A stretch of 47,164 bases of DNA from Spirochaetota bacterium (GTDB lineage: Bacteria > Spirochaetota > Spirochaetia > JABEVK01). Made by a program: the position numbers and the translations under genes. The stretch covers positions 1 to 47,164 of the forward strand of contig JAIFLN010000023.1 in NCBI GenBank assembly GCA_020049045.1, read 5' to 3'. This document shows, in pieces, positions 1 to 47,164 of this stretch. The notes under the pieces are model-generated. The model searched no databases and was not told where the DNA came from. It was given only the letters and a program-made list of their open reading frames with translations. Every line of letters starts with the position of its first letter. The stretch's first letter is position 1.

Positions 1-505
1 CCCAGCGAGCGGGTGTTCTTTTTGACAAAGGGGTTGTCGCGGCAGGCGTCGAGAATCACAATGTTGGTCGACACCTTGGCGTCATCAAAGGCGTTCAAAA
101 TGGTCTGCAGCGAGACCGCGTCGTTGACCACATCATCGGGTGTCTCAAAGCTTTCTTTAACGGGAATCAGGTAGTTGACCCCGTTGATCTGCATACCGTG
201 ACCGGCGTAGAACAGCATGGCGGTGGGGTTTTTAGCGCCGGCCAGCGCATCGCGGAACTGGGTGATGACGCGGTTCATAGCCCGGCGGTCGCCATCGAGC
301 AGTTTGGTGACTTTCCAACCAATGGCGGCCAAGGTGTCGGCCATGGCACCGGCGTCGTTGGCGGGGTTGGCCAAGGCCATCTCACCCTCGTAGGCGGCAT
401 TGCCAATGACCAGCGCAAAACGATTATCATCCTCGGCCGCAAAGGCGGGAACGAGGGAAACGACCAGGGCGAGGACCGCCCCCGAAAGAACTCTTCGCAT
501 CATGG
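1..505 (-). CDS. Caspase-like (peptidase C14) family protein, secreted; C-terminus lies outside the window
   Basis: Reverse-strand reading frame open to the left edge: MMRRVLSGAVLALVVSLVPAFAAEDDNRFALVIGNAAYEGEMALANPANDAGAMADTLAAIGWKV...AMLFYAGHGMQINGVNYLIPV...NIVILDACRDNPF; signal peptide, YAGHG histidine motif and DACRDNP cysteine motif typical of metacaspase/C14 proteins. Confidence 0.85.
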
Positions 506-706
506 TGGGCTCCTCATCGCATTATATTCCCAGTCAAGTCAGGAATCAACTGGAACCCCGGTTCTTATTTGAATATTCCTCATGTTTTATTCGAGAACGT
601 AATATCACCCGCGAGCTGACCCAGCGGCTCAAATCCCACCGGCTGACGGCCAACCTGCCCCAAGCCGAACTGGAGGTCCGTGAGCACCAACGAAAACGGG
701 CCAGGA

Positions 707-2026
707 CTATCCCATCCGCGCAGAAACCGTGAGTTCGTTGCTCAGGGAGGTCAATGCATAAAGCGGCAAATTGGTCAGCCACGACTCCTGCCGGTAGTCT
801 GAAAGAGAAAGCCGGAAGGAACGCGGCGGCTGGAACTTTTCGTGGAAGACCTTGAGACTTTTGGCTTGCAAGTTCTCGGCGGCCTTCACTTCTACGGGAA
901 ATACCCGGTCCGAGGCTTGAACCAGAAAATCCACCTCCGCCTGCGAGGAATCACTCGACCAGTAAGCCACCTCCCCGTCCCATAGCCGCAGTTCCTGACT
1001 CACGTACTGCTCGGTCAAAGCTCCCTTGAATTCTTCAAACAGAGCGTTGCCCTTCAACAGGGCAGCCAGTTCAAGCCCGGCATGCGCCGCTAGAAGTCCG
1101 CAGTCGATAAAGTACAGCTTGAAGGCGGCGGGGTCGTGGTAGGCTTTCAGCGGCATTCCGGGTTTGGTGACGCGCATCACCTTGTGGGTCAGCCCCGCAT
1201 CGCACAGCCATTGGATGGCCAGCTCAAACTCGCGGGCACGGGCACCGGCCTTGATCAGGCCGAAGACAAACTTTTTCTGCTCCCGGGCCAGTTGTGCCGG
1301 AATCGAGTTCCACAGTGCCCGGATCCTCGGGACCAAGGAAGGCTCGGCGTACTTGGAAAAATCCTGCTCGTAGGCCTGCAATAAAGCCTGTTGAAGGCGG
1401 CGCACCTGAGCCCAGTCCCGCGTTGCGAGGTAGCAGGCCACCACCTCGGGCATGCCTCCCAGAGCCAGGTAGGTTCGAAGGTGCTCCGTCAGATGTTCCC
1501 GGAACGCCGAGACGAGGTCCCACTGACCGTTGGCAACGGCTACCCCTAGCTCGGCCTGGTCCAGTGCCCCTAAGAACTCAAAAAAAGACAAAGGGAATAA
1601 CGGGAGAAACTCCACCTTGCCGACGGGAAACGATACACCTCTGTGCATAGCCACCCCAAGCAGAGACCCGGCAGCGGCAACATGATATTCGGGAGCGTTT
1701 TCAGCAAAATACTTCAGCGAGGTCAGCGCCGCCGGACAGGCCTGAATTTCATCGAGAATCAACAGGGTGGTACCAGGGTCAATGGGACAACCGGCTTCGA
1801 TGCGAAGGCCAGCCAGCAACCTTACCGGCTCCAGATTGCCGGAGAACAATCGTTCCATGCGCTCGTTGGACTCAAAGTTGACATAGGCGACATTGGCGTA
1901 ATTCAGCCGCCCAAATTCCTTGAGAATCCAGGTTTTCCCCACCTGCCTTGCCCCTTGAAGAATCAAAGGCTTGCGGTCAGGGCGGAGTTTCCATTCCAAC
2001 AGTCGATCAAGGGAAAATCGTCGCAT
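707..2026 (-). CDS. AAA ATPase with DUF4143-type C-terminal domain
   Basis: 439 aa; Walker A 'LQGARQVGKT', Walker B-like 'LLILDEIQ', C-terminal 'EVDFLVQASDRVFPVEVKAAEN' nuclease-like DUF4143 signature. Confidence 0.9.
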   Translation of the reverse strand: MRRFSLDRLLEWKLRPDRKPLILQGARQVGKTWILKEFGRLNYANVAYVNFESNERMERLFSGNLEPVRLLAGLRIEAGCPIDPGTTLLILDEIQACPAALTSLKYFAENAPEYHVAAAGSLLGVAMHRGVSFPVGKVEFLPLFPLSFFEFLGALDQAELGVAVANGQWDLVSAFREHLTEHLRTYLALGGMPEVVACYLATRDWAQVRRLQQALLQAYEQDFSKYAEPSLVPRIRALWNSIPAQLAREQKKFVFGLIKAGARAREFELAIQWLCDAGLTHKVMRVTKPGMPLKAYHDPAAFKLYFIDCGLLAAHAGLELAALLKGNALFEEFKGALTEQYVSQELRLWDGEVAYWSSDSSQAEVDFLVQASDRVFPVEVKAAENLQAKSLKVFHEKFQPPRSFRLSLSDYRQESWLTNLPLYALTSLSNELTVSARMG

Positions 2027-2049
2027 AAACTCAGAATAGACGTGATTTA

Positions 2050-2105
2050 CACATAAGTCAAAGGACTTTTGTGATTACCTTACACAAAAGTCTAAGGACT
2101 ATTGT
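2050..2105. promoter_or_regulatory. Two tandem imperfect inverted repeats upstream of the AAA/DUF4143 ATPase
   Basis: CACATAAGTC-AAAG-GACTTTTGTG (2050-2073) and ACACAAAAGTC-TAAG-GACTATTGT (2082-2105), same core AAGTC-N4-GACT. Confidence 0.55.
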
Positions 2106-2111
2106 CATATT

Positions 2112-3929
2112 TTACGACAGCTTGAACCGTTGGATCTCCTCGTCGAGGCGGGCACTGCCCTGCCCCACCACCGTGGTCAGCTCGGACACCTGACGGACGG
2201 CACCTCCGATGGACTGGATACCGTTGGCGATTTCAGAAATGTTGGTGGTCACTTCGCTGGAAATGCGTCCCACGTCGTCCATCACCTCCTGGATCGCCTG
2301 CGATGCCTCACCGACGCGGCCCGAGCTTCTGCCCACGCTTTCGGAGCGGTTTTTGAGGTCTTCAATCGACGCCAGAACCTCCTGGCTGCCGTTCTGAATG
2401 GCCGAGAGGGATCCGTGAATCTGGTCGAGCGAACGGCTGACCACCTGAATTTTGGTGTCGATGGTCTCGAAGGTCACACGGGTGCGCTCGTTGGCCTTGG
2501 ACGCCTGGTCAATGGTGGCGACCACCGTCTTGATTGAGGCGGCGATGTGCCGGGAACTGTCGGTTGAGGCTTCGGCCAGCTTGCGGATTTCTTCTGACAC
2601 CACAGCAAAACCCTTCCCGGCCTCTCCGGCATGGGCAGCTTCAATGGCGGCGTTCATGGCCAGCAGATTGGTCTGACCGGCCAGCTCATCGATCACGTCG
2701 GCCATTTCCAAAATCGCCCCGATGCTTTGCGGAATCTCGTTGATCTTCCGGTTTGCTTCCTCAAAAACGAGGCGGCCGGTTTCGGACACTTGAACCAGCT
2801 CCTTCACCGAATCGAGGTCTTTCAGCATCGTGGCCCGCATCTGGTCGAGAGACTGCACCATTCCCAGAACCGAAGCGCTGGAGTGCGAGTTCACCTCAAG
2901 CTGTTCGCCGATTTTGCGGTTGAGATCGCCGATGTTGTGGCCGATTTTGCCCACCAGCTCTACCGACTGCGCAATCTTTTCATCCAAAAGGTGAATTTGA
3001 CTTTCCATCGAGCCGGTATTGGCACCGATTTGGGTAATGGCCGCGGTGGCGTCGCTGGTCGAATCGACAAGGGAATTTTTCATGGCCACATTAGCTTGCG
3101 AAACGTGCTGGATCTCCTGCAAGGTTGTGGTCAGCGTGTCCATGAACTGGTTCAGATTGGCCGAGAGCGTGCCTATCTCGTCCTTGCGGGTCAAGTTCGA
3201 GCGGTTGGTCAGGTCTCCATCCTTGAGGATGGAAATGTTGTGCTCCACCGAAATAATGGCCCGAGCCAAGCCGTTGGCAAGCAAAAACGCCAAGAGGAGA
3301 GTGAGAATGAGAATCACCGCCAGCATCACCACGGTCAGCTGAGAAGCCTGGGCACTGGCCTCGACAACAACAGCGTCAATGATGAGAAACTGGTCTTCGA
3401 TGGTTTTGATGGAACGGCGGAGGGTGTCGTTCATGGTTTCCAGCGAGGTCAAGAAGGCCACCGTGTTCGGGAGAGCTTTCGCAGTCAGATAACCGCGCTT
3501 TACGGGTGCAATGTCGAAGGTGTAAAAGTCAAGGATTTTCCGCTCGCCGACAAACAGGAATACTTGGGCGGCGTCGGCCACGAGAGGCTGGTACTTTTCC
3601 AAAAACACAATCAGCCGCTGGTCGGCCAGTTCCTTCAGGCCGCGGACGGCCTCAAGGGCCACCGTCACATCTTCTCCGATGGTGGTGATGGCGGTCATGG
3701 TCTCGAGACTGGCAAAGGCCTGATCCACCTCGGCTGAGGCCGCATTGAGGGCGTTCAGCTTGTCGCGAAAGGGCTCGTACGGCAGCCGGTTGACCGCAAT
3801 CGAGAGTTTTTCTACGGCCATCGACAGCTGGCCCAGCACGTTTTTATCCCTTTGCAGCTGGCTGGAAAAATTGCTGCTGACCATAAACACACCGGTGCCA
3901 GCAGACATCAGCACCATGATTCCTGCCAC
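2112..3929 (-). CDS. Methyl-accepting chemotaxis protein (N-terminus apparently truncated)
   Basis: HAMP region and conserved signalling hairpin '[44 protein letters not shown]'. The first TM begins at the extreme N-terminus ([19 protein letters not shown]). Confidence 0.9.
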
Positions 3930-3944
3930 ACCTCACAAAAAAAA

Positions 3945-3998
3945 ACCGGCCCTCAAGGGACCGGTCAAAAAGCGAACCGGGTCCTCAGGACCCGGTTC
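3945..3998 (-). terminator. Two tandem hairpins downstream of the sugar-binding protein gene
   Basis: GAACCGGGTCC-TCA-GGACCCGGTTC (3974-3998) and ACCGGCCCT-CA-AGGGACCGGT (3945-3965), the latter followed on the minus strand by a T-run (A-run on + strand at 3936-3945). Confidence 0.85.
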
Positions 3999-4003
3999 GT
4001 GGC

Positions 4004-4958
4004 CTAGAACATCGCGGCGTATTTGGCGATGTTGTCTTTCTTGAAGACGAAGGGGACGCCCATGACGCTTTCGCCGTTGGCTCCAACCTTGATGTTGCCC
4101 ATGCGGCCGGCCTTGACGACAGGCAATGTAGGTGGCGCTGTAGCCCAGGTCAATGGGGTTCCAAAGAGCCATCTGTCCGCACACGTCGGCTTCAATGTAG
4201 GCCTTCATTTCGGAGGGAAGTCCCAGACCGGTCAGCTGAACCTTGCCGGTCAGACCGTTGTCCTGAATGGCCTTGGCAGCAGCAGCAACACCGATGGTGG
4301 TGGGGGAAATGATGCCCTTGAGGTTGGGATAGGTCTTGAAGAGGCCCAAGGTCTCGCGGTAGGACTTGTCGGAAGAGTCATCACCGTAGACGGTGGCGAC
4401 GAGCTTGACGTCCTTGTACTTAGCCTGCTTGAGGGTGGTCTTCATGGCTTCGATCCAAGCATTCTGGTTGGTAGCCTGGCTGGTAGCCGAAACAATGGCG
4501 ATTTCGCCCTTGAAGCCGATCATTTCACTGATCAGCTGAACCTGCTGGCCGCCAATGAGGGGGGTTTCCGAGGGAACAAGGTTGATCATGCGGCCGTCTT
4601 TGGAGACGCCGGAGTCAAAGGAGACGACCTTGATGCCGGCCTTCATGGCCTTCTTCAGAACGGGAACCAGCGCGTCGGCGTCGTTGGCCGAAATGGCGAT
4701 GGCATCCACTTTCTGAGCAATCAGGGAGTCAACAATTTCGATCTGGCCTTCGGCCGTGCTCTGGCTGGGACCCTGGTACAGAATCTGAACTCCACCGATT
4801 TCCTTGGCAGCTTCCATGGCGCCGTCGCGGGCCGCTTCGAAGAAGCCGTTGCCGAGGCTCTTAACCAGAATGGCAATCTTCAGGTCAGCACCGAACGCCG
4901 ATCCACCGATCAGAGCGAACATCAGGAACAGAGCCGTAACAAATCTTCCGTGTTTCAT
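4004..4958 (-). pseudogene. Sugar ABC transporter periplasmic substrate-binding protein (RhaS/RbsB-like), apparent frameshift near 4120
   Basis: Periplasmic-binding-protein fold sequence MKHGRFVTALFLMFALIGGSAFGADLKIAILVKSLGNGFFEAARDGAMEAAKEIGG...LWNPIDLGYSATYIA. After about 4120 the natural C-terminus ...VVKAGRMGNIKVGANGESVMGVPFVFKKDNIAKYAAMF* continues in another frame (ORF 4004..4195). May be a sequencing error. Confidence 0.8.
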
Positions 4959-4984
4959 TGAACACCTCCAGTGTTTTGTAGGTT

Positions 4985-5050
4985 CATGGTAGGCCCAGGG
5001 TCCGGAACGCGATAGGTTCCGATTCTACGGTCTTGGTGCCCCATTCTACG
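4985..5050 (-). promoter_or_regulatory. Candidate activator direct repeat and -10 region for the substrate-binding protein gene
   Basis: TTCTACG at 5023-5029 and 5044-5050 (21-bp period) plus CATGGTAGGCCCAG from 4985; same layout as 11977-12042. Confidence 0.6.
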
Positions 5051-5051
5051 A

Positions 5052-6539
5052 TCAGCGGCCAGAGGGATACTGCCCGAACCGCTTATGGTACAAACGGGCA
5101 AAGTACCGGGTGCTTTTATAGCCGACAGCAGAGGCCACCTCTTTAACCTGGCTTCCGGGCCGTGTCAGCAGCTCACGGGCCAAGTCCAGGCGCAGAATGG
5201 ACAAACGCTCGCTGATGGTGGACTGAGTCAGCTTGTGATAAACCGAAGAAAGGTAGTTAGGGCTCAGGCCAAGAACCGAGGCAATGTCGGGCACCCGGAC
5301 TTCGGAACGCAAATTCTGCTTCAAGTATTGGTCGACCTTTTCGACCACCCTGGTCTGCGAGTCGGCGGAACGACGAAGGTCGGGTAACTCCGCCCTGGTA
5401 GCAGCCACCAAGCCATCGGCCCAGGCGATAAGCTCGGCCGTGCCGCTCACCGAGGCGGCCGGGGGTTCCAGTCCGGTACGAAAAGCCAGAAAGCGCGAGG
5501 CTGCTTCGAGAAATACCGTGGCCGAGCCTACCGAGGCGAAGGTATCACGCAAGGTTTGCGCCTGTGCCTCAAGGGCGGGAATTTCGCCGCGTTCGCGGGT
5601 CTGCAGGAACGCTTCGATTTGCTCAGGAAGCAGCAGCAGGGCCTGTGGCAATGGCTTCAGACGGCGCTCAACGGCAGCCAAGGGATGAAGCACTCCCGTT
5701 CCCAAAAGGATGCGCTGGGGGCTCAACCGCCCCAAAGTCTTCAAGGCCTCCAGAAATTCTTCCCACGAGGACAGTTCCTCGGACACCAGCCCCGTCAGCC
5801 GCCGCGAGCCGGCCGCCGACTGCTTGATCAGAATGCCCAGGCTTTCCTTCAGGTGTCCCGCCGCATTGCGAGCATCGATATCGGCAGATTCCCAGGCCGC
5901 TGCCACAAAGAACTGGTCGGCGGACGAATTCCAGGCGGCTGTCAGAAGTGAGCCGGCGAAAGGCTCGGCGAGCAACAGGCGCACCTGGCGCAGGGCCTCG
6001 CTCTGGTGCCCATCACGCTCGAGCCGGGAACAATCGGCCCCGCTGTCACAGCGCACCGCCATCAGCCACGCACCCTGAATGGGAAAACCCTCGGCCGCTC
6101 CCGCCGAAGGGGAAGCCAGTGCGGCCACCAACGAGTGTTCAAACTGAAGCGAGGCCTCGCGTTTTTCTGTTTCGATGCTTTTGATCAGGGGAATCAGCAC
6201 CTCGGCCAGATTGGCAGGTCCTGCCGGCTTCAAAAGATAGGAGGAAACCCCCAACGCCAAGGCTTCGCTGGCGTACTCGAACTCGGCGTAGCTGGTGAGA
6301 ATAATCCATCGGGTTTTAAAACCTGCCTTGCGGGCCTTTCGGATGGCGGCCAGCCCGTTCAACCCCGGCATGCGGATATCGACAAAGCACAGGTCGGGCT
6401 GGTACCGGGCCAAGGCGGTCAGCATCTCCTCACCATTAGCCGCTTCCGCCACCACGGTTAAACCCAGACTCAACTCCTCGATCATGCTGCGCAGACCGAA
6501 ACGCACCAAGTGCTCGTCGTCGGCAATCAGAACTTTCAC
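5052..6539 (-). CDS. Response regulator with AraC-type DNA-binding domain (YesN-like)
   Basis: Receiver domain VKVLIADDEHLVRFGLRSMIEEL...DIRMPGLNGL...SSYLLKPA and C-terminal AraC HTH 'VPDIASVLGLSPNYLSSVYHKLTQ...VKEVASAVGYKSTRYFARLYHKRFGQYPSGR'. GTG start at 6539 overlaps the kinase stop. Confidence 0.92.
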   Translation of the reverse strand: MKVLIADDEHLVRFGLRSMIEELSLGLTVVAEAANGEEMLTALARYQPDLCFVDIRMPGLNGLAAIRKARKAGFKTRWIILTSYAEFEYASEALALGVSSYLLKPAGPANLAEVLIPLIKSIETEKREASLQFEHSLVAALASPSAGAAEGFPIQGAWLMAVRCDSGADCSRLERDGHQSEALRQVRLLLAEPFAGSLLTAAWNSSADQFFVAAAWESADIDARNAAGHLKESLGILIKQSAAGSRRLTGLVSEELSSWEEFLEALKTLGRLSPQRILLGTGVLHPLAAVERRLKPLPQALLLLPEQIEAFLQTRERGEIPALEAQAQTLRDTFASVGSATVFLEAASRFLAFRTGLEPPAASVSGTAELIAWADGLVAATRAELPDLRRSADSQTRVVEKVDQYLKQNLRSEVRVPDIASVLGLSPNYLSSVYHKLTQSTISERLSILRLDLARELLTRPGSQVKEVASAVGYKSTRYFARLYHKRFGQYPSGR

Positions 6540-8431
6540 AAACGGGCCCCCTGAGTTTTCAGCACAATTTCCACGGTGCATCCCTGCCCTGGAGCCGAGT
6601 CGATCAAGAAGGACGAACCTGGATACGCCAGTTCCAGCCTTTTAGTAACATTGGAGAGACCCACCCTCGACGCGGCGTCGTGAGTCTTCAGGTCGAACCC
6701 GGCACCATTGTCCCGAATGACGATGCGGACTCCGCTGTTTGGTGTCCCCTGGGCGGTGATCACCAGCCGCCCCTGCCCCGGCATCAGCTCAATACCGTGG
6801 ATCAGGGCGTTTTCTGCCAGCGGCTGAAGCAGCAGTTTCGGCAGGCGCAGGCCGGCGCAGGAATCGTCGCAGCTGACCTCGTACTCAAATCGCTCGCCAA
6901 AGCGCAATTTTTGCAGCACCAGGTATTTACGGACAAAGGCCAACTCTTCCGAAAGGGTCACCGTCTGAGAATGGTCTAGGGTGTAGCGCAGCAGATCCTT
7001 CAAATCGAGCACGGCGGCTTCCAGCCCGTTGCGGTTTCCCATACGGTTGAGCCCGATCAAGCCGTTGAGCACATTGTACAAAAAATGGGGTTGAATGCGG
7101 GCTTGAAGCGACTGCAGCTCGGCTTCGCGCAACTCAATTAGTTCGCGGTATTTGAGGTAGTTGTCAATGCTGAGGGCCGAGAAATCGGCATAGCTGCGCA
7201 GCAGAATAAAGTCCAGATCGGTGAAGGCCGCCTTGTGCGGTCCCGTGACAGCCACCAGCAGACCGTGGGCCCCCGTTCCCGAAGGCAGGGGACTGATAAT
7301 CCTGGAAGAAAACAAACTCTGTTCCGACCCGGCAACCACCAGCTCGGCCCGGGTACCAATCGAAGCCAGCAAGGCCTGAAGGGTTTCTGGATGTTCCAGA
7401 ATTCCCACGGCCAGGGCTGGCTGTTCCCCCAAAACGTCTCCAGGACGAGGCAGAAAGGCAACGCCGTCGGCCCCCGTTTCGCGCCGTGCGGTTTCGACAA
7501 TGATTTTGCGGATCAGCGAGAGGTTGACCTCGGAGTCGATTTCCGAACCGATGTCCCGCGTGACGTGCAGTATGCGGTCGACATTGACTTTCAGCTCATC
7601 GGCCAGGTTGTTGATGTCGCGGGCCAGGTCGCCCAGCTCATCACGCGAAATGACCCCGATATGGTGCGAAAAGTCTCCTCGGGAAATGCCCGCCATACCG
7701 GCTTTGAGGGTTTTCATATTCCGCAAAATGCGGTTGCCGAACACAATGGCCAGGCTCAACGACACCACCACCGAAAACAGGGTGATGGCCAGAAACGACC
7801 AGGTGAGGGCATTTCTGGTCTCGTTGACCCGGGCCGTGATGGCGTTGACGAAGTGGTTCATGTAGCTTTCAAAGTTGTTTTTCAGGTAGTACGAGGCCGA
7901 CCGAACCTCGGAAAACAGCCCTGAGATCTTGAGGTCGTCCGAGGTGACAATCCGCAGGTAGTAGTCGTCGCGGGCTAGAATTCCCGAGGTGGCCAACTTG
8001 TGAAACCCTTCGTTCACCGAGTCCAGGCGGCCAAAGGCCTTGTCGCTCATCGTATTGGCAGTTTTGTATTCGTCCCTGACAGTGCCATCGGTCTGCGCCA
8101 AGGCTCGGATGGTCGGGTCGGCCATAAAAGCACGGAAGGCCGCACGGAATTCGCCTACCGACCCTTCCCAGTTGGCGAGGGTGGTGTCAAACTTTTCGTA
8201 GTAGAACACGTCTTTGAGCCGGCTGTAGGTGTCGGGAGAAAAGGCGGTAATGGAAAGGTCTTTCAACAGCGTGAACATGGCGCGCGAGCGGGTAATCACC
8301 TCGGCACCACGTTCGGCCGTGGTCTGGTACCGCTGCAGTTCGGCCATGGCGAACAAGGACAAAAACACGATCAGCAGAATGTTCAGGAACACACTGCCGA
8401 GAATTCCTATGAATTTGTCCCTGATGCGCAT
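6536..8431 (-). CDS. Sensor histidine kinase (HAMP, GAF-like region, His_kinase/HATPase_c; YesM/LytS-type)
   Basis: Two TM segments flanking a periplasmic domain, 'QARIQPHFLYNVLNGL' phosphoacceptor motif, 'LLQPLAENALIHGIE' and 'VIRDNGAGFD' ATPase motifs. Confidence 0.92.
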   Translation of the reverse strand: MRIRDKFIGILGSVFLNILLIVFLSLFAMAELQRYQTTAERGAEVITRSRAMFTLLKDLSITAFSPDTYSRLKDVFYYEKFDTTLANWEGSVGEFRAAFRAFMADPTIRALAQTDGTVRDEYKTANTMSDKAFGRLDSVNEGFHKLATSGILARDDYYLRIVTSDDLKISGLFSEVRSASYYLKNNFESYMNHFVNAITARVNETRNALTWSFLAITLFSVVVSLSLAIVFGNRILRNMKTLKAGMAGISRGDFSHHIGVISRDELGDLARDINNLADELKVNVDRILHVTRDIGSEIDSEVNLSLIRKIIVETARRETGADGVAFLPRPGDVLGEQPALAVGILEHPETLQALLASIGTRAELVVAGSEQSLFSSRIISPLPSGTGAHGLLVAVTGPHKAAFTDLDFILLRSYADFSALSIDNYLKYRELIELREAELQSLQARIQPHFLYNVLNGLIGLNRMGNRNGLEAAVLDLKDLLRYTLDHSQTVTLSEELAFVRKYLVLQKLRFGERFEYEVSCDDSCAGLRLPKLLLQPLAENALIHGIELMPGQGRLVITAQGTPNSGVRIVIRDNGAGFDLKTHDAASRVGLSNVTKRLELAYPGSSFLIDSAPGQGCTVEIVLKTQGARL

Positions 8432-8438
8432 GGAGGAA

Positions 8439-9473
8439 CTATAGCTTTTTCTGTGCTTTCATCTCAACCGAGTTGCGCAGGCCTTTGAGGGCCATGGGTA
8501 CCAGAATGGCGAAGATCAACAGCGCACCGGTGAGAATGTTCATCACCCGTCCCGGAACGTTGAGCAGGCTCATACCGAACTTCAGGAACCCCAGAACGAA
8601 GGTGGAAAGGATGACCCCGATCATGGTGCCCTCGCCGCCGGTGATGGCAATGCCGCCCAGAATGACAATGGTGATGACCTCAAACTCCAGGCCCGTTCCG
8701 ATATTGGGCCGTGTGCTGAGAATTCGTGAGGTGAGCAACACCGAAGCCAGCCCGCAGAACAGGCCGGTAACAGCAAAGATCTGAAAGCGGATGCGGTCGA
8801 CGGGCACACCCGAAAAACGGGCGGCCTGCAGGTTGCAGCCGATGGCATAGGTTTGGCGTCCAAAAGACGTGCGGTGCAGGATGTACCCCGCACCCAAGGC
8901 CAGAACCGCCATCAGTACCAGCTCGAAGGGAATGGGAGAGTCGCCGATGTACCCTTGGCCGAAGAAATCGAAGCCTTCGGGGTATTTTGTGTAGGCTTGG
9001 TCGCCCAGAATGGCGTAGGCAATCCCCCGAAACAGTGACATGGTACCCAGGGTGACGGCGATGGACGGAATTTTGAACTTGGTGATGAGGTAACCGTTCA
9101 AACTGCCCATGGCCAGACCCGACAGCAGTCCAATGACCACCAAGGTGGGAGCGTCCGCCCCGGCTGCCGAGGCCATTCCCATAAACACCGACGAAAGGGC
9201 CACAATGGAAGCCACCGAGATGTCGATGTCACCGGCAATGATGACAAAGGCCATCAGCAGCGCAATGATTGCTTTTTCAGAAAAGTTGAAGGTGGTGTCG
9301 AGCAGGTTCACGGGGTCCAGAAAGTACGGTGACAGAAAGGAATTGGTGATCACCACAGCGGTCAGAATCAGAATCAGCACCGTTTCCCACTTCATAAGCA
9401 CCGAAAAGATACGGTAGCGGAAGTCGCGACCGAGGTCGAAACGCCGGTTTTCGTTGATATTGGTCTTTTCCAT
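8439..9473 (-). CDS. Sugar ABC transporter permease (RbsC/RhaQ-like)
   Basis: Hydrophobic protein with 'AGDIDISVASIVALSSVFMG' and 'VITIVILGGIAITGGEGTMIGVILS', typical of the BPD_transp_2 family. Confidence 0.92.
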   Translation of the reverse strand: MEKTNINENRRFDLGRDFRYRIFSVLMKWETVLILILTAVVITNSFLSPYFLDPVNLLDTTFNFSEKAIIALLMAFVIIAGDIDISVASIVALSSVFMGMASAAGADAPTLVVIGLLSGLAMGSLNGYLITKFKIPSIAVTLGTMSLFRGIAYAILGDQAYTKYPEGFDFFGQGYIGDSPIPFELVLMAVLALGAGYILHRTSFGRQTYAIGCNLQAARFSGVPVDRIRFQIFAVTGLFCGLASVLLTSRILSTRPNIGTGLEFEVITIVILGGIAITGGEGTMIGVILSTFVLGFLKFGMSLLNVPGRVMNILTGALLIFAILVPMALKGLRNSVEMKAQKKL

Positions 9474-10448
9474 TTACAAAACCCTCCGGGCCAGGGCCAG
9501 GCGTTCTGAACGCTGGGCCATAATCGTGTTGGCCACGATGGCGGCCAGGATGACGAACCCTTGGATCGCCATTTGGAAGAAAGGAGACAGGTTGATGACG
9601 GTCAGGGCGTTGTTGATGATACCCAGGAAGATGGCCCCCAGCACCACCCCCATGACGGTTCCGGAACCGCCGGCGATGCTCACTCCGCCGATGACGCAGG
9701 CCGCCACGGTGGCCAGTTCAAACCCGGAGGCAGTGTCGTTCTGAGCAGCCGCATAGCGGGCCACATAGAGCAGTCCGGCGAACCCGCTGACCAGCCCGCT
9801 AAGCGAGAACACCAGAAAGTTCACTTTCTTGTCCTTGATTCCCACATACTTGGCGGCGGTTTTATTCCCGCCCAGCGCGTAGATTTCACGGCCTGTGCGG
9901 GTCAGATTCATAAACCACGCAAACAGGAGCACCACCAGCACCATGTACCAGATGATGGCCGAGACCCCCAGAAACTTCGCGTCGGGTATCATACGGAACC
10001 CTTCGGTCATTTCATGGGCGCTGATCCACTCGCCCCCCGACATCAGAAAGATGGCACCTCGATAAATACTGATGGTACCAAGGGTTGCAATGATGGATGA
10101 AATACCTGCCAACCCGACCAGCGTGCCGTTGAACGCCCCCATGGCCAGGCCGGCCCCCAGGGCAATCAGAACCACCAGCGGAATGGGCATGGTCGGATCC
10201 AGCTTGTTGACCAACGCGGCGCACATGCCCGACAACCCCATAATGGAGGCCACCGAAAGGTCGATGCCGCCGGTAAGAATGACCAGGTACTGCGCCAGAC
10301 CCACCATGATCAGCAGCGCCGTGTCGTTGAGAATATCCGTCAGATTGCCCAGCGAGGCAAAGGCGGGTGATCGCAGGCTGACGGCAAGGAACAGCAGGGC
10401 GATCAGGCCCACCAGGGTCACTTCCCGCTTTTTCAAAAAATCTTTCAT
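9474..10448 (-). CDS. Sugar ABC transporter permease (RbsC/RhaP-like)
   Basis: 'LTGGIDLSVASIMGLSGM', 'FELATVAACVIGGVSIAGGSGTVMGVVLGA'; adjacent to the other permease and the ATPase. Confidence 0.92.
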   Translation of the reverse strand: MKDFLKKREVTLVGLIALLFLAVSLRSPAFASLGNLTDILNDTALLIMVGLAQYLVILTGGIDLSVASIMGLSGMCAALVNKLDPTMPIPLVVLIALGAGLAMGAFNGTLVGLAGISSIIATLGTISIYRGAIFLMSGGEWISAHEMTEGFRMIPDAKFLGVSAIIWYMVLVVLLFAWFMNLTRTGREIYALGGNKTAAKYVGIKDKKVNFLVFSLSGLVSGFAGLLYVARYAAAQNDTASGFELATVAACVIGGVSIAGGSGTVMGVVLGAIFLGIINNALTVINLSPFFQMAIQGFVILAAIVANTIMAQRSERLALARRVL

Positions 10449-11953
10449 GAGGGGCTCCTGTCGGCGTGGCGGCCGATGGCCGCGTGCATAATGGTTTCAG
10501 AGTCGGCCTGACCGCGGTCAAAACCTCCGGCCAGACGGCCTTCGTGCATGACCATCACCCGGTCGGCCATGCCCAGCACTTCGGGCAGTTCGGAAGAGAC
10601 GAGGATAATGGCCATGCCCTGCTTGGCCATTTTGAAAATGTACTGGTACACGGCCCACTTGGTGGCAATGTCGATACCCTTGGTCGGTTCGTCCAGAATC
10701 AGAATTTCAGGCTCGGTGGCCAGCCACTTGGCCAAGACCACTTTCTGCTGGTTGCCGCCCGAAAGCGACAGAACCTTTTGCTCGTAGCTGGCCGCCCGTA
10801 TTTCGAAACGCTTGCCGAAGTCGCCGGTCATCGCCTGTTCTTTCTTGCGGTCAATCACCCCTAGACGGCCGATTTTATCGATCTGGGGCAGGGTGATATT
10901 TTCGCGGATGGACATTTTGATGACCGCGCCTTGGTTCTGACGGTCTTCGGGAACGTAGCCGATTTTGTGGCGGATGGCGTCCTGGATGGAATGCAGGTGT
11001 GACACCTTGCCGTTGATTTGGATTTCCCCCTCGTCGGGAGGGGCAATACCGACGATGGCGTTCATGATGTCGGACCGACCAGAGCCGACCAGGCCGAAAA
11101 AGCCCAGAATTTCGCCCTTGTGCAGGTTGAAACTGATGTCTTTGAAAATGCCTGTTTTGCCTAGACCCTTCACCTCGAGGATGGTAGCGCCTTTTTCGAT
11201 GTGTTCTTTGGGGAACAGCTGGTCGATGCTGCGGCCCACCATCATTTTCACAAGACTGGCCGTGTCGGTTTCCGCCAGGAGTCCCGAGCCGATGAACTTG
11301 CCGTCGCGAAGTACGGTGTAGGAATCAGCAATTCCAAACACTTCTTCAAACTTGTGGCTGATGAAAATAATGGTTTTACCGGCGGCCTTGAGCTGGTGGA
11401 TGATTTCAAAAAGCTCTTCCACTTCGCGCAGGGACAGGGCCGAGGTCGGTTCGTCCATAATGACCACACGGGCTTCCATGGAAAGCGCTTTGGCGATTTC
11501 GACCATGTGTCGGCCGGCCACCGAAAGGTCCCGCACCAGTGTCTTGGGGTCTTCCTTCATGCCCAACTGGTCCAAAATGGCCTGGGTTTTTTTGCGCATG
11601 GCCGGGTGGTCCAGGAACCCGAGCTTCGTGCGGGCCTGGTGGGCCATCCAGATATTCTCGGTGATCGACAGGTCGGGGAACATCACCGCTTCTTGGTGGA
11701 TGGCGGCGATTCCAGCATGCTGTGAGTCGGTCGGTCCGTGAAAGTGAACGGCCTTGCCGTCCAGAAGGAACTCACCGGCGGTAGGCCGGTAAATCCCCGT
11801 CAAAATCTTAACGAGCGTCGATTTACCCGCGCCATTTTCTCCGATCAGCGCGTGGATCTGCCCTTCTTCCAAGCGGAAATCCACATGGTCGAGGGCTTTG
11901 ATGCCCGGGAAGTACTGGGAGACTCCCTTCAGTTCTAGTACGGTCTTGGCCAT
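10445..11953 (-). CDS. Sugar ABC transporter ATP-binding protein, duplicated ABC domains (RbsA/RhaT-like)
   Basis: Walker A 'GENGAGKSTLVKILTG', signature 'LSVAGRHMVEIAKAL', second-domain signature 'LSGGNQQKVVLAKWL'; 4-bp overlap with the downstream permease. Confidence 0.95.
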   Translation of the reverse strand: MAKTVLELKGVSQYFPGIKALDHVDFRLEEGQIHALIGENGAGKSTLVKILTGIYRPTAGEFLLDGKAVHFHGPTDSQHAGIAAIHQEAVMFPDLSITENIWMAHQARTKLGFLDHPAMRKKTQAILDQLGMKEDPKTLVRDLSVAGRHMVEIAKALSMEARVVIMDEPTSALSLREVEELFEIIHQLKAAGKTIIFISHKFEEVFGIADSYTVLRDGKFIGSGLLAETDTASLVKMMVGRSIDQLFPKEHIEKGATILEVKGLGKTGIFKDISFNLHKGEILGFFGLVGSGRSDIMNAIVGIAPPDEGEIQINGKVSHLHSIQDAIRHKIGYVPEDRQNQGAVIKMSIRENITLPQIDKIGRLGVIDRKKEQAMTGDFGKRFEIRAASYEQKVLSLSGGNQQKVVLAKWLATEPEILILDEPTKGIDIATKWAVYQYIFKMAKQGMAIILVSSELPEVLGMADRVMVMHEGRLAGGFDRGQADSETIMHAAIGRHADRSPS

Positions 11954-11976
11954 GGCACACCCCTGTTGAGATTACC

Positions 11977-12042
11977 CATGGTATGCCCAGACCGTCAGGT
12001 AGCATATGCCAAAGTTCTACGATTCGGGTACGGCATTCTACG
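11977..12042 (-). promoter_or_regulatory. Candidate activator direct repeat and -10 region for the ATPase-permease operon (may also serve the divergent genes)
   Basis: TTCTACG at 12015-12021 and 12036-12042 (21-bp period) and CATGGTATGCCCAG starting at 11977, 38 bp away, as at 4985-5050. Confidence 0.6.
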
Positions 12043-12089
12043 CCGGGAAATTCATTCCCCTTGGGCATTGTTTTCAGTACTGTAGGGAC

Positions 12090-12977
12090 ATGTTTGAAAA
12101 ATCATCACTCGCTCTTATGAACGACCGCTACTCCTGTCGTAGCTTCGATGGGTTGCCAGTTTCGGCCGGGAACCTCGCGGCCTTGGAGAGGTTTGTCCAG
12201 AATTTACCGGCCGGTCCCTTCGGCGGTCGGCACCGTTTTGACCTCATCGCTGCCCAGGAGGGAGATTCGTCGCTGTTGAAGGGTTTGGGCACCTACGGCT
12301 TTATCAAAGGGTTCAGCGCCTTTGTCGTCGGGGTGATGGGCGAGGGCGAACACAACCTGGAGGATTTCGGGTTCCAACTGGAACTGATTGTCCTGAAAAT
12401 CTGTGAATTGGGCTTGGGTTCTTGCTGGCTGGGAGGAACGTTCAATCGTGGCCGCTTCGCCAAGGTGGCAGGAGTCAACGAGACTTCCCGAAAGACCGTT
12501 CCTGCAGTGATCGCCCTGGGAAACATCGCCACCACGGCTGACCCGAGAAATGGCAAAATCCGTCTTGCCGTCGGTGGCAACGCCCGCAAAGCCCCCCAGG
12601 AATTGTTTTTCGAAAACGACCTTTCGAACCCCATGACCCCGGAAACCGCCGGTGAGGCCTGGTCAAGAACACTGGAAGCCGTCCGCTTTGGTCCTTCGGC
12701 CAGCAACAAACAACCCTGGAGATTGGTCAGAAGTCTGCCTCAGGGGAGCACACCAAGATGGCATCTGTACCTGAGCCGGACACCGGGCTATGGCAACGGC
12801 TGGGTCACCAGACTGGCCAAAGTCGCAGATATCCAGCGCATCGACATGGGGATCGCCCTGGCCCATTTCCAGCTGGCTGCCGTCGAAATGCGCCTGCCGG
12901 GAAATTGGAAGGCCGAAATTCCCGGTCTCGAGCTTCCCCGTGAATGGGAATATGTCGCTACCTGGGTCTGCGACTAG
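12090..12977 (+). CDS. Nitroreductase-like protein (TM nitroreductase family)
   Basis: MFEKSSLALMNDRYSCRSFDGLPVSAGNLAALERF... and 'VRFGPSASNKQPWRLV' flavin-binding-type motif; 'GIALAHFQLAAVEM'. Confidence 0.75.
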   Translation: MFEKSSLALMNDRYSCRSFDGLPVSAGNLAALERFVQNLPAGPFGGRHRFDLIAAQEGDSSLLKGLGTYGFIKGFSAFVVGVMGEGEHNLEDFGFQLELIVLKICELGLGSCWLGGTFNRGRFAKVAGVNETSRKTVPAVIALGNIATTADPRNGKIRLAVGGNARKAPQELFFENDLSNPMTPETAGEAWSRTLEAVRFGPSASNKQPWRLVRSLPQGSTPRWHLYLSRTPGYGNGWVTRLAKVADIQRIDMGIALAHFQLAAVEMRLPGNWKAEIPGLELPREWEYVATWVCD

Positions 12978-13045
12978 AGAAAAGTGCATCACACCGCAAA
13001 CCTTTGTGTATGGGAGGATCGCTCTACCGGGTTCATCATGAAAGC

Positions 13046-14188
13046 ATGAAGACTACCGAAAAAGAAGCGGTCGAGGGGCTGATAGCCCTTTCGAACCAAT
13101 ATGGTACCGGAACCGACTATGTCATAGCCGGAGGCGGCAACACTTCCTGGAAAAGCGATTCGGTGCTGTGGGTCAAAGGCTCCGGCCAGTCGCTGTCCAC
13201 CATCCAAGCGGATGGATTTGTGAAAGTAAACCGCCAGGCGCTGGCAGCTCTGTGGGCCAAGACCCTGCCGTCGGACACCGACGAACGGGAAAAACAGGTG
13301 CTGGCCGAGCTGATGGCCGCCCGCCTGCCCGGGGAAGAGCACAAAAGACCCAGCGTCGAAACCTTGCTCCATGACCTGATGCCGTTCACTTATGTGGTGC
13401 ACACCCATCCCACCCTCGTCAACGCCATCACCTGCGCCCAGGACGGCGAAAAGACTTTCCAGCGTTTGTTTGCCAAAGAAGCCGTGTGGATCCCCCTGGT
13501 GAACCCCGGTTACATTCTGTCGAAGATTGTCAAAGATGCCCTCGAGGGTTTTCAGAAAAAGAACGGCAAAATACCTGCGATCATCTTCATGCAGAACCAT
13601 GGCATCGTCGTGGCGGGAAACACCGCGGCTGAGATCGATGCTGCCTATGCCCGCATCATGAAAACCATCCGAGCCGAAGTGAAAACCCAGGCCGACTTGG
13701 CCCCCCTGCCCGTGGATGCCGCAGCGGAAGCCCGGTTCCTGGCGGCCCTGTTACCCGAGGCCAAGAAGGCCCTGGCGGCGGAATCGTTGTTCCTCTCCCG
13801 GGTCACCGGCAAAACCGCTCTGGCTCTGGCCGCTGACACCGCCGGCTTTGCCCCCCTTTCTTCGGCCTATTCGCCCGACCACATTGTCTATATGGGAGTT
13901 TCACCGATCCGGGTCGACAGCCCGGCCGAACTCCCGGCTGCCTTCGCCGCCTACCAGGCCAAGTGGAAAAAGGCGCCCCGGGTGGTACTGGCCAAGGGAC
14001 TAGGAGCGTTCTGTATCGGCCCCACAGAAAAGACGGCTGCCCAGGCCCACCTGCTGTTCCTTGACGCGGCTAAGATCGCGGTGACCACCCCCAGCTTTGG
14101 CGGCCCCCGGTTCATGACCCCGGAACACATCGACTTCATTGTCAACTGGGAAGTAGAAGCGTTCCGCTCCCAGGTTAGTAGCAAGTAA
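13046..14188 (+). CDS. Class II aldolase, rhamnulose/fuculose-1-phosphate aldolase type, lacking a C-terminal dehydrogenase domain
   Basis: 'DYVIAGGGNTSWKSDSVLWVKGSG', 'VVHTHPTLVNAITCA', 'IIFMQNHGIVVAG', 'LSSAYSPDHIVYMG' as in the aldolase half of bifunctional aldolase/SDR proteins. Confidence 0.85.
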   Translation: MKTTEKEAVEGLIALSNQYGTGTDYVIAGGGNTSWKSDSVLWVKGSGQSLSTIQADGFVKVNRQALAALWAKTLPSDTDEREKQVLAELMAARLPGEEHKRPSVETLLHDLMPFTYVVHTHPTLVNAITCAQDGEKTFQRLFAKEAVWIPLVNPGYILSKIVKDALEGFQKKNGKIPAIIFMQNHGIVVAGNTAAEIDAAYARIMKTIRAEVKTQADLAPLPVDAAAEARFLAALLPEAKKALAAESLFLSRVTGKTALALAADTAGFAPLSSAYSPDHIVYMGVSPIRVDSPAELPAAFAAYQAKWKKAPRVVLAKGLGAFCIGPTEKTAAQAHLLFLDAAKIAVTTPSFGGPRFMTPEHIDFIVNWEVEAFRSQVSSK

Positions 14189-14203
14189 AACAAAGGAGAT
14201 TGT

Positions 14204-15478
14204 ATGTACAAATATCTGACCGATGACCAGATCAAGGCCAACTATGCGGCGGCCAAGCAAACTTATGCGCTGTTGGGAGTTGACACCGACAAGGCCCTCA
14301 AAGATGCGGCCGCGGTTCCCCTCAGCCTGCATTGCTGGCAGGGCGATGACGTCACCGGCTTCGAAAAGGCCACCGACGGTCTGACGGGCGGCATTATGGC
14401 CACGGGCAACCACCCGGGCCGGGCCCAGAACGGCGAACAGCTGAGGGCCGACCTCGACCTGGCCGCCTCGCTGATTCCCGGCACCAAGAAGGTCAACCTT
14501 CACGCCCTCTATGCCGAAACCGAGGGCAAGAAGGTTCCCCGTGACGAGGTAGGACCGGAACACTTCACCAAGTGGATTGCTTGGGCCAAGAAGGCCAAAC
14601 TCGGCCTCGACTTCAACCCTTCGTACTTCAGCCACCCTCTGGCCGCCTCGGGTTTCACGCTGTCGCACGCCGACAAGAAAACCCGCGAATTCTGGATCCG
14701 CAACGGCATTCAAAGCCGCAAAATCGCCACCGCCATGGGCAAAGCCACGGGTATGCCGGCCGTGAACAACCAGTGGATTCCCGATGGTTCGAAGGACCTG
14801 CCGGCCGACCGCCTGTCGCCCCGGTTGCGGCTCAAGGATTCCCTCGACGCCATCTTTGCCGAAAAGGCCGACCCGAAACTGCTGATTGATGCCGTCGAGT
14901 CCAAGCTGTTCGGTATCGGCAGCGAAAGCTATGTCGTGGGCAGCCACGAGTTCTACACCGCATACGCCGTTCAGAACCAGATGCCCCTGTGCCTCGACAT
15001 GGGCCACTTTCACCCCACCGAAACCATCGCCGACAAAATCAGCGGTCTGCTCCCGTTTGTACCCGGACTGCTGCTGCATGTCAGCCGCGGGGTACGCTGG
15101 GATTCGGACCATGTGGTCATCTATAACGAGGATGTCCAGGCTGTGTTCAACGAGATCAACCGGTCCGGAGCCTGGAAAAAGGTGTGGGTCGCCCTCGACT
15201 TCTTCGACGCCAGCATCAACCGCATTATGGCCTGGACCGTCGGTGCCCGCGCGGCCCGCAAAGCCATGCTGTCGGCCCTGCTGGAACCCGCCAAACTGCT
15301 CAAGGACGAGGAGAAGGCCGGACATTTCGGTGCCCGTCTTGCCTTGATGGAAGAACTGAAGAACCTGCCTTTGACGGCCGTCTGGGACCAGCTGTGCCTC
15401 GACCAGGGCGTGCCCACCGGCACCAACTGGATCAACGTCAGCGACAAGTACGAAGCCGACGTGCTGCTCAAGAGGTAA
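14204..15478 (+). CDS. rhaA: L-rhamnose isomerase
   Basis: 424 aa; 'SLHCWQGDDVTGFE', 'GGIMATGNHPGRAQNGEQLRADLDLA', 'LCLDMGHFHPTETIADKIS', 'VSRGVRWDSDHVVIYNED'. Confidence 0.95.
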   Translation: MYKYLTDDQIKANYAAAKQTYALLGVDTDKALKDAAAVPLSLHCWQGDDVTGFEKATDGLTGGIMATGNHPGRAQNGEQLRADLDLAASLIPGTKKVNLHALYAETEGKKVPRDEVGPEHFTKWIAWAKKAKLGLDFNPSYFSHPLAASGFTLSHADKKTREFWIRNGIQSRKIATAMGKATGMPAVNNQWIPDGSKDLPADRLSPRLRLKDSLDAIFAEKADPKLLIDAVESKLFGIGSESYVVGSHEFYTAYAVQNQMPLCLDMGHFHPTETIADKISGLLPFVPGLLLHVSRGVRWDSDHVVIYNEDVQAVFNEINRSGAWKKVWVALDFFDASINRIMAWTVGARAARKAMLSALLEPAKLLKDEEKAGHFGARLALMEELKNLPLTAVWDQLCLDQGVPTGTNWINVSDKYEADVLLKR

Positions 15479-15497
15479 GTTGACCGAACCTCGACGG

Positions 15498-15537
15498 GGT
15501 GGTATGGTATGGTATGACCATGACATACCGTACCACC
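15498..15537. promoter_or_regulatory. Inverted repeat overlapping the antitoxin start codon (putative TA autoregulatory operator)
   Basis: GGTGGTATGGTATG (15498-15511) / CATACCGTACCACC (15524-15537), 13/14 complementary; contains GGTAT iterations. Confidence 0.6.
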
Positions 15538-15774
15538 TTCGCCCTCGATTCTCTGGCAATGCAGCGGCTTAAAACGCTGTCCGCCCGCTGGCACATCTCC
15601 CAGGCGGAAGTGATCCGCCGCGCCCTGGAAAAGTTGGAGCAGGAACCTGGTCCTGCCGAAACCGATTTAGTGCGAGAACTGGCCGCCTACCACGCTCAGG
15701 GCGGACTGGATTCCAGCGTTGCTGAGGCTTGCATTGCGGAAATCAACGAGGATCGGAAAACGTGGCGGGAATGA
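15514..15774 (+). CDS. Ribbon-helix-helix antitoxin (VapB/CopG-like)
   Basis: MTMTYRTTFALDSLAMQRLKTLSARWHISQAEVIRRALEKLEQEPG; precedes a PIN toxin with a 4-bp overlap. Confidence 0.8.
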   Translation: MTMTYRTTFALDSLAMQRLKTLSARWHISQAEVIRRALEKLEQEPGPAETDLVRELAAYHAQGGLDSSVAEACIAEINEDRKTWRE

Positions 15775-16151
15775 TTTGCTTGGACACCAACTACCTCATC
15801 CGTTCCTTGGTGGCAGGAACTGCTCCAGCGGCTCAAGTCGCCCTTTGGTTGCAACAGCGCATACCGCTGACCCTATCCACGATCGCCTGGTATGAGTTCT
15901 GCTGCGGCCCCCTCACCCCCAAGGACCATCAGATGGCCCAACGGATTCTGACCGGAGGTCTGTTACCGTTTGGACCGGAGCAGGCGGTCGAATCGGCTCG
16001 CTTGTTCAACGGGGCGCAGCGCAAGCGCGCATTGAAGGTCGACGCCATGATTGCGGCAACGGCTTTGTTGGCTCAGATTCCGCTAGCCACCGAGAATCAC
16101 GATGATTTTCTGGTATTTGTACCGCTTGGCTTGGAGTTGTTGCCAAGCTAG
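15771..16151 (+). CDS. PIN-domain ribonuclease toxin (VapC-like)
   Basis: MICLDTNYLIRSLVAG... 'ALKVDAMIAATALLAQIPLATENHDDF'; conserved PIN acidic residues. Confidence 0.85.
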   Translation: MICLDTNYLIRSLVAGTAPAAQVALWLQQRIPLTLSTIAWYEFCCGPLTPKDHQMAQRILTGGLLPFGPEQAVESARLFNGAQRKRALKVDAMIAATALLAQIPLATENHDDFLVFVPLGLELLPS

Positions 16152-16211
16152 GGACCCGACGGACTTTCTGCTTATGAAGCAATACTAGAAAGCAAAACGA
16201 AAGCATTTAGC

Positions 16212-16259
16212 AACTTTTACGAAAGTTAATACTAGACAACTCGACAGACAAGGGATAAT
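16212..16259 (+). promoter_or_regulatory. Palindrome and candidate -10 upstream of transketolase
   Basis: AACTTT-TACG-AAAGTT at 16212-16227; GATAAT at 16254-16259, 20 bp before the ATG at 16279. Confidence 0.4.
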
Positions 16260-16278
16260 CTGGTGTCAAGGAAGAACC

Positions 16279-18357
16279 ATGATTGCTCCCAATAAGCTGA
16301 CCTTGATCAAGCAGATGGCCGACACCGTGCGCGGTTTGTCGATCGACGCCATCCAGAAAGCCAATTCCGGCCATCCCGGCTTGCCCCTGGGCTGTGCCGA
16401 AATCGGATCACTCCTCTACTCGGAGATTCTGAAACACCACCCGGCCCATCCCGACTGGATTGACCGCGACCGCTTTGTCCTTTCGGCCGGTCACGGCTCG
16501 ATGTTTCTGTACAGCCTGTTGGGCCTCTGCGGCTACGGCACCACGGTGGAAGACATGGCCGCCTTCCGTCAGTTCGGCTCACGCACCCCCGGCCACCCCG
16601 AGTATGGCCTGACAGCCGGTGTGGAAACCACCACGGGTCCCCTGGGAGCTGGTTTCGCCACTGCGGTAGGTATGGCCATGGCCGAGACCAGGCTGGCTGC
16701 CACGTTCAATACGGCTCAATGCGCCATCATCGATCACCACACCTTCGTATTGGCCGGCGACGGCTGCATGCAAGAAGGTGTGACCTCGGAGGCGGCCAGT
16801 TTGGCGGGGCACCTGGGCCTGGGCAAGCTGATCTGTTTTTACGATTCCAACCACATCACCATTGAGGGCCACACCGACGTTTCCTTTACCGAAGACGTGG
16901 GTGCCCGTTTCCTTTCGTATGGCTGGCAGGTGCTGCACGTCGACGGGTACGATCTGCCTGGTCTGACCGATGCTGTGACCGCAGCCAAGGCTGAAACTGC
17001 CAAACCCACCCTGATCATTGCCAAGACGGTGATCGGCAAGGGCAGCCCGAACAAGGCCGACAGCCACGAGGTGCACGGGGCCCCGCTGGGTGCCGACGAG
17101 GTGACCGCCACCAAAAAAGCCCTGGGGCTCGACGCCAACCAGAGCTTCCAGATTCCCTCCTCGGTGGTCGGGTTTCTTGCCGAACGTACCCACGGCTGGC
17201 AAGACGGCTACCAAGCCTGGCAGAAGCGTTTTGAAACCTGGGGACAGGCCAACCCCGACCTGTTGGCCCTTTGGAAAACCACCATGGAGGCCACAACCCC
17301 TCACCACGCCTCCAAACTGCCTGCTGTTTCCTGGCCGACTGCCGCTGTGGGCGATAAGTTGGCGACCCGGGCCGCCAGCGGTAAAAGCCTGCAGGCTGCC
17401 GCGGCTGCCCTCCCCTTCCTGATCGGCGGTTCGGCCGACCTGGCCCCCTCCAACAACACCGAACTCAAGGGTCAGGGCGACTACCAGAAAGGCAACCGCC
17501 TGGGCCGCAACCTCCATTTCGGAATTCGCGAACACGCCATGGGCAGCATCATCAATGGTCTGACCCTTCATGGCGGTGTCAAAGCCTACGGGGCCACATT
17601 TATGGTGTTCGCCGACTACATGCGCCCCAGCTTACGCCTGGCCGCGCTGATGAAAATCCCGTCGATCTTTGTGCTGACCCACGACTCCATTTGGGTGGGT
17701 GAAGATGGCCCCACCCACCAGCCTGTGGAACACCTTTCCAGCCTGCGGGTCATTCCCGGCCTGGAAAACCTGCGCCCCGCCGACGTGGAAGAAACCACCT
17801 TCGCCTGGGAACTGGCCCTCTCGAAGGGCTTCGGTGCCCATGCCCCTACCGTGTTCGGCACCCGTAGAAACCCCGGTGAGTGGAATGAATCGGGTCCCAC
17901 CACCCTGGTGCTGACCCGACAGAACCTCACCGTGTTCGCCAAACCGGAAGGCTGGCGCGAAACTGTGCGGAAGGCTGGTGCCTACGCCGCCTTCGACACA
18001 CCCAAGCCCCAGCTTGTCATTCTGGCCACCGGCTCGGAAGTTGGTTGCGCTCTTGAAGCTGCTGCCGCACTGAAAAATGAGGGCAAGGCCGTCCGTGTTC
18101 TGTCGGTTCCCAGTCTGGACCGCTTCCGGGCCGCCTGGAACCGAGGCGACATTGTTGGTCAGAAGGCTTGGATTCCTACGGGCGTTCCGGTCTTTGCCAT
18201 CGAAGCGGCCGATTTCCAAAGCTGGGCGGAATTTGTGCCCCGCAACCACTTTGTGGGAGTGACAGGCTTTGGCGAATGCGGCCCCGGCGAAACCGTTGCC
18301 AAGCATTTTGGTGTCACTGCCGCTGGGCTGCGGGCAACCATCCTGGCCCGGCTGTAG
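16279..18357 (+). CDS. tkt: Transketolase
   Basis: 692 aa; 'IQKANSGHPGLPLGCAEIGSLLY', 'GPLGAGFATAVGMAMAE', 'LAGDGCMQEG', 'THDSIWVGEDGPTHQPVEHLSSLRVIPGL'. Confidence 0.96.
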   Translation: MIAPNKLTLIKQMADTVRGLSIDAIQKANSGHPGLPLGCAEIGSLLYSEILKHHPAHPDWIDRDRFVLSAGHGSMFLYSLLGLCGYGTTVEDMAAFRQFGSRTPGHPEYGLTAGVETTTGPLGAGFATAVGMAMAETRLAATFNTAQCAIIDHHTFVLAGDGCMQEGVTSEAASLAGHLGLGKLICFYDSNHITIEGHTDVSFTEDVGARFLSYGWQVLHVDGYDLPGLTDAVTAAKAETAKPTLIIAKTVIGKGSPNKADSHEVHGAPLGADEVTATKKALGLDANQSFQIPSSVVGFLAERTHGWQDGYQAWQKRFETWGQANPDLLALWKTTMEATTPHHASKLPAVSWPTAAVGDKLATRAASGKSLQAAAAALPFLIGGSADLAPSNNTELKGQGDYQKGNRLGRNLHFGIREHAMGSIINGLTLHGGVKAYGATFMVFADYMRPSLRLAALMKIPSIFVLTHDSIWVGEDGPTHQPVEHLSSLRVIPGLENLRPADVEETTFAWELALSKGFGAHAPTVFGTRRNPGEWNESGPTTLVLTRQNLTVFAKPEGWRETVRKAGAYAAFDTPKPQLVILATGSEVGCALEAAAALKNEGKAVRVLSVPSLDRFRAAWNRGDIVGQKAWIPTGVPVFAIEAADFQSWAEFVPRNHFVGVTGFGECGPGETVAKHFGVTAAGLRATILARL

Positions 18358-18370
18358 AAAGCGTCCCCCG

Positions 18371-18814
18371 TTACCGTTTGCGGCCGACGGGGGGCACACC
18401 CTTTTTCAAAATGATGTTGCCGTACTTCACGGTTTCACCGGTCATGACCACGGCGTAGGCTTTTCGGGCTCTGTCGTAAAAGTCAAAGCGGTCAATTCGG
18501 GTGATGGCCGGCGATCCTGGCCACCGTTTGTCGATAGGCTTGCGGTAGGCTTTTTCCACCAAGGGATCAAGAGTGTCTCCCGAAACTGCAGCCATCATTA
18601 CCAACGGGTCAGGTACATAGGTGTCCAGGTTCATGAGTTGAAGGATGCCGTCGAGCAACTCAGGAATTCGAATTCCATCGGCCCGGATGACCCGGGGATT
18701 GAACGTGTCGCCGGGAAAGAAGGCATCAGCCAAGACCAACTCGTCTCCGTGCCCCATCCGGTACAATACCGTAATGAGCTCGGGAGAAAGACAGGGAGAA
18801 ATTCCAATCAACAT
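18371..18814 (-). CDS. fucU: RbsD/FucU family protein, L-fucose mutarotase type
   Basis: MLIGISPCLSPELITVLYRMGHGDELVLADAFFPGDTFNPRVIRADGIRIPELLDGILQLMNLDTY...; co-oriented with fucI. Confidence 0.85.
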   Translation of the reverse strand: MLIGISPCLSPELITVLYRMGHGDELVLADAFFPGDTFNPRVIRADGIRIPELLDGILQLMNLDTYVPDPLVMMAAVSGDTLDPLVEKAYRKPIDKRWPGSPAITRIDRFDFYDRARKAYAVVMTGETVKYGNIILKKGVPPVGRKR

Positions 18815-18830
18815 AAGGGACTCCTTAGCG

Positions 18831-20345
18831 TTACACGATTTCTTTCGGAGCGCTTGAAGTGACATTCCGCCACTTGGCATAGGCTGCTTCGCTCAGGCCA
18901 TCGGGCCGGGGCTCGAAGACCTTGGTTCCAAACGAGTTGGCCACAGCGGCTCGCCCCTGCGCGGTTGCGCTGAAGATGCCCAAAGCCTTGAGCTGGGAAA
19001 CGATGCTGCCTAGAGCCGTTGTCTCCGCAGGCCCGGTTTTTACCGTGCGCCCGATCACGGTGGCCGTAACCTCAGCCAACAGTCTGTTGCGGGCTCCGCC
19101 TCCGACCAGCCACAGTTCCGGGAACCTTTGGGTGGTGATGGCTTCGAGCTCATCGAGACTCTGACGGAACATGCAGGCCAGGCTTTCCAGAATACACCGA
19201 AGAATGGCGGCACGATCGCCAGGGACACTTTGCCCGGTGGCCTTGCAGTAGGCTTGAATGCGCCCGGGCATATCTCCGGGGGTGGCAAACAGGCTGTGAT
19301 TGACGTCGATATGGTGCTTCCAGGCCGGGGCCGTATAGGCCAGATCGACCAGGGCACCATGGTCCAAAGCCACACCGTCACGCTCCCACCAGCGCTTGCA
19401 TTCCTGAAGCAGCCACATTCCCATGATATTGCGCAGGGCCAGATTGGTGCCGTCGGAACCAGCTTCGTTCGAGATGCCGGCCAGGCGGCTGGCTTCGGAT
19501 AATACGGGAGCCTTGAGCTCGGCACCCATGACCGACCAGGTACCGCAGCTGACAAAAACAAACGATTCACCGGGTTTGGTGACGGCAGGAACCGCCAAAG
19601 CCGCCGACTCGGTGTCATGACTGGGAACCACTGCAACAGGCGTGCCGGGGGCCAAGCCCAGATCGGCCGCCAGCTCAGCGGTGACCGGCCCCAGCAGGGT
19701 TCCCGGCTCCACGATGGGTTGCATCAGGTTTCGGGGAAGCCGCAACAGGGTGAACAGCGCGTCAGCCCACTGCGGCTGGCCTGCCACCAGCAGTTGTGAT
19801 GTGCTGGCAATGGTCCGTTCTGCGGCCTTGATGCCGGTCAGAAAGTAATTGAACAGGTCGGGAGTGAATAGGAGAGTTGCTGCCTTGTCGAAAAACGCAG
19901 GGTCTTTTTCCAAAGCACCGGCCAACTGGTAAACAGTGTTGAACCAGGCGTCTTGAATTCCCGTCTGACGGAACAAGGTTCCTTCACCCAGCAGCTGTGA
20001 CAGGCGCTCGACCTGACCATCGGTCCTTTTGTCCCGGTAGTGAACCGGGTTGCCGATGAGATGGCCGGCACTGTCGAGCAGCCCGAAGTCCACCCCCCAG
20101 GTATCGACGGCCAAAGACGAGATGGTATCACCCGGGGGGAGGGTCCGGGACGCCTCGCGGATACCCGTCTTGATTTCATGGAAGAGCCGCAGGGTGTCCC
20201 AGTAAAGAGTGCCCCGCACCTCCACCGGCACGTTGTCGAACCGGTGGATTTCGTGGAGCGAGACCTTCTTTTGCTGAGGATCCCAGGACCCACGGATGAC
20301 CCGGCCGCCCGAGGCGCCCAGGTCAATCGCTAGAACGTGGGTCAT
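18831..20345 (-). CDS. rhaB: FGGY-family kinase, rhamnulokinase type
   Basis: 504 aa; '[19 protein letters not shown]', '[13 protein letters not shown]', '[14 protein letters not shown]', '[14 protein letters not shown]', '[18 protein letters not shown]'. Confidence 0.85.
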
Positions 20346-22138
20346 TTGTAGAGCGGACCGTAGGCAGCGCAGGCGCGATAGTCGGCACTTTCGGCGTCAG
20401 CGGTTCCAAAGGCCGCCCAGGAAGCGGGGCGGAAGACCTTTTCGGCGGGGACGTTGTGCATGCAGACGGGGATGCGCAGAAGGGCACACACCGCGATCAG
20501 ATCGGCACCGATGTGACCGTAGCTGAAAGCACCATGGTTGGCACCCCAGTTGTTCATCACCGAGTACACGTCGCGGAAGGCACCTTCACCGGTGAGGTTG
20601 GGGGCGAACCACGTCGAAGGCCAGGTGGGGTTGGTGCGGTTCTCGAGCTTTTGGGCCACTTCGGCAGGAAGTTCCACGGTGTGGCCTTCGGCGAGCTGAA
20701 GCACAGGACCGACGCCGGCGACGAGGTTCAACCGGACCAAGGTAATGGGCATGACACCCTGGGTGGAATAGGTCGACGAGAATCCGCCGCCCCGGAAGTA
20801 TTCGACAACCGCAGGGCTCCAGGTGGTGGCCTTGAGGGTGGCGTCGACATCGGCTTGGGTAATGTCCCAGAACGGCTTCATGGCAGGTTTTCCGCCGGCC
20901 TTCATCTGTCCGGCACCGTCGAGGGCAGCCGCACCGGAATTGATCAGATGGATGATTCCATCCTTGGCCTGGCCGGCTAGCTTGTGACCGGTGACGCGTT
21001 TGACGGCATCGGCGCTCCAGAAGGTCCGCACATCGGCGAACACCTGGGCAGTACCGGTCATCAGGTTGCTCAGCAGCATGGCGACGGCGTTCAAGCTGTC
21101 GTTCTCGGTGGCCACCATCAAGGGCTGGCGGATGCCGTTCCAGTCGAACGAGCTGCACAAAATGGCTTCCATAAAGTCGCCGTTGGGGTAAAAGTCCGTC
21201 CACTGGCGCTGGCCTTGGAAGCCCGAGGCGATGGCGTTTCGTCCCATGGCTTCTTCGCCAAAGCCCAGTTCGGCCAGGCGGGGGTTGCCAAGCATCAGGT
21301 CGCGGCCGATGAGGGTCATCTTGACCACAAACTCCCATTCCTGGTCGAGTTTGGCCTGCGCTTTCTGGTCCTTTTTGGGATTGGTATCGAGGCCCTGGGG
21401 GCAGTTCTTCTTTACCCAGGCCAGGGCGGTCTTGAACTCGACAGGGTCGTAGATGCCTTCTTCAATACGGCGCGCAAACTCGGTCATGTCGATAAACTCG
21501 TTGCGCATTCCCAGGTACTTTTGGAAAAACTCGGGGTTGACAATGGACCCGGCGATGCCCATCGAGACGGCACCCATGGCCAGGTAGGACCGGCCGCGCA
21601 TGGTGGCGACGGCCAAACCAGCCTTGGTAAAGCGCAGCAATTTTTCCTGAACGTCGGCCGGAATGGTGAGGTCGCCGGCTTCCTGCACGTCTTTTCCATA
21701 AATGCCGAAGGCGGGAAGGCCCTTCTGAGCGTGGGCGGCAAGAACGGCGGCCAGGTACACGGCACCGGGGCGCTCGGTACCGTTGAAGCCCCAAACGGCC
21801 TTAGGCAGCAAGGGGTCCATGTCCATGGTTTCGGAGCCATAGCACCAGCAGGGTGTGACGGTCAGCGAGACACCGACGCCTTCCTTGCGGAACAGCTCGG
21901 CACAGCGGGCAGCCTCTTGAACGCCGCCGATGCAGGTTTCAGCAATGACGCACTCGACGGGCTCACCCGAGGGGTGGCGGAGGTTTTTGGTGATGAAGGC
22001 GGCGGCGGCCTTGGCCAGGTTCATGGTCTGGTCTTCGAGGGATTCGCGCACTCCGCGGCGGCGGCCGTCGATGGTGGGGCGGATACCCACCTTGGGAAGG
22101 GCTGCTTTCCAGGCTTTACTATCAGATTTGGTTGCCAT
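20342..22138 (-). CDS. fucI: L-fucose isomerase
   Basis: [49 protein letters not shown]... '[54 protein letters not shown]'. Confidence 0.95.
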
Positions 22139-22160
22139 TGAGAGTCTCCTTTGCTTGGTT

Positions 22161-22168
22161 AATCGATT
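22161..22168. promoter_or_regulatory. Possible LacI-family-type operator core upstream of fucI
   Basis: Perfect palindrome AATCGATT with central CG between fucI and the divergent glucosaminidase gene. Confidence 0.3.
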
Positions 22169-22227
22169 GCACAATTTTACGCCCACTCCGGTGGAACGTC
22201 AAGCTGGTTTCTGCCGATAAGGAGAAG

Positions 22228-22836
22228 ATGAAGCTTTTCCTCCGCATTCTGCCCGCCGCTCTCCTTGCTCCCTTATTGACCTTAGCCAGTTGCTCGACTC
22301 TGCCCGAACAGCCGGCTTCTGCCCCTCGTCCCGTGCTTTCCGAAGATCCCCCCGTGATGGGCGCTGAATTGGTTCCCCTGGATCAGTTTTTGGCCTTTGT
22401 GGAACCGCGCAACCCAGCTTACGGTTCGCGGGCCTGGACAGCGCTCTGGCAATCGTACCGGGATGCCTGCCAATGGGAAGGGGTCAGCCATGCCGTCGCC
22501 CTGACTCAGATGGTCCACGAAACCGCCTTCCAGAAATACGGAGGAACGGTGCATCCAAGCCAGAACAATTTTGCCGGCCTGGGCACAGTCGACGTCAAAA
22601 CACCGGGGCTCAGCTTTCCTGATGTTCAAACGGGAGCGTTGGCCCATGTGCAGCACCTGAAGGCCTACGGCTCAACCCAACCGTTATCGACGGCCTTGGT
22701 CGATCCGCGGTTCAAATACGTCAAACGCGGCAGCGCTCCCACCGTTAAATCGCTGACAAAAAAGTGGGCGGCAGACCCGGATTACGGTGATAAACTGATG
22801 AAATACTACCGAGCCCTTTGGGGAGCCAATTCATGA
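22228..22836 (+). CDS. Glucosaminidase-domain lipoprotein
   Basis: Lipobox LASC in MKLFLRILPAALLAPLLTLASCSTLPEQ; 'GVSHAVALTQMVHETAFQKYGGTVHPSQNNFAGLG', typical of glucosaminidase (FlgJ/LytD-type) domains. Confidence 0.8.
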   Translation: MKLFLRILPAALLAPLLTLASCSTLPEQPASAPRPVLSEDPPVMGAELVPLDQFLAFVEPRNPAYGSRAWTALWQSYRDACQWEGVSHAVALTQMVHETAFQKYGGTVHPSQNNFAGLGTVDVKTPGLSFPDVQTGALAHVQHLKAYGSTQPLSTALVDPRFKYVKRGSAPTVKSLTKKWAADPDYGDKLMKYYRALWGANS

Positions 22837-23222
22837 CCCACACCATCAAAGACGCTGCCATAAGGTCGGGCCTGACCGACCACACCATCCGCTACTACGA
22901 GAAAGAAGGACTGCTCAATTCCATTCCCCGCGACTCACAGGGCCGCCGGGCCTTTGGAGAGGCGGAACTCGACTGGCTGGGGTACCTGAACTGCCTGAGG
23001 ATGACGGGCATGCCCATAGCAGTGATGCGCCAGATCGCCGAACTTCAGGCCCGGGGCGATTCGACGATTCCTGAACGCCGCCACATTCTCGAAACCTACC
23101 GCCAGGACTTGGTGGAAAAGCTTGACCAGATCCACAGTGCCCTTGACCGTCTGGATCACAAAATTGCGTGGTACTCCCGAAAGGAACAGGAAGCGACGAA
23201 TTTTCGGACCTTCCCGGATTGA
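22833..23222 (+). CDS. MerR-family transcriptional regulator
   Basis: MTHTIKDAAIRSGLTDHTIRYYEKEGLLNSIPRDSQGRRAFGEAELDWLGYLNCLRMTGMPI; 4-bp overlap with the upstream gene. Confidence 0.9.
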   Translation: MTHTIKDAAIRSGLTDHTIRYYEKEGLLNSIPRDSQGRRAFGEAELDWLGYLNCLRMTGMPIAVMRQIAELQARGDSTIPERRHILETYRQDLVEKLDQIHSALDRLDHKIAWYSRKEQEATNFRTFPD

Positions 23223-23291
23223 TGCAGGAAAACTGGTTTTCCTTGCCTTAGAGCGCACTCGAACCACCATACTAAGGATAGAGGTGACAAA

Positions 23292-24290
23292 ATGGCCATT
23301 CAAAACAAACGCTTGGGAAAACACGGGGTGATGGTGAGCAACCTTTGCCTGGGTACCATGAACTTCGGCTGGAAAACCGATGAAAAGGAAAGCTTCCGCA
23401 TCATGGACCGGGCTCTGGAACTAGGGATCAACTTTTTCGATACAGCAGACGTCTACGGCTGGGGCGGTGAACAGGGCGACACCGAGGAAATTCTGGGGCG
23501 CTGGTTTGCCCAGGGTGGCGGGCGGCGCGACGCGGTGGTTCTAGCCACCAAGGTGTTCAACCCCGTCAAGCGCAAGGCCAACCTGCCCGAAGTCAACACC
23601 GACGAGCGCAGCCTATCGGCCTACAAAATCCGCAAGCATGCCGAAGGGAGCCTGACCCGGCTGCGCACCGACCATATTGACCTGTACCAGATGCACCATA
23701 TCGACCGCGACTGCCCTTGGGACGAACTGTGGCAGGCCTTTGAGCAGCTGGGCAACCAGGGCAAAATCGTCTACACCGGCAGCAGCAACTTTGCCGGCTG
23801 GGACATCGCTACCGCCTGCCAGGAAGCCTCGAAGCGCGGCCTGATGGGCCTATCGAGCGAACAGAGCATCTACCACCTGAACAACCGCATGATCGAGCTC
23901 GAGGTGATTCCCGCCTGCCGCCACTACGGCCTGGGCCTGATTCCCTGGAGTCCTTTGGGAGGCGGTCTGTTGAGCGGGGCGCTTCAAGGTGCCAAGGAAG
24001 GCCGCAAGCTCGATGAGAACTTCCAAAAGGACGTGGAAAAGAATCGGGCCAAGTTGGAAAAGTACGAGGCTTTGTGCGCCAAACTGGGCGAGAGCCCGTC
24101 AACCGTGGCCCTGGCTTGGCTGCTGGCCAACCCCGTTGTGACCGCGCCCATCATCGGGCCTCGCACTGTGAAGCAGCTGGAAGACTCGATCCGGGCCACG
24201 GAAGTCGCTCTTGATGCGGCCACCCTCAAGGAGCTGGACGAAATTTTCCCTGGACCCGGGGGAGAAGCTCCCAAAGCCTACGCTTGGTAA
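23292..24290 (+). CDS. Aldo/keto reductase
   Basis: 332 aa; 'NFFDTADVYGWGGEQGDTEEILGRWF', 'HIDLYQMHHIDRDCPWDELWQAFEQLGNQGKIVYTGSSNFAGWDIA'. Confidence 0.95.
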   Translation: MAIQNKRLGKHGVMVSNLCLGTMNFGWKTDEKESFRIMDRALELGINFFDTADVYGWGGEQGDTEEILGRWFAQGGGRRDAVVLATKVFNPVKRKANLPEVNTDERSLSAYKIRKHAEGSLTRLRTDHIDLYQMHHIDRDCPWDELWQAFEQLGNQGKIVYTGSSNFAGWDIATACQEASKRGLMGLSSEQSIYHLNNRMIELEVIPACRHYGLGLIPWSPLGGGLLSGALQGAKEGRKLDENFQKDVEKNRAKLEKYEALCAKLGESPSTVALAWLLANPVVTAPIIGPRTVKQLEDSIRATEVALDAATLKELDEIFPGPGGEAPKAYAW

Positions 24291-25060
24291 AGGGAGGATT
24301 TGGGAAGTTCGATGTTCTCGGTTCGGAACCGCTCCAGCAGTTGAACGACCAGGGTGTTCTTGAGGTTCGTCATATCAGAAGGTTCAAACCAAACGCCCAG
24401 CGAGACTTCGGTACCAGCTGGTGCAAACCGTTTCACAAGAAGGAATAACTCCGGGTTTGCCAGGGCGTATTTGTTCACCACCACAACCTCTTTGATGACT
24501 TCGAGAGCCCTGGCCAAGTTTTCGCTATAGGGAATCGTAACGACAAGGTCGAGCCGACGGATGGGGAATCGGGTGACATTCACCACATTCGACTTGATCA
24601 GAGACTCATTGGGAATGCGCACAAAGGTGTTGTCAAACGTCCGGACTTTGACCGAAAGGGTGTCGATGGATAAAACCACACCGTTGACTTCACCGGTATT
24701 GATGACGTCGCCGACCGAAAAGGGCTTTTCCGAAAGAAGGAAGAGACCAGAGATCACATTGGAAATGGAGGTTTGGGCGGCAAAGCCGATGGCAATACCA
24801 GCAATACCGGCAGCCCCCAGAACCGCCGACAGATCAAAGCCCAGAGAGCTGAAAAATACCATGATCAAGACCACGAGAGTCGTCCAGTGGAAGGCCTTTC
24901 TCAGCAACATCTGGGTCTGCTCAGAAACCCGGCCCTTGGAAAGTCGGAGGGTAAGAAACTGCAGGAGGCGCAACCCCAAACCAAGAACCAAGAGAAGCAG
25001 AACAATCTGAAGAAGCTTGAGAAAGTCGAGGCTGTTCCAGACAGTATTCACAATGTCCAC
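24278..25060 (-). CDS. MscS-family mechanosensitive channel
   Basis: 'GAAGIAGIAIGFAAQTSISNVISGLFLLSEKPFSVGDVINTGEVNGVVLSIDTLSVKVRTFDNTFVRIPNESLI' pore helix and beta-domain. Confidence 0.92.
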   Translation of the reverse strand: MDIVNTVWNSLDFLKLLQIVLLLLVLGLGLRLLQFLTLRLSKGRVSEQTQMLLRKAFHWTTLVVLIMVFFSSLGFDLSAVLGAAGIAGIAIGFAAQTSISNVISGLFLLSEKPFSVGDVINTGEVNGVVLSIDTLSVKVRTFDNTFVRIPNESLIKSNVVNVTRFPIRRLDLVVTIPYSENLARALEVIKEVVVVNKYALANPELFLLVKRFAPAGTEVSLGVWFEPSDMTNLKNTLVVQLLERFRTENIELPKSSLYQA

Positions 25061-25069
25061 CGATACCTC

Positions 25070-25912
25070 CTACGAGATCCCTGCGATGTTTCGCAAGAAA
25101 TCTACCCCGCGCTGAAACAGTACTTCGCTCTGAGTGACAGCGGCCTCATAAAGCAAAAGACCCTGGTCCGAACCCTTGTAGGGTTCGGTGGTCATCCGCA
25201 AGGACTGGTCCCCCAAACTTTCCACCACCACCAAGTCGGAGCGCAAACTCCCCCCCTCCTCCCATAAGCTCAGGTATTCACAATAAATGGGGAACTGCCT
25301 AAGGACGAGAGGCGATTTACCCTCGTTGCGTACCTGAATGTGGCAGCGGAACATCGAACCGTAGGGCTGGTTCGGAGGCGCTTCCAAGGTGGTAGGCCAA
25401 AGGAAGCACAACCGGCCCGCACTGGTATCACCAAACCAAGTTTTATGAAGCTCAATGGTGTTGGGATGGGCGAGAACTACACCCGCAGAGGTCATCCAAT
25501 GCACCGAGACCGGCAGATCTACCAGAAATTCGGCTTGTTCTCCTGCAAGAACAGAAATGGCTCTGGTTGCCCTGACAACAAAGGGTCGAGACAGGGCAAA
25601 TGGACGGAGAGCAACCGGTTGGCACGAGGCTAGGACATGGTGGATCTCGAGGTCATAGGGAGCTTCAACGACCTCCGGGCCGCCAAAGTCTTGTCTTAGA
25701 CCCTCAGGGTGCTTCGGCCTTGTTGCCCAGTACCAGCTGGAGCCTACATTCTTCAAAAAGACTTCCGCTCCGTCGAGCCTCCAACGGTACCAGGAATCTT
25801 GTGAAAGGGTTCGAAAGGCCCACGGACTCTCTGCAGCGTTCAATCTTCCATATCCTGTTTTCCAGACGACCGTTTCCTTTCCCGAAGATCGGCCAACGTC
25901 CGTTGGAACCAT
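25070..25912 (-). CDS. Uncharacterised protein between two MscS-type genes (possibly DUF432-like; start uncertain, may be TTG near 25842)
   Basis: Long ORF, no TM segments apparent, beta-rich; 9-nt gap to the downstream MscS gene and overlap with the upstream gene. Confidence 0.7.
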   Translation of the reverse strand: MVPTDVGRSSGKETVVWKTGYGRLNAAESPWAFRTLSQDSWYRWRLDGAEVFLKNVGSSWYWATRPKHPEGLRQDFGGPEVVEAPYDLEIHHVLASCQPVALRPFALSRPFVVRATRAISVLAGEQAEFLVDLPVSVHWMTSAGVVLAHPNTIELHKTWFGDTSAGRLCFLWPTTLEAPPNQPYGSMFRCHIQVRNEGKSPLVLRQFPIYCEYLSLWEEGGSLRSDLVVVESLGDQSLRMTTEPYKGSDQGLLLYEAAVTQSEVLFQRGVDFLRNIAGIS

Positions 25913-26526
25913 TCACGGGCCAGATCCTTGCACCCCAGACCAAAAGCCAGCGCTACCGCCAATCCCAGAGTTGCGGTCAGAATCAGGACAATCGTATTGA
26001 GAATGGTCTTGCCGATATTGAGTTCTTCCACTGCCATAAGGAGAATCAGACCCACACCAAAATATTTCACCGCTTTGGCGATCAGGTCGGCGTGGCTGGA
26101 ACCGGCATTCCTCAGGATGGTCCGGACGAAATTGGAGACAAACGCTACCAGCAGAAGCCCGATTCCCACAATCATCAAGGCTGCCAGCAACCCAGGCACG
26201 GTCCCGGCGACCCGTTCAGTGAACGAGGTCACCACTTGGATGTCTAGCAGCCGCGATAAGTAGACGAGAACGGCTACCATAAGAGCCCAGAAGACGATGA
26301 CGCTGACCAGCTTGGCAGGGGTGTAGGTAACGCCGCCTTTTCGAAGAAATTCCCCGAAGCCGGCCTTCTCCCCCATTTTGTCGAACCGGAGCAGCCTTAA
26401 GAGGGCTTCTACCAGGAGACGGACCAGGGTGGCACCCAGAAAACCACCTGCCAGGGTGATGGCCGCGCTGACACTGAGCGGGAGTCCGCTCCAAAAGAGC
26501 CTTGCGGTGATCAGGAATTCATTCAT
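25840..26526 (-). CDS. MscS-like TM-helix membrane protein without an obvious C-terminal MscS beta-domain
   Basis: MNEFLITARLFWSGLPLSVSAAITLAGGFLGATLVRLLVEALLRLL... 'ILNTIVLILTATLGLAVALAFGLGCKDLAREW', as in conserved TM-helix MscS relatives. Confidence 0.75.
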   Translation of the reverse strand: MNEFLITARLFWSGLPLSVSAAITLAGGFLGATLVRLLVEALLRLLRFDKMGEKAGFGEFLRKGGVTYTPAKLVSVIVFWALMVAVLVYLSRLLDIQVVTSFTERVAGTVPGLLAALMIVGIGLLLVAFVSNFVRTILRNAGSSHADLIAKAVKYFGVGLILLMAVEELNIGKTILNTIVLILTATLGLAVALAFGLGCKDLAREWFQRTLADLRERKRSSGKQDMED

Positions 26527-27692
26527 AAGGATTCTCCTTGGGAGGGGGGGTCCACGCCAACAACCCATTGACGCATCTGTTTGACGGTCAGTCCAGCCAG
26601 CCCCAGTTTTTCGATGGTCCGGCCCTCGGTGCGGTAGTCCCGGTCGTGGAGCAGCGAGGCCAGCTGAATGATCATGTCGATGGTAGGGGTAGCGACACCG
26701 AGCTTTTGTCCCAGCGAAGCCATGGGAACCAGGCTCATCGGGACGTCTTCAGAAATGTAGCGGTGGGCTATGGTCGAAGGAGCCTGGATGCCCCGATATC
26801 CGTCGGTATTCTGGATGGCCAGGTAGAGCGAAGCGCCTGCCGAATCGTAACTCAGATACAGCCACTCTCGGGCCGAAACGCAGTGAACACCGAGCGCCGA
26901 TGCGACGTTGCGTCGCTCTGTATCGATGGCTTCGAGGATCTTTGCGATCGAAGGTGTAATGCCGTCGATGTAGTATTGAAAACGCCCCCCCGTTCCTTCA
27001 ATCCAGCCCGCATTGAGAAGGGTCAGGGCCGGATGAAACACGGCACCGATGTTGTCGAGACTGGTTGACAGGACACTGCCACCAGCCACAAAGGACGGAA
27101 ATGCCTGATTTAAAACTGCCAGCACCGGCGGAATCCAATGGGCCGGGAGGGTCGCCAGGGGTACCGAGTTTTTCACCTTGTAGATGTGAGCCTCAGACCT
27201 GCTGATGGCCCGGGAAGCGTACAGAAAAGTTTGGGTCTCGGCGATCACCACGAGGGCGGTGCAACCCCGCTGGGTTAGAATGCCGCGAAATTCCAGCGCG
27301 CCACCGGTTCTGCCGGGGTTGAGGACGACGATTTGCCCATCCCGAAGAAAGGGTGCCATGCTTTCGGCCAACGGCCGGTGGGCAGTCGCCGGAGTGACAA
27401 CCATCAGGACGTCGGCGTGGGTCACGGCGGTCTCGATATCGCTGGTAGCCGTCTGAACCGCCCCGAAGCCGGACAATGCCCCCTCAACTTTAACGCCTCC
27501 ATGCCAGCGGACGCCCTGAAGATGTTCGTCCGTCCGGTTGTAGAGGCACACTGCAATCCCCTGCATACCCAAATAGCCAGCCATGGCCAAGCCGCCGTTT
27601 CCCGCTCCGACAACGGTATACCTCACCTGTGAACCCTTGGCCTTGAGGGTGTCCAGTAGCGGCTGCAACCGCTGGTCGAGATCATCCGCCAT
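26523..27692 (-). CDS. NAD(P)-dependent octopine/nopaline dehydrogenase-like protein
   Basis: 'VVGAGNGGLAMAGYLGMQGIAVCLYNR' Rossmann motif; 'VLNPGRTGGALEFRGIL', 'IAETQTFLYASR', 'VFHPALTLLNAGWIEGTGGRFQYYIDGITPSIAKILEAID'. Confidence 0.8.
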   Translation of the reverse strand: MADDLDQRLQPLLDTLKAKGSQVRYTVVGAGNGGLAMAGYLGMQGIAVCLYNRTDEHLQGVRWHGGVKVEGALSGFGAVQTATSDIETAVTHADVLMVVTPATAHRPLAESMAPFLRDGQIVVLNPGRTGGALEFRGILTQRGCTALVVIAETQTFLYASRAISRSEAHIYKVKNSVPLATLPAHWIPPVLAVLNQAFPSFVAGGSVLSTSLDNIGAVFHPALTLLNAGWIEGTGGRFQYYIDGITPSIAKILEAIDTERRNVASALGVHCVSAREWLYLSYDSAGASLYLAIQNTDGYRGIQAPSTIAHRYISEDVPMSLVPMASLGQKLGVATPTIDMIIQLASLLHDRDYRTEGRTIEKLGLAGLTVKQMRQWVVGVDPPSQGESL

Positions 27693-29553
27693 GGATAGCC
27701 TCCAAGCGGTTTGCCATGGAAAGCGGCTTTCCGTCGCCATCGACCACGACCACTCCCCCGTTGTGCAGCCTGGTTTTCCAGTGGATGGCGCGGGCAAATT
27801 CGTCGCGGCACAACCAAAGGTAGGGTACGGGGAAAAAGCCCGCGAGCAGAACTTGGTACAGCCCCTCGGGGGAATACGGTTCAGGAATCCGGGTTTCGAT
27901 GGCGGATATCATCTGCTGGGCATCGTTCAGCAGGCTCGCCATACGGAGGTCTACCTCTTTGGAGGCTGCCATATCCGGCACCTTTCCTTGTTGTCTCAGA
28001 ACCCGCCAGTCTTGCAGTGCTTGGCGGGTGATTTGGATACTCTCGTCGACGACGGCCGGGTCGGCCAGGTGGAGAGCCTCCGAATAGCTGACAACATGGA
28101 TGATCGCAGGGCTATGCGGGTCTTGCGGTTCGATATCGTCCATAAGCGCCGTGACCGCCGCTAACTGAATTTTGGCCTTTTCTTCATCGGGTGAGAAATA
28201 ATCGAGACCGCCACGGGGTTGGAGATACACACGGAATTGCGGATTCTCAAGGCTGCGCACCAGACGGAGAAGCGCTCTGGCTTTTGCCAGGTCTTGAACT
28301 CCCCAGGTCGCCTTGGGGGTGTTGAGCATCACCTGAAGGACAAAGTCCTGGATACCCGCTTTCTGTGCCAATTTGGCCGCCAGGTACCCCGAAACAATGT
28401 AGGACACATCGTCACTGCCACGAAAGGCGAAGTGATGGGGAACGTTGGGCTCAAACGGCTTGCCGGTGCTGGCGATATAACGCAGAGTGTCCCAGTGTTC
28501 CTGAAGGTTCTGCCGCACCGTGTTGGGTCCCCGACCATCGATCTGGCAAAACCACCACAGCGAAAGTGCATGCCAGGCGATGTGAAGGTTGGTCTCGAGC
28601 ATTTGGGCGACACGAACCACGTCGCGTGTGCCGGAGTAAGCTCTGACCAGCATGGGCCGGGCCGCCAACCAAAGCTCGGCGAATTCGGCTTCTGTTTGCA
28701 GAGGAACCCCTCCCCCGTTGGGCTGATCGCCCCAATCCTGAAAGAAATCCGACTGGGTGAGCTGGGACGATCCCACGGACAAGACATCGAGAAAGCCGGA
28801 GGCCGCCAACTGCCTCGCCCAGCGCAGGTTGAGGTCGACCGCCTCTTTGCGATCGGGAAGGTAGGCTCCCACATGAGCCCGCATCAGCGGGGGATGGCCT
28901 GCTCGGCGGCCATCGGCCAACCGGTTGACAAGGCAGTCGTCCGGCCCTCCATAACCTTGGTAGACCCGCTGGACGGGGAGCTGCTTTCGGTAGGTTTGCT
29001 TGCGAACCAGATCGGTGGCAAACTTCCATCGGGCTTCGTCGTAGGCAATTCCTTGCGTGAGCATTGCGGGAATCAGGGCTGGAGGGAGGCCGAGGAGGCC
29101 AAGGGTCTCTCCCGGCGATTCGTCGCCAACGAACACCGCCGACACCCAGGGAAACTCACTGGCAACGGCTTGGCAGGTGGCTGGCAACCCGGCAAAGAAC
29201 ACCGTCCTGATCGGTCCTCCTGCGGTGTCAAGCAGTCCACAGCGACTCAACGACTCGGAAAAGGCACGGAAAAACCGCAACCCATCGCCCGGGTCAAGCC
29301 GGTAACTGAACCCTAGAGCAGTCAGGGTGTTGGCGTGAACCCATTGTGAAAGCATCCCGTCGCTGGCGGCCGAAGCCGTTTCGATTCCCTGGCACACTTC
29401 GTGTCCGGCAAGGAAATTCAGAATTCCACAGTCCTCGAGGAGCTGAGAAACAGACGCTATCCCCAAAGTATGGATGTCGATCGCGGGATGGAGCAACCCG
29501 ACACGATCTTGAACAGTCAGACCCTTTCGCATAGACAAAGGATGGACGCACAA
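27682..29553 (-). CDS. Putative cobalamin-binding mutase-like protein (TTG start at 29553 or ATG at 29532)
   Basis: N-terminal 'LHPAIDIHTLGIASVSQLLEDCGIL' fits the DxHxxG B12-binding motif; followed by a large domain with 'VPHHFAFRGSDDVSYIVSGYLAAKLAQKAGIQDFVLQVMLNTP' and 'GGLDYFSPDEEKAKIQLAAVTALMDDIEP', resembling a TIM-barrel mutase. Family not confirmed. Confidence 0.5.
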   Translation of the reverse strand: MCVHPLSMRKGLTVQDRVGLLHPAIDIHTLGIASVSQLLEDCGILNFLAGHEVCQGIETASAASDGMLSQWVHANTLTALGFSYRLDPGDGLRFFRAFSESLSRCGLLDTAGGPIRTVFFAGLPATCQAVASEFPWVSAVFVGDESPGETLGLLGLPPALIPAMLTQGIAYDEARWKFATDLVRKQTYRKQLPVQRVYQGYGGPDDCLVNRLADGRRAGHPPLMRAHVGAYLPDRKEAVDLNLRWARQLAASGFLDVLSVGSSQLTQSDFFQDWGDQPNGGGVPLQTEAEFAELWLAARPMLVRAYSGTRDVVRVAQMLETNLHIAWHALSLWWFCQIDGRGPNTVRQNLQEHWDTLRYIASTGKPFEPNVPHHFAFRGSDDVSYIVSGYLAAKLAQKAGIQDFVLQVMLNTPKATWGVQDLAKARALLRLVRSLENPQFRVYLQPRGGLDYFSPDEEKAKIQLAAVTALMDDIEPQDPHSPAIIHVVSYSEALHLADPAVVDESIQITRQALQDWRVLRQQGKVPDMAASKEVDLRMASLLNDAQQMISAIETRIPEPYSPEGLYQVLLAGFFPVPYLWLCRDEFARAIHWKTRLHNGGVVVVDGDGKPLSMANRLEAIHGG

Positions 29554-29594
29554 TTAGAATTTTTCAAGTGTTTTAATGAAATTTCACACTATCC

Positions 29595-29624
29595 TTGACC
29601 CCCGCTGGCCCCGCCCTCTATCCT
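29595..29624 (+). promoter_or_regulatory. Sigma70-like promoter for the RluA gene
   Basis: TTGACC (29595-29600), 18-bp spacer, TATCCT (29619-29624); GTG start at 29632. Confidence 0.5.
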
Positions 29625-29631
29625 GTGTCCC

Positions 29632-30546
29632 GTGGACCAATCCTCGCGTGTTCCCCGGCCCGCTCACGGCCGATCACTCATCGACCACCTTGTGGAGCGG
29701 TTCCCCTATTTCGACCGCGAAACCTGGGGAACGAAGATCTCCGAGGGGCTTCTTCTGGTCGATGGGCAAGAGGCGTACGCCGCCCAGAAACTCCTGAAGG
29801 GACAGATTCTCACCTATAAGATGCCCGATGTCGTCGAGCCCCCCGCCGACCTGGGCTGGTCTGTGGCCGCCGAGGACGAATGGTTCCTCATTGCCAACAA
29901 GCCTGGAAATCTACTGGTCCACCGCATGGGAAAGTCCTATACCTCGAATCTCGTCTACCTGGTGCGAAATGCGGGCAACCCCGGCTGGGCGGCTGCCGAC
30001 CCCGCCCACCGGCTCGACCGCGAGACCTCAGGCCTGGTTCTCTTCGCCAAGAACAAGCAGGCTCTGGCGGCCATCTTAAACTTGTTTGAGACCCGGCAGA
30101 TCACCAAGGAATACCTGGCCGTGGTCGCTCCCGTTGCGGAGGCCAAAGTGCCCGCCGAAGGTACTCAGGGGACAATCGACCTGCCGCTGGGCCGCACCGA
30201 AGATCCTGTCAGGGGACAGATTCAGGCTGTCGGTGTCCCCGGTGCCCGGGCTGCCCGGACTCACTGGGTTTGGGGACCCGAAGTGGCTCCCGGCCGTCAC
30301 CAACTGACAATCCGGCTGGAAACCGGCCGAACCCATCAGATTCGGGTGCATCTGGCCGAACAGGGTTGGCCGCTGGTCGGCGACAAGCTGTACGGGGGCC
30401 CTCCCGCAAACCGCCAGGCTCTTCACGCCCGCCTGCTGGCCTTCCAACATCCCTTCACCGGAGTGCCGGTCAGTTACCAGGCTCCCCTGCCACCGGACTG
30501 GCAGGAAATTGGGAGGGAATCGATCGAGCAAAAACGTGAAGTCTAA
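29632..30546 (+). CDS. RluA-family pseudouridine synthase with S4-like N-terminus
   Basis: 'AHRLDRETSGLVLFAKNKQAL', 'RTHWVWGPEV', 'LTIRLETGRTHQIRVHLAEQGWPLVGDKLYGG'. Confidence 0.92.
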   Translation: MDQSSRVPRPAHGRSLIDHLVERFPYFDRETWGTKISEGLLLVDGQEAYAAQKLLKGQILTYKMPDVVEPPADLGWSVAAEDEWFLIANKPGNLLVHRMGKSYTSNLVYLVRNAGNPGWAAADPAHRLDRETSGLVLFAKNKQALAAILNLFETRQITKEYLAVVAPVAEAKVPAEGTQGTIDLPLGRTEDPVRGQIQAVGVPGARAARTHWVWGPEVAPGRHQLTIRLETGRTHQIRVHLAEQGWPLVGDKLYGGPPANRQALHARLLAFQHPFTGVPVSYQAPLPPDWQEIGRESIEQKREV

Positions 30547-30801
30547 AGTCGGCCAAACTGCTGGTCGGGTACAGCGCCCGGGCAGCTAGGACTTTGGGGT
30601 CACTGGGGGGAAAAGTCCCCCTCGCTCCAGCCGTGCCGGCTTCCGCTACCCCCTTTCCGGGGGCACCCCGGAGCCCCGTTTCGGAAACATCACGCGGAGG
30701 CGCGGAGTACGCGGAGGTGCTGGGCGGTGTGCTCGCGGGCAAACTAAAAACGCGCGTTTCTTGATCTCGGAAAGGGTGAAGGACATTAGACCAATACCAG
30801 T

Positions 30802-30933
30802 TTACCTTTGGCGGGTGACGGTCTGCACCTTGGCGACAGCTTCACTGTAAGTCGTTCCATCCGCCATACAGCCGGGCAATTCCGGCACTTCGACAATGTA
30901 CAACCCGTCGGGCTCACCCCAGTAGACGATCTC
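30802..30933 (-). pseudogene. HicB-family antitoxin remnant lacking a start codon
   Basis: Reverse-strand translation right after the Uma2 TAG, same frame: EIVYWGEPDGLYIVEVPELPGCMADGTTYSEAVAKVQTVTRQR*. Confidence 0.65.
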
Positions 30934-31472
30934 CTACTCCTGCCACACCCCAGCAACATCAAGCGAAAATCCGGGCAGAACGGCCGAGGTGACAACCCCG
31001 GTTTTCTCGAAGGTGACCTCGGGGGCGTACTTGCCGTCGGCGGCCAAAACGTACTGCTGCAGCCAATGACCCACGGGGTCGATCACCCAGTATTCCTTCA
31101 CCCCGGAGCGTTCGTACAAAGATCGGGGGCACCCCATATGCCGTTATCCCTGAGCTTATCGGGGTCGCAGGCCACCAGCACATCGGGCTGCACCACGGTG
31201 TCAACATCGTCCTCACGCTGTTCCCGTATCCGTGGAAAAAACACATCCAGCGGGGCGGGGTACACCCGGCACGGTCCCTCATTGCCCTTCAAAAAAACAC
31301 GAATCTCGCTGGCAATGAGCAACCCGATGCCCTGGTGAAACCGTGTCGGGCTGCTCATGCTGTACGCCACGCCGTCGATTAACTCCCAACGCTCGTCGTC
31401 GGGCCATTGCCGATAGTCACCGTACGTAAAAGTCTGCTCCGTTTTGCGAACCGGTAGTCCCATTTTCTTCAT
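30934..31472 (-). pseudogene. Uma2-family (DUF820) endonuclease-like gene, copy 1, internal deletion and frameshift
   Basis: MKKMGLPVRKTEQTFTYGDYRQWPDDERWELIDGVAYSMSSPTRFHQG...NGIWGAPDL | LYERSGVKEYWVIDPVGHWLQQYVLAADGKYAPEV... in different frames. Confidence 0.8.
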
Positions 31473-31529
31473 CCCTCCATTTTACCGTATAAGACGGGGT
31501 TTTAGGAGGTTTCGCTTCACGGTTGGGAA

Positions 31530-32083
31530 CTATTCCCGCCACAACTCGGCCACATCAAGTGAGAACCCATCCAGCACCGCCGAAGTGACTGTACCTGTAT
31601 TCTCAAAGGTCACTTCAGGTGCATATTTGCCGTCGGCGGCCAAAACGTACTGCTGCAGCCAATGACCCACGGGGTCGATCACCCAGTATTCCTTCACCCC
31701 GGAGCGTTCGTACAAAGGATTTCGACCACCAGATCGGGGGCACCCCATATGCCGTTATCCTTGAGCTTGTCGGGGTCGCAGACGACCAGAACATCGGGCT
31801 GAACCACAGTGTCGACGTCGTCTTCGCGCTGCTCGCGGAGCCTCGGAAAAAACACATCCAGCGGGGCGGGGTAGACCTTGCAATCAGTGTCTTTGCCTTC
31901 CAGAAAGTTCCCAATTCGCCGGGTCAAAAGTGCCTCGATTCCCTGGTGAAACCGTGTCGGGCTACTCATGCTGTACGCCACGCCGTCGATCAACTCCCAG
32001 CGCTCGTCCTCCGGCCACTGTCGGTAGTCGCCGTAAGTAAAAGTCTGCTCCATTTTGCGAACCGGTAGTCCCATTTTCTTCAT
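31530..32083 (-). pseudogene. Uma2-family (DUF820) endonuclease-like gene, copy 2, internal deletion and frameshift
   Basis: MKKMGLPVRKMEQTFTYGDYRQWPEDERWELIDGVAYSMSSPTRFHQG...NGIWGAPDLVVEIL | LYERSGVKEYWVIDPVGHWLQQYVLAADGKYAPEV... in different frames. Confidence 0.8.
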
Positions 32084-32132
32084 CCCTCCAATTTACCGTA
32101 TAAGACGGGGTTTTAGGAGGTTTCGCTTCAAA

Positions 32133-32747
32133 CTACTTCGCTGTGACGTCGTCGGCAAAGGCGGTCAGGGCGGCATGAAACCGCTGGACCATTTCGACCC
32201 GATACGCATCGAGAGGAAAAAACGGTGCCAGGAACCAGGCGAATTTCATCCGGCAGTCGAGGATCACCACCGATTCTTTCGGTCCCTTGGGTGTCAAAGA
32301 GAACTCGGCCCCGAGAACGGGGACGACAAAGGAGGGGTATTTCAGGGAAAGGCCAAGCCGACGGACTGTTCCTTTTTCAACAGGAAGGTTCTGTACGGTC
32401 ATTGAGACAACCTTGCCGGAAGCCCCAAAGGGCCACATCAGGTTGAGTCGATAGACAAAATCGAGCCCGCCTTCGACGGCGCGAGCTCCTGTCACCTGCC
32501 CGACGTATTTTGCCGAAAGCGGGTCATTTCCATCCTGACCCCGGGGTACCCAGCGCGAATAGCCGGCAAAATCCAGCATTTTGGCTTCCACCTGTGAGGC
32601 CGGAAACGGAAGGGTGAGGGTTCCCAAAGAGCGGTAGGAACCATCGGGGTCTACCGAAGTTTTGATGGTCACACCAACTTTCGGTGCGGCAGAAGCCAAT
32701 CCGATACCGAGTACAAACAAAAAAAGCGAAACCAGGAGGTTCCTCAT
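32133..32747 (-). CDS. Secreted SRPBCC/START-like protein of unknown function
   Basis: Signal peptide MRNLLVSLFLFVLGIGLASAAPKVGV; 'FPASQVEAKMLDFAGYSRWVP...VEGGLDFVYRLNLMWPFG' polyketide-cyclase/START-like pattern. Confidence 0.6.
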   Translation of the reverse strand: MRNLLVSLFLFVLGIGLASAAPKVGVTIKTSVDPDGSYRSLGTLTLPFPASQVEAKMLDFAGYSRWVPRGQDGNDPLSAKYVGQVTGARAVEGGLDFVYRLNLMWPFGASGKVVSMTVQNLPVEKGTVRRLGLSLKYPSFVVPVLGAEFSLTPKGPKESVVILDCRMKFAWFLAPFFPLDAYRVEMVQRFHAALTAFADDVTAK

Positions 32748-32752
32748 CGTAC

Positions 32753-33985
32753 TCAGCTGTTCAGGAGTTTCTGAATTACACCCGAGTTATCAAGAAGCGA
32801 ACTGAGGCTGCGGTTGTGGTGCAGACGGCTCATGGCACGGGCGAAAAGGTTGGAGACATTGGCGGTGGTGTACCAGGGACGGTCCAGCAAGGCCCCGTCG
32901 TGGTAAACCGCGTTGGTACCAATGATTTTGTAAAACAATCCCTGTTCGTAGGCCTCATCGAAGTACTTGATCGCTTCCCCGGTGAACAGGGGAAGGCTGA
33001 TACCGGCCACGATTTTTTTAGCGCCCATCTCCTTGAGAAGCTTGAAGGCCTTGATCAGGGTACCGCCGGTGCCCAAAAGGTCATCGGCCAGAAACACGTT
33101 CTTTCCGCTGACATCGCCCAATAGCTTAGTGCTGGTGATGTTGCTTTCACCGGCGCTGGACGAGAGTTTGGAATAATCACGCTCTTTGTAGAGCATGGCC
33201 AGAGGCCGCTGGACGCAGCTGGCGTAGAACTTGTTGCGGTCGACGGCCCCTGTGTCGGGCGAGACAACCACAAGGTCAGGGTCTTTCAGATCGATCAGGT
33301 CGTGCAGGCGTCGCAAAATCTGGTAGCTGCCATGCAAGTTCTCAAGGTTCAACCGGATGAAGGTATTCTCAATTTCCTTGGAATGGATGTCGAGGGTAAG
33401 AATCCGGTTGACACCCATGTTTTCGAGCATTTGCCCGAAACGCGCGGCGGTCAGCCCTTCTCGTCCTTTCTTCTTGTGCTGGCGGGCATAGGGGTAACTG
33501 GGAATCACAACGGTGACGCTCTCAGCCCCGGCCTGAACGGCAGCGTCAACAGCGGTCATCAGGCAGATAATATGGTCGTTGATGCTCAACGAATGCTTAT
33601 CATCACTATTGTGAAACTTCACGGGGTAGCTGTTTGCCACATCTTGAATGATGAACAAGTCCATACCGCGAATAGAAATACCAATTTCTGTCTTGAACTC
33701 GCCATTGGCAAACCTGGTAAAGTTGGAGGGTACCAGGAACCGGGGAGCGCGGTAGGCGTAGACCGAACCGCCGGACTCAAAGTCGTTGGAGTGAAGGTCC
33801 TGGTCAAAGTTGAGCTGCCGGGTAATTTCCTCACGGGTCAGGTTGTAGTGACCAGCCAACGCACCAATCTTCTTTTCAAAAGAGCGATGGTAAATGGATT
33901 TCAAGTGGGAAGTGATTTCACCGGCGAAGGACTTGCCCCCGGGACAGGCCAGAATGCCCATGGAGGTGGGCCGGTTGAAGCTCAT
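32753..33985 (-). CDS. prs: Ribose-phosphate pyrophosphokinase, long form
   Basis: 410 aa; 'TVVIPSYPYARQHKKKGREGLTAARFGQMLENMGVNRILTLDIHSKEIENTF', 'NVFLADDLLGTGGTLIKAFKLLKEMGAKKIVAGISLPLFTGEAI'. Confidence 0.92.
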   Translation of the reverse strand: MSFNRPTSMGILACPGGKSFAGEITSHLKSIYHRSFEKKIGALAGHYNLTREEITRQLNFDQDLHSNDFESGGSVYAYRAPRFLVPSNFTRFANGEFKTEIGISIRGMDLFIIQDVANSYPVKFHNSDDKHSLSINDHIICLMTAVDAAVQAGAESVTVVIPSYPYARQHKKKGREGLTAARFGQMLENMGVNRILTLDIHSKEIENTFIRLNLENLHGSYQILRRLHDLIDLKDPDLVVVSPDTGAVDRNKFYASCVQRPLAMLYKERDYSKLSSSAGESNITSTKLLGDVSGKNVFLADDLLGTGGTLIKAFKLLKEMGAKKIVAGISLPLFTGEAIKYFDEAYEQGLFYKIIGTNAVYHDGALLDRPWYTTANVSNLFARAMSRLHHNRSLSSLLDNSGVIQKLLNS

Positions 33986-34078
33986 GCGGCCACCCTAACA
34001 TAAGCCCGGCCCGAGGATCAAGGAACTTGACCGCAGGAACCGCCGGCATTAGATTGTTCAAGCCTGAAAGGAGTGCAT

Positions 34079-35071
34079 ATGTCCGAACGCAACGTTTCGG
34101 CCTTTGGTTTCGACCTAAAGCCGAAATTTGTCATTATTCTTATTATCGTCGCCGTCCTCGGGTTCGTCGCCTTCCAGTCGGCCTACATTGTGGACCAGAC
34201 CGAGGAAGCCGTTGTTCTCACCTTCGGCAAGTACAGCCGTACGGAAGGTCCTGGAATGAAGTTCAAAATCCCGCTGGTGGAAGAGAACTACAACATCCCC
34301 ACCAAGCAGGTCCAAAAGATGGACTTTGGTTTCCGGATGGATGGACAGGGCGGTGATATCTTCGCCCAGAACAGCCTGAAGACGAACTTCAAGGACGAGT
34401 CAACGATGTTGACTGGTGACCTGAACATCGTCGACATCACGTGGATCATCCAGTACCGCATCACCGATGCCAGAGCCTGGTTGTTCAACCTGGACGCCGA
34501 TTCCCGCGAAAAGACCATCCGCGACATCAGCCAGTCGGCCGTCAGCCAGCTGGTAGGCGACCGCGCCATCCTCGACGTGCTGGGCAACGAGCGCCAGAGC
34601 ATCGAAGCCAAGGCCACCGAAATGATCAACGAGCTGTTCACCAGCTACGGCATCGGCGTGCTTGTGACCGGTACCCAGCTCAAGGACATCTTCCCCCCCG
34701 AGGGAAGCGTCAAGGCCGCCTTCGACGACGTCAACGTGGCGTTTCAGGACATGAACCGATTGATCAACGAAGGCCGCGAAAAGTACAACAAGCAGATTCC
34801 CCAGGCCGCCGGTGAAGCCCAGCAGCAGATACAGATTGCGGAAGGGTATGCCACCGAGCGCGTCAACAAGGCGCAGGGTGACGTGGCCCGTTTCAAAGCC
34901 GTGTTGAACGAATACCGACGCAGCCCCGAGGTCACCCGCAACCGGCTTTACCTCGAAATGATTGAAGACGTGTTCAAGGGCCAGGAAGGTACCGACCTGG
35001 TCGACAAGAAGCTCGGCAGCTTCCTCCCCCTCAAGACCCTGGGGACCAAGTCCTCCGCCGGAGTCCAATAA
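34079..35071 (+). CDS. hflK: HflK-like SPFH/band-7 membrane protein
   Basis: 'YIVDQTEEAVVLTFGKYSRTEGPGMKFKIPLVEENYNIPTKQVQKMDFGFR...ITDARAWLFNLDADSREKTIRDISQSAVSQLVGDRAI'; paired with hflC. Confidence 0.93.
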   Translation: MSERNVSAFGFDLKPKFVIILIIVAVLGFVAFQSAYIVDQTEEAVVLTFGKYSRTEGPGMKFKIPLVEENYNIPTKQVQKMDFGFRMDGQGGDIFAQNSLKTNFKDESTMLTGDLNIVDITWIIQYRITDARAWLFNLDADSREKTIRDISQSAVSQLVGDRAILDVLGNERQSIEAKATEMINELFTSYGIGVLVTGTQLKDIFPPEGSVKAAFDDVNVAFQDMNRLINEGREKYNKQIPQAAGEAQQQIQIAEGYATERVNKAQGDVARFKAVLNEYRRSPEVTRNRLYLEMIEDVFKGQEGTDLVDKKLGSFLPLKTLGTKSSAGVQ

Positions 35072-36060
35072 TGAAACAAGAAAAACTCATGCTCATCCTG
35101 GCCGCTGTGGCCGTCGTCGTCGCCGCATTCTTCTTCACTGGTCCTTTTTATACCATTCAAGAAGGTGAGCAGGCCGTCATCACCCAGTTTGGCGAAGCTG
35201 TCGGTACCGAAAACACAGCTGGTCTGAAGTTCAAGATTCCTCTGATCCAAGAAGTTCAGATCTATCCCAAGAAGATTCTGAGCTGGGACGGAGAACCCCA
35301 GCTGGTCCCCACCGAGGAAAACCAGTTTATTTGGGTTGACACCACCGCCCGCTGGCGCATCGTCGATCTGAGGAAGTTCTACGAATCGTCCAAGACCCTG
35401 CAGCGCGCTTTCAGCCGGTTGGATGAAATCATCGACCCGGCCGTCCGCAAGATCATCTCTACCAATCCCCTTCATGAAGCGGTGCGCAGTACCGACATCA
35501 TCAACGAGACAAAGCGGACGGGAACGCTGACAGGTGCCAACGGTGAGGAGATCGAAGGTCTCAAAGGCCTGATTTCAGGGAACACCGCGTTCAACGAGAT
35601 CAAGGTCGGACGCCGGACGATCAGCAGAGAAATCCAGGAGAGCGTGGCCGAGAACGTCAGGAATCAGTTCGGTATCGAAGTGATTGACGTGCTCATCCGC
35701 CAGATCCGGTACAGCGACCAGCTCACCGAGTCGGTCTACAACCGTATGATCACCGAGCGCAAGCAGATCGCCGAAGGGTACCGCTCCTACGGTGAGGGCC
35801 AGAAGAAAGAGCTCGAAGGAAAGATGGAGCGCGAAACCAAGAGCCTGCTGTCCGAAGCCTACGCCAAGAGTGAGCAGATCAAGGGTGACGCCGACGCCAA
35901 GGCAGCGCGTACCTACGCCGAAGCCTACAACGCCGATCCGGAATTCTACCAGTTCTGGAAGTCTATCGAGAGCTACAAGGCGACTCTGCCCCAGTTCCAA
36001 AAGACCTTCACTACCGACATGGATTACTTCAAGTATCTGTACAGTCCACGCGGAAGGTAA
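35071..36060 (+). CDS. hflC: HflC-like SPFH/band-7 membrane protein
   Basis: 'FTGPFYTIQEGEQAVITQFGEAVGTENTAGLKFKIPLIQEVQIYPKKILSWDGEPQLVPTEENQFIWVDTTARWRI'; 1-bp overlap TAATG with hflK. Confidence 0.93.
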   Translation: MKQEKLMLILAAVAVVVAAFFFTGPFYTIQEGEQAVITQFGEAVGTENTAGLKFKIPLIQEVQIYPKKILSWDGEPQLVPTEENQFIWVDTTARWRIVDLRKFYESSKTLQRAFSRLDEIIDPAVRKIISTNPLHEAVRSTDIINETKRTGTLTGANGEEIEGLKGLISGNTAFNEIKVGRRTISREIQESVAENVRNQFGIEVIDVLIRQIRYSDQLTESVYNRMITERKQIAEGYRSYGEGQKKELEGKMERETKSLLSEAYAKSEQIKGDADAKAARTYAEAYNADPEFYQFWKSIESYKATLPQFQKTFTTDMDYFKYLYSPRGR

Positions 36061-36078
36061 GAACTCTGTTTTTAGGAA

Positions 36079-36105
36079 AGGCCCGGGAAACCGGGTCTTT
36101 TTTTT
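36079..36105 (+). terminator. Rho-independent terminator after hflC
   Basis: CCCGG-GAAA-CCGGG stem-loop followed by TCTTTTTTTTT. Confidence 0.8.
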
Positions 36106-36147
36106 TGTACCAAGTTACGGTATTGTGGTCACCCGAAGGAGTTCCCC

Positions 36148-37149
36148 ATGTCCAAGCTGCTTGTTGCTTTGATGGCTGTTCTGATCCTGGCTTCCTGTGC
36201 CCCCCAAGCGTCGACAGGCCCGGCCTCCCTTGCCGTTTTTATCCCGGGAACTCTCCAGGGAAGTCCCATCTACGAAATGCTGGATGCGGGAGCCCGTAAA
36301 GCGGTAGCCGAAGTTCCAGGGGCCATTGTGAAAACCATTGAAGGCGGGTTCAACCAAGCCCAATGGGGCGAGCAGATCGCCACCCTGGCCTCGAGCGGCG
36401 AGTACCGCTTCATTGTGACCAGCAACCCGGCCATGCCCGAGATTGCCGCTGCCGCCGCCAAAGCCTACCCCAACCAGAAGTTCCTTATCCTCGAATCGTA
36501 TTCTGACAATCCTTCTTACGCCACCTTGGCCTACAACCACCGCGAACTTTCCTACCTGCACGGTGTCCTCGGCGGCCTTCTGGCAGCGGAGCGCAAAGCG
36601 CCGGCCGTGCTGGGGCTGATTGCCGGGCAGGAATACCCGGACATGAACAACGCCATTGTCCCCGGTTTTGAAGAGGGACTTAAAGCCGTTTCGCCCGAAG
36701 GCAAGGTGGAGTTCCGTGTGGTGGGCAACTGGTACGACGCCGCCAAAGGGGCCGAATTGGCCAAGGGCCTGTTTGATCAGGGCGTATCGGTAGTGATGCC
36801 CATTTCCGGTGGTGCCAACCAGGGTGTTTTGACGGCTGCCAAGGCCTCGGGCCGGGCGGTTCTCTGGTACGATACCGATGGCTATGCAGTGGAACCGGGG
36901 GTTGTCTTCGGCAGCGGACGCATCCTTCAAGACAAAGCCGCCTACGAGCTGGTGAAAAAGGCCTTGGCGGGAACGCTGGAATACGGCAAACCCCAGATGG
37001 TCGGTTTCCAGGAAGGGTATTTGGACTACGTAACCGACTCGCCGACCTTTGTGCAGTTGGTGCCTGAAGGACCCCGTCAGAAGTTTGAGGCTGTTCTCGC
37101 CGACTTCCGGTCGGGCAAAACCCAGCTCGAGATGCCCCTTTCGCGGTGA
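36148..37149 (+). CDS. BMP-family ABC transporter substrate-binding lipoprotein (nucleoside type)
   Basis: Lipobox LASC; 'AVFIPGTLQGSPIYEMLDAGARKAVAEVPGAIVKTIEGGFNQAQWGEQIATLASSGEYRFIVTSNP'. Confidence 0.9.
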   Translation: MSKLLVALMAVLILASCAPQASTGPASLAVFIPGTLQGSPIYEMLDAGARKAVAEVPGAIVKTIEGGFNQAQWGEQIATLASSGEYRFIVTSNPAMPEIAAAAAKAYPNQKFLILESYSDNPSYATLAYNHRELSYLHGVLGGLLAAERKAPAVLGLIAGQEYPDMNNAIVPGFEEGLKAVSPEGKVEFRVVGNWYDAAKGAELAKGLFDQGVSVVMPISGGANQGVLTAAKASGRAVLWYDTDGYAVEPGVVFGSGRILQDKAAYELVKKALAGTLEYGKPQMVGFQEGYLDYVTDSPTFVQLVPEGPRQKFEAVLADFRSGKTQLEMPLSR

Positions 37150-38630
37150 TCCCGCCCCTGGTTCTTCTCCAAGGACTGACAAAGACCTGGCCCGAAAACG
37201 GGGTTACCGCCTGTGACAGCGTGACTCTCGAAATTCGGGCAGGCGAAGTGCTGGCTCTGCTGGGAGAAAACGGGGCCGGCAAGAGCACTCTGGTGGGTTT
37301 GCTGGCCGGAACCATCCGCCCCGATGCGGGCCAAGTGGTGCTTGAAGGCCGTACCCTCGGTATTCGTGACCGGGCCCTGGACTGCGGCATCGCTCTGGTT
37401 CCCCAGCATCCTCCGTTTTCTCCGGAACTGGCCCTCTGGGAACATGCCATTCTGGGCGACGAGCGGTACCGATGGCTGGGCCCGCGCGCCAAAGCACTCC
37501 TGATCCAGGAGTTGACGGCCCTGGCGGCACCCTGGGGCTTCCAGCTGGACTGGAACCTGAGTGGGAGGGAGGCCGGTCCGCTGGCCCTGCAGCGGGCAAC
37601 TTTGACGGCCTTGTTCCGCCGAAAACCACGCTTATTGATTCTCGACGAACCGACGGCGGCGCTTCCTGGTCCCGAGGCCGAAGCCCTGTTGTCGGCCGTT
37701 TCGCTGTGGGCAAAACGGGAACAGACGGCGGTGGTTTTCATCACCCACAAATTGCCCGAAGCGCTGCGCTGGGCAGACAGGATTGCCGTCATGCGTTCGG
37801 GCCGCATCAGCGCGGTGGTGACGCCCGACCAAACTTCGCTGGAACAGCTGGGATCACTGCTGTTTCCTGCCAGTTTGGTCGCCCCCCTCGATACCGACCC
37901 GCTACCCCCACCCGCTGCCGACGCTCCCGTTGTGTTTGAGACCCGAGGAACCAGGGCTGACTTCCGCTTGAAGGCCGGTGAGATTCTGGGGCTGACTTCG
38001 CTGCGGGGCGAAGGCGCGGAAGCCCTGGAAGAGGAACTCACAGGCATGTCTCCCCTCCCCCAAGGTTGCCTGCATATGGATGGCCACGATGTGACAGGCT
38101 GGGATATTGCCAACCTGCGGAAGCTGGGGCTCAGTTATGTGCCCTCCGATAGGCTTGGTCGAGGCAGCAGCCCGCATTCCCAACTTGCCAGCAACGTGAT
38201 TCCCTACCGCGTCGGCCAGCTGGCACGCCGGGGCCTTCTGCGCCGACATTCTGTGCGGGAGTATTTCCAGGATTTGAAAAACCGTTACGGTCTTGCCGGA
38301 GAGGCCGGCCAGAGGCTGGTCACGCTTTCGGGCGGCAATATCCAAAAACTGATTCTGGCCCGGGAAATGGAACAGAATCCCCGCGTCTTGATCCTTGCCG
38401 AGCCCAGCTGGGGTCTGGATCTGGAAGCTCGTCGCATCCTGTACGGGTTGATCCGGGCGTCGGCCCGGCGGGGTACGGCCGTCGTGCTTCTCACCAGCGA
38501 GCCGCTGGAGCTGTTCGAAGTCTGCACCCAGATCGGTGCTCTGGCCGGGGGACAGTTGCGGTCACTGCGGCCAGCGTCCCAATGGACGCCCGAAACACTG
38601 GGACGGGTTTTGCTGGGGTTGGACTCATGA
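37146..38630 (+). CDS. Nucleoside-type ABC transporter ATP-binding protein (two ABC domains)
   Basis: 'LGENGAGKSTLVGLLAGTIRPDAGQVVLEGRTL', 'LSGGNIQKLILAREMEQNPRVLILAEPSWGLDL'; GTG start overlaps the upstream stop. Confidence 0.92.
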   Translation: MIPPLVLLQGLTKTWPENGVTACDSVTLEIRAGEVLALLGENGAGKSTLVGLLAGTIRPDAGQVVLEGRTLGIRDRALDCGIALVPQHPPFSPELALWEHAILGDERYRWLGPRAKALLIQELTALAAPWGFQLDWNLSGREAGPLALQRATLTALFRRKPRLLILDEPTAALPGPEAEALLSAVSLWAKREQTAVVFITHKLPEALRWADRIAVMRSGRISAVVTPDQTSLEQLGSLLFPASLVAPLDTDPLPPPAADAPVVFETRGTRADFRLKAGEILGLTSLRGEGAEALEEELTGMSPLPQGCLHMDGHDVTGWDIANLRKLGLSYVPSDRLGRGSSPHSQLASNVIPYRVGQLARRGLLRRHSVREYFQDLKNRYGLAGEAGQRLVTLSGGNIQKLILAREMEQNPRVLILAEPSWGLDLEARRILYGLIRASARRGTAVVLLTSEPLELFEVCTQIGALAGGQLRSLRPASQWTPETLGRVLLGLDS

Positions 38631-39652
38631 ACAGACGGACCAACCCGCTGGCCAGCGGCATCGGGACTCTCGTGGCGTTGGGCCTGGCGCTCGGCCTGGC
38701 GGTTGTTTTGCTGGCGGTGTTGAGTCCCAACCCGGCAGGGGCTCTCCGCGCCTTTTTCTGGGGACCCGTCTCTTCGGGGTTGGCGTGGGGCAACCTGCTC
38801 AATCAGGCTCTGCTGCTCAGCCTGACAGGACTGGCTGCGTCGTTGGCGTTCGGGGCCGGTGCCTTCAACCTGGGCGGTGAGGGACAGACCTACACCGGGG
38901 GCCTGGCAGCCCTGGCGCTGACGCTGGTTCTGCCGGTGGCCTGGGGCTGGGGTGGCATTCTTGCGGCTTTGCTGGCCGGGGTGATGGCCGGGGCGCTTCT
39001 AGGGGGCCTCAGCGGCTGGCTCAAGGTTCGTTTCGAGGCCGATGAGATGATTACAACCTTTCTGCTTTCCGCCTCGGCTGTCCCCTTTGTCAACGCTGTC
39101 ATGACTGGACCCGGAATCGGTGCGGCCCAGAGCATGCTCATCCAGTCCCGGCCCGCCCCCGAGGCCTTCTGGATACCCGGGCTGTTGGCACCTTCGAACC
39201 TCCATGTCGGAATACTAGTGGCGGTGCCCATAGTGGTGGTGTTTGCTGTTCTGGTAAACCACACCCCCTGGGGTTACCGCCTGCGGTTGATGGGGCGCAA
39301 CCGCGATTTTGCCCGCTATGCTGGAATTTCTACCGGTATCTACGCCCTGGTTCCCCTGGGACTGTCGGGGGGGCTCCACGGCCTGGCGGGTGCCCTGGGG
39401 GTGTTGGGAACCCAGCACTCGCTGGTGCAGGGGTTTTCGGCAGGTTGGGGTTGGAACGGTATCGCCGTCGCCCTGATTGCCCGCTCCAATCCCTGGGCCG
39501 TTCTACCTGCCGCCGCCTTACTCGCCTTCCTCGACCAGGCGGGGCGTTCGGTGGTGTTGCAGGGGCAGTTTCCCTTCCAGCTCAGCGCCCTGTTTCAAGC
39601 GTGCATTCTGTTCTTTATCACGGCAAGGAGGCTGCATGGGCGTCCCCTTTGA
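38627..39652 (+). CDS. ABC transporter permease (nucleoside type)
   Basis: Hydrophobic; 'FGAGAFNLGGEGQTYTGGLAALALTL', 'LGTQHSLVQGFSAGWGWNGIAVALIA'; ATGA overlap with the ATPase. Confidence 0.9.
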   Translation: MNRRTNPLASGIGTLVALGLALGLAVVLLAVLSPNPAGALRAFFWGPVSSGLAWGNLLNQALLLSLTGLAASLAFGAGAFNLGGEGQTYTGGLAALALTLVLPVAWGWGGILAALLAGVMAGALLGGLSGWLKVRFEADEMITTFLLSASAVPFVNAVMTGPGIGAAQSMLIQSRPAPEAFWIPGLLAPSNLHVGILVAVPIVVVFAVLVNHTPWGYRLRLMGRNRDFARYAGISTGIYALVPLGLSGGLHGLAGALGVLGTQHSLVQGFSAGWGWNGIAVALIARSNPWAVLPAAALLAFLDQAGRSVVLQGQFPFQLSALFQACILFFITARRLHGRPL

Positions 39653-40508
39653 TCTGTTGACCCCGCTGCTGGTAGCGGCGCTGGGTGCCCTCTGGTCCGA
39701 GCGCGCCGGCATTCTCAACATCGCCCTCGAAGGGCAAATGCTGTCGGGAGCCTTGGCGGGGGTTCTGACCTTCCATTTTACGGGAAACCTGACCCTCGCC
39801 CTGGCTGTTGCCGTTGGTTTTGGCGCTGTCACCGGGCTTCTGCTGGCCTGGGGCACCCTGGACCTAGGAGCCGACCCCTTCATTGCGGCGCTGGGTCTGA
39901 ACCTGCTGTTGCCGGCCTTGGCGGGCTGGGTCTCTTTCAGCCTGTTTGGCAATCTGGGGGTCATCCGTCTGACTGGCAACGCCGCTCCGGTTCTGCTTGG
40001 TGTCCCCTTGTTTTTGATCTTGGCGCTGGTTTTGGCGGGTGCCACCCAAGCACTGCTGTTCCACACTCCGTGGGGTCTGCGAATCCGCGCGGCGGGAACG
40101 GGGCCTCAGCTTATGATCAGCCGCGGGCTCGACAGCCGGGTACTGCAGCGTCAGGCCCTGGCAATTTCCGGTGCCTTGGGAGCGTTGGCCGGGGCCTTCC
40201 TGGCCCTGAACCTCGGAGCCTTTGTTCCCGGGATCAGCGCCGGCAAGGGCTGGATAGCCCTGGTAGCCCTGTATTTGGGAATGCGAAAACCGCTGCCGGT
40301 ACTGGCAGCCTGTCTGGTGTTGTCGTGGACCGAACAGGCGTCCAACTTGCTTCAGAGCTTCCGCGACCTTCCCACCGGGCTGGTTTTGGGGCTGCCTTCG
40401 CTGCTGACCGTCGTTGTCTTCGTGGCGACGACGGCCTACCGCAAGGGCGGCCGTTCCAAAGTGAACCGGCCCAGCTTCCCTGTGCGAAAATCGGACAACA
40501 GAGCCTGA
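39636..40508 (+). CDS. ABC transporter permease (nucleoside type)
   Basis: MGVPFDLLTPLLVAALGALWSERAGILNIALEGQMLSGALAGVLTFH...; overlaps the previous permease by 17 bp. Confidence 0.9.
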   Translation: MGVPFDLLTPLLVAALGALWSERAGILNIALEGQMLSGALAGVLTFHFTGNLTLALAVAVGFGAVTGLLLAWGTLDLGADPFIAALGLNLLLPALAGWVSFSLFGNLGVIRLTGNAAPVLLGVPLFLILALVLAGATQALLFHTPWGLRIRAAGTGPQLMISRGLDSRVLQRQALAISGALGALAGAFLALNLGAFVPGISAGKGWIALVALYLGMRKPLPVLAACLVLSWTEQASNLLQSFRDLPTGLVLGLPSLLTVVVFVATTAYRKGGRSKVNRPSFPVRKSDNRA

Positions 40509-41287
40509 TAGGCGCGGTCCCAGGCGACTTCGCCGCCTTTGGCCAGCATACCCCGCTTTCTTCCCCAGGCTTCAATGCGGCCAAAAACCTGCTCCTCCGA
40601 CTCCTCCAATCCTTTGACAGGATCGGCCCAGTAGCTGGAAAAGGCTTGAGGATACAGGGCAGAAAGGGTCACCACCAGCTCACGGACCAGGTCGGACACT
40701 GAAAGTATTTCATCTTTGACCGAACCCAAGAAGGCCAGGCGCAGGCCGACGCTCGGATCTTCAAATTTGTGCCATAAAATACCGGGGGTATCGAACAGAT
40801 CGAATTTCTCGCTGATGTTCATTCGCTGCAGGCCCTTGGTATGCCCCGGCTTGGGTGCCACCGAAGCTTTTTTGCCCCCGACCAAGGCATTGATCAAACT
40901 TGACTTGCCCACGTTGGGCACCCCGACGATCATGCCCCTCACCTTGCGCAGCCCAAACCATTTTTTGTCCTTGCAGAGTTCATTGACCGCGTGGCTGATG
41001 GCGGGCAAATTTTTGCGTTCCTTGCAGCTGATCAGCACGGCGCGGGTTTCGGGCCGCTGCTCGTACCAGGCCTTCCAGGCCGAGGTAGCCCGCGGGTCTG
41101 CCAGGTCGATCTTATTGAGCAGCACCACCCGGGGCTTGTCGCCCAAAAGCTCGTCGAGCAGGGGGTTGGAAGTGGCGAAAGGCGCCCGGGCATCCACAAC
41201 TTCGAGAAAGACATCCACCTGGCTGCGGTGTTCTTGAATGAGGCGCTGAGTCTTGAGCATGTGCCCGGGGAACCATTGAATTTCCAT
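40436..41287 (-). CDS. rbgA: Ribosome biogenesis GTPase (YlqF/RbgA-like, circularly permuted)
   Basis: 'IQWFPGHMLKTQRLIQEHRSQVDVFLEVVDARAPFATSNP', NKID 'LLNKIDLAD', 'GVPNVGKSSLINALVGGKKASVAPKPGHTKGLQ', 'LFDTPGILW'. Confidence 0.94.
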   Translation of the reverse strand: MEIQWFPGHMLKTQRLIQEHRSQVDVFLEVVDARAPFATSNPLLDELLGDKPRVVLLNKIDLADPRATSAWKAWYEQRPETRAVLISCKERKNLPAISHAVNELCKDKKWFGLRKVRGMIVGVPNVGKSSLINALVGGKKASVAPKPGHTKGLQRMNISEKFDLFDTPGILWHKFEDPSVGLRLAFLGSVKDEILSVSDLVRELVVTLSALYPQAFSSYWADPVKGLEESEEQVFGRIEAWGRKRGMLAKGGEVAWDRAYQALLSDFRTGKLGRFTLERPPLR

Positions 41288-41291
41288 TGAT

Positions 41292-41723
41292 TCAGTCGCT
41301 CAGCAGTTTGCGGAAGACGACTTGGGTTTTATAGCGGCTAAAGCCTTCACGGTCATAAAAACGGTGCGCCTCGGTGCGGGTGCTGTTGGAACGGACAATC
41401 ACCTCGGTGGCCCCGTGCTCGCGGATCCAGTCCTCGGCAACCGCCAACAGTTCGGCCCCATAGCCCCGGCTGCGGTAAGCGTCGTCGATGACCAGCCCCA
41501 CAATCTCTCCGTAAGGGGGACGATACGCGGGTTCCACAATACGGCAGGCCACGGTACCGACCACTCCCACCCCGGGTTGGTCAAACACCAAGGTTTTTTC
41601 CCAGGGCCTCTGGAGCTGCTTTCGCAGTTCCTCCCTGGCGTATTCGGCCTTTACCGGGTATCCCAGTTGGGACGCCAGTTCTGAGTAGCGCAGAAAATCT
41701 TCCTCTCTGATGGGACGAATCAT
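41292..41723 (-). CDS. GNAT-family N-acetyltransferase
   Basis: MIRPIREEDFLRYSELASQLGYPV...'GEIVGLVIDDAYRSRGYGAELLAVAEDWIREHGATEVIVRSNSTRTEAHRFYDREGF'. Confidence 0.93.
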   Translation of the reverse strand: MIRPIREEDFLRYSELASQLGYPVKAEYAREELRKQLQRPWEKTLVFDQPGVGVVGTVACRIVEPAYRPPYGEIVGLVIDDAYRSRGYGAELLAVAEDWIREHGATEVIVRSNSTRTEAHRFYDREGFSRYKTQVVFRKLLSD

Positions 41724-41788
41724 AGGGTGCTCCTCTGACACGCATTGTAGCATATGGTAAATTGTCGTGTTCTTTCCTGGAGGCAATC

Positions 41789-42583
41789 ATGATTCCAACC
41801 GTCGGCGTTATCGGATTCGGCAACATGGGCGAAGCCCTGGCTGTGGGCTTGGCCAAGAAAAATCTCGCCACGGCGGTGGGGGTCTTTGAAATGAACCCTC
41901 AAACCCGTTCCAAGGCCTACCGGAACAAAAAGCTGACCGTTCATGAAACCATCGAGGCCCTGGTCGAAGCCAGCACCATTCTGGTGATTGCCATCAAACC
42001 CCAGGATATTCCGGGTCTTTTGGCCAAGCTCAGGCCGTTGGCCCACGGTAAAGCTTTTATATCGCTGGCTGCCGGGCTGGGCACCGCCTCGTTTCAAAAG
42101 GAACTGGGGGTGGAGCAGGTCGTCCGGTTCATGCCCAATTTGGCGGCAAAAGTCGGAAAAGCTCTGGTAGGGGTCAGCCCCGGCACCGACTGCGGCCCCG
42201 TTTTCGCCGAACAGGCCCTGAAAATCGCGGGAGCCCTTGGACGGGCCGTTCCCCTGCCAGAAAAGTTGATGTCGGCCATCACCGGCCTTTCCGGTTCGGG
42301 AATCGCCTTTGTGTTCCATTTTGCCCATGCCATGGCCTTGGGCGGTGTCAAAGAAGGTTTTGCCTACAACCAAGCGCTGGAACACGCCCTCGACACCATT
42401 GAGGGAGCCGTTGCCTTGCTACGTGAAACAGGGGAGCACCCCATTGCCTTTGAGAGCAAGGTTTGCTCACCGGGCGGAACCACCATCGAAGGGGTGCAGG
42501 TGCTGGAGCAGACCGGTTTCACCGCCTCGGTCATCAATGCGGTATCGGCGGCTTCGCGCCGCGCCCACGAACTGGAGCGCTGA
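41789..42583 (+). CDS. proC: Pyrroline-5-carboxylate reductase
   Basis: 'VGVIGFGNMGEALAVGL', 'AITGLSGSGIAFVFHFAHAMALGGVKEGF', 'VCSPGGTTIEGVQVLEQTGF'. Confidence 0.93.
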   Translation: MIPTVGVIGFGNMGEALAVGLAKKNLATAVGVFEMNPQTRSKAYRNKKLTVHETIEALVEASTILVIAIKPQDIPGLLAKLRPLAHGKAFISLAAGLGTASFQKELGVEQVVRFMPNLAAKVGKALVGVSPGTDCGPVFAEQALKIAGALGRAVPLPEKLMSAITGLSGSGIAFVFHFAHAMALGGVKEGFAYNQALEHALDTIEGAVALLRETGEHPIAFESKVCSPGGTTIEGVQVLEQTGFTASVINAVSAASRRAHELER

Positions 42584-42594
42584 ACGAGCGAAAA

Positions 42595-43083
42595 CTAACT
42601 CGTGGCTTCGAGGGGAACTCCCAGCCACTGCGAAAGGTCTTGTCCCCAACCCGTCAGCCGCTCTTTGGAAGCCTTGCCCCGGTCGTTCTCAATGGTCATT
42701 ACCGTACCGTCGCGCAGCCCGATTTCCAGCCCCACAAATTGGGCGGGCCCAAAGACCGTCGTTCTGACTACCGAAACTTCTTCCAGGGCGAACGCTTTGG
42801 TCCGGTGGAAGACCACAAGTCCCACCTTGAACTCGACACGGTTTTTGGCCCGGTCAAAGGTCACCGACTCCTCATAGAGGGCCCCCAGAACGGCCAGCGA
42901 AGCCAGCACAACGGGAATCAAAAGACTGGCCAGAAAAAACCCCGCGACGATCAGGGCTGCTGCGGTGATCAAATTGATCATTCGGAAAGACCACCCCACC
43001 CCGAACCTCCAGACGGCATCGGATTGGGTCAGACGAAGGCGAATGTTGAACATGGTGTCACCATACCATGAAAGCCCTTTCAT
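42595..43083 (-). CDS. Hypothetical membrane protein
   Basis: 162-aa ORF with a central hydrophobic hairpin (FRMINLITAAALIVAGFFLASLLIPVVLASLAVLGALY). Confidence 0.6.
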   Translation of the reverse strand: MKGLSWYGDTMFNIRLRLTQSDAVWRFGVGWSFRMINLITAAALIVAGFFLASLLIPVVLASLAVLGALYEESVTFDRAKNRVEFKVGLVVFHRTKAFALEEVSVVRTTVFGPAQFVGLEIGLRDGTVMTIENDRGKASKERLTGWGQDLSQWLGVPLEATS

Positions 43084-43147
43084 CGCTTGCGGGCTGGGGT
43101 CTGAACCGCTATAATCCGGGTTAGCTTACGACACAAGGAGACGCCTC

Positions 43148-44587
43148 ATGCTCAATTTCGTCGAATCCCGGCGTGTGAAGATTGTCTGTACTCTCGGGCC
43201 GGCCACGAATTCCTACGAAAAAATCTTGAAACTGGCGCAGATCGGCATGGACGTCGCCCGGTTCAATTTCTCTCATGGAACCAACGAGGACCATAAACAG
43301 CGCTTCGAATGGGTGCGCAAAGCCTCTGCGGAGTGCAAAAAACCCATCGCCATCCTGCAGGACCTTCAGGGTCCCAAAATCCGTGTGCGCAAGTTCGCCG
43401 GTGACCAAGTTGAACTCAAACCGGGTGCCTCGTTCATTCTTACTGTCCGTGATGTGCCCCTTGGTAACGAAAAAGAGGCTTCGGTATCGTACCCGACCTT
43501 CAACAAAGACGTTTCCCCCGGCTCCATCGTACTGCTGGACGACGGCAACCTGAGCCTCAAGGTCACCTCGATCAAGGGCGAAGATGTCCATTGCGAAGTT
43601 GTCCACGGTGGTATTCTGAAGAACAACAAGGGTGTCAACCTTCCCGGCAGCATCCTATCCGTCGAGGCTCTGACCCAACAGGACAAGGACCACTTGAAGT
43701 TCGGGCTTGATCTAGGTGTCGACTACGTGGCACTGAGCTTTGTTCAGCGTCCCGAAGACGTCAAAGAAATCAAGGAACTGATTTACTATTATGGCAAGGA
43801 CACGCCGGTCATCTCGAAGATCGAAAAGCCCCAGGCCGTTGACCGCATTGATGAAATTCTGGCTCTGACCGACGGCATCATGATTGCCCGTGGCGATATG
43901 GGCGTTGAAATGAACGTGTGGGAAGTACCACCGATTCAGAAAGACATTATTGCCCGTTGCAACCGCATGGGCAAACCCGTTATCACCGCAACCCAGATGC
44001 TGGAGTCGATGATCAGCAACCCCCGTCCCACCCGCGCCGAAGCCACGGACGTGGCCAACGCCGTTCTCGACGGTACCGACGCGGTCATGCTCAGTGCGGA
44101 AACAGCGTCGGGACAGTACCCCTTCGAAGCCGTTGAACACATGCACAAGATCATCACCACCATCGAGGCCAAGCGTCCCACGTCGTTCGCCGACCGCAAG
44201 CTGATTTTGGACCCCACCTTTGGTATTGCCAACGCCATTGGCGAGTCGGCCGGTGTCGCTGCCGTCGTTGTCGGTGCCGGTAAAATCATCTGCTTGACCG
44301 ACTCGGGCTACACCGCCAAAACCGTCAGCCACTTCCGCCCTCCCATGCCCATTTTGGCACTCAGCCCGAGCGACAAAGCACTGCGCCAGCTGGCCCTGTA
44401 TTGGGGAGTTTGGGGCATTCCGATTGCCACCTTTGGTGACAACATTGATGATGCCGTCCGCCAGGTCACCGCACTGCTCAAAAACGGTGGGTTTGTCAAA
44501 AAGGACGAGAAAGTTATCTTTACCGCCGCCCTGCCCTTCACCGCGCATAAGGACACGAATATGATCCGCATCGAACAGATCACCTGA
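43148..44587 (+). CDS. pyk: Pyruvate kinase
   Basis: 479 aa; 'KIVCTLGPATNSYEKILKLAQIGMDVARFNFSHGTNEDH', 'GIMIARGDMGVEM', 'KPVITATQMLESMISNPRPTRAEATDVANAVLDGTDAVMLSAETASGQYP'. Confidence 0.97.
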   Translation: MLNFVESRRVKIVCTLGPATNSYEKILKLAQIGMDVARFNFSHGTNEDHKQRFEWVRKASAECKKPIAILQDLQGPKIRVRKFAGDQVELKPGASFILTVRDVPLGNEKEASVSYPTFNKDVSPGSIVLLDDGNLSLKVTSIKGEDVHCEVVHGGILKNNKGVNLPGSILSVEALTQQDKDHLKFGLDLGVDYVALSFVQRPEDVKEIKELIYYYGKDTPVISKIEKPQAVDRIDEILALTDGIMIARGDMGVEMNVWEVPPIQKDIIARCNRMGKPVITATQMLESMISNPRPTRAEATDVANAVLDGTDAVMLSAETASGQYPFEAVEHMHKIITTIEAKRPTSFADRKLILDPTFGIANAIGESAGVAAVVVGAGKIICLTDSGYTAKTVSHFRPPMPILALSPSDKALRQLALYWGVWGIPIATFGDNIDDAVRQVTALLKNGGFVKKDEKVIFTAALPFTAHKDTNMIRIEQIT

Positions 44588-44729
44588 CCAAACGGCACCC
44601 CTCCGTTCCGGCGTCGTTTCGGACTCGCTGCGGTACTCGAGTACCTTCCGGTACACTGCGTGCCTCGCATCGTCCTCAACCTAGCCGGAACAAAGGGTTG
44701 CTCGTTTGGTAGCCACCCCTCCGTTCCGG
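44588..44729. repeat. Structured intergenic element between pyk and its terminator
   Basis: 7-bp outer inverted repeat CCAAACG (44588-44594)/CGTTTGG (44703-44709), perfect palindrome GGTACTCGAGTACC (44632-44645), direct repeat CACCCCTCCGTTCCGG (44596-44611 and 44714-44729). Confidence 0.5.
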
Positions 44730-44739
44730 TGTTTTTTCA

Positions 44740-44757
44740 GCCCCCAGCGATGGGGGC
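44740..44757 (+). terminator. Rho-independent terminator downstream of pyk
   Basis: GCCCCC-AGCGAT-GGGGGC followed by TTTTCT. Confidence 0.75.
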
Positions 44758-44761
44758 TTTT

Positions 44762-45685
44762 CTATGCGGTGGGCAGACCACTCAGATCTTCTTCATCCAA
44801 ATTGGTCAGGGCTGCAATCTGATCGCGAGGCAGTCCTGACGATAAAAGCCCCCGGGCAATTTCGAGCGCTTTCTGTCGGGCACCTTCCGCGAGTCCTACC
44901 TGTCGGCCTTCCTGCAACCCCTCCTGCAACCCCTCCCGCCAACCTTCTTCTCGCCCTTCTTCTAGGCCTTCCCGTTTTGCTTGGCCGATCAGACTGGCCT
45001 GATCATGAAGAAATTTCATGCGGTCATCGTAGGCCATCCGAGCTTCCGAATCCTTTTCAAACCTGTGGTAGCGTTCAGCCAGTTCCTGCAGTGAATGGTT
45101 CTTTTTCAATAGGACCATCATGGGGCCCTCCCTCTCATCAAGATGTTTGAGGGCATACAGCCACTCGACCAGTTCAGAGTGATCATTCTCAGGCAATTTG
45201 GGCAGCTCGAGATAGTGCATCACACAATCGTCGGTCAACAACACGTCAGGATGAGTCATCTCGGTCAGCTGAAAAGTGGAACGAAAAGGTACCTTGTCAG
45301 GAAAGAGGTTGAAGTTGAGAATGCTGACGCTCACGACAGGCATCAGCCTGCGGTATTCCTGCCCCTCGAGTAGCTGTTCTGTATAGCTCTTGGCCCAATA
45401 GTAGAGGCTCCGTTCGCCATACTCCGCCTGGGTACGAACTTGCACTTCGACATTGACCAGTCTGCCGTCTGCCGCTCTGGCCTTAATGTCGATCACGGTC
45501 TGCTTGGCTGAAGCATACTCGCGTTCACCCAAGGGATTGACAATCTCAAGGGCGGTGAACGGCTCCATTCCCGCATGCCGTTGAACGATGTTGATGAAAC
45601 TGAGAAGCAATCCCGTGCTGCTTCTGGAACCAAAAAGGTACTTGAAGACAATGTCGCTTGTAGCAGAAATCCGTGCCATATCCAT
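44762..45685 (-). CDS. Rpn-family / PD-(D/E)XK nuclease-family transposase-like protein
   Basis: MDMARISATSDIVFKYLFGSRSSTGLLLSFINIV... 'VIDIKARAADGRLVNVEVQVRTQAEYGERSLYYWAKSYTEQL'; C-terminal EG-rich tetrapeptide repeats. Confidence 0.92.
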   Translation of the reverse strand: MDMARISATSDIVFKYLFGSRSSTGLLLSFINIVQRHAGMEPFTALEIVNPLGEREYASAKQTVIDIKARAADGRLVNVEVQVRTQAEYGERSLYYWAKSYTEQLLEGQEYRRLMPVVSVSILNFNLFPDKVPFRSTFQLTEMTHPDVLLTDDCVMHYLELPKLPENDHSELVEWLYALKHLDEREGPMMVLLKKNHSLQELAERYHRFEKDSEARMAYDDRMKFLHDQASLIGQAKREGLEEGREEGWREGLQEGLQEGRQVGLAEGARQKALEIARGLLSSGLPRDQIAALTNLDEEDLSGLPTA

Positions 45686-45748
45686 AATGTACTCCTTAAT
45701 GGAGCTAACGGGAAAGGAGGCGTTCTTGCTTCAACAGACCAAAAAAAA

Positions 45749-45770
45749 GAACCTCCCTTTCGGGAGGTTC
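45749..45770 (-). terminator. Terminator of the outer-membrane protein gene
   Basis: GAACCTCCC-TTTC-GGGAGGTTC with an A-run on the + strand (45741-45748), i.e. a T-tract on the minus strand. Confidence 0.85.
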
Positions 45771-45801
45771 TTCGATTCAAACCGGGTTACCGGAGTGTTT
45801 C

Positions 45802-47164
45802 TTAGTAAGCAACAGCAGCAGTGACGGTGAAGACACCCTTGTTTCCGGCTTCGCCGAAGGGGGTCATGAACAAAGTCGTCAGGCCTTCTTTGTCGTCGCT
45901 GATCGATCCACCGGCAAATTCAGCGGTGAGGGTGGTGTTGGTGATCACCTTGGCTTCGACACCGGCCTTGAAGATCAGACCGTTGTCCTTGGTAACGCCC
46001 TTCATGTGGAGCATACCGAAGTCAAAAGAAGCGTAGGGCTTGACGGTCTTGCCTTCTTCAATGGTGGCCAGATAGTCAACCGAACCACCGAGGAAAGCGG
46101 GGAGGCCTTCGGTAGTGGTGGTGTTGGTGGCGTTCATCAGGTTGTAACCCTTGAAGTAAGCGGAGAAACCGACGTTCTCAACGAAACCCTTGGCGGTGTC
46201 TTCGGTGAACTTGACACCGGTTTCAAAGTAACCGTTGACATTGAAAGCACCAAGGTAAGACTTGGCAGGGCTATAGAAAGTGGTGAACATCAAAGCGTCA
46301 GCGTTCTCAAGGGTGTAGGTGGCAGCAGCAGCGCCGTCCCAAACCAGGTCCTTGGTACCAACGATCGAACCGTCAAAGCCGGCGGTCACTTTCAGAGCCG
46401 CATCAGGCATGAGGGTCAAACCAAAGCTCACACCGGTGTTGCCGGTGTCATACAGGTCCTTGAAAGCATCGAAAACCACGGCAACTTCTTTGACGGGGGT
46501 CACGGAGAGTTCCACACCGGCGGTGTACTGGCTCTTGTCGTTGCCCTTGGAGGCGGTGACAGCGGCAGTGGTAGTTCCAAGGGTGTAAGGAGTGTAAGCG
46601 GCAATCTCATCACCAGCAGCATAACCAGGGTACTTCTTGGCAATAACATCGGCAGCGGTCACGGTGATTGCAGTGGCGCTGGTCGCTACGGTGTAGGTGA
46701 CAGTGGCATCCTTGGCAGCGGTAGCAGTGGTGTTGCCATTGGAGGAAAGCACACCGGTGATACCGAACATTTCAGCCTTGTAACCAACGGTCAAACCACC
46801 GCCGGCGGAAGCGCTGACAGCCTTGATCGAAGCGTCTTCCCAAGCGTCGATGGAGAGGGGACCCATCATGGCAGCGTTGTTATAGCCGTAGCCAGGAGCA
46901 CCGAGACCAACAGTGAAGGGACCGGACACAATGGAAGCCGACAGGTCGTAGCCAGTTTCAATGGAAGGGGTGCCGTTGTCGTTCTGGACATCAATCTTGA
47001 TATCTTTCACAGTGATGGTACCGTAAGTTTCTTCACCAGCCTTGGTGACGGAACCGGCGGCAGCGAGGGGAACAACGATTACGAAATCGCTGGAATTGGC
47101 GAAACCATTGGAACCGGTTTCGACATCATAGGCCCACGATACTTCGGCGCTAGCCGTGATCGTG
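45802..47164 (-). CDS. Outer-membrane beta-barrel (spirochaete Msp/porin-like) protein; N-terminus lies outside the window
   Basis: The frame stays open to the right edge: TITASAEVSWAYDVETGSNGFANSSDFVIVVPLAAAGSVTKAGEETYGTITVKDIKIDV...; alternating amphipathic strands and a C-terminal aromatic '...FTVTAAVAY'. Confidence 0.75.
   Translation of the reverse strand, partial: TITASAEVSWAYDVETGSNGFANSSDFVIVVPLAAAGSVTKAGEETYGTITVKDIKIDVQNDNGTPSIETGYDLSASIVSGPFTVGLGAPGYGYNNAAMMGPLSIDAWEDASIKAVSASAGGGLTVGYKAEMFGITGVLSSNGNTTATAAKDATVTYTVATSATAITVTAADVIAKKYPGYAAGDEIAAYTPYTLGTTTAAVTASKGNDKSQYTAGVELSVTPVKEVAVVFDAFKDLYDTGNTGVSFGLTLMPDAALKVTAGFDGSIVGTKDLVWDGAAAATYTLENADALMFTTFYSPAKSYLGAFNVNGYFETGVKFTEDTAKGFVENVGFSAYFKGYNLMNATNTTTTEGLPAFLGGSVDYLATIEEGKTVKPYASFDFGMLHMKGVTKDNGLIFKAGVEAKVITNTTLTAEFAGGSISDDKEGLTTLFMTPFGEAGNKGVFTVTAAVAY

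Follow-up and report, generated by a model that had tools for sequence, protein, structure and literature searches.

In the metallophore opine pathways, such as those of staphylopine and pseudopaline, an opine dehydrogenase works with a nicotianamine-synthase-like partner enzyme. Opine dehydrogenases recovered from metagenomes (mODHs) have been linked to acidic substrates: Telek and colleagues described hot-spring enzymes, close to Arthrobacter ArODH, whose preferred substrates with pyruvate are L-Asp and L-Glu; in these enzymes Arg replaces Ala111 and Gly replaces Asn198, and a double exchange at positions 111 and 198 switches the Phe/Asp preference (PMC10787698). Glutamate mutase binds the glycyl part through R66, R149 and E171 and the acrylate part through R100 and Y177 (PMC10947579). 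Here we describe a spirochaete locus in which a B12-type protein and an opine dehydrogenase of the acidic type are encoded by adjoining genes, probably as part of an undescribed pathway for an unusual amino-acid compound. In the open literature searched, beyond which most subscription journals lie, we found no description of this pair, of the pair joined by the small membrane protein encoded next to it or of the channel module that follows them, in line with the statement of an earlier note on this DNA that no described pathway holds such a combination.

Gene organization of the locus

The window, that is the whole stretch of 47,164 nucleotides analysed, carries five tightly packed genes on the minus strand, here denoted A to E, and re-examination of their starts and stops bore out this arrangement. 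Gene A (27682..29532) encodes a B12-type domain followed by a glutamate-mutase/aminomutase-like TIM barrel, in 616 amino acids counted from ATG 29532 or 623 if translation starts at TTG 29553. The start is probably ATG 29532, because homologues align from there and residues 1–7 of the longer form have a pLDDT below 50. Gene B (26523..27692), encoding an opine dehydrogenase of 389 amino acids, starts at ATG 27692, 11 nucleotides into the end of gene A, as the earlier note had said. Gene C (25840..26526), encoding a membrane protein of 228 amino acids, starts at ATG 26526 within an ATGA overlap with the stop codon of B and is preceded by AAGGAG. Gene D (25070..25843) encodes a divergent DUF432 protein of 257 amino acids if read from TTG 25843, or 280 if read from ATG 25912. 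The previously claimed 73-nucleotide overlap of C and D (25840–25912) stems from this upstream ATG and is in all likelihood an error. The start of D is most likely TTG 25843, which forms a TTGA overlap with the stop codon of C: homologues begin just before a conserved W, and the model shows residues 1–23 of the longer form as disordered. Gene E (24278..25060), encoding a mechanosensitive channel of the MscS type (260 amino acids), starts at GTG 25060 with an AGGAGG site, leaving the 9-nucleotide gap to D as described, and its 3' end runs 13 nucleotides into a convergent aldo/keto reductase gene. No tRNA or Rfam matches were found in the window, and promoter and terminator scans returned nothing above chance.

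A predicted fused B12 mutase and its opine dehydrogenase partner

The family of A is not named by Pfam or NCBIfam, neither of which gave a family match to the window protein, and searching A and D against the sequences of the PDB detected nothing. We aligned 22 homologues of A over their full length (46–57% identity), and all 23 members share an invariant D-x-H-x-L-G motif near the N-terminus. PF02310 (B12-binding) matches a distant homologue of 541 amino acids, about 30% identical (locus L048), above the cut-off (1.6e-9); among the close members it is weakly detected in 12 of 23 (best 0.0011), and the window protein itself gives no match. These data support the B12-type domain that had been proposed for A. 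A cobalamin adenosyltransferase (PF01923 or PF02572) is encoded in all 16 A-positive genomes checked, which is weak evidence because such enzymes are common.

Structure prediction, as the earlier note had suggested for A, yielded a confident AlphaFold2 model (mean pLDDT 89.1, pTM 0.90). A Foldseek search of the PDB with this model ranked AdoCbl mutase folds first: the epsilon subunit of glutamate mutase at ranks 1 and 2 (3.5e-13 and 2.0e-12; top match 1cb7_B, TM 0.50/0.63), followed by lysine 5,6-aminomutase (7.9e-11) and ornithine 4,5-aminomutase (1.4e-9 and 2.9e-9). The best five matches are thus all AdoCbl mutase subunits, with unrelated barrels next at only 3e-5, and the model shows the GlmE-like TIM-barrel fold. 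An hhalign comparison of A with GlmE, used solely to back the fold comparison, was colinear and weak (P 0.016 and 0.0099). Together, the model strongly supports A as a fused B12-domain and mutase-barrel protein of the glutamate mutase/aminomutase structural class.

The B12-type domain of the L048 homologue finds its best sequence matches in 4jgi and 1y80, and DxHxxG domains are present in corrinoid methyltransferases too; A could therefore also be read as a corrinoid protein or methyltransferase, with the B12 domain serving methyl transfer and the barrel acting on another substrate. We regard this as quite improbable, as five AdoCbl mutase chains precede the methyltransferase-type barrels in the Foldseek ranking by four orders of magnitude, and mutase residues have counterparts in A. 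Specifically, R149, Q292 and E330 of GlmE correspond to the invariant R304, Q445 and E492 of A, with three MAFFT modes in agreement.

Other substrate contacts of glutamate mutase differ. R66 of GlmE aligns with H227 of A, with R225 two residues off, and the counterpart of E171 is uncertain. R100 falls in a gap and has no counterpart, leaving the arginine claw R66/R100/R149 incomplete in this mapping, which comes from sequence alignments and not from structure superposition; for R66 and R100, too, the three MAFFT modes concur. The absence of R100 and the uncertainty at R66 and E171 suggest that glutamate may not be the substrate of A. Hence A may be a mutase-class enzyme that binds an amino-acid head group and need not use glutamate. 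Neither A nor any of its 22 aligned homologues matches PF06368 (Met_asp_mut_E) at E<=1, and genome G000 holds no match to this family; lacking both this match and R100, A is ruled out as a plain member of the glutamate mutase family. A weak PF06368 match in another genome (G059, locus L056) is a cross-match that reads as methylmalonyl-CoA mutase.

The assignment of B as an opine dehydrogenase-type enzyme is supported by a PF02317 match (6e-48), a GxGxxG Rossmann motif, the Arthrobacter enzyme 1BG6 as nearest solved structure (3e-80) and an invariant catalytic dyad, H220/D316 (H202/D297 in ArODH). R128 and G216 of B occupy ArODH positions 111 and 198 and form the acidic-substrate signature. Arg111/Gly198 is present in each of the 19 distinct A-linked enzymes, the window protein included (the alignment has 22 rows, of which three repeat a gene already counted), and in none of six unlinked PF02317 enzymes of the phylum sample, all of which have Asn198 and none Arg111. 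The signature marks one clade of opine dehydrogenases, and the 19 A-linked sequences are therefore not independent cases. Fold, dyad and specificity signature strongly support B as a predicted member of those opine dehydrogenases that join acidic L-amino acids to pyruvate reductively; for its substrate class, the signature predicts acidic amino acids.

Distribution of the A-B(-C) and D-E modules

To follow the linkage of these genes we compared the window with 24 other A loci; the counts given here rest on samples of genomes, not on all genomes. In 23 of the 24, A lies next to B on the same strand, and C joins them in 13, the gene orders being A-B-C (11 loci), B-C-A (2) and B-A (10, without C). 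The sole locus lacking B (L014) belongs to a genome with a B-type gene elsewhere, and at L048 A and B are separated by an asparagine-synthase-like gene. The adjacency is not due to chance, because it recurs in 23 of 24 loci although PF02317 genes are scarce, occurring in just 11 of 247 genomes of the phylum. Genomes carrying A are labelled Armatimonadetes, Spirochaetes, Phycisphaerae, Acidobacteriota, Bacillota, Tissierellia, Gracilibacteria and Azoarcus indigens DSM 12121; all but the cultured Azoarcus indigens are metagenome bins, so some of these labels may be wrong. A was found in 9 of 393 genomes of the phylum sample, in none of six other genomes searched from the genus and family of the window, and, among 151 genomes of the family of Azoarcus indigens, in that genome only. 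These results strongly support A-B(-C) as a conserved module, probably a patchily distributed metabolic cassette, and its co-conservation across phyla supports the functional link between A and B that the earlier note had drawn. The window also has gene neighbourhoods in common with spirochaete loci, which suggests that it stems from Spirochaetota.

Enzymes of the ligase type recur beside A-B. D-Ala-D-Ala-ligase-like ATP-grasp proteins, checked against Pfam, are encoded at three loci (L043, L049 and L050), a more general ATP-grasp protein at L009, and asparagine-synthase-like proteins at L048, L011 and L006. A distinct A-linked ATP-grasp subfamily is present in eight A-positive genomes and absent from the genome of the window (best match 8.9e-13). 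Given this absence, and the ten B-A loci without C, neither the ligase nor C is a universal partner.

The recurring ligases favour synthesis of a compound over its breakdown. In a breakdown route, oxidation of an imported opine by B would yield pyruvate together with an acidic amino acid, which A would then rearrange towards central metabolism. Opine dehydrogenases are reversible in principle and B-A loci without any ligase exist, both of which fit such a route; we nevertheless consider it unlikely, because ATP-grasp or asparagine-synthase-like ligases recur next to A-B and no opine importer or methylaspartase was recognised adjoining A-B in the neighbourhoods inspected by eye.

The locus had been described as encoding two MscS-type channels. 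This holds for E, in which PF21088, PF00924 and PF21082 all score above the cut-off and account for the TM2/3 helices, the beta-domain and the C-terminal domain, respectively, making it a complete channel. It does not hold for C: 12 C members have only the PF05552 TM-helix repeat in common, without the MscS beta-domain (PF00924), and we therefore reject the reading of C as another complete channel of this type. Strong members of the C subfamily occur once per genome searched, beside A-B, with two in one genome (G398) that has two clusters; one weaker member occurs in a genome without A.

D and E form a conserved module separate from A-B(-C). PF04254 (DUF432) is detected at E<=1 in 11 of 12 aligned D proteins (best 8.8e-8), while the window protein itself falls below detection. 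An MscS gene on the strand of D adjoins it at every one of the 12 loci of the class search and lies directly downstream of it in 28 of 30 loci of the phylum search; the window belongs to both of these sets, which overlap. D is present in 35 of 393 genomes of the phylum sample. The structure prediction that had been proposed for D gave an almost wholly beta model (pLDDT 85, pTM 0.81), and a fold search of the PDB returned no credible match to a solved fold (best E 0.044, TM <=0.14). The literature searched contains no account of a DUF432-MscS pairing. Of the 29 D loci other than the window in the phylum search, 27 have an adjoining MscS gene; A, B and C are missing from the retrieved stretch at all 29, and we therefore reject the view that D belongs with A-B. 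Nor is there support for D as an adaptor between two channels, since D pairs with E only.

The five genes had been read as one osmolyte system, in which an opine-like compound is made and released through mechanosensitive channels with D as adaptor. Such a system would agree with the packing of all five genes through overlapping starts and stops at this locus, with the PF05552-type and MscS identities of C and E, and with the co-occurrence of A and D in the phylum sample, which exceeds expectation (5 of 9 genomes with A against 30 of 384 without; Fisher p 4e-4, uncorrected for phylogeny). It is contradicted by gene order, however: A to E were seen in this order in the window only, D pairs with E regardless of A-B, none of the 24 other A-B(-C) loci has D-E beside it, and in the four other genomes that carry both modules these lie on different contigs. 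One conserved five-gene unit is therefore not supported, while the two-gene (A-B) and three-gene (A-B-C) arrangements pass the conservation check that had been called for, and we judge the osmolyte system distinctly unlikely. In the window, D-E lies directly downstream of A-B-C and may be co-transcribed with it, so that a coupling of A-B(-C) to tension-gated release in this genome alone is possible.

Proposed pathway and comparison with known systems

For A-B(-C) we propose, at about even chances, a pathway in which A supplies or reshapes an acidic amino acid, B makes an N-(1-carboxyethyl) product from it, and the ligase and C act where they are present. Using adenosylcobalamin, A would rearrange an amino acid into the acidic amino acid used by B, by analogy with the formation of L-threo-3-methylaspartate from glutamate; alternatively, A could rearrange the product of B. 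B would add pyruvate with NAD(P)H, giving an (R)-N-(1-carboxyethyl) acidic amino acid. Where present, the D-Ala-D-Ala-ligase-like or asparagine-synthase-like enzyme would activate a carboxylate of this product and form an amide, and C would move the product across the membrane or regulate its passage. We infer that the (R)-carboxyethyl centre formed by dehydrogenases of this kind, which resembles D-alanine, would suit a Ddl-like ligase. The wider reading, which we hold somewhat more tentatively, is that A represents a new type of fused mutase, AdoCbl-dependent and acting on amino acids. Its partners would be an acidic-type opine dehydrogenase and, in many genomes, also a ligase that forms amides and a small membrane protein, and together they would make a natural product of the N-(1-carboxyethyl) amino-acid kind in many phyla. 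If so, A-B(-C) predicts a new class of small molecules across several phyla, with Azoarcus indigens as a cultured carrier.

The D-E module is related to DUF432 (PF04254) and MscS proteins through the PF04254 matches of 11 of 12 D homologues and the complete channel E. The DUF432-MscS pairing makes D a candidate for an auxiliary partner of mechanosensitive channels, and its predicted fold resembles nothing solved.

Glutamate mutase (MutS/GlmS and MutE/GlmE; PF06368) shares with A the GlmE-like TIM barrel, a B12-type domain and the counterparts of R149, Q292 and E330. In contrast to glutamate mutase, A is a single chain that has the B12 domain ahead of the barrel, matches no PF06368 profile, lacks R100 and has an opine dehydrogenase as its conserved partner. 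Ornithine 4,5- and lysine 5,6-aminomutase likewise have AdoCbl mutase barrels and are the next-best structural matches, but they share only 14–15% identity with A and have different partners; an Ala_racemase_N protein encoded at L050 recalls the ornithine racemase of the ornithine aminomutase pathway. AdoCbl radical mutases comprise few enzyme types, and the A family, with its conserved partner, would add one and hint at its chemistry.

As is proposed for A and B, the opine dehydrogenase of the metallophore pathways works with a partner biosynthetic enzyme; here the partner is a predicted B12 protein, and a nicotianamine-synthase-like partner was not recognised. B has the fold and His-Asp dyad of the metagenomic mODHs and of Arthrobacter ArODH/CENDH (1BG6), and shares the Arg111/Gly198 signature with the mODHs. 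The latter were characterised as isolated enzymes, in a report that mentions neither cobalamin nor genomic context (PMC10787698), whereas B is linked to A. Acidic-type opine dehydrogenases came from metagenome mining without a known natural role; the A-B linkage offers a testable one and, if the proposal is true, these orphan enzymes gain a natural pathway.

The DUF432-MscS pair

A gene for an MscS channel follows the DUF432 gene in 28 of 30 loci (window 24278-25843 together with loci L064-L093), independently of the gene encoding the fused B12-type and mutase-like protein (A) and the opine dehydrogenase gene (B). The predicted structure of the window's divergent DUF432 protein matched no solved fold.

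Variant, partial and doubled A-B loci

At locus L048 a distant A homologue of 541 amino acids (7949-9574) carries a clear B12-binding domain (PF02310) and is separated from B by an asparagine-synthase gene, B and the PF05552 membrane protein gene (C) being of the usual type; this homologue possibly represents a second A subfamily. At L004, in genome G007, A is represented by its C-terminal part alone (residues 464-610) within a 222-residue open frame (1324-1956), perhaps a remnant of A; the same genome encodes a more distant opine dehydrogenase (3e-71). Genome G398 harbors two A-B-C clusters, L042 and L047, on separate contigs, one cut by the contig end, reflecting either duplication or a mixed assembly.

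Neighbors of A and B

In two loci of B-A order, the same putative cyclase-like gene (MEWIDLS...GTHVDPPWHF) lies immediately after A (L005, 5329-5964; L010, 9874-10509). At L050, an Ala_racemase_N protein (7073-8122) adjoins a ligase resembling D-Ala-D-Ala ligase, A and B, hinting that this variant involves a D-amino acid. Inspection by eye of the Azoarcus indigens DSM 12121 locus (L015, 1714-16044) placed A-B a few kb away from genes for flagellin and for an aminotransferase of the DegT type, which suggests a glycan or flagellin-modification neighborhood in this lineage. At L009 (154-8132), B-A is followed by an ATP-grasp protein, checked against Pfam, and the set lies, as judged by eye, amid genes for a membrane protein and two enzymes, a glycosyltransferase and an aminotransferase of the DegT type; like that of L015, this gene set resembles a surface-glycan cluster.
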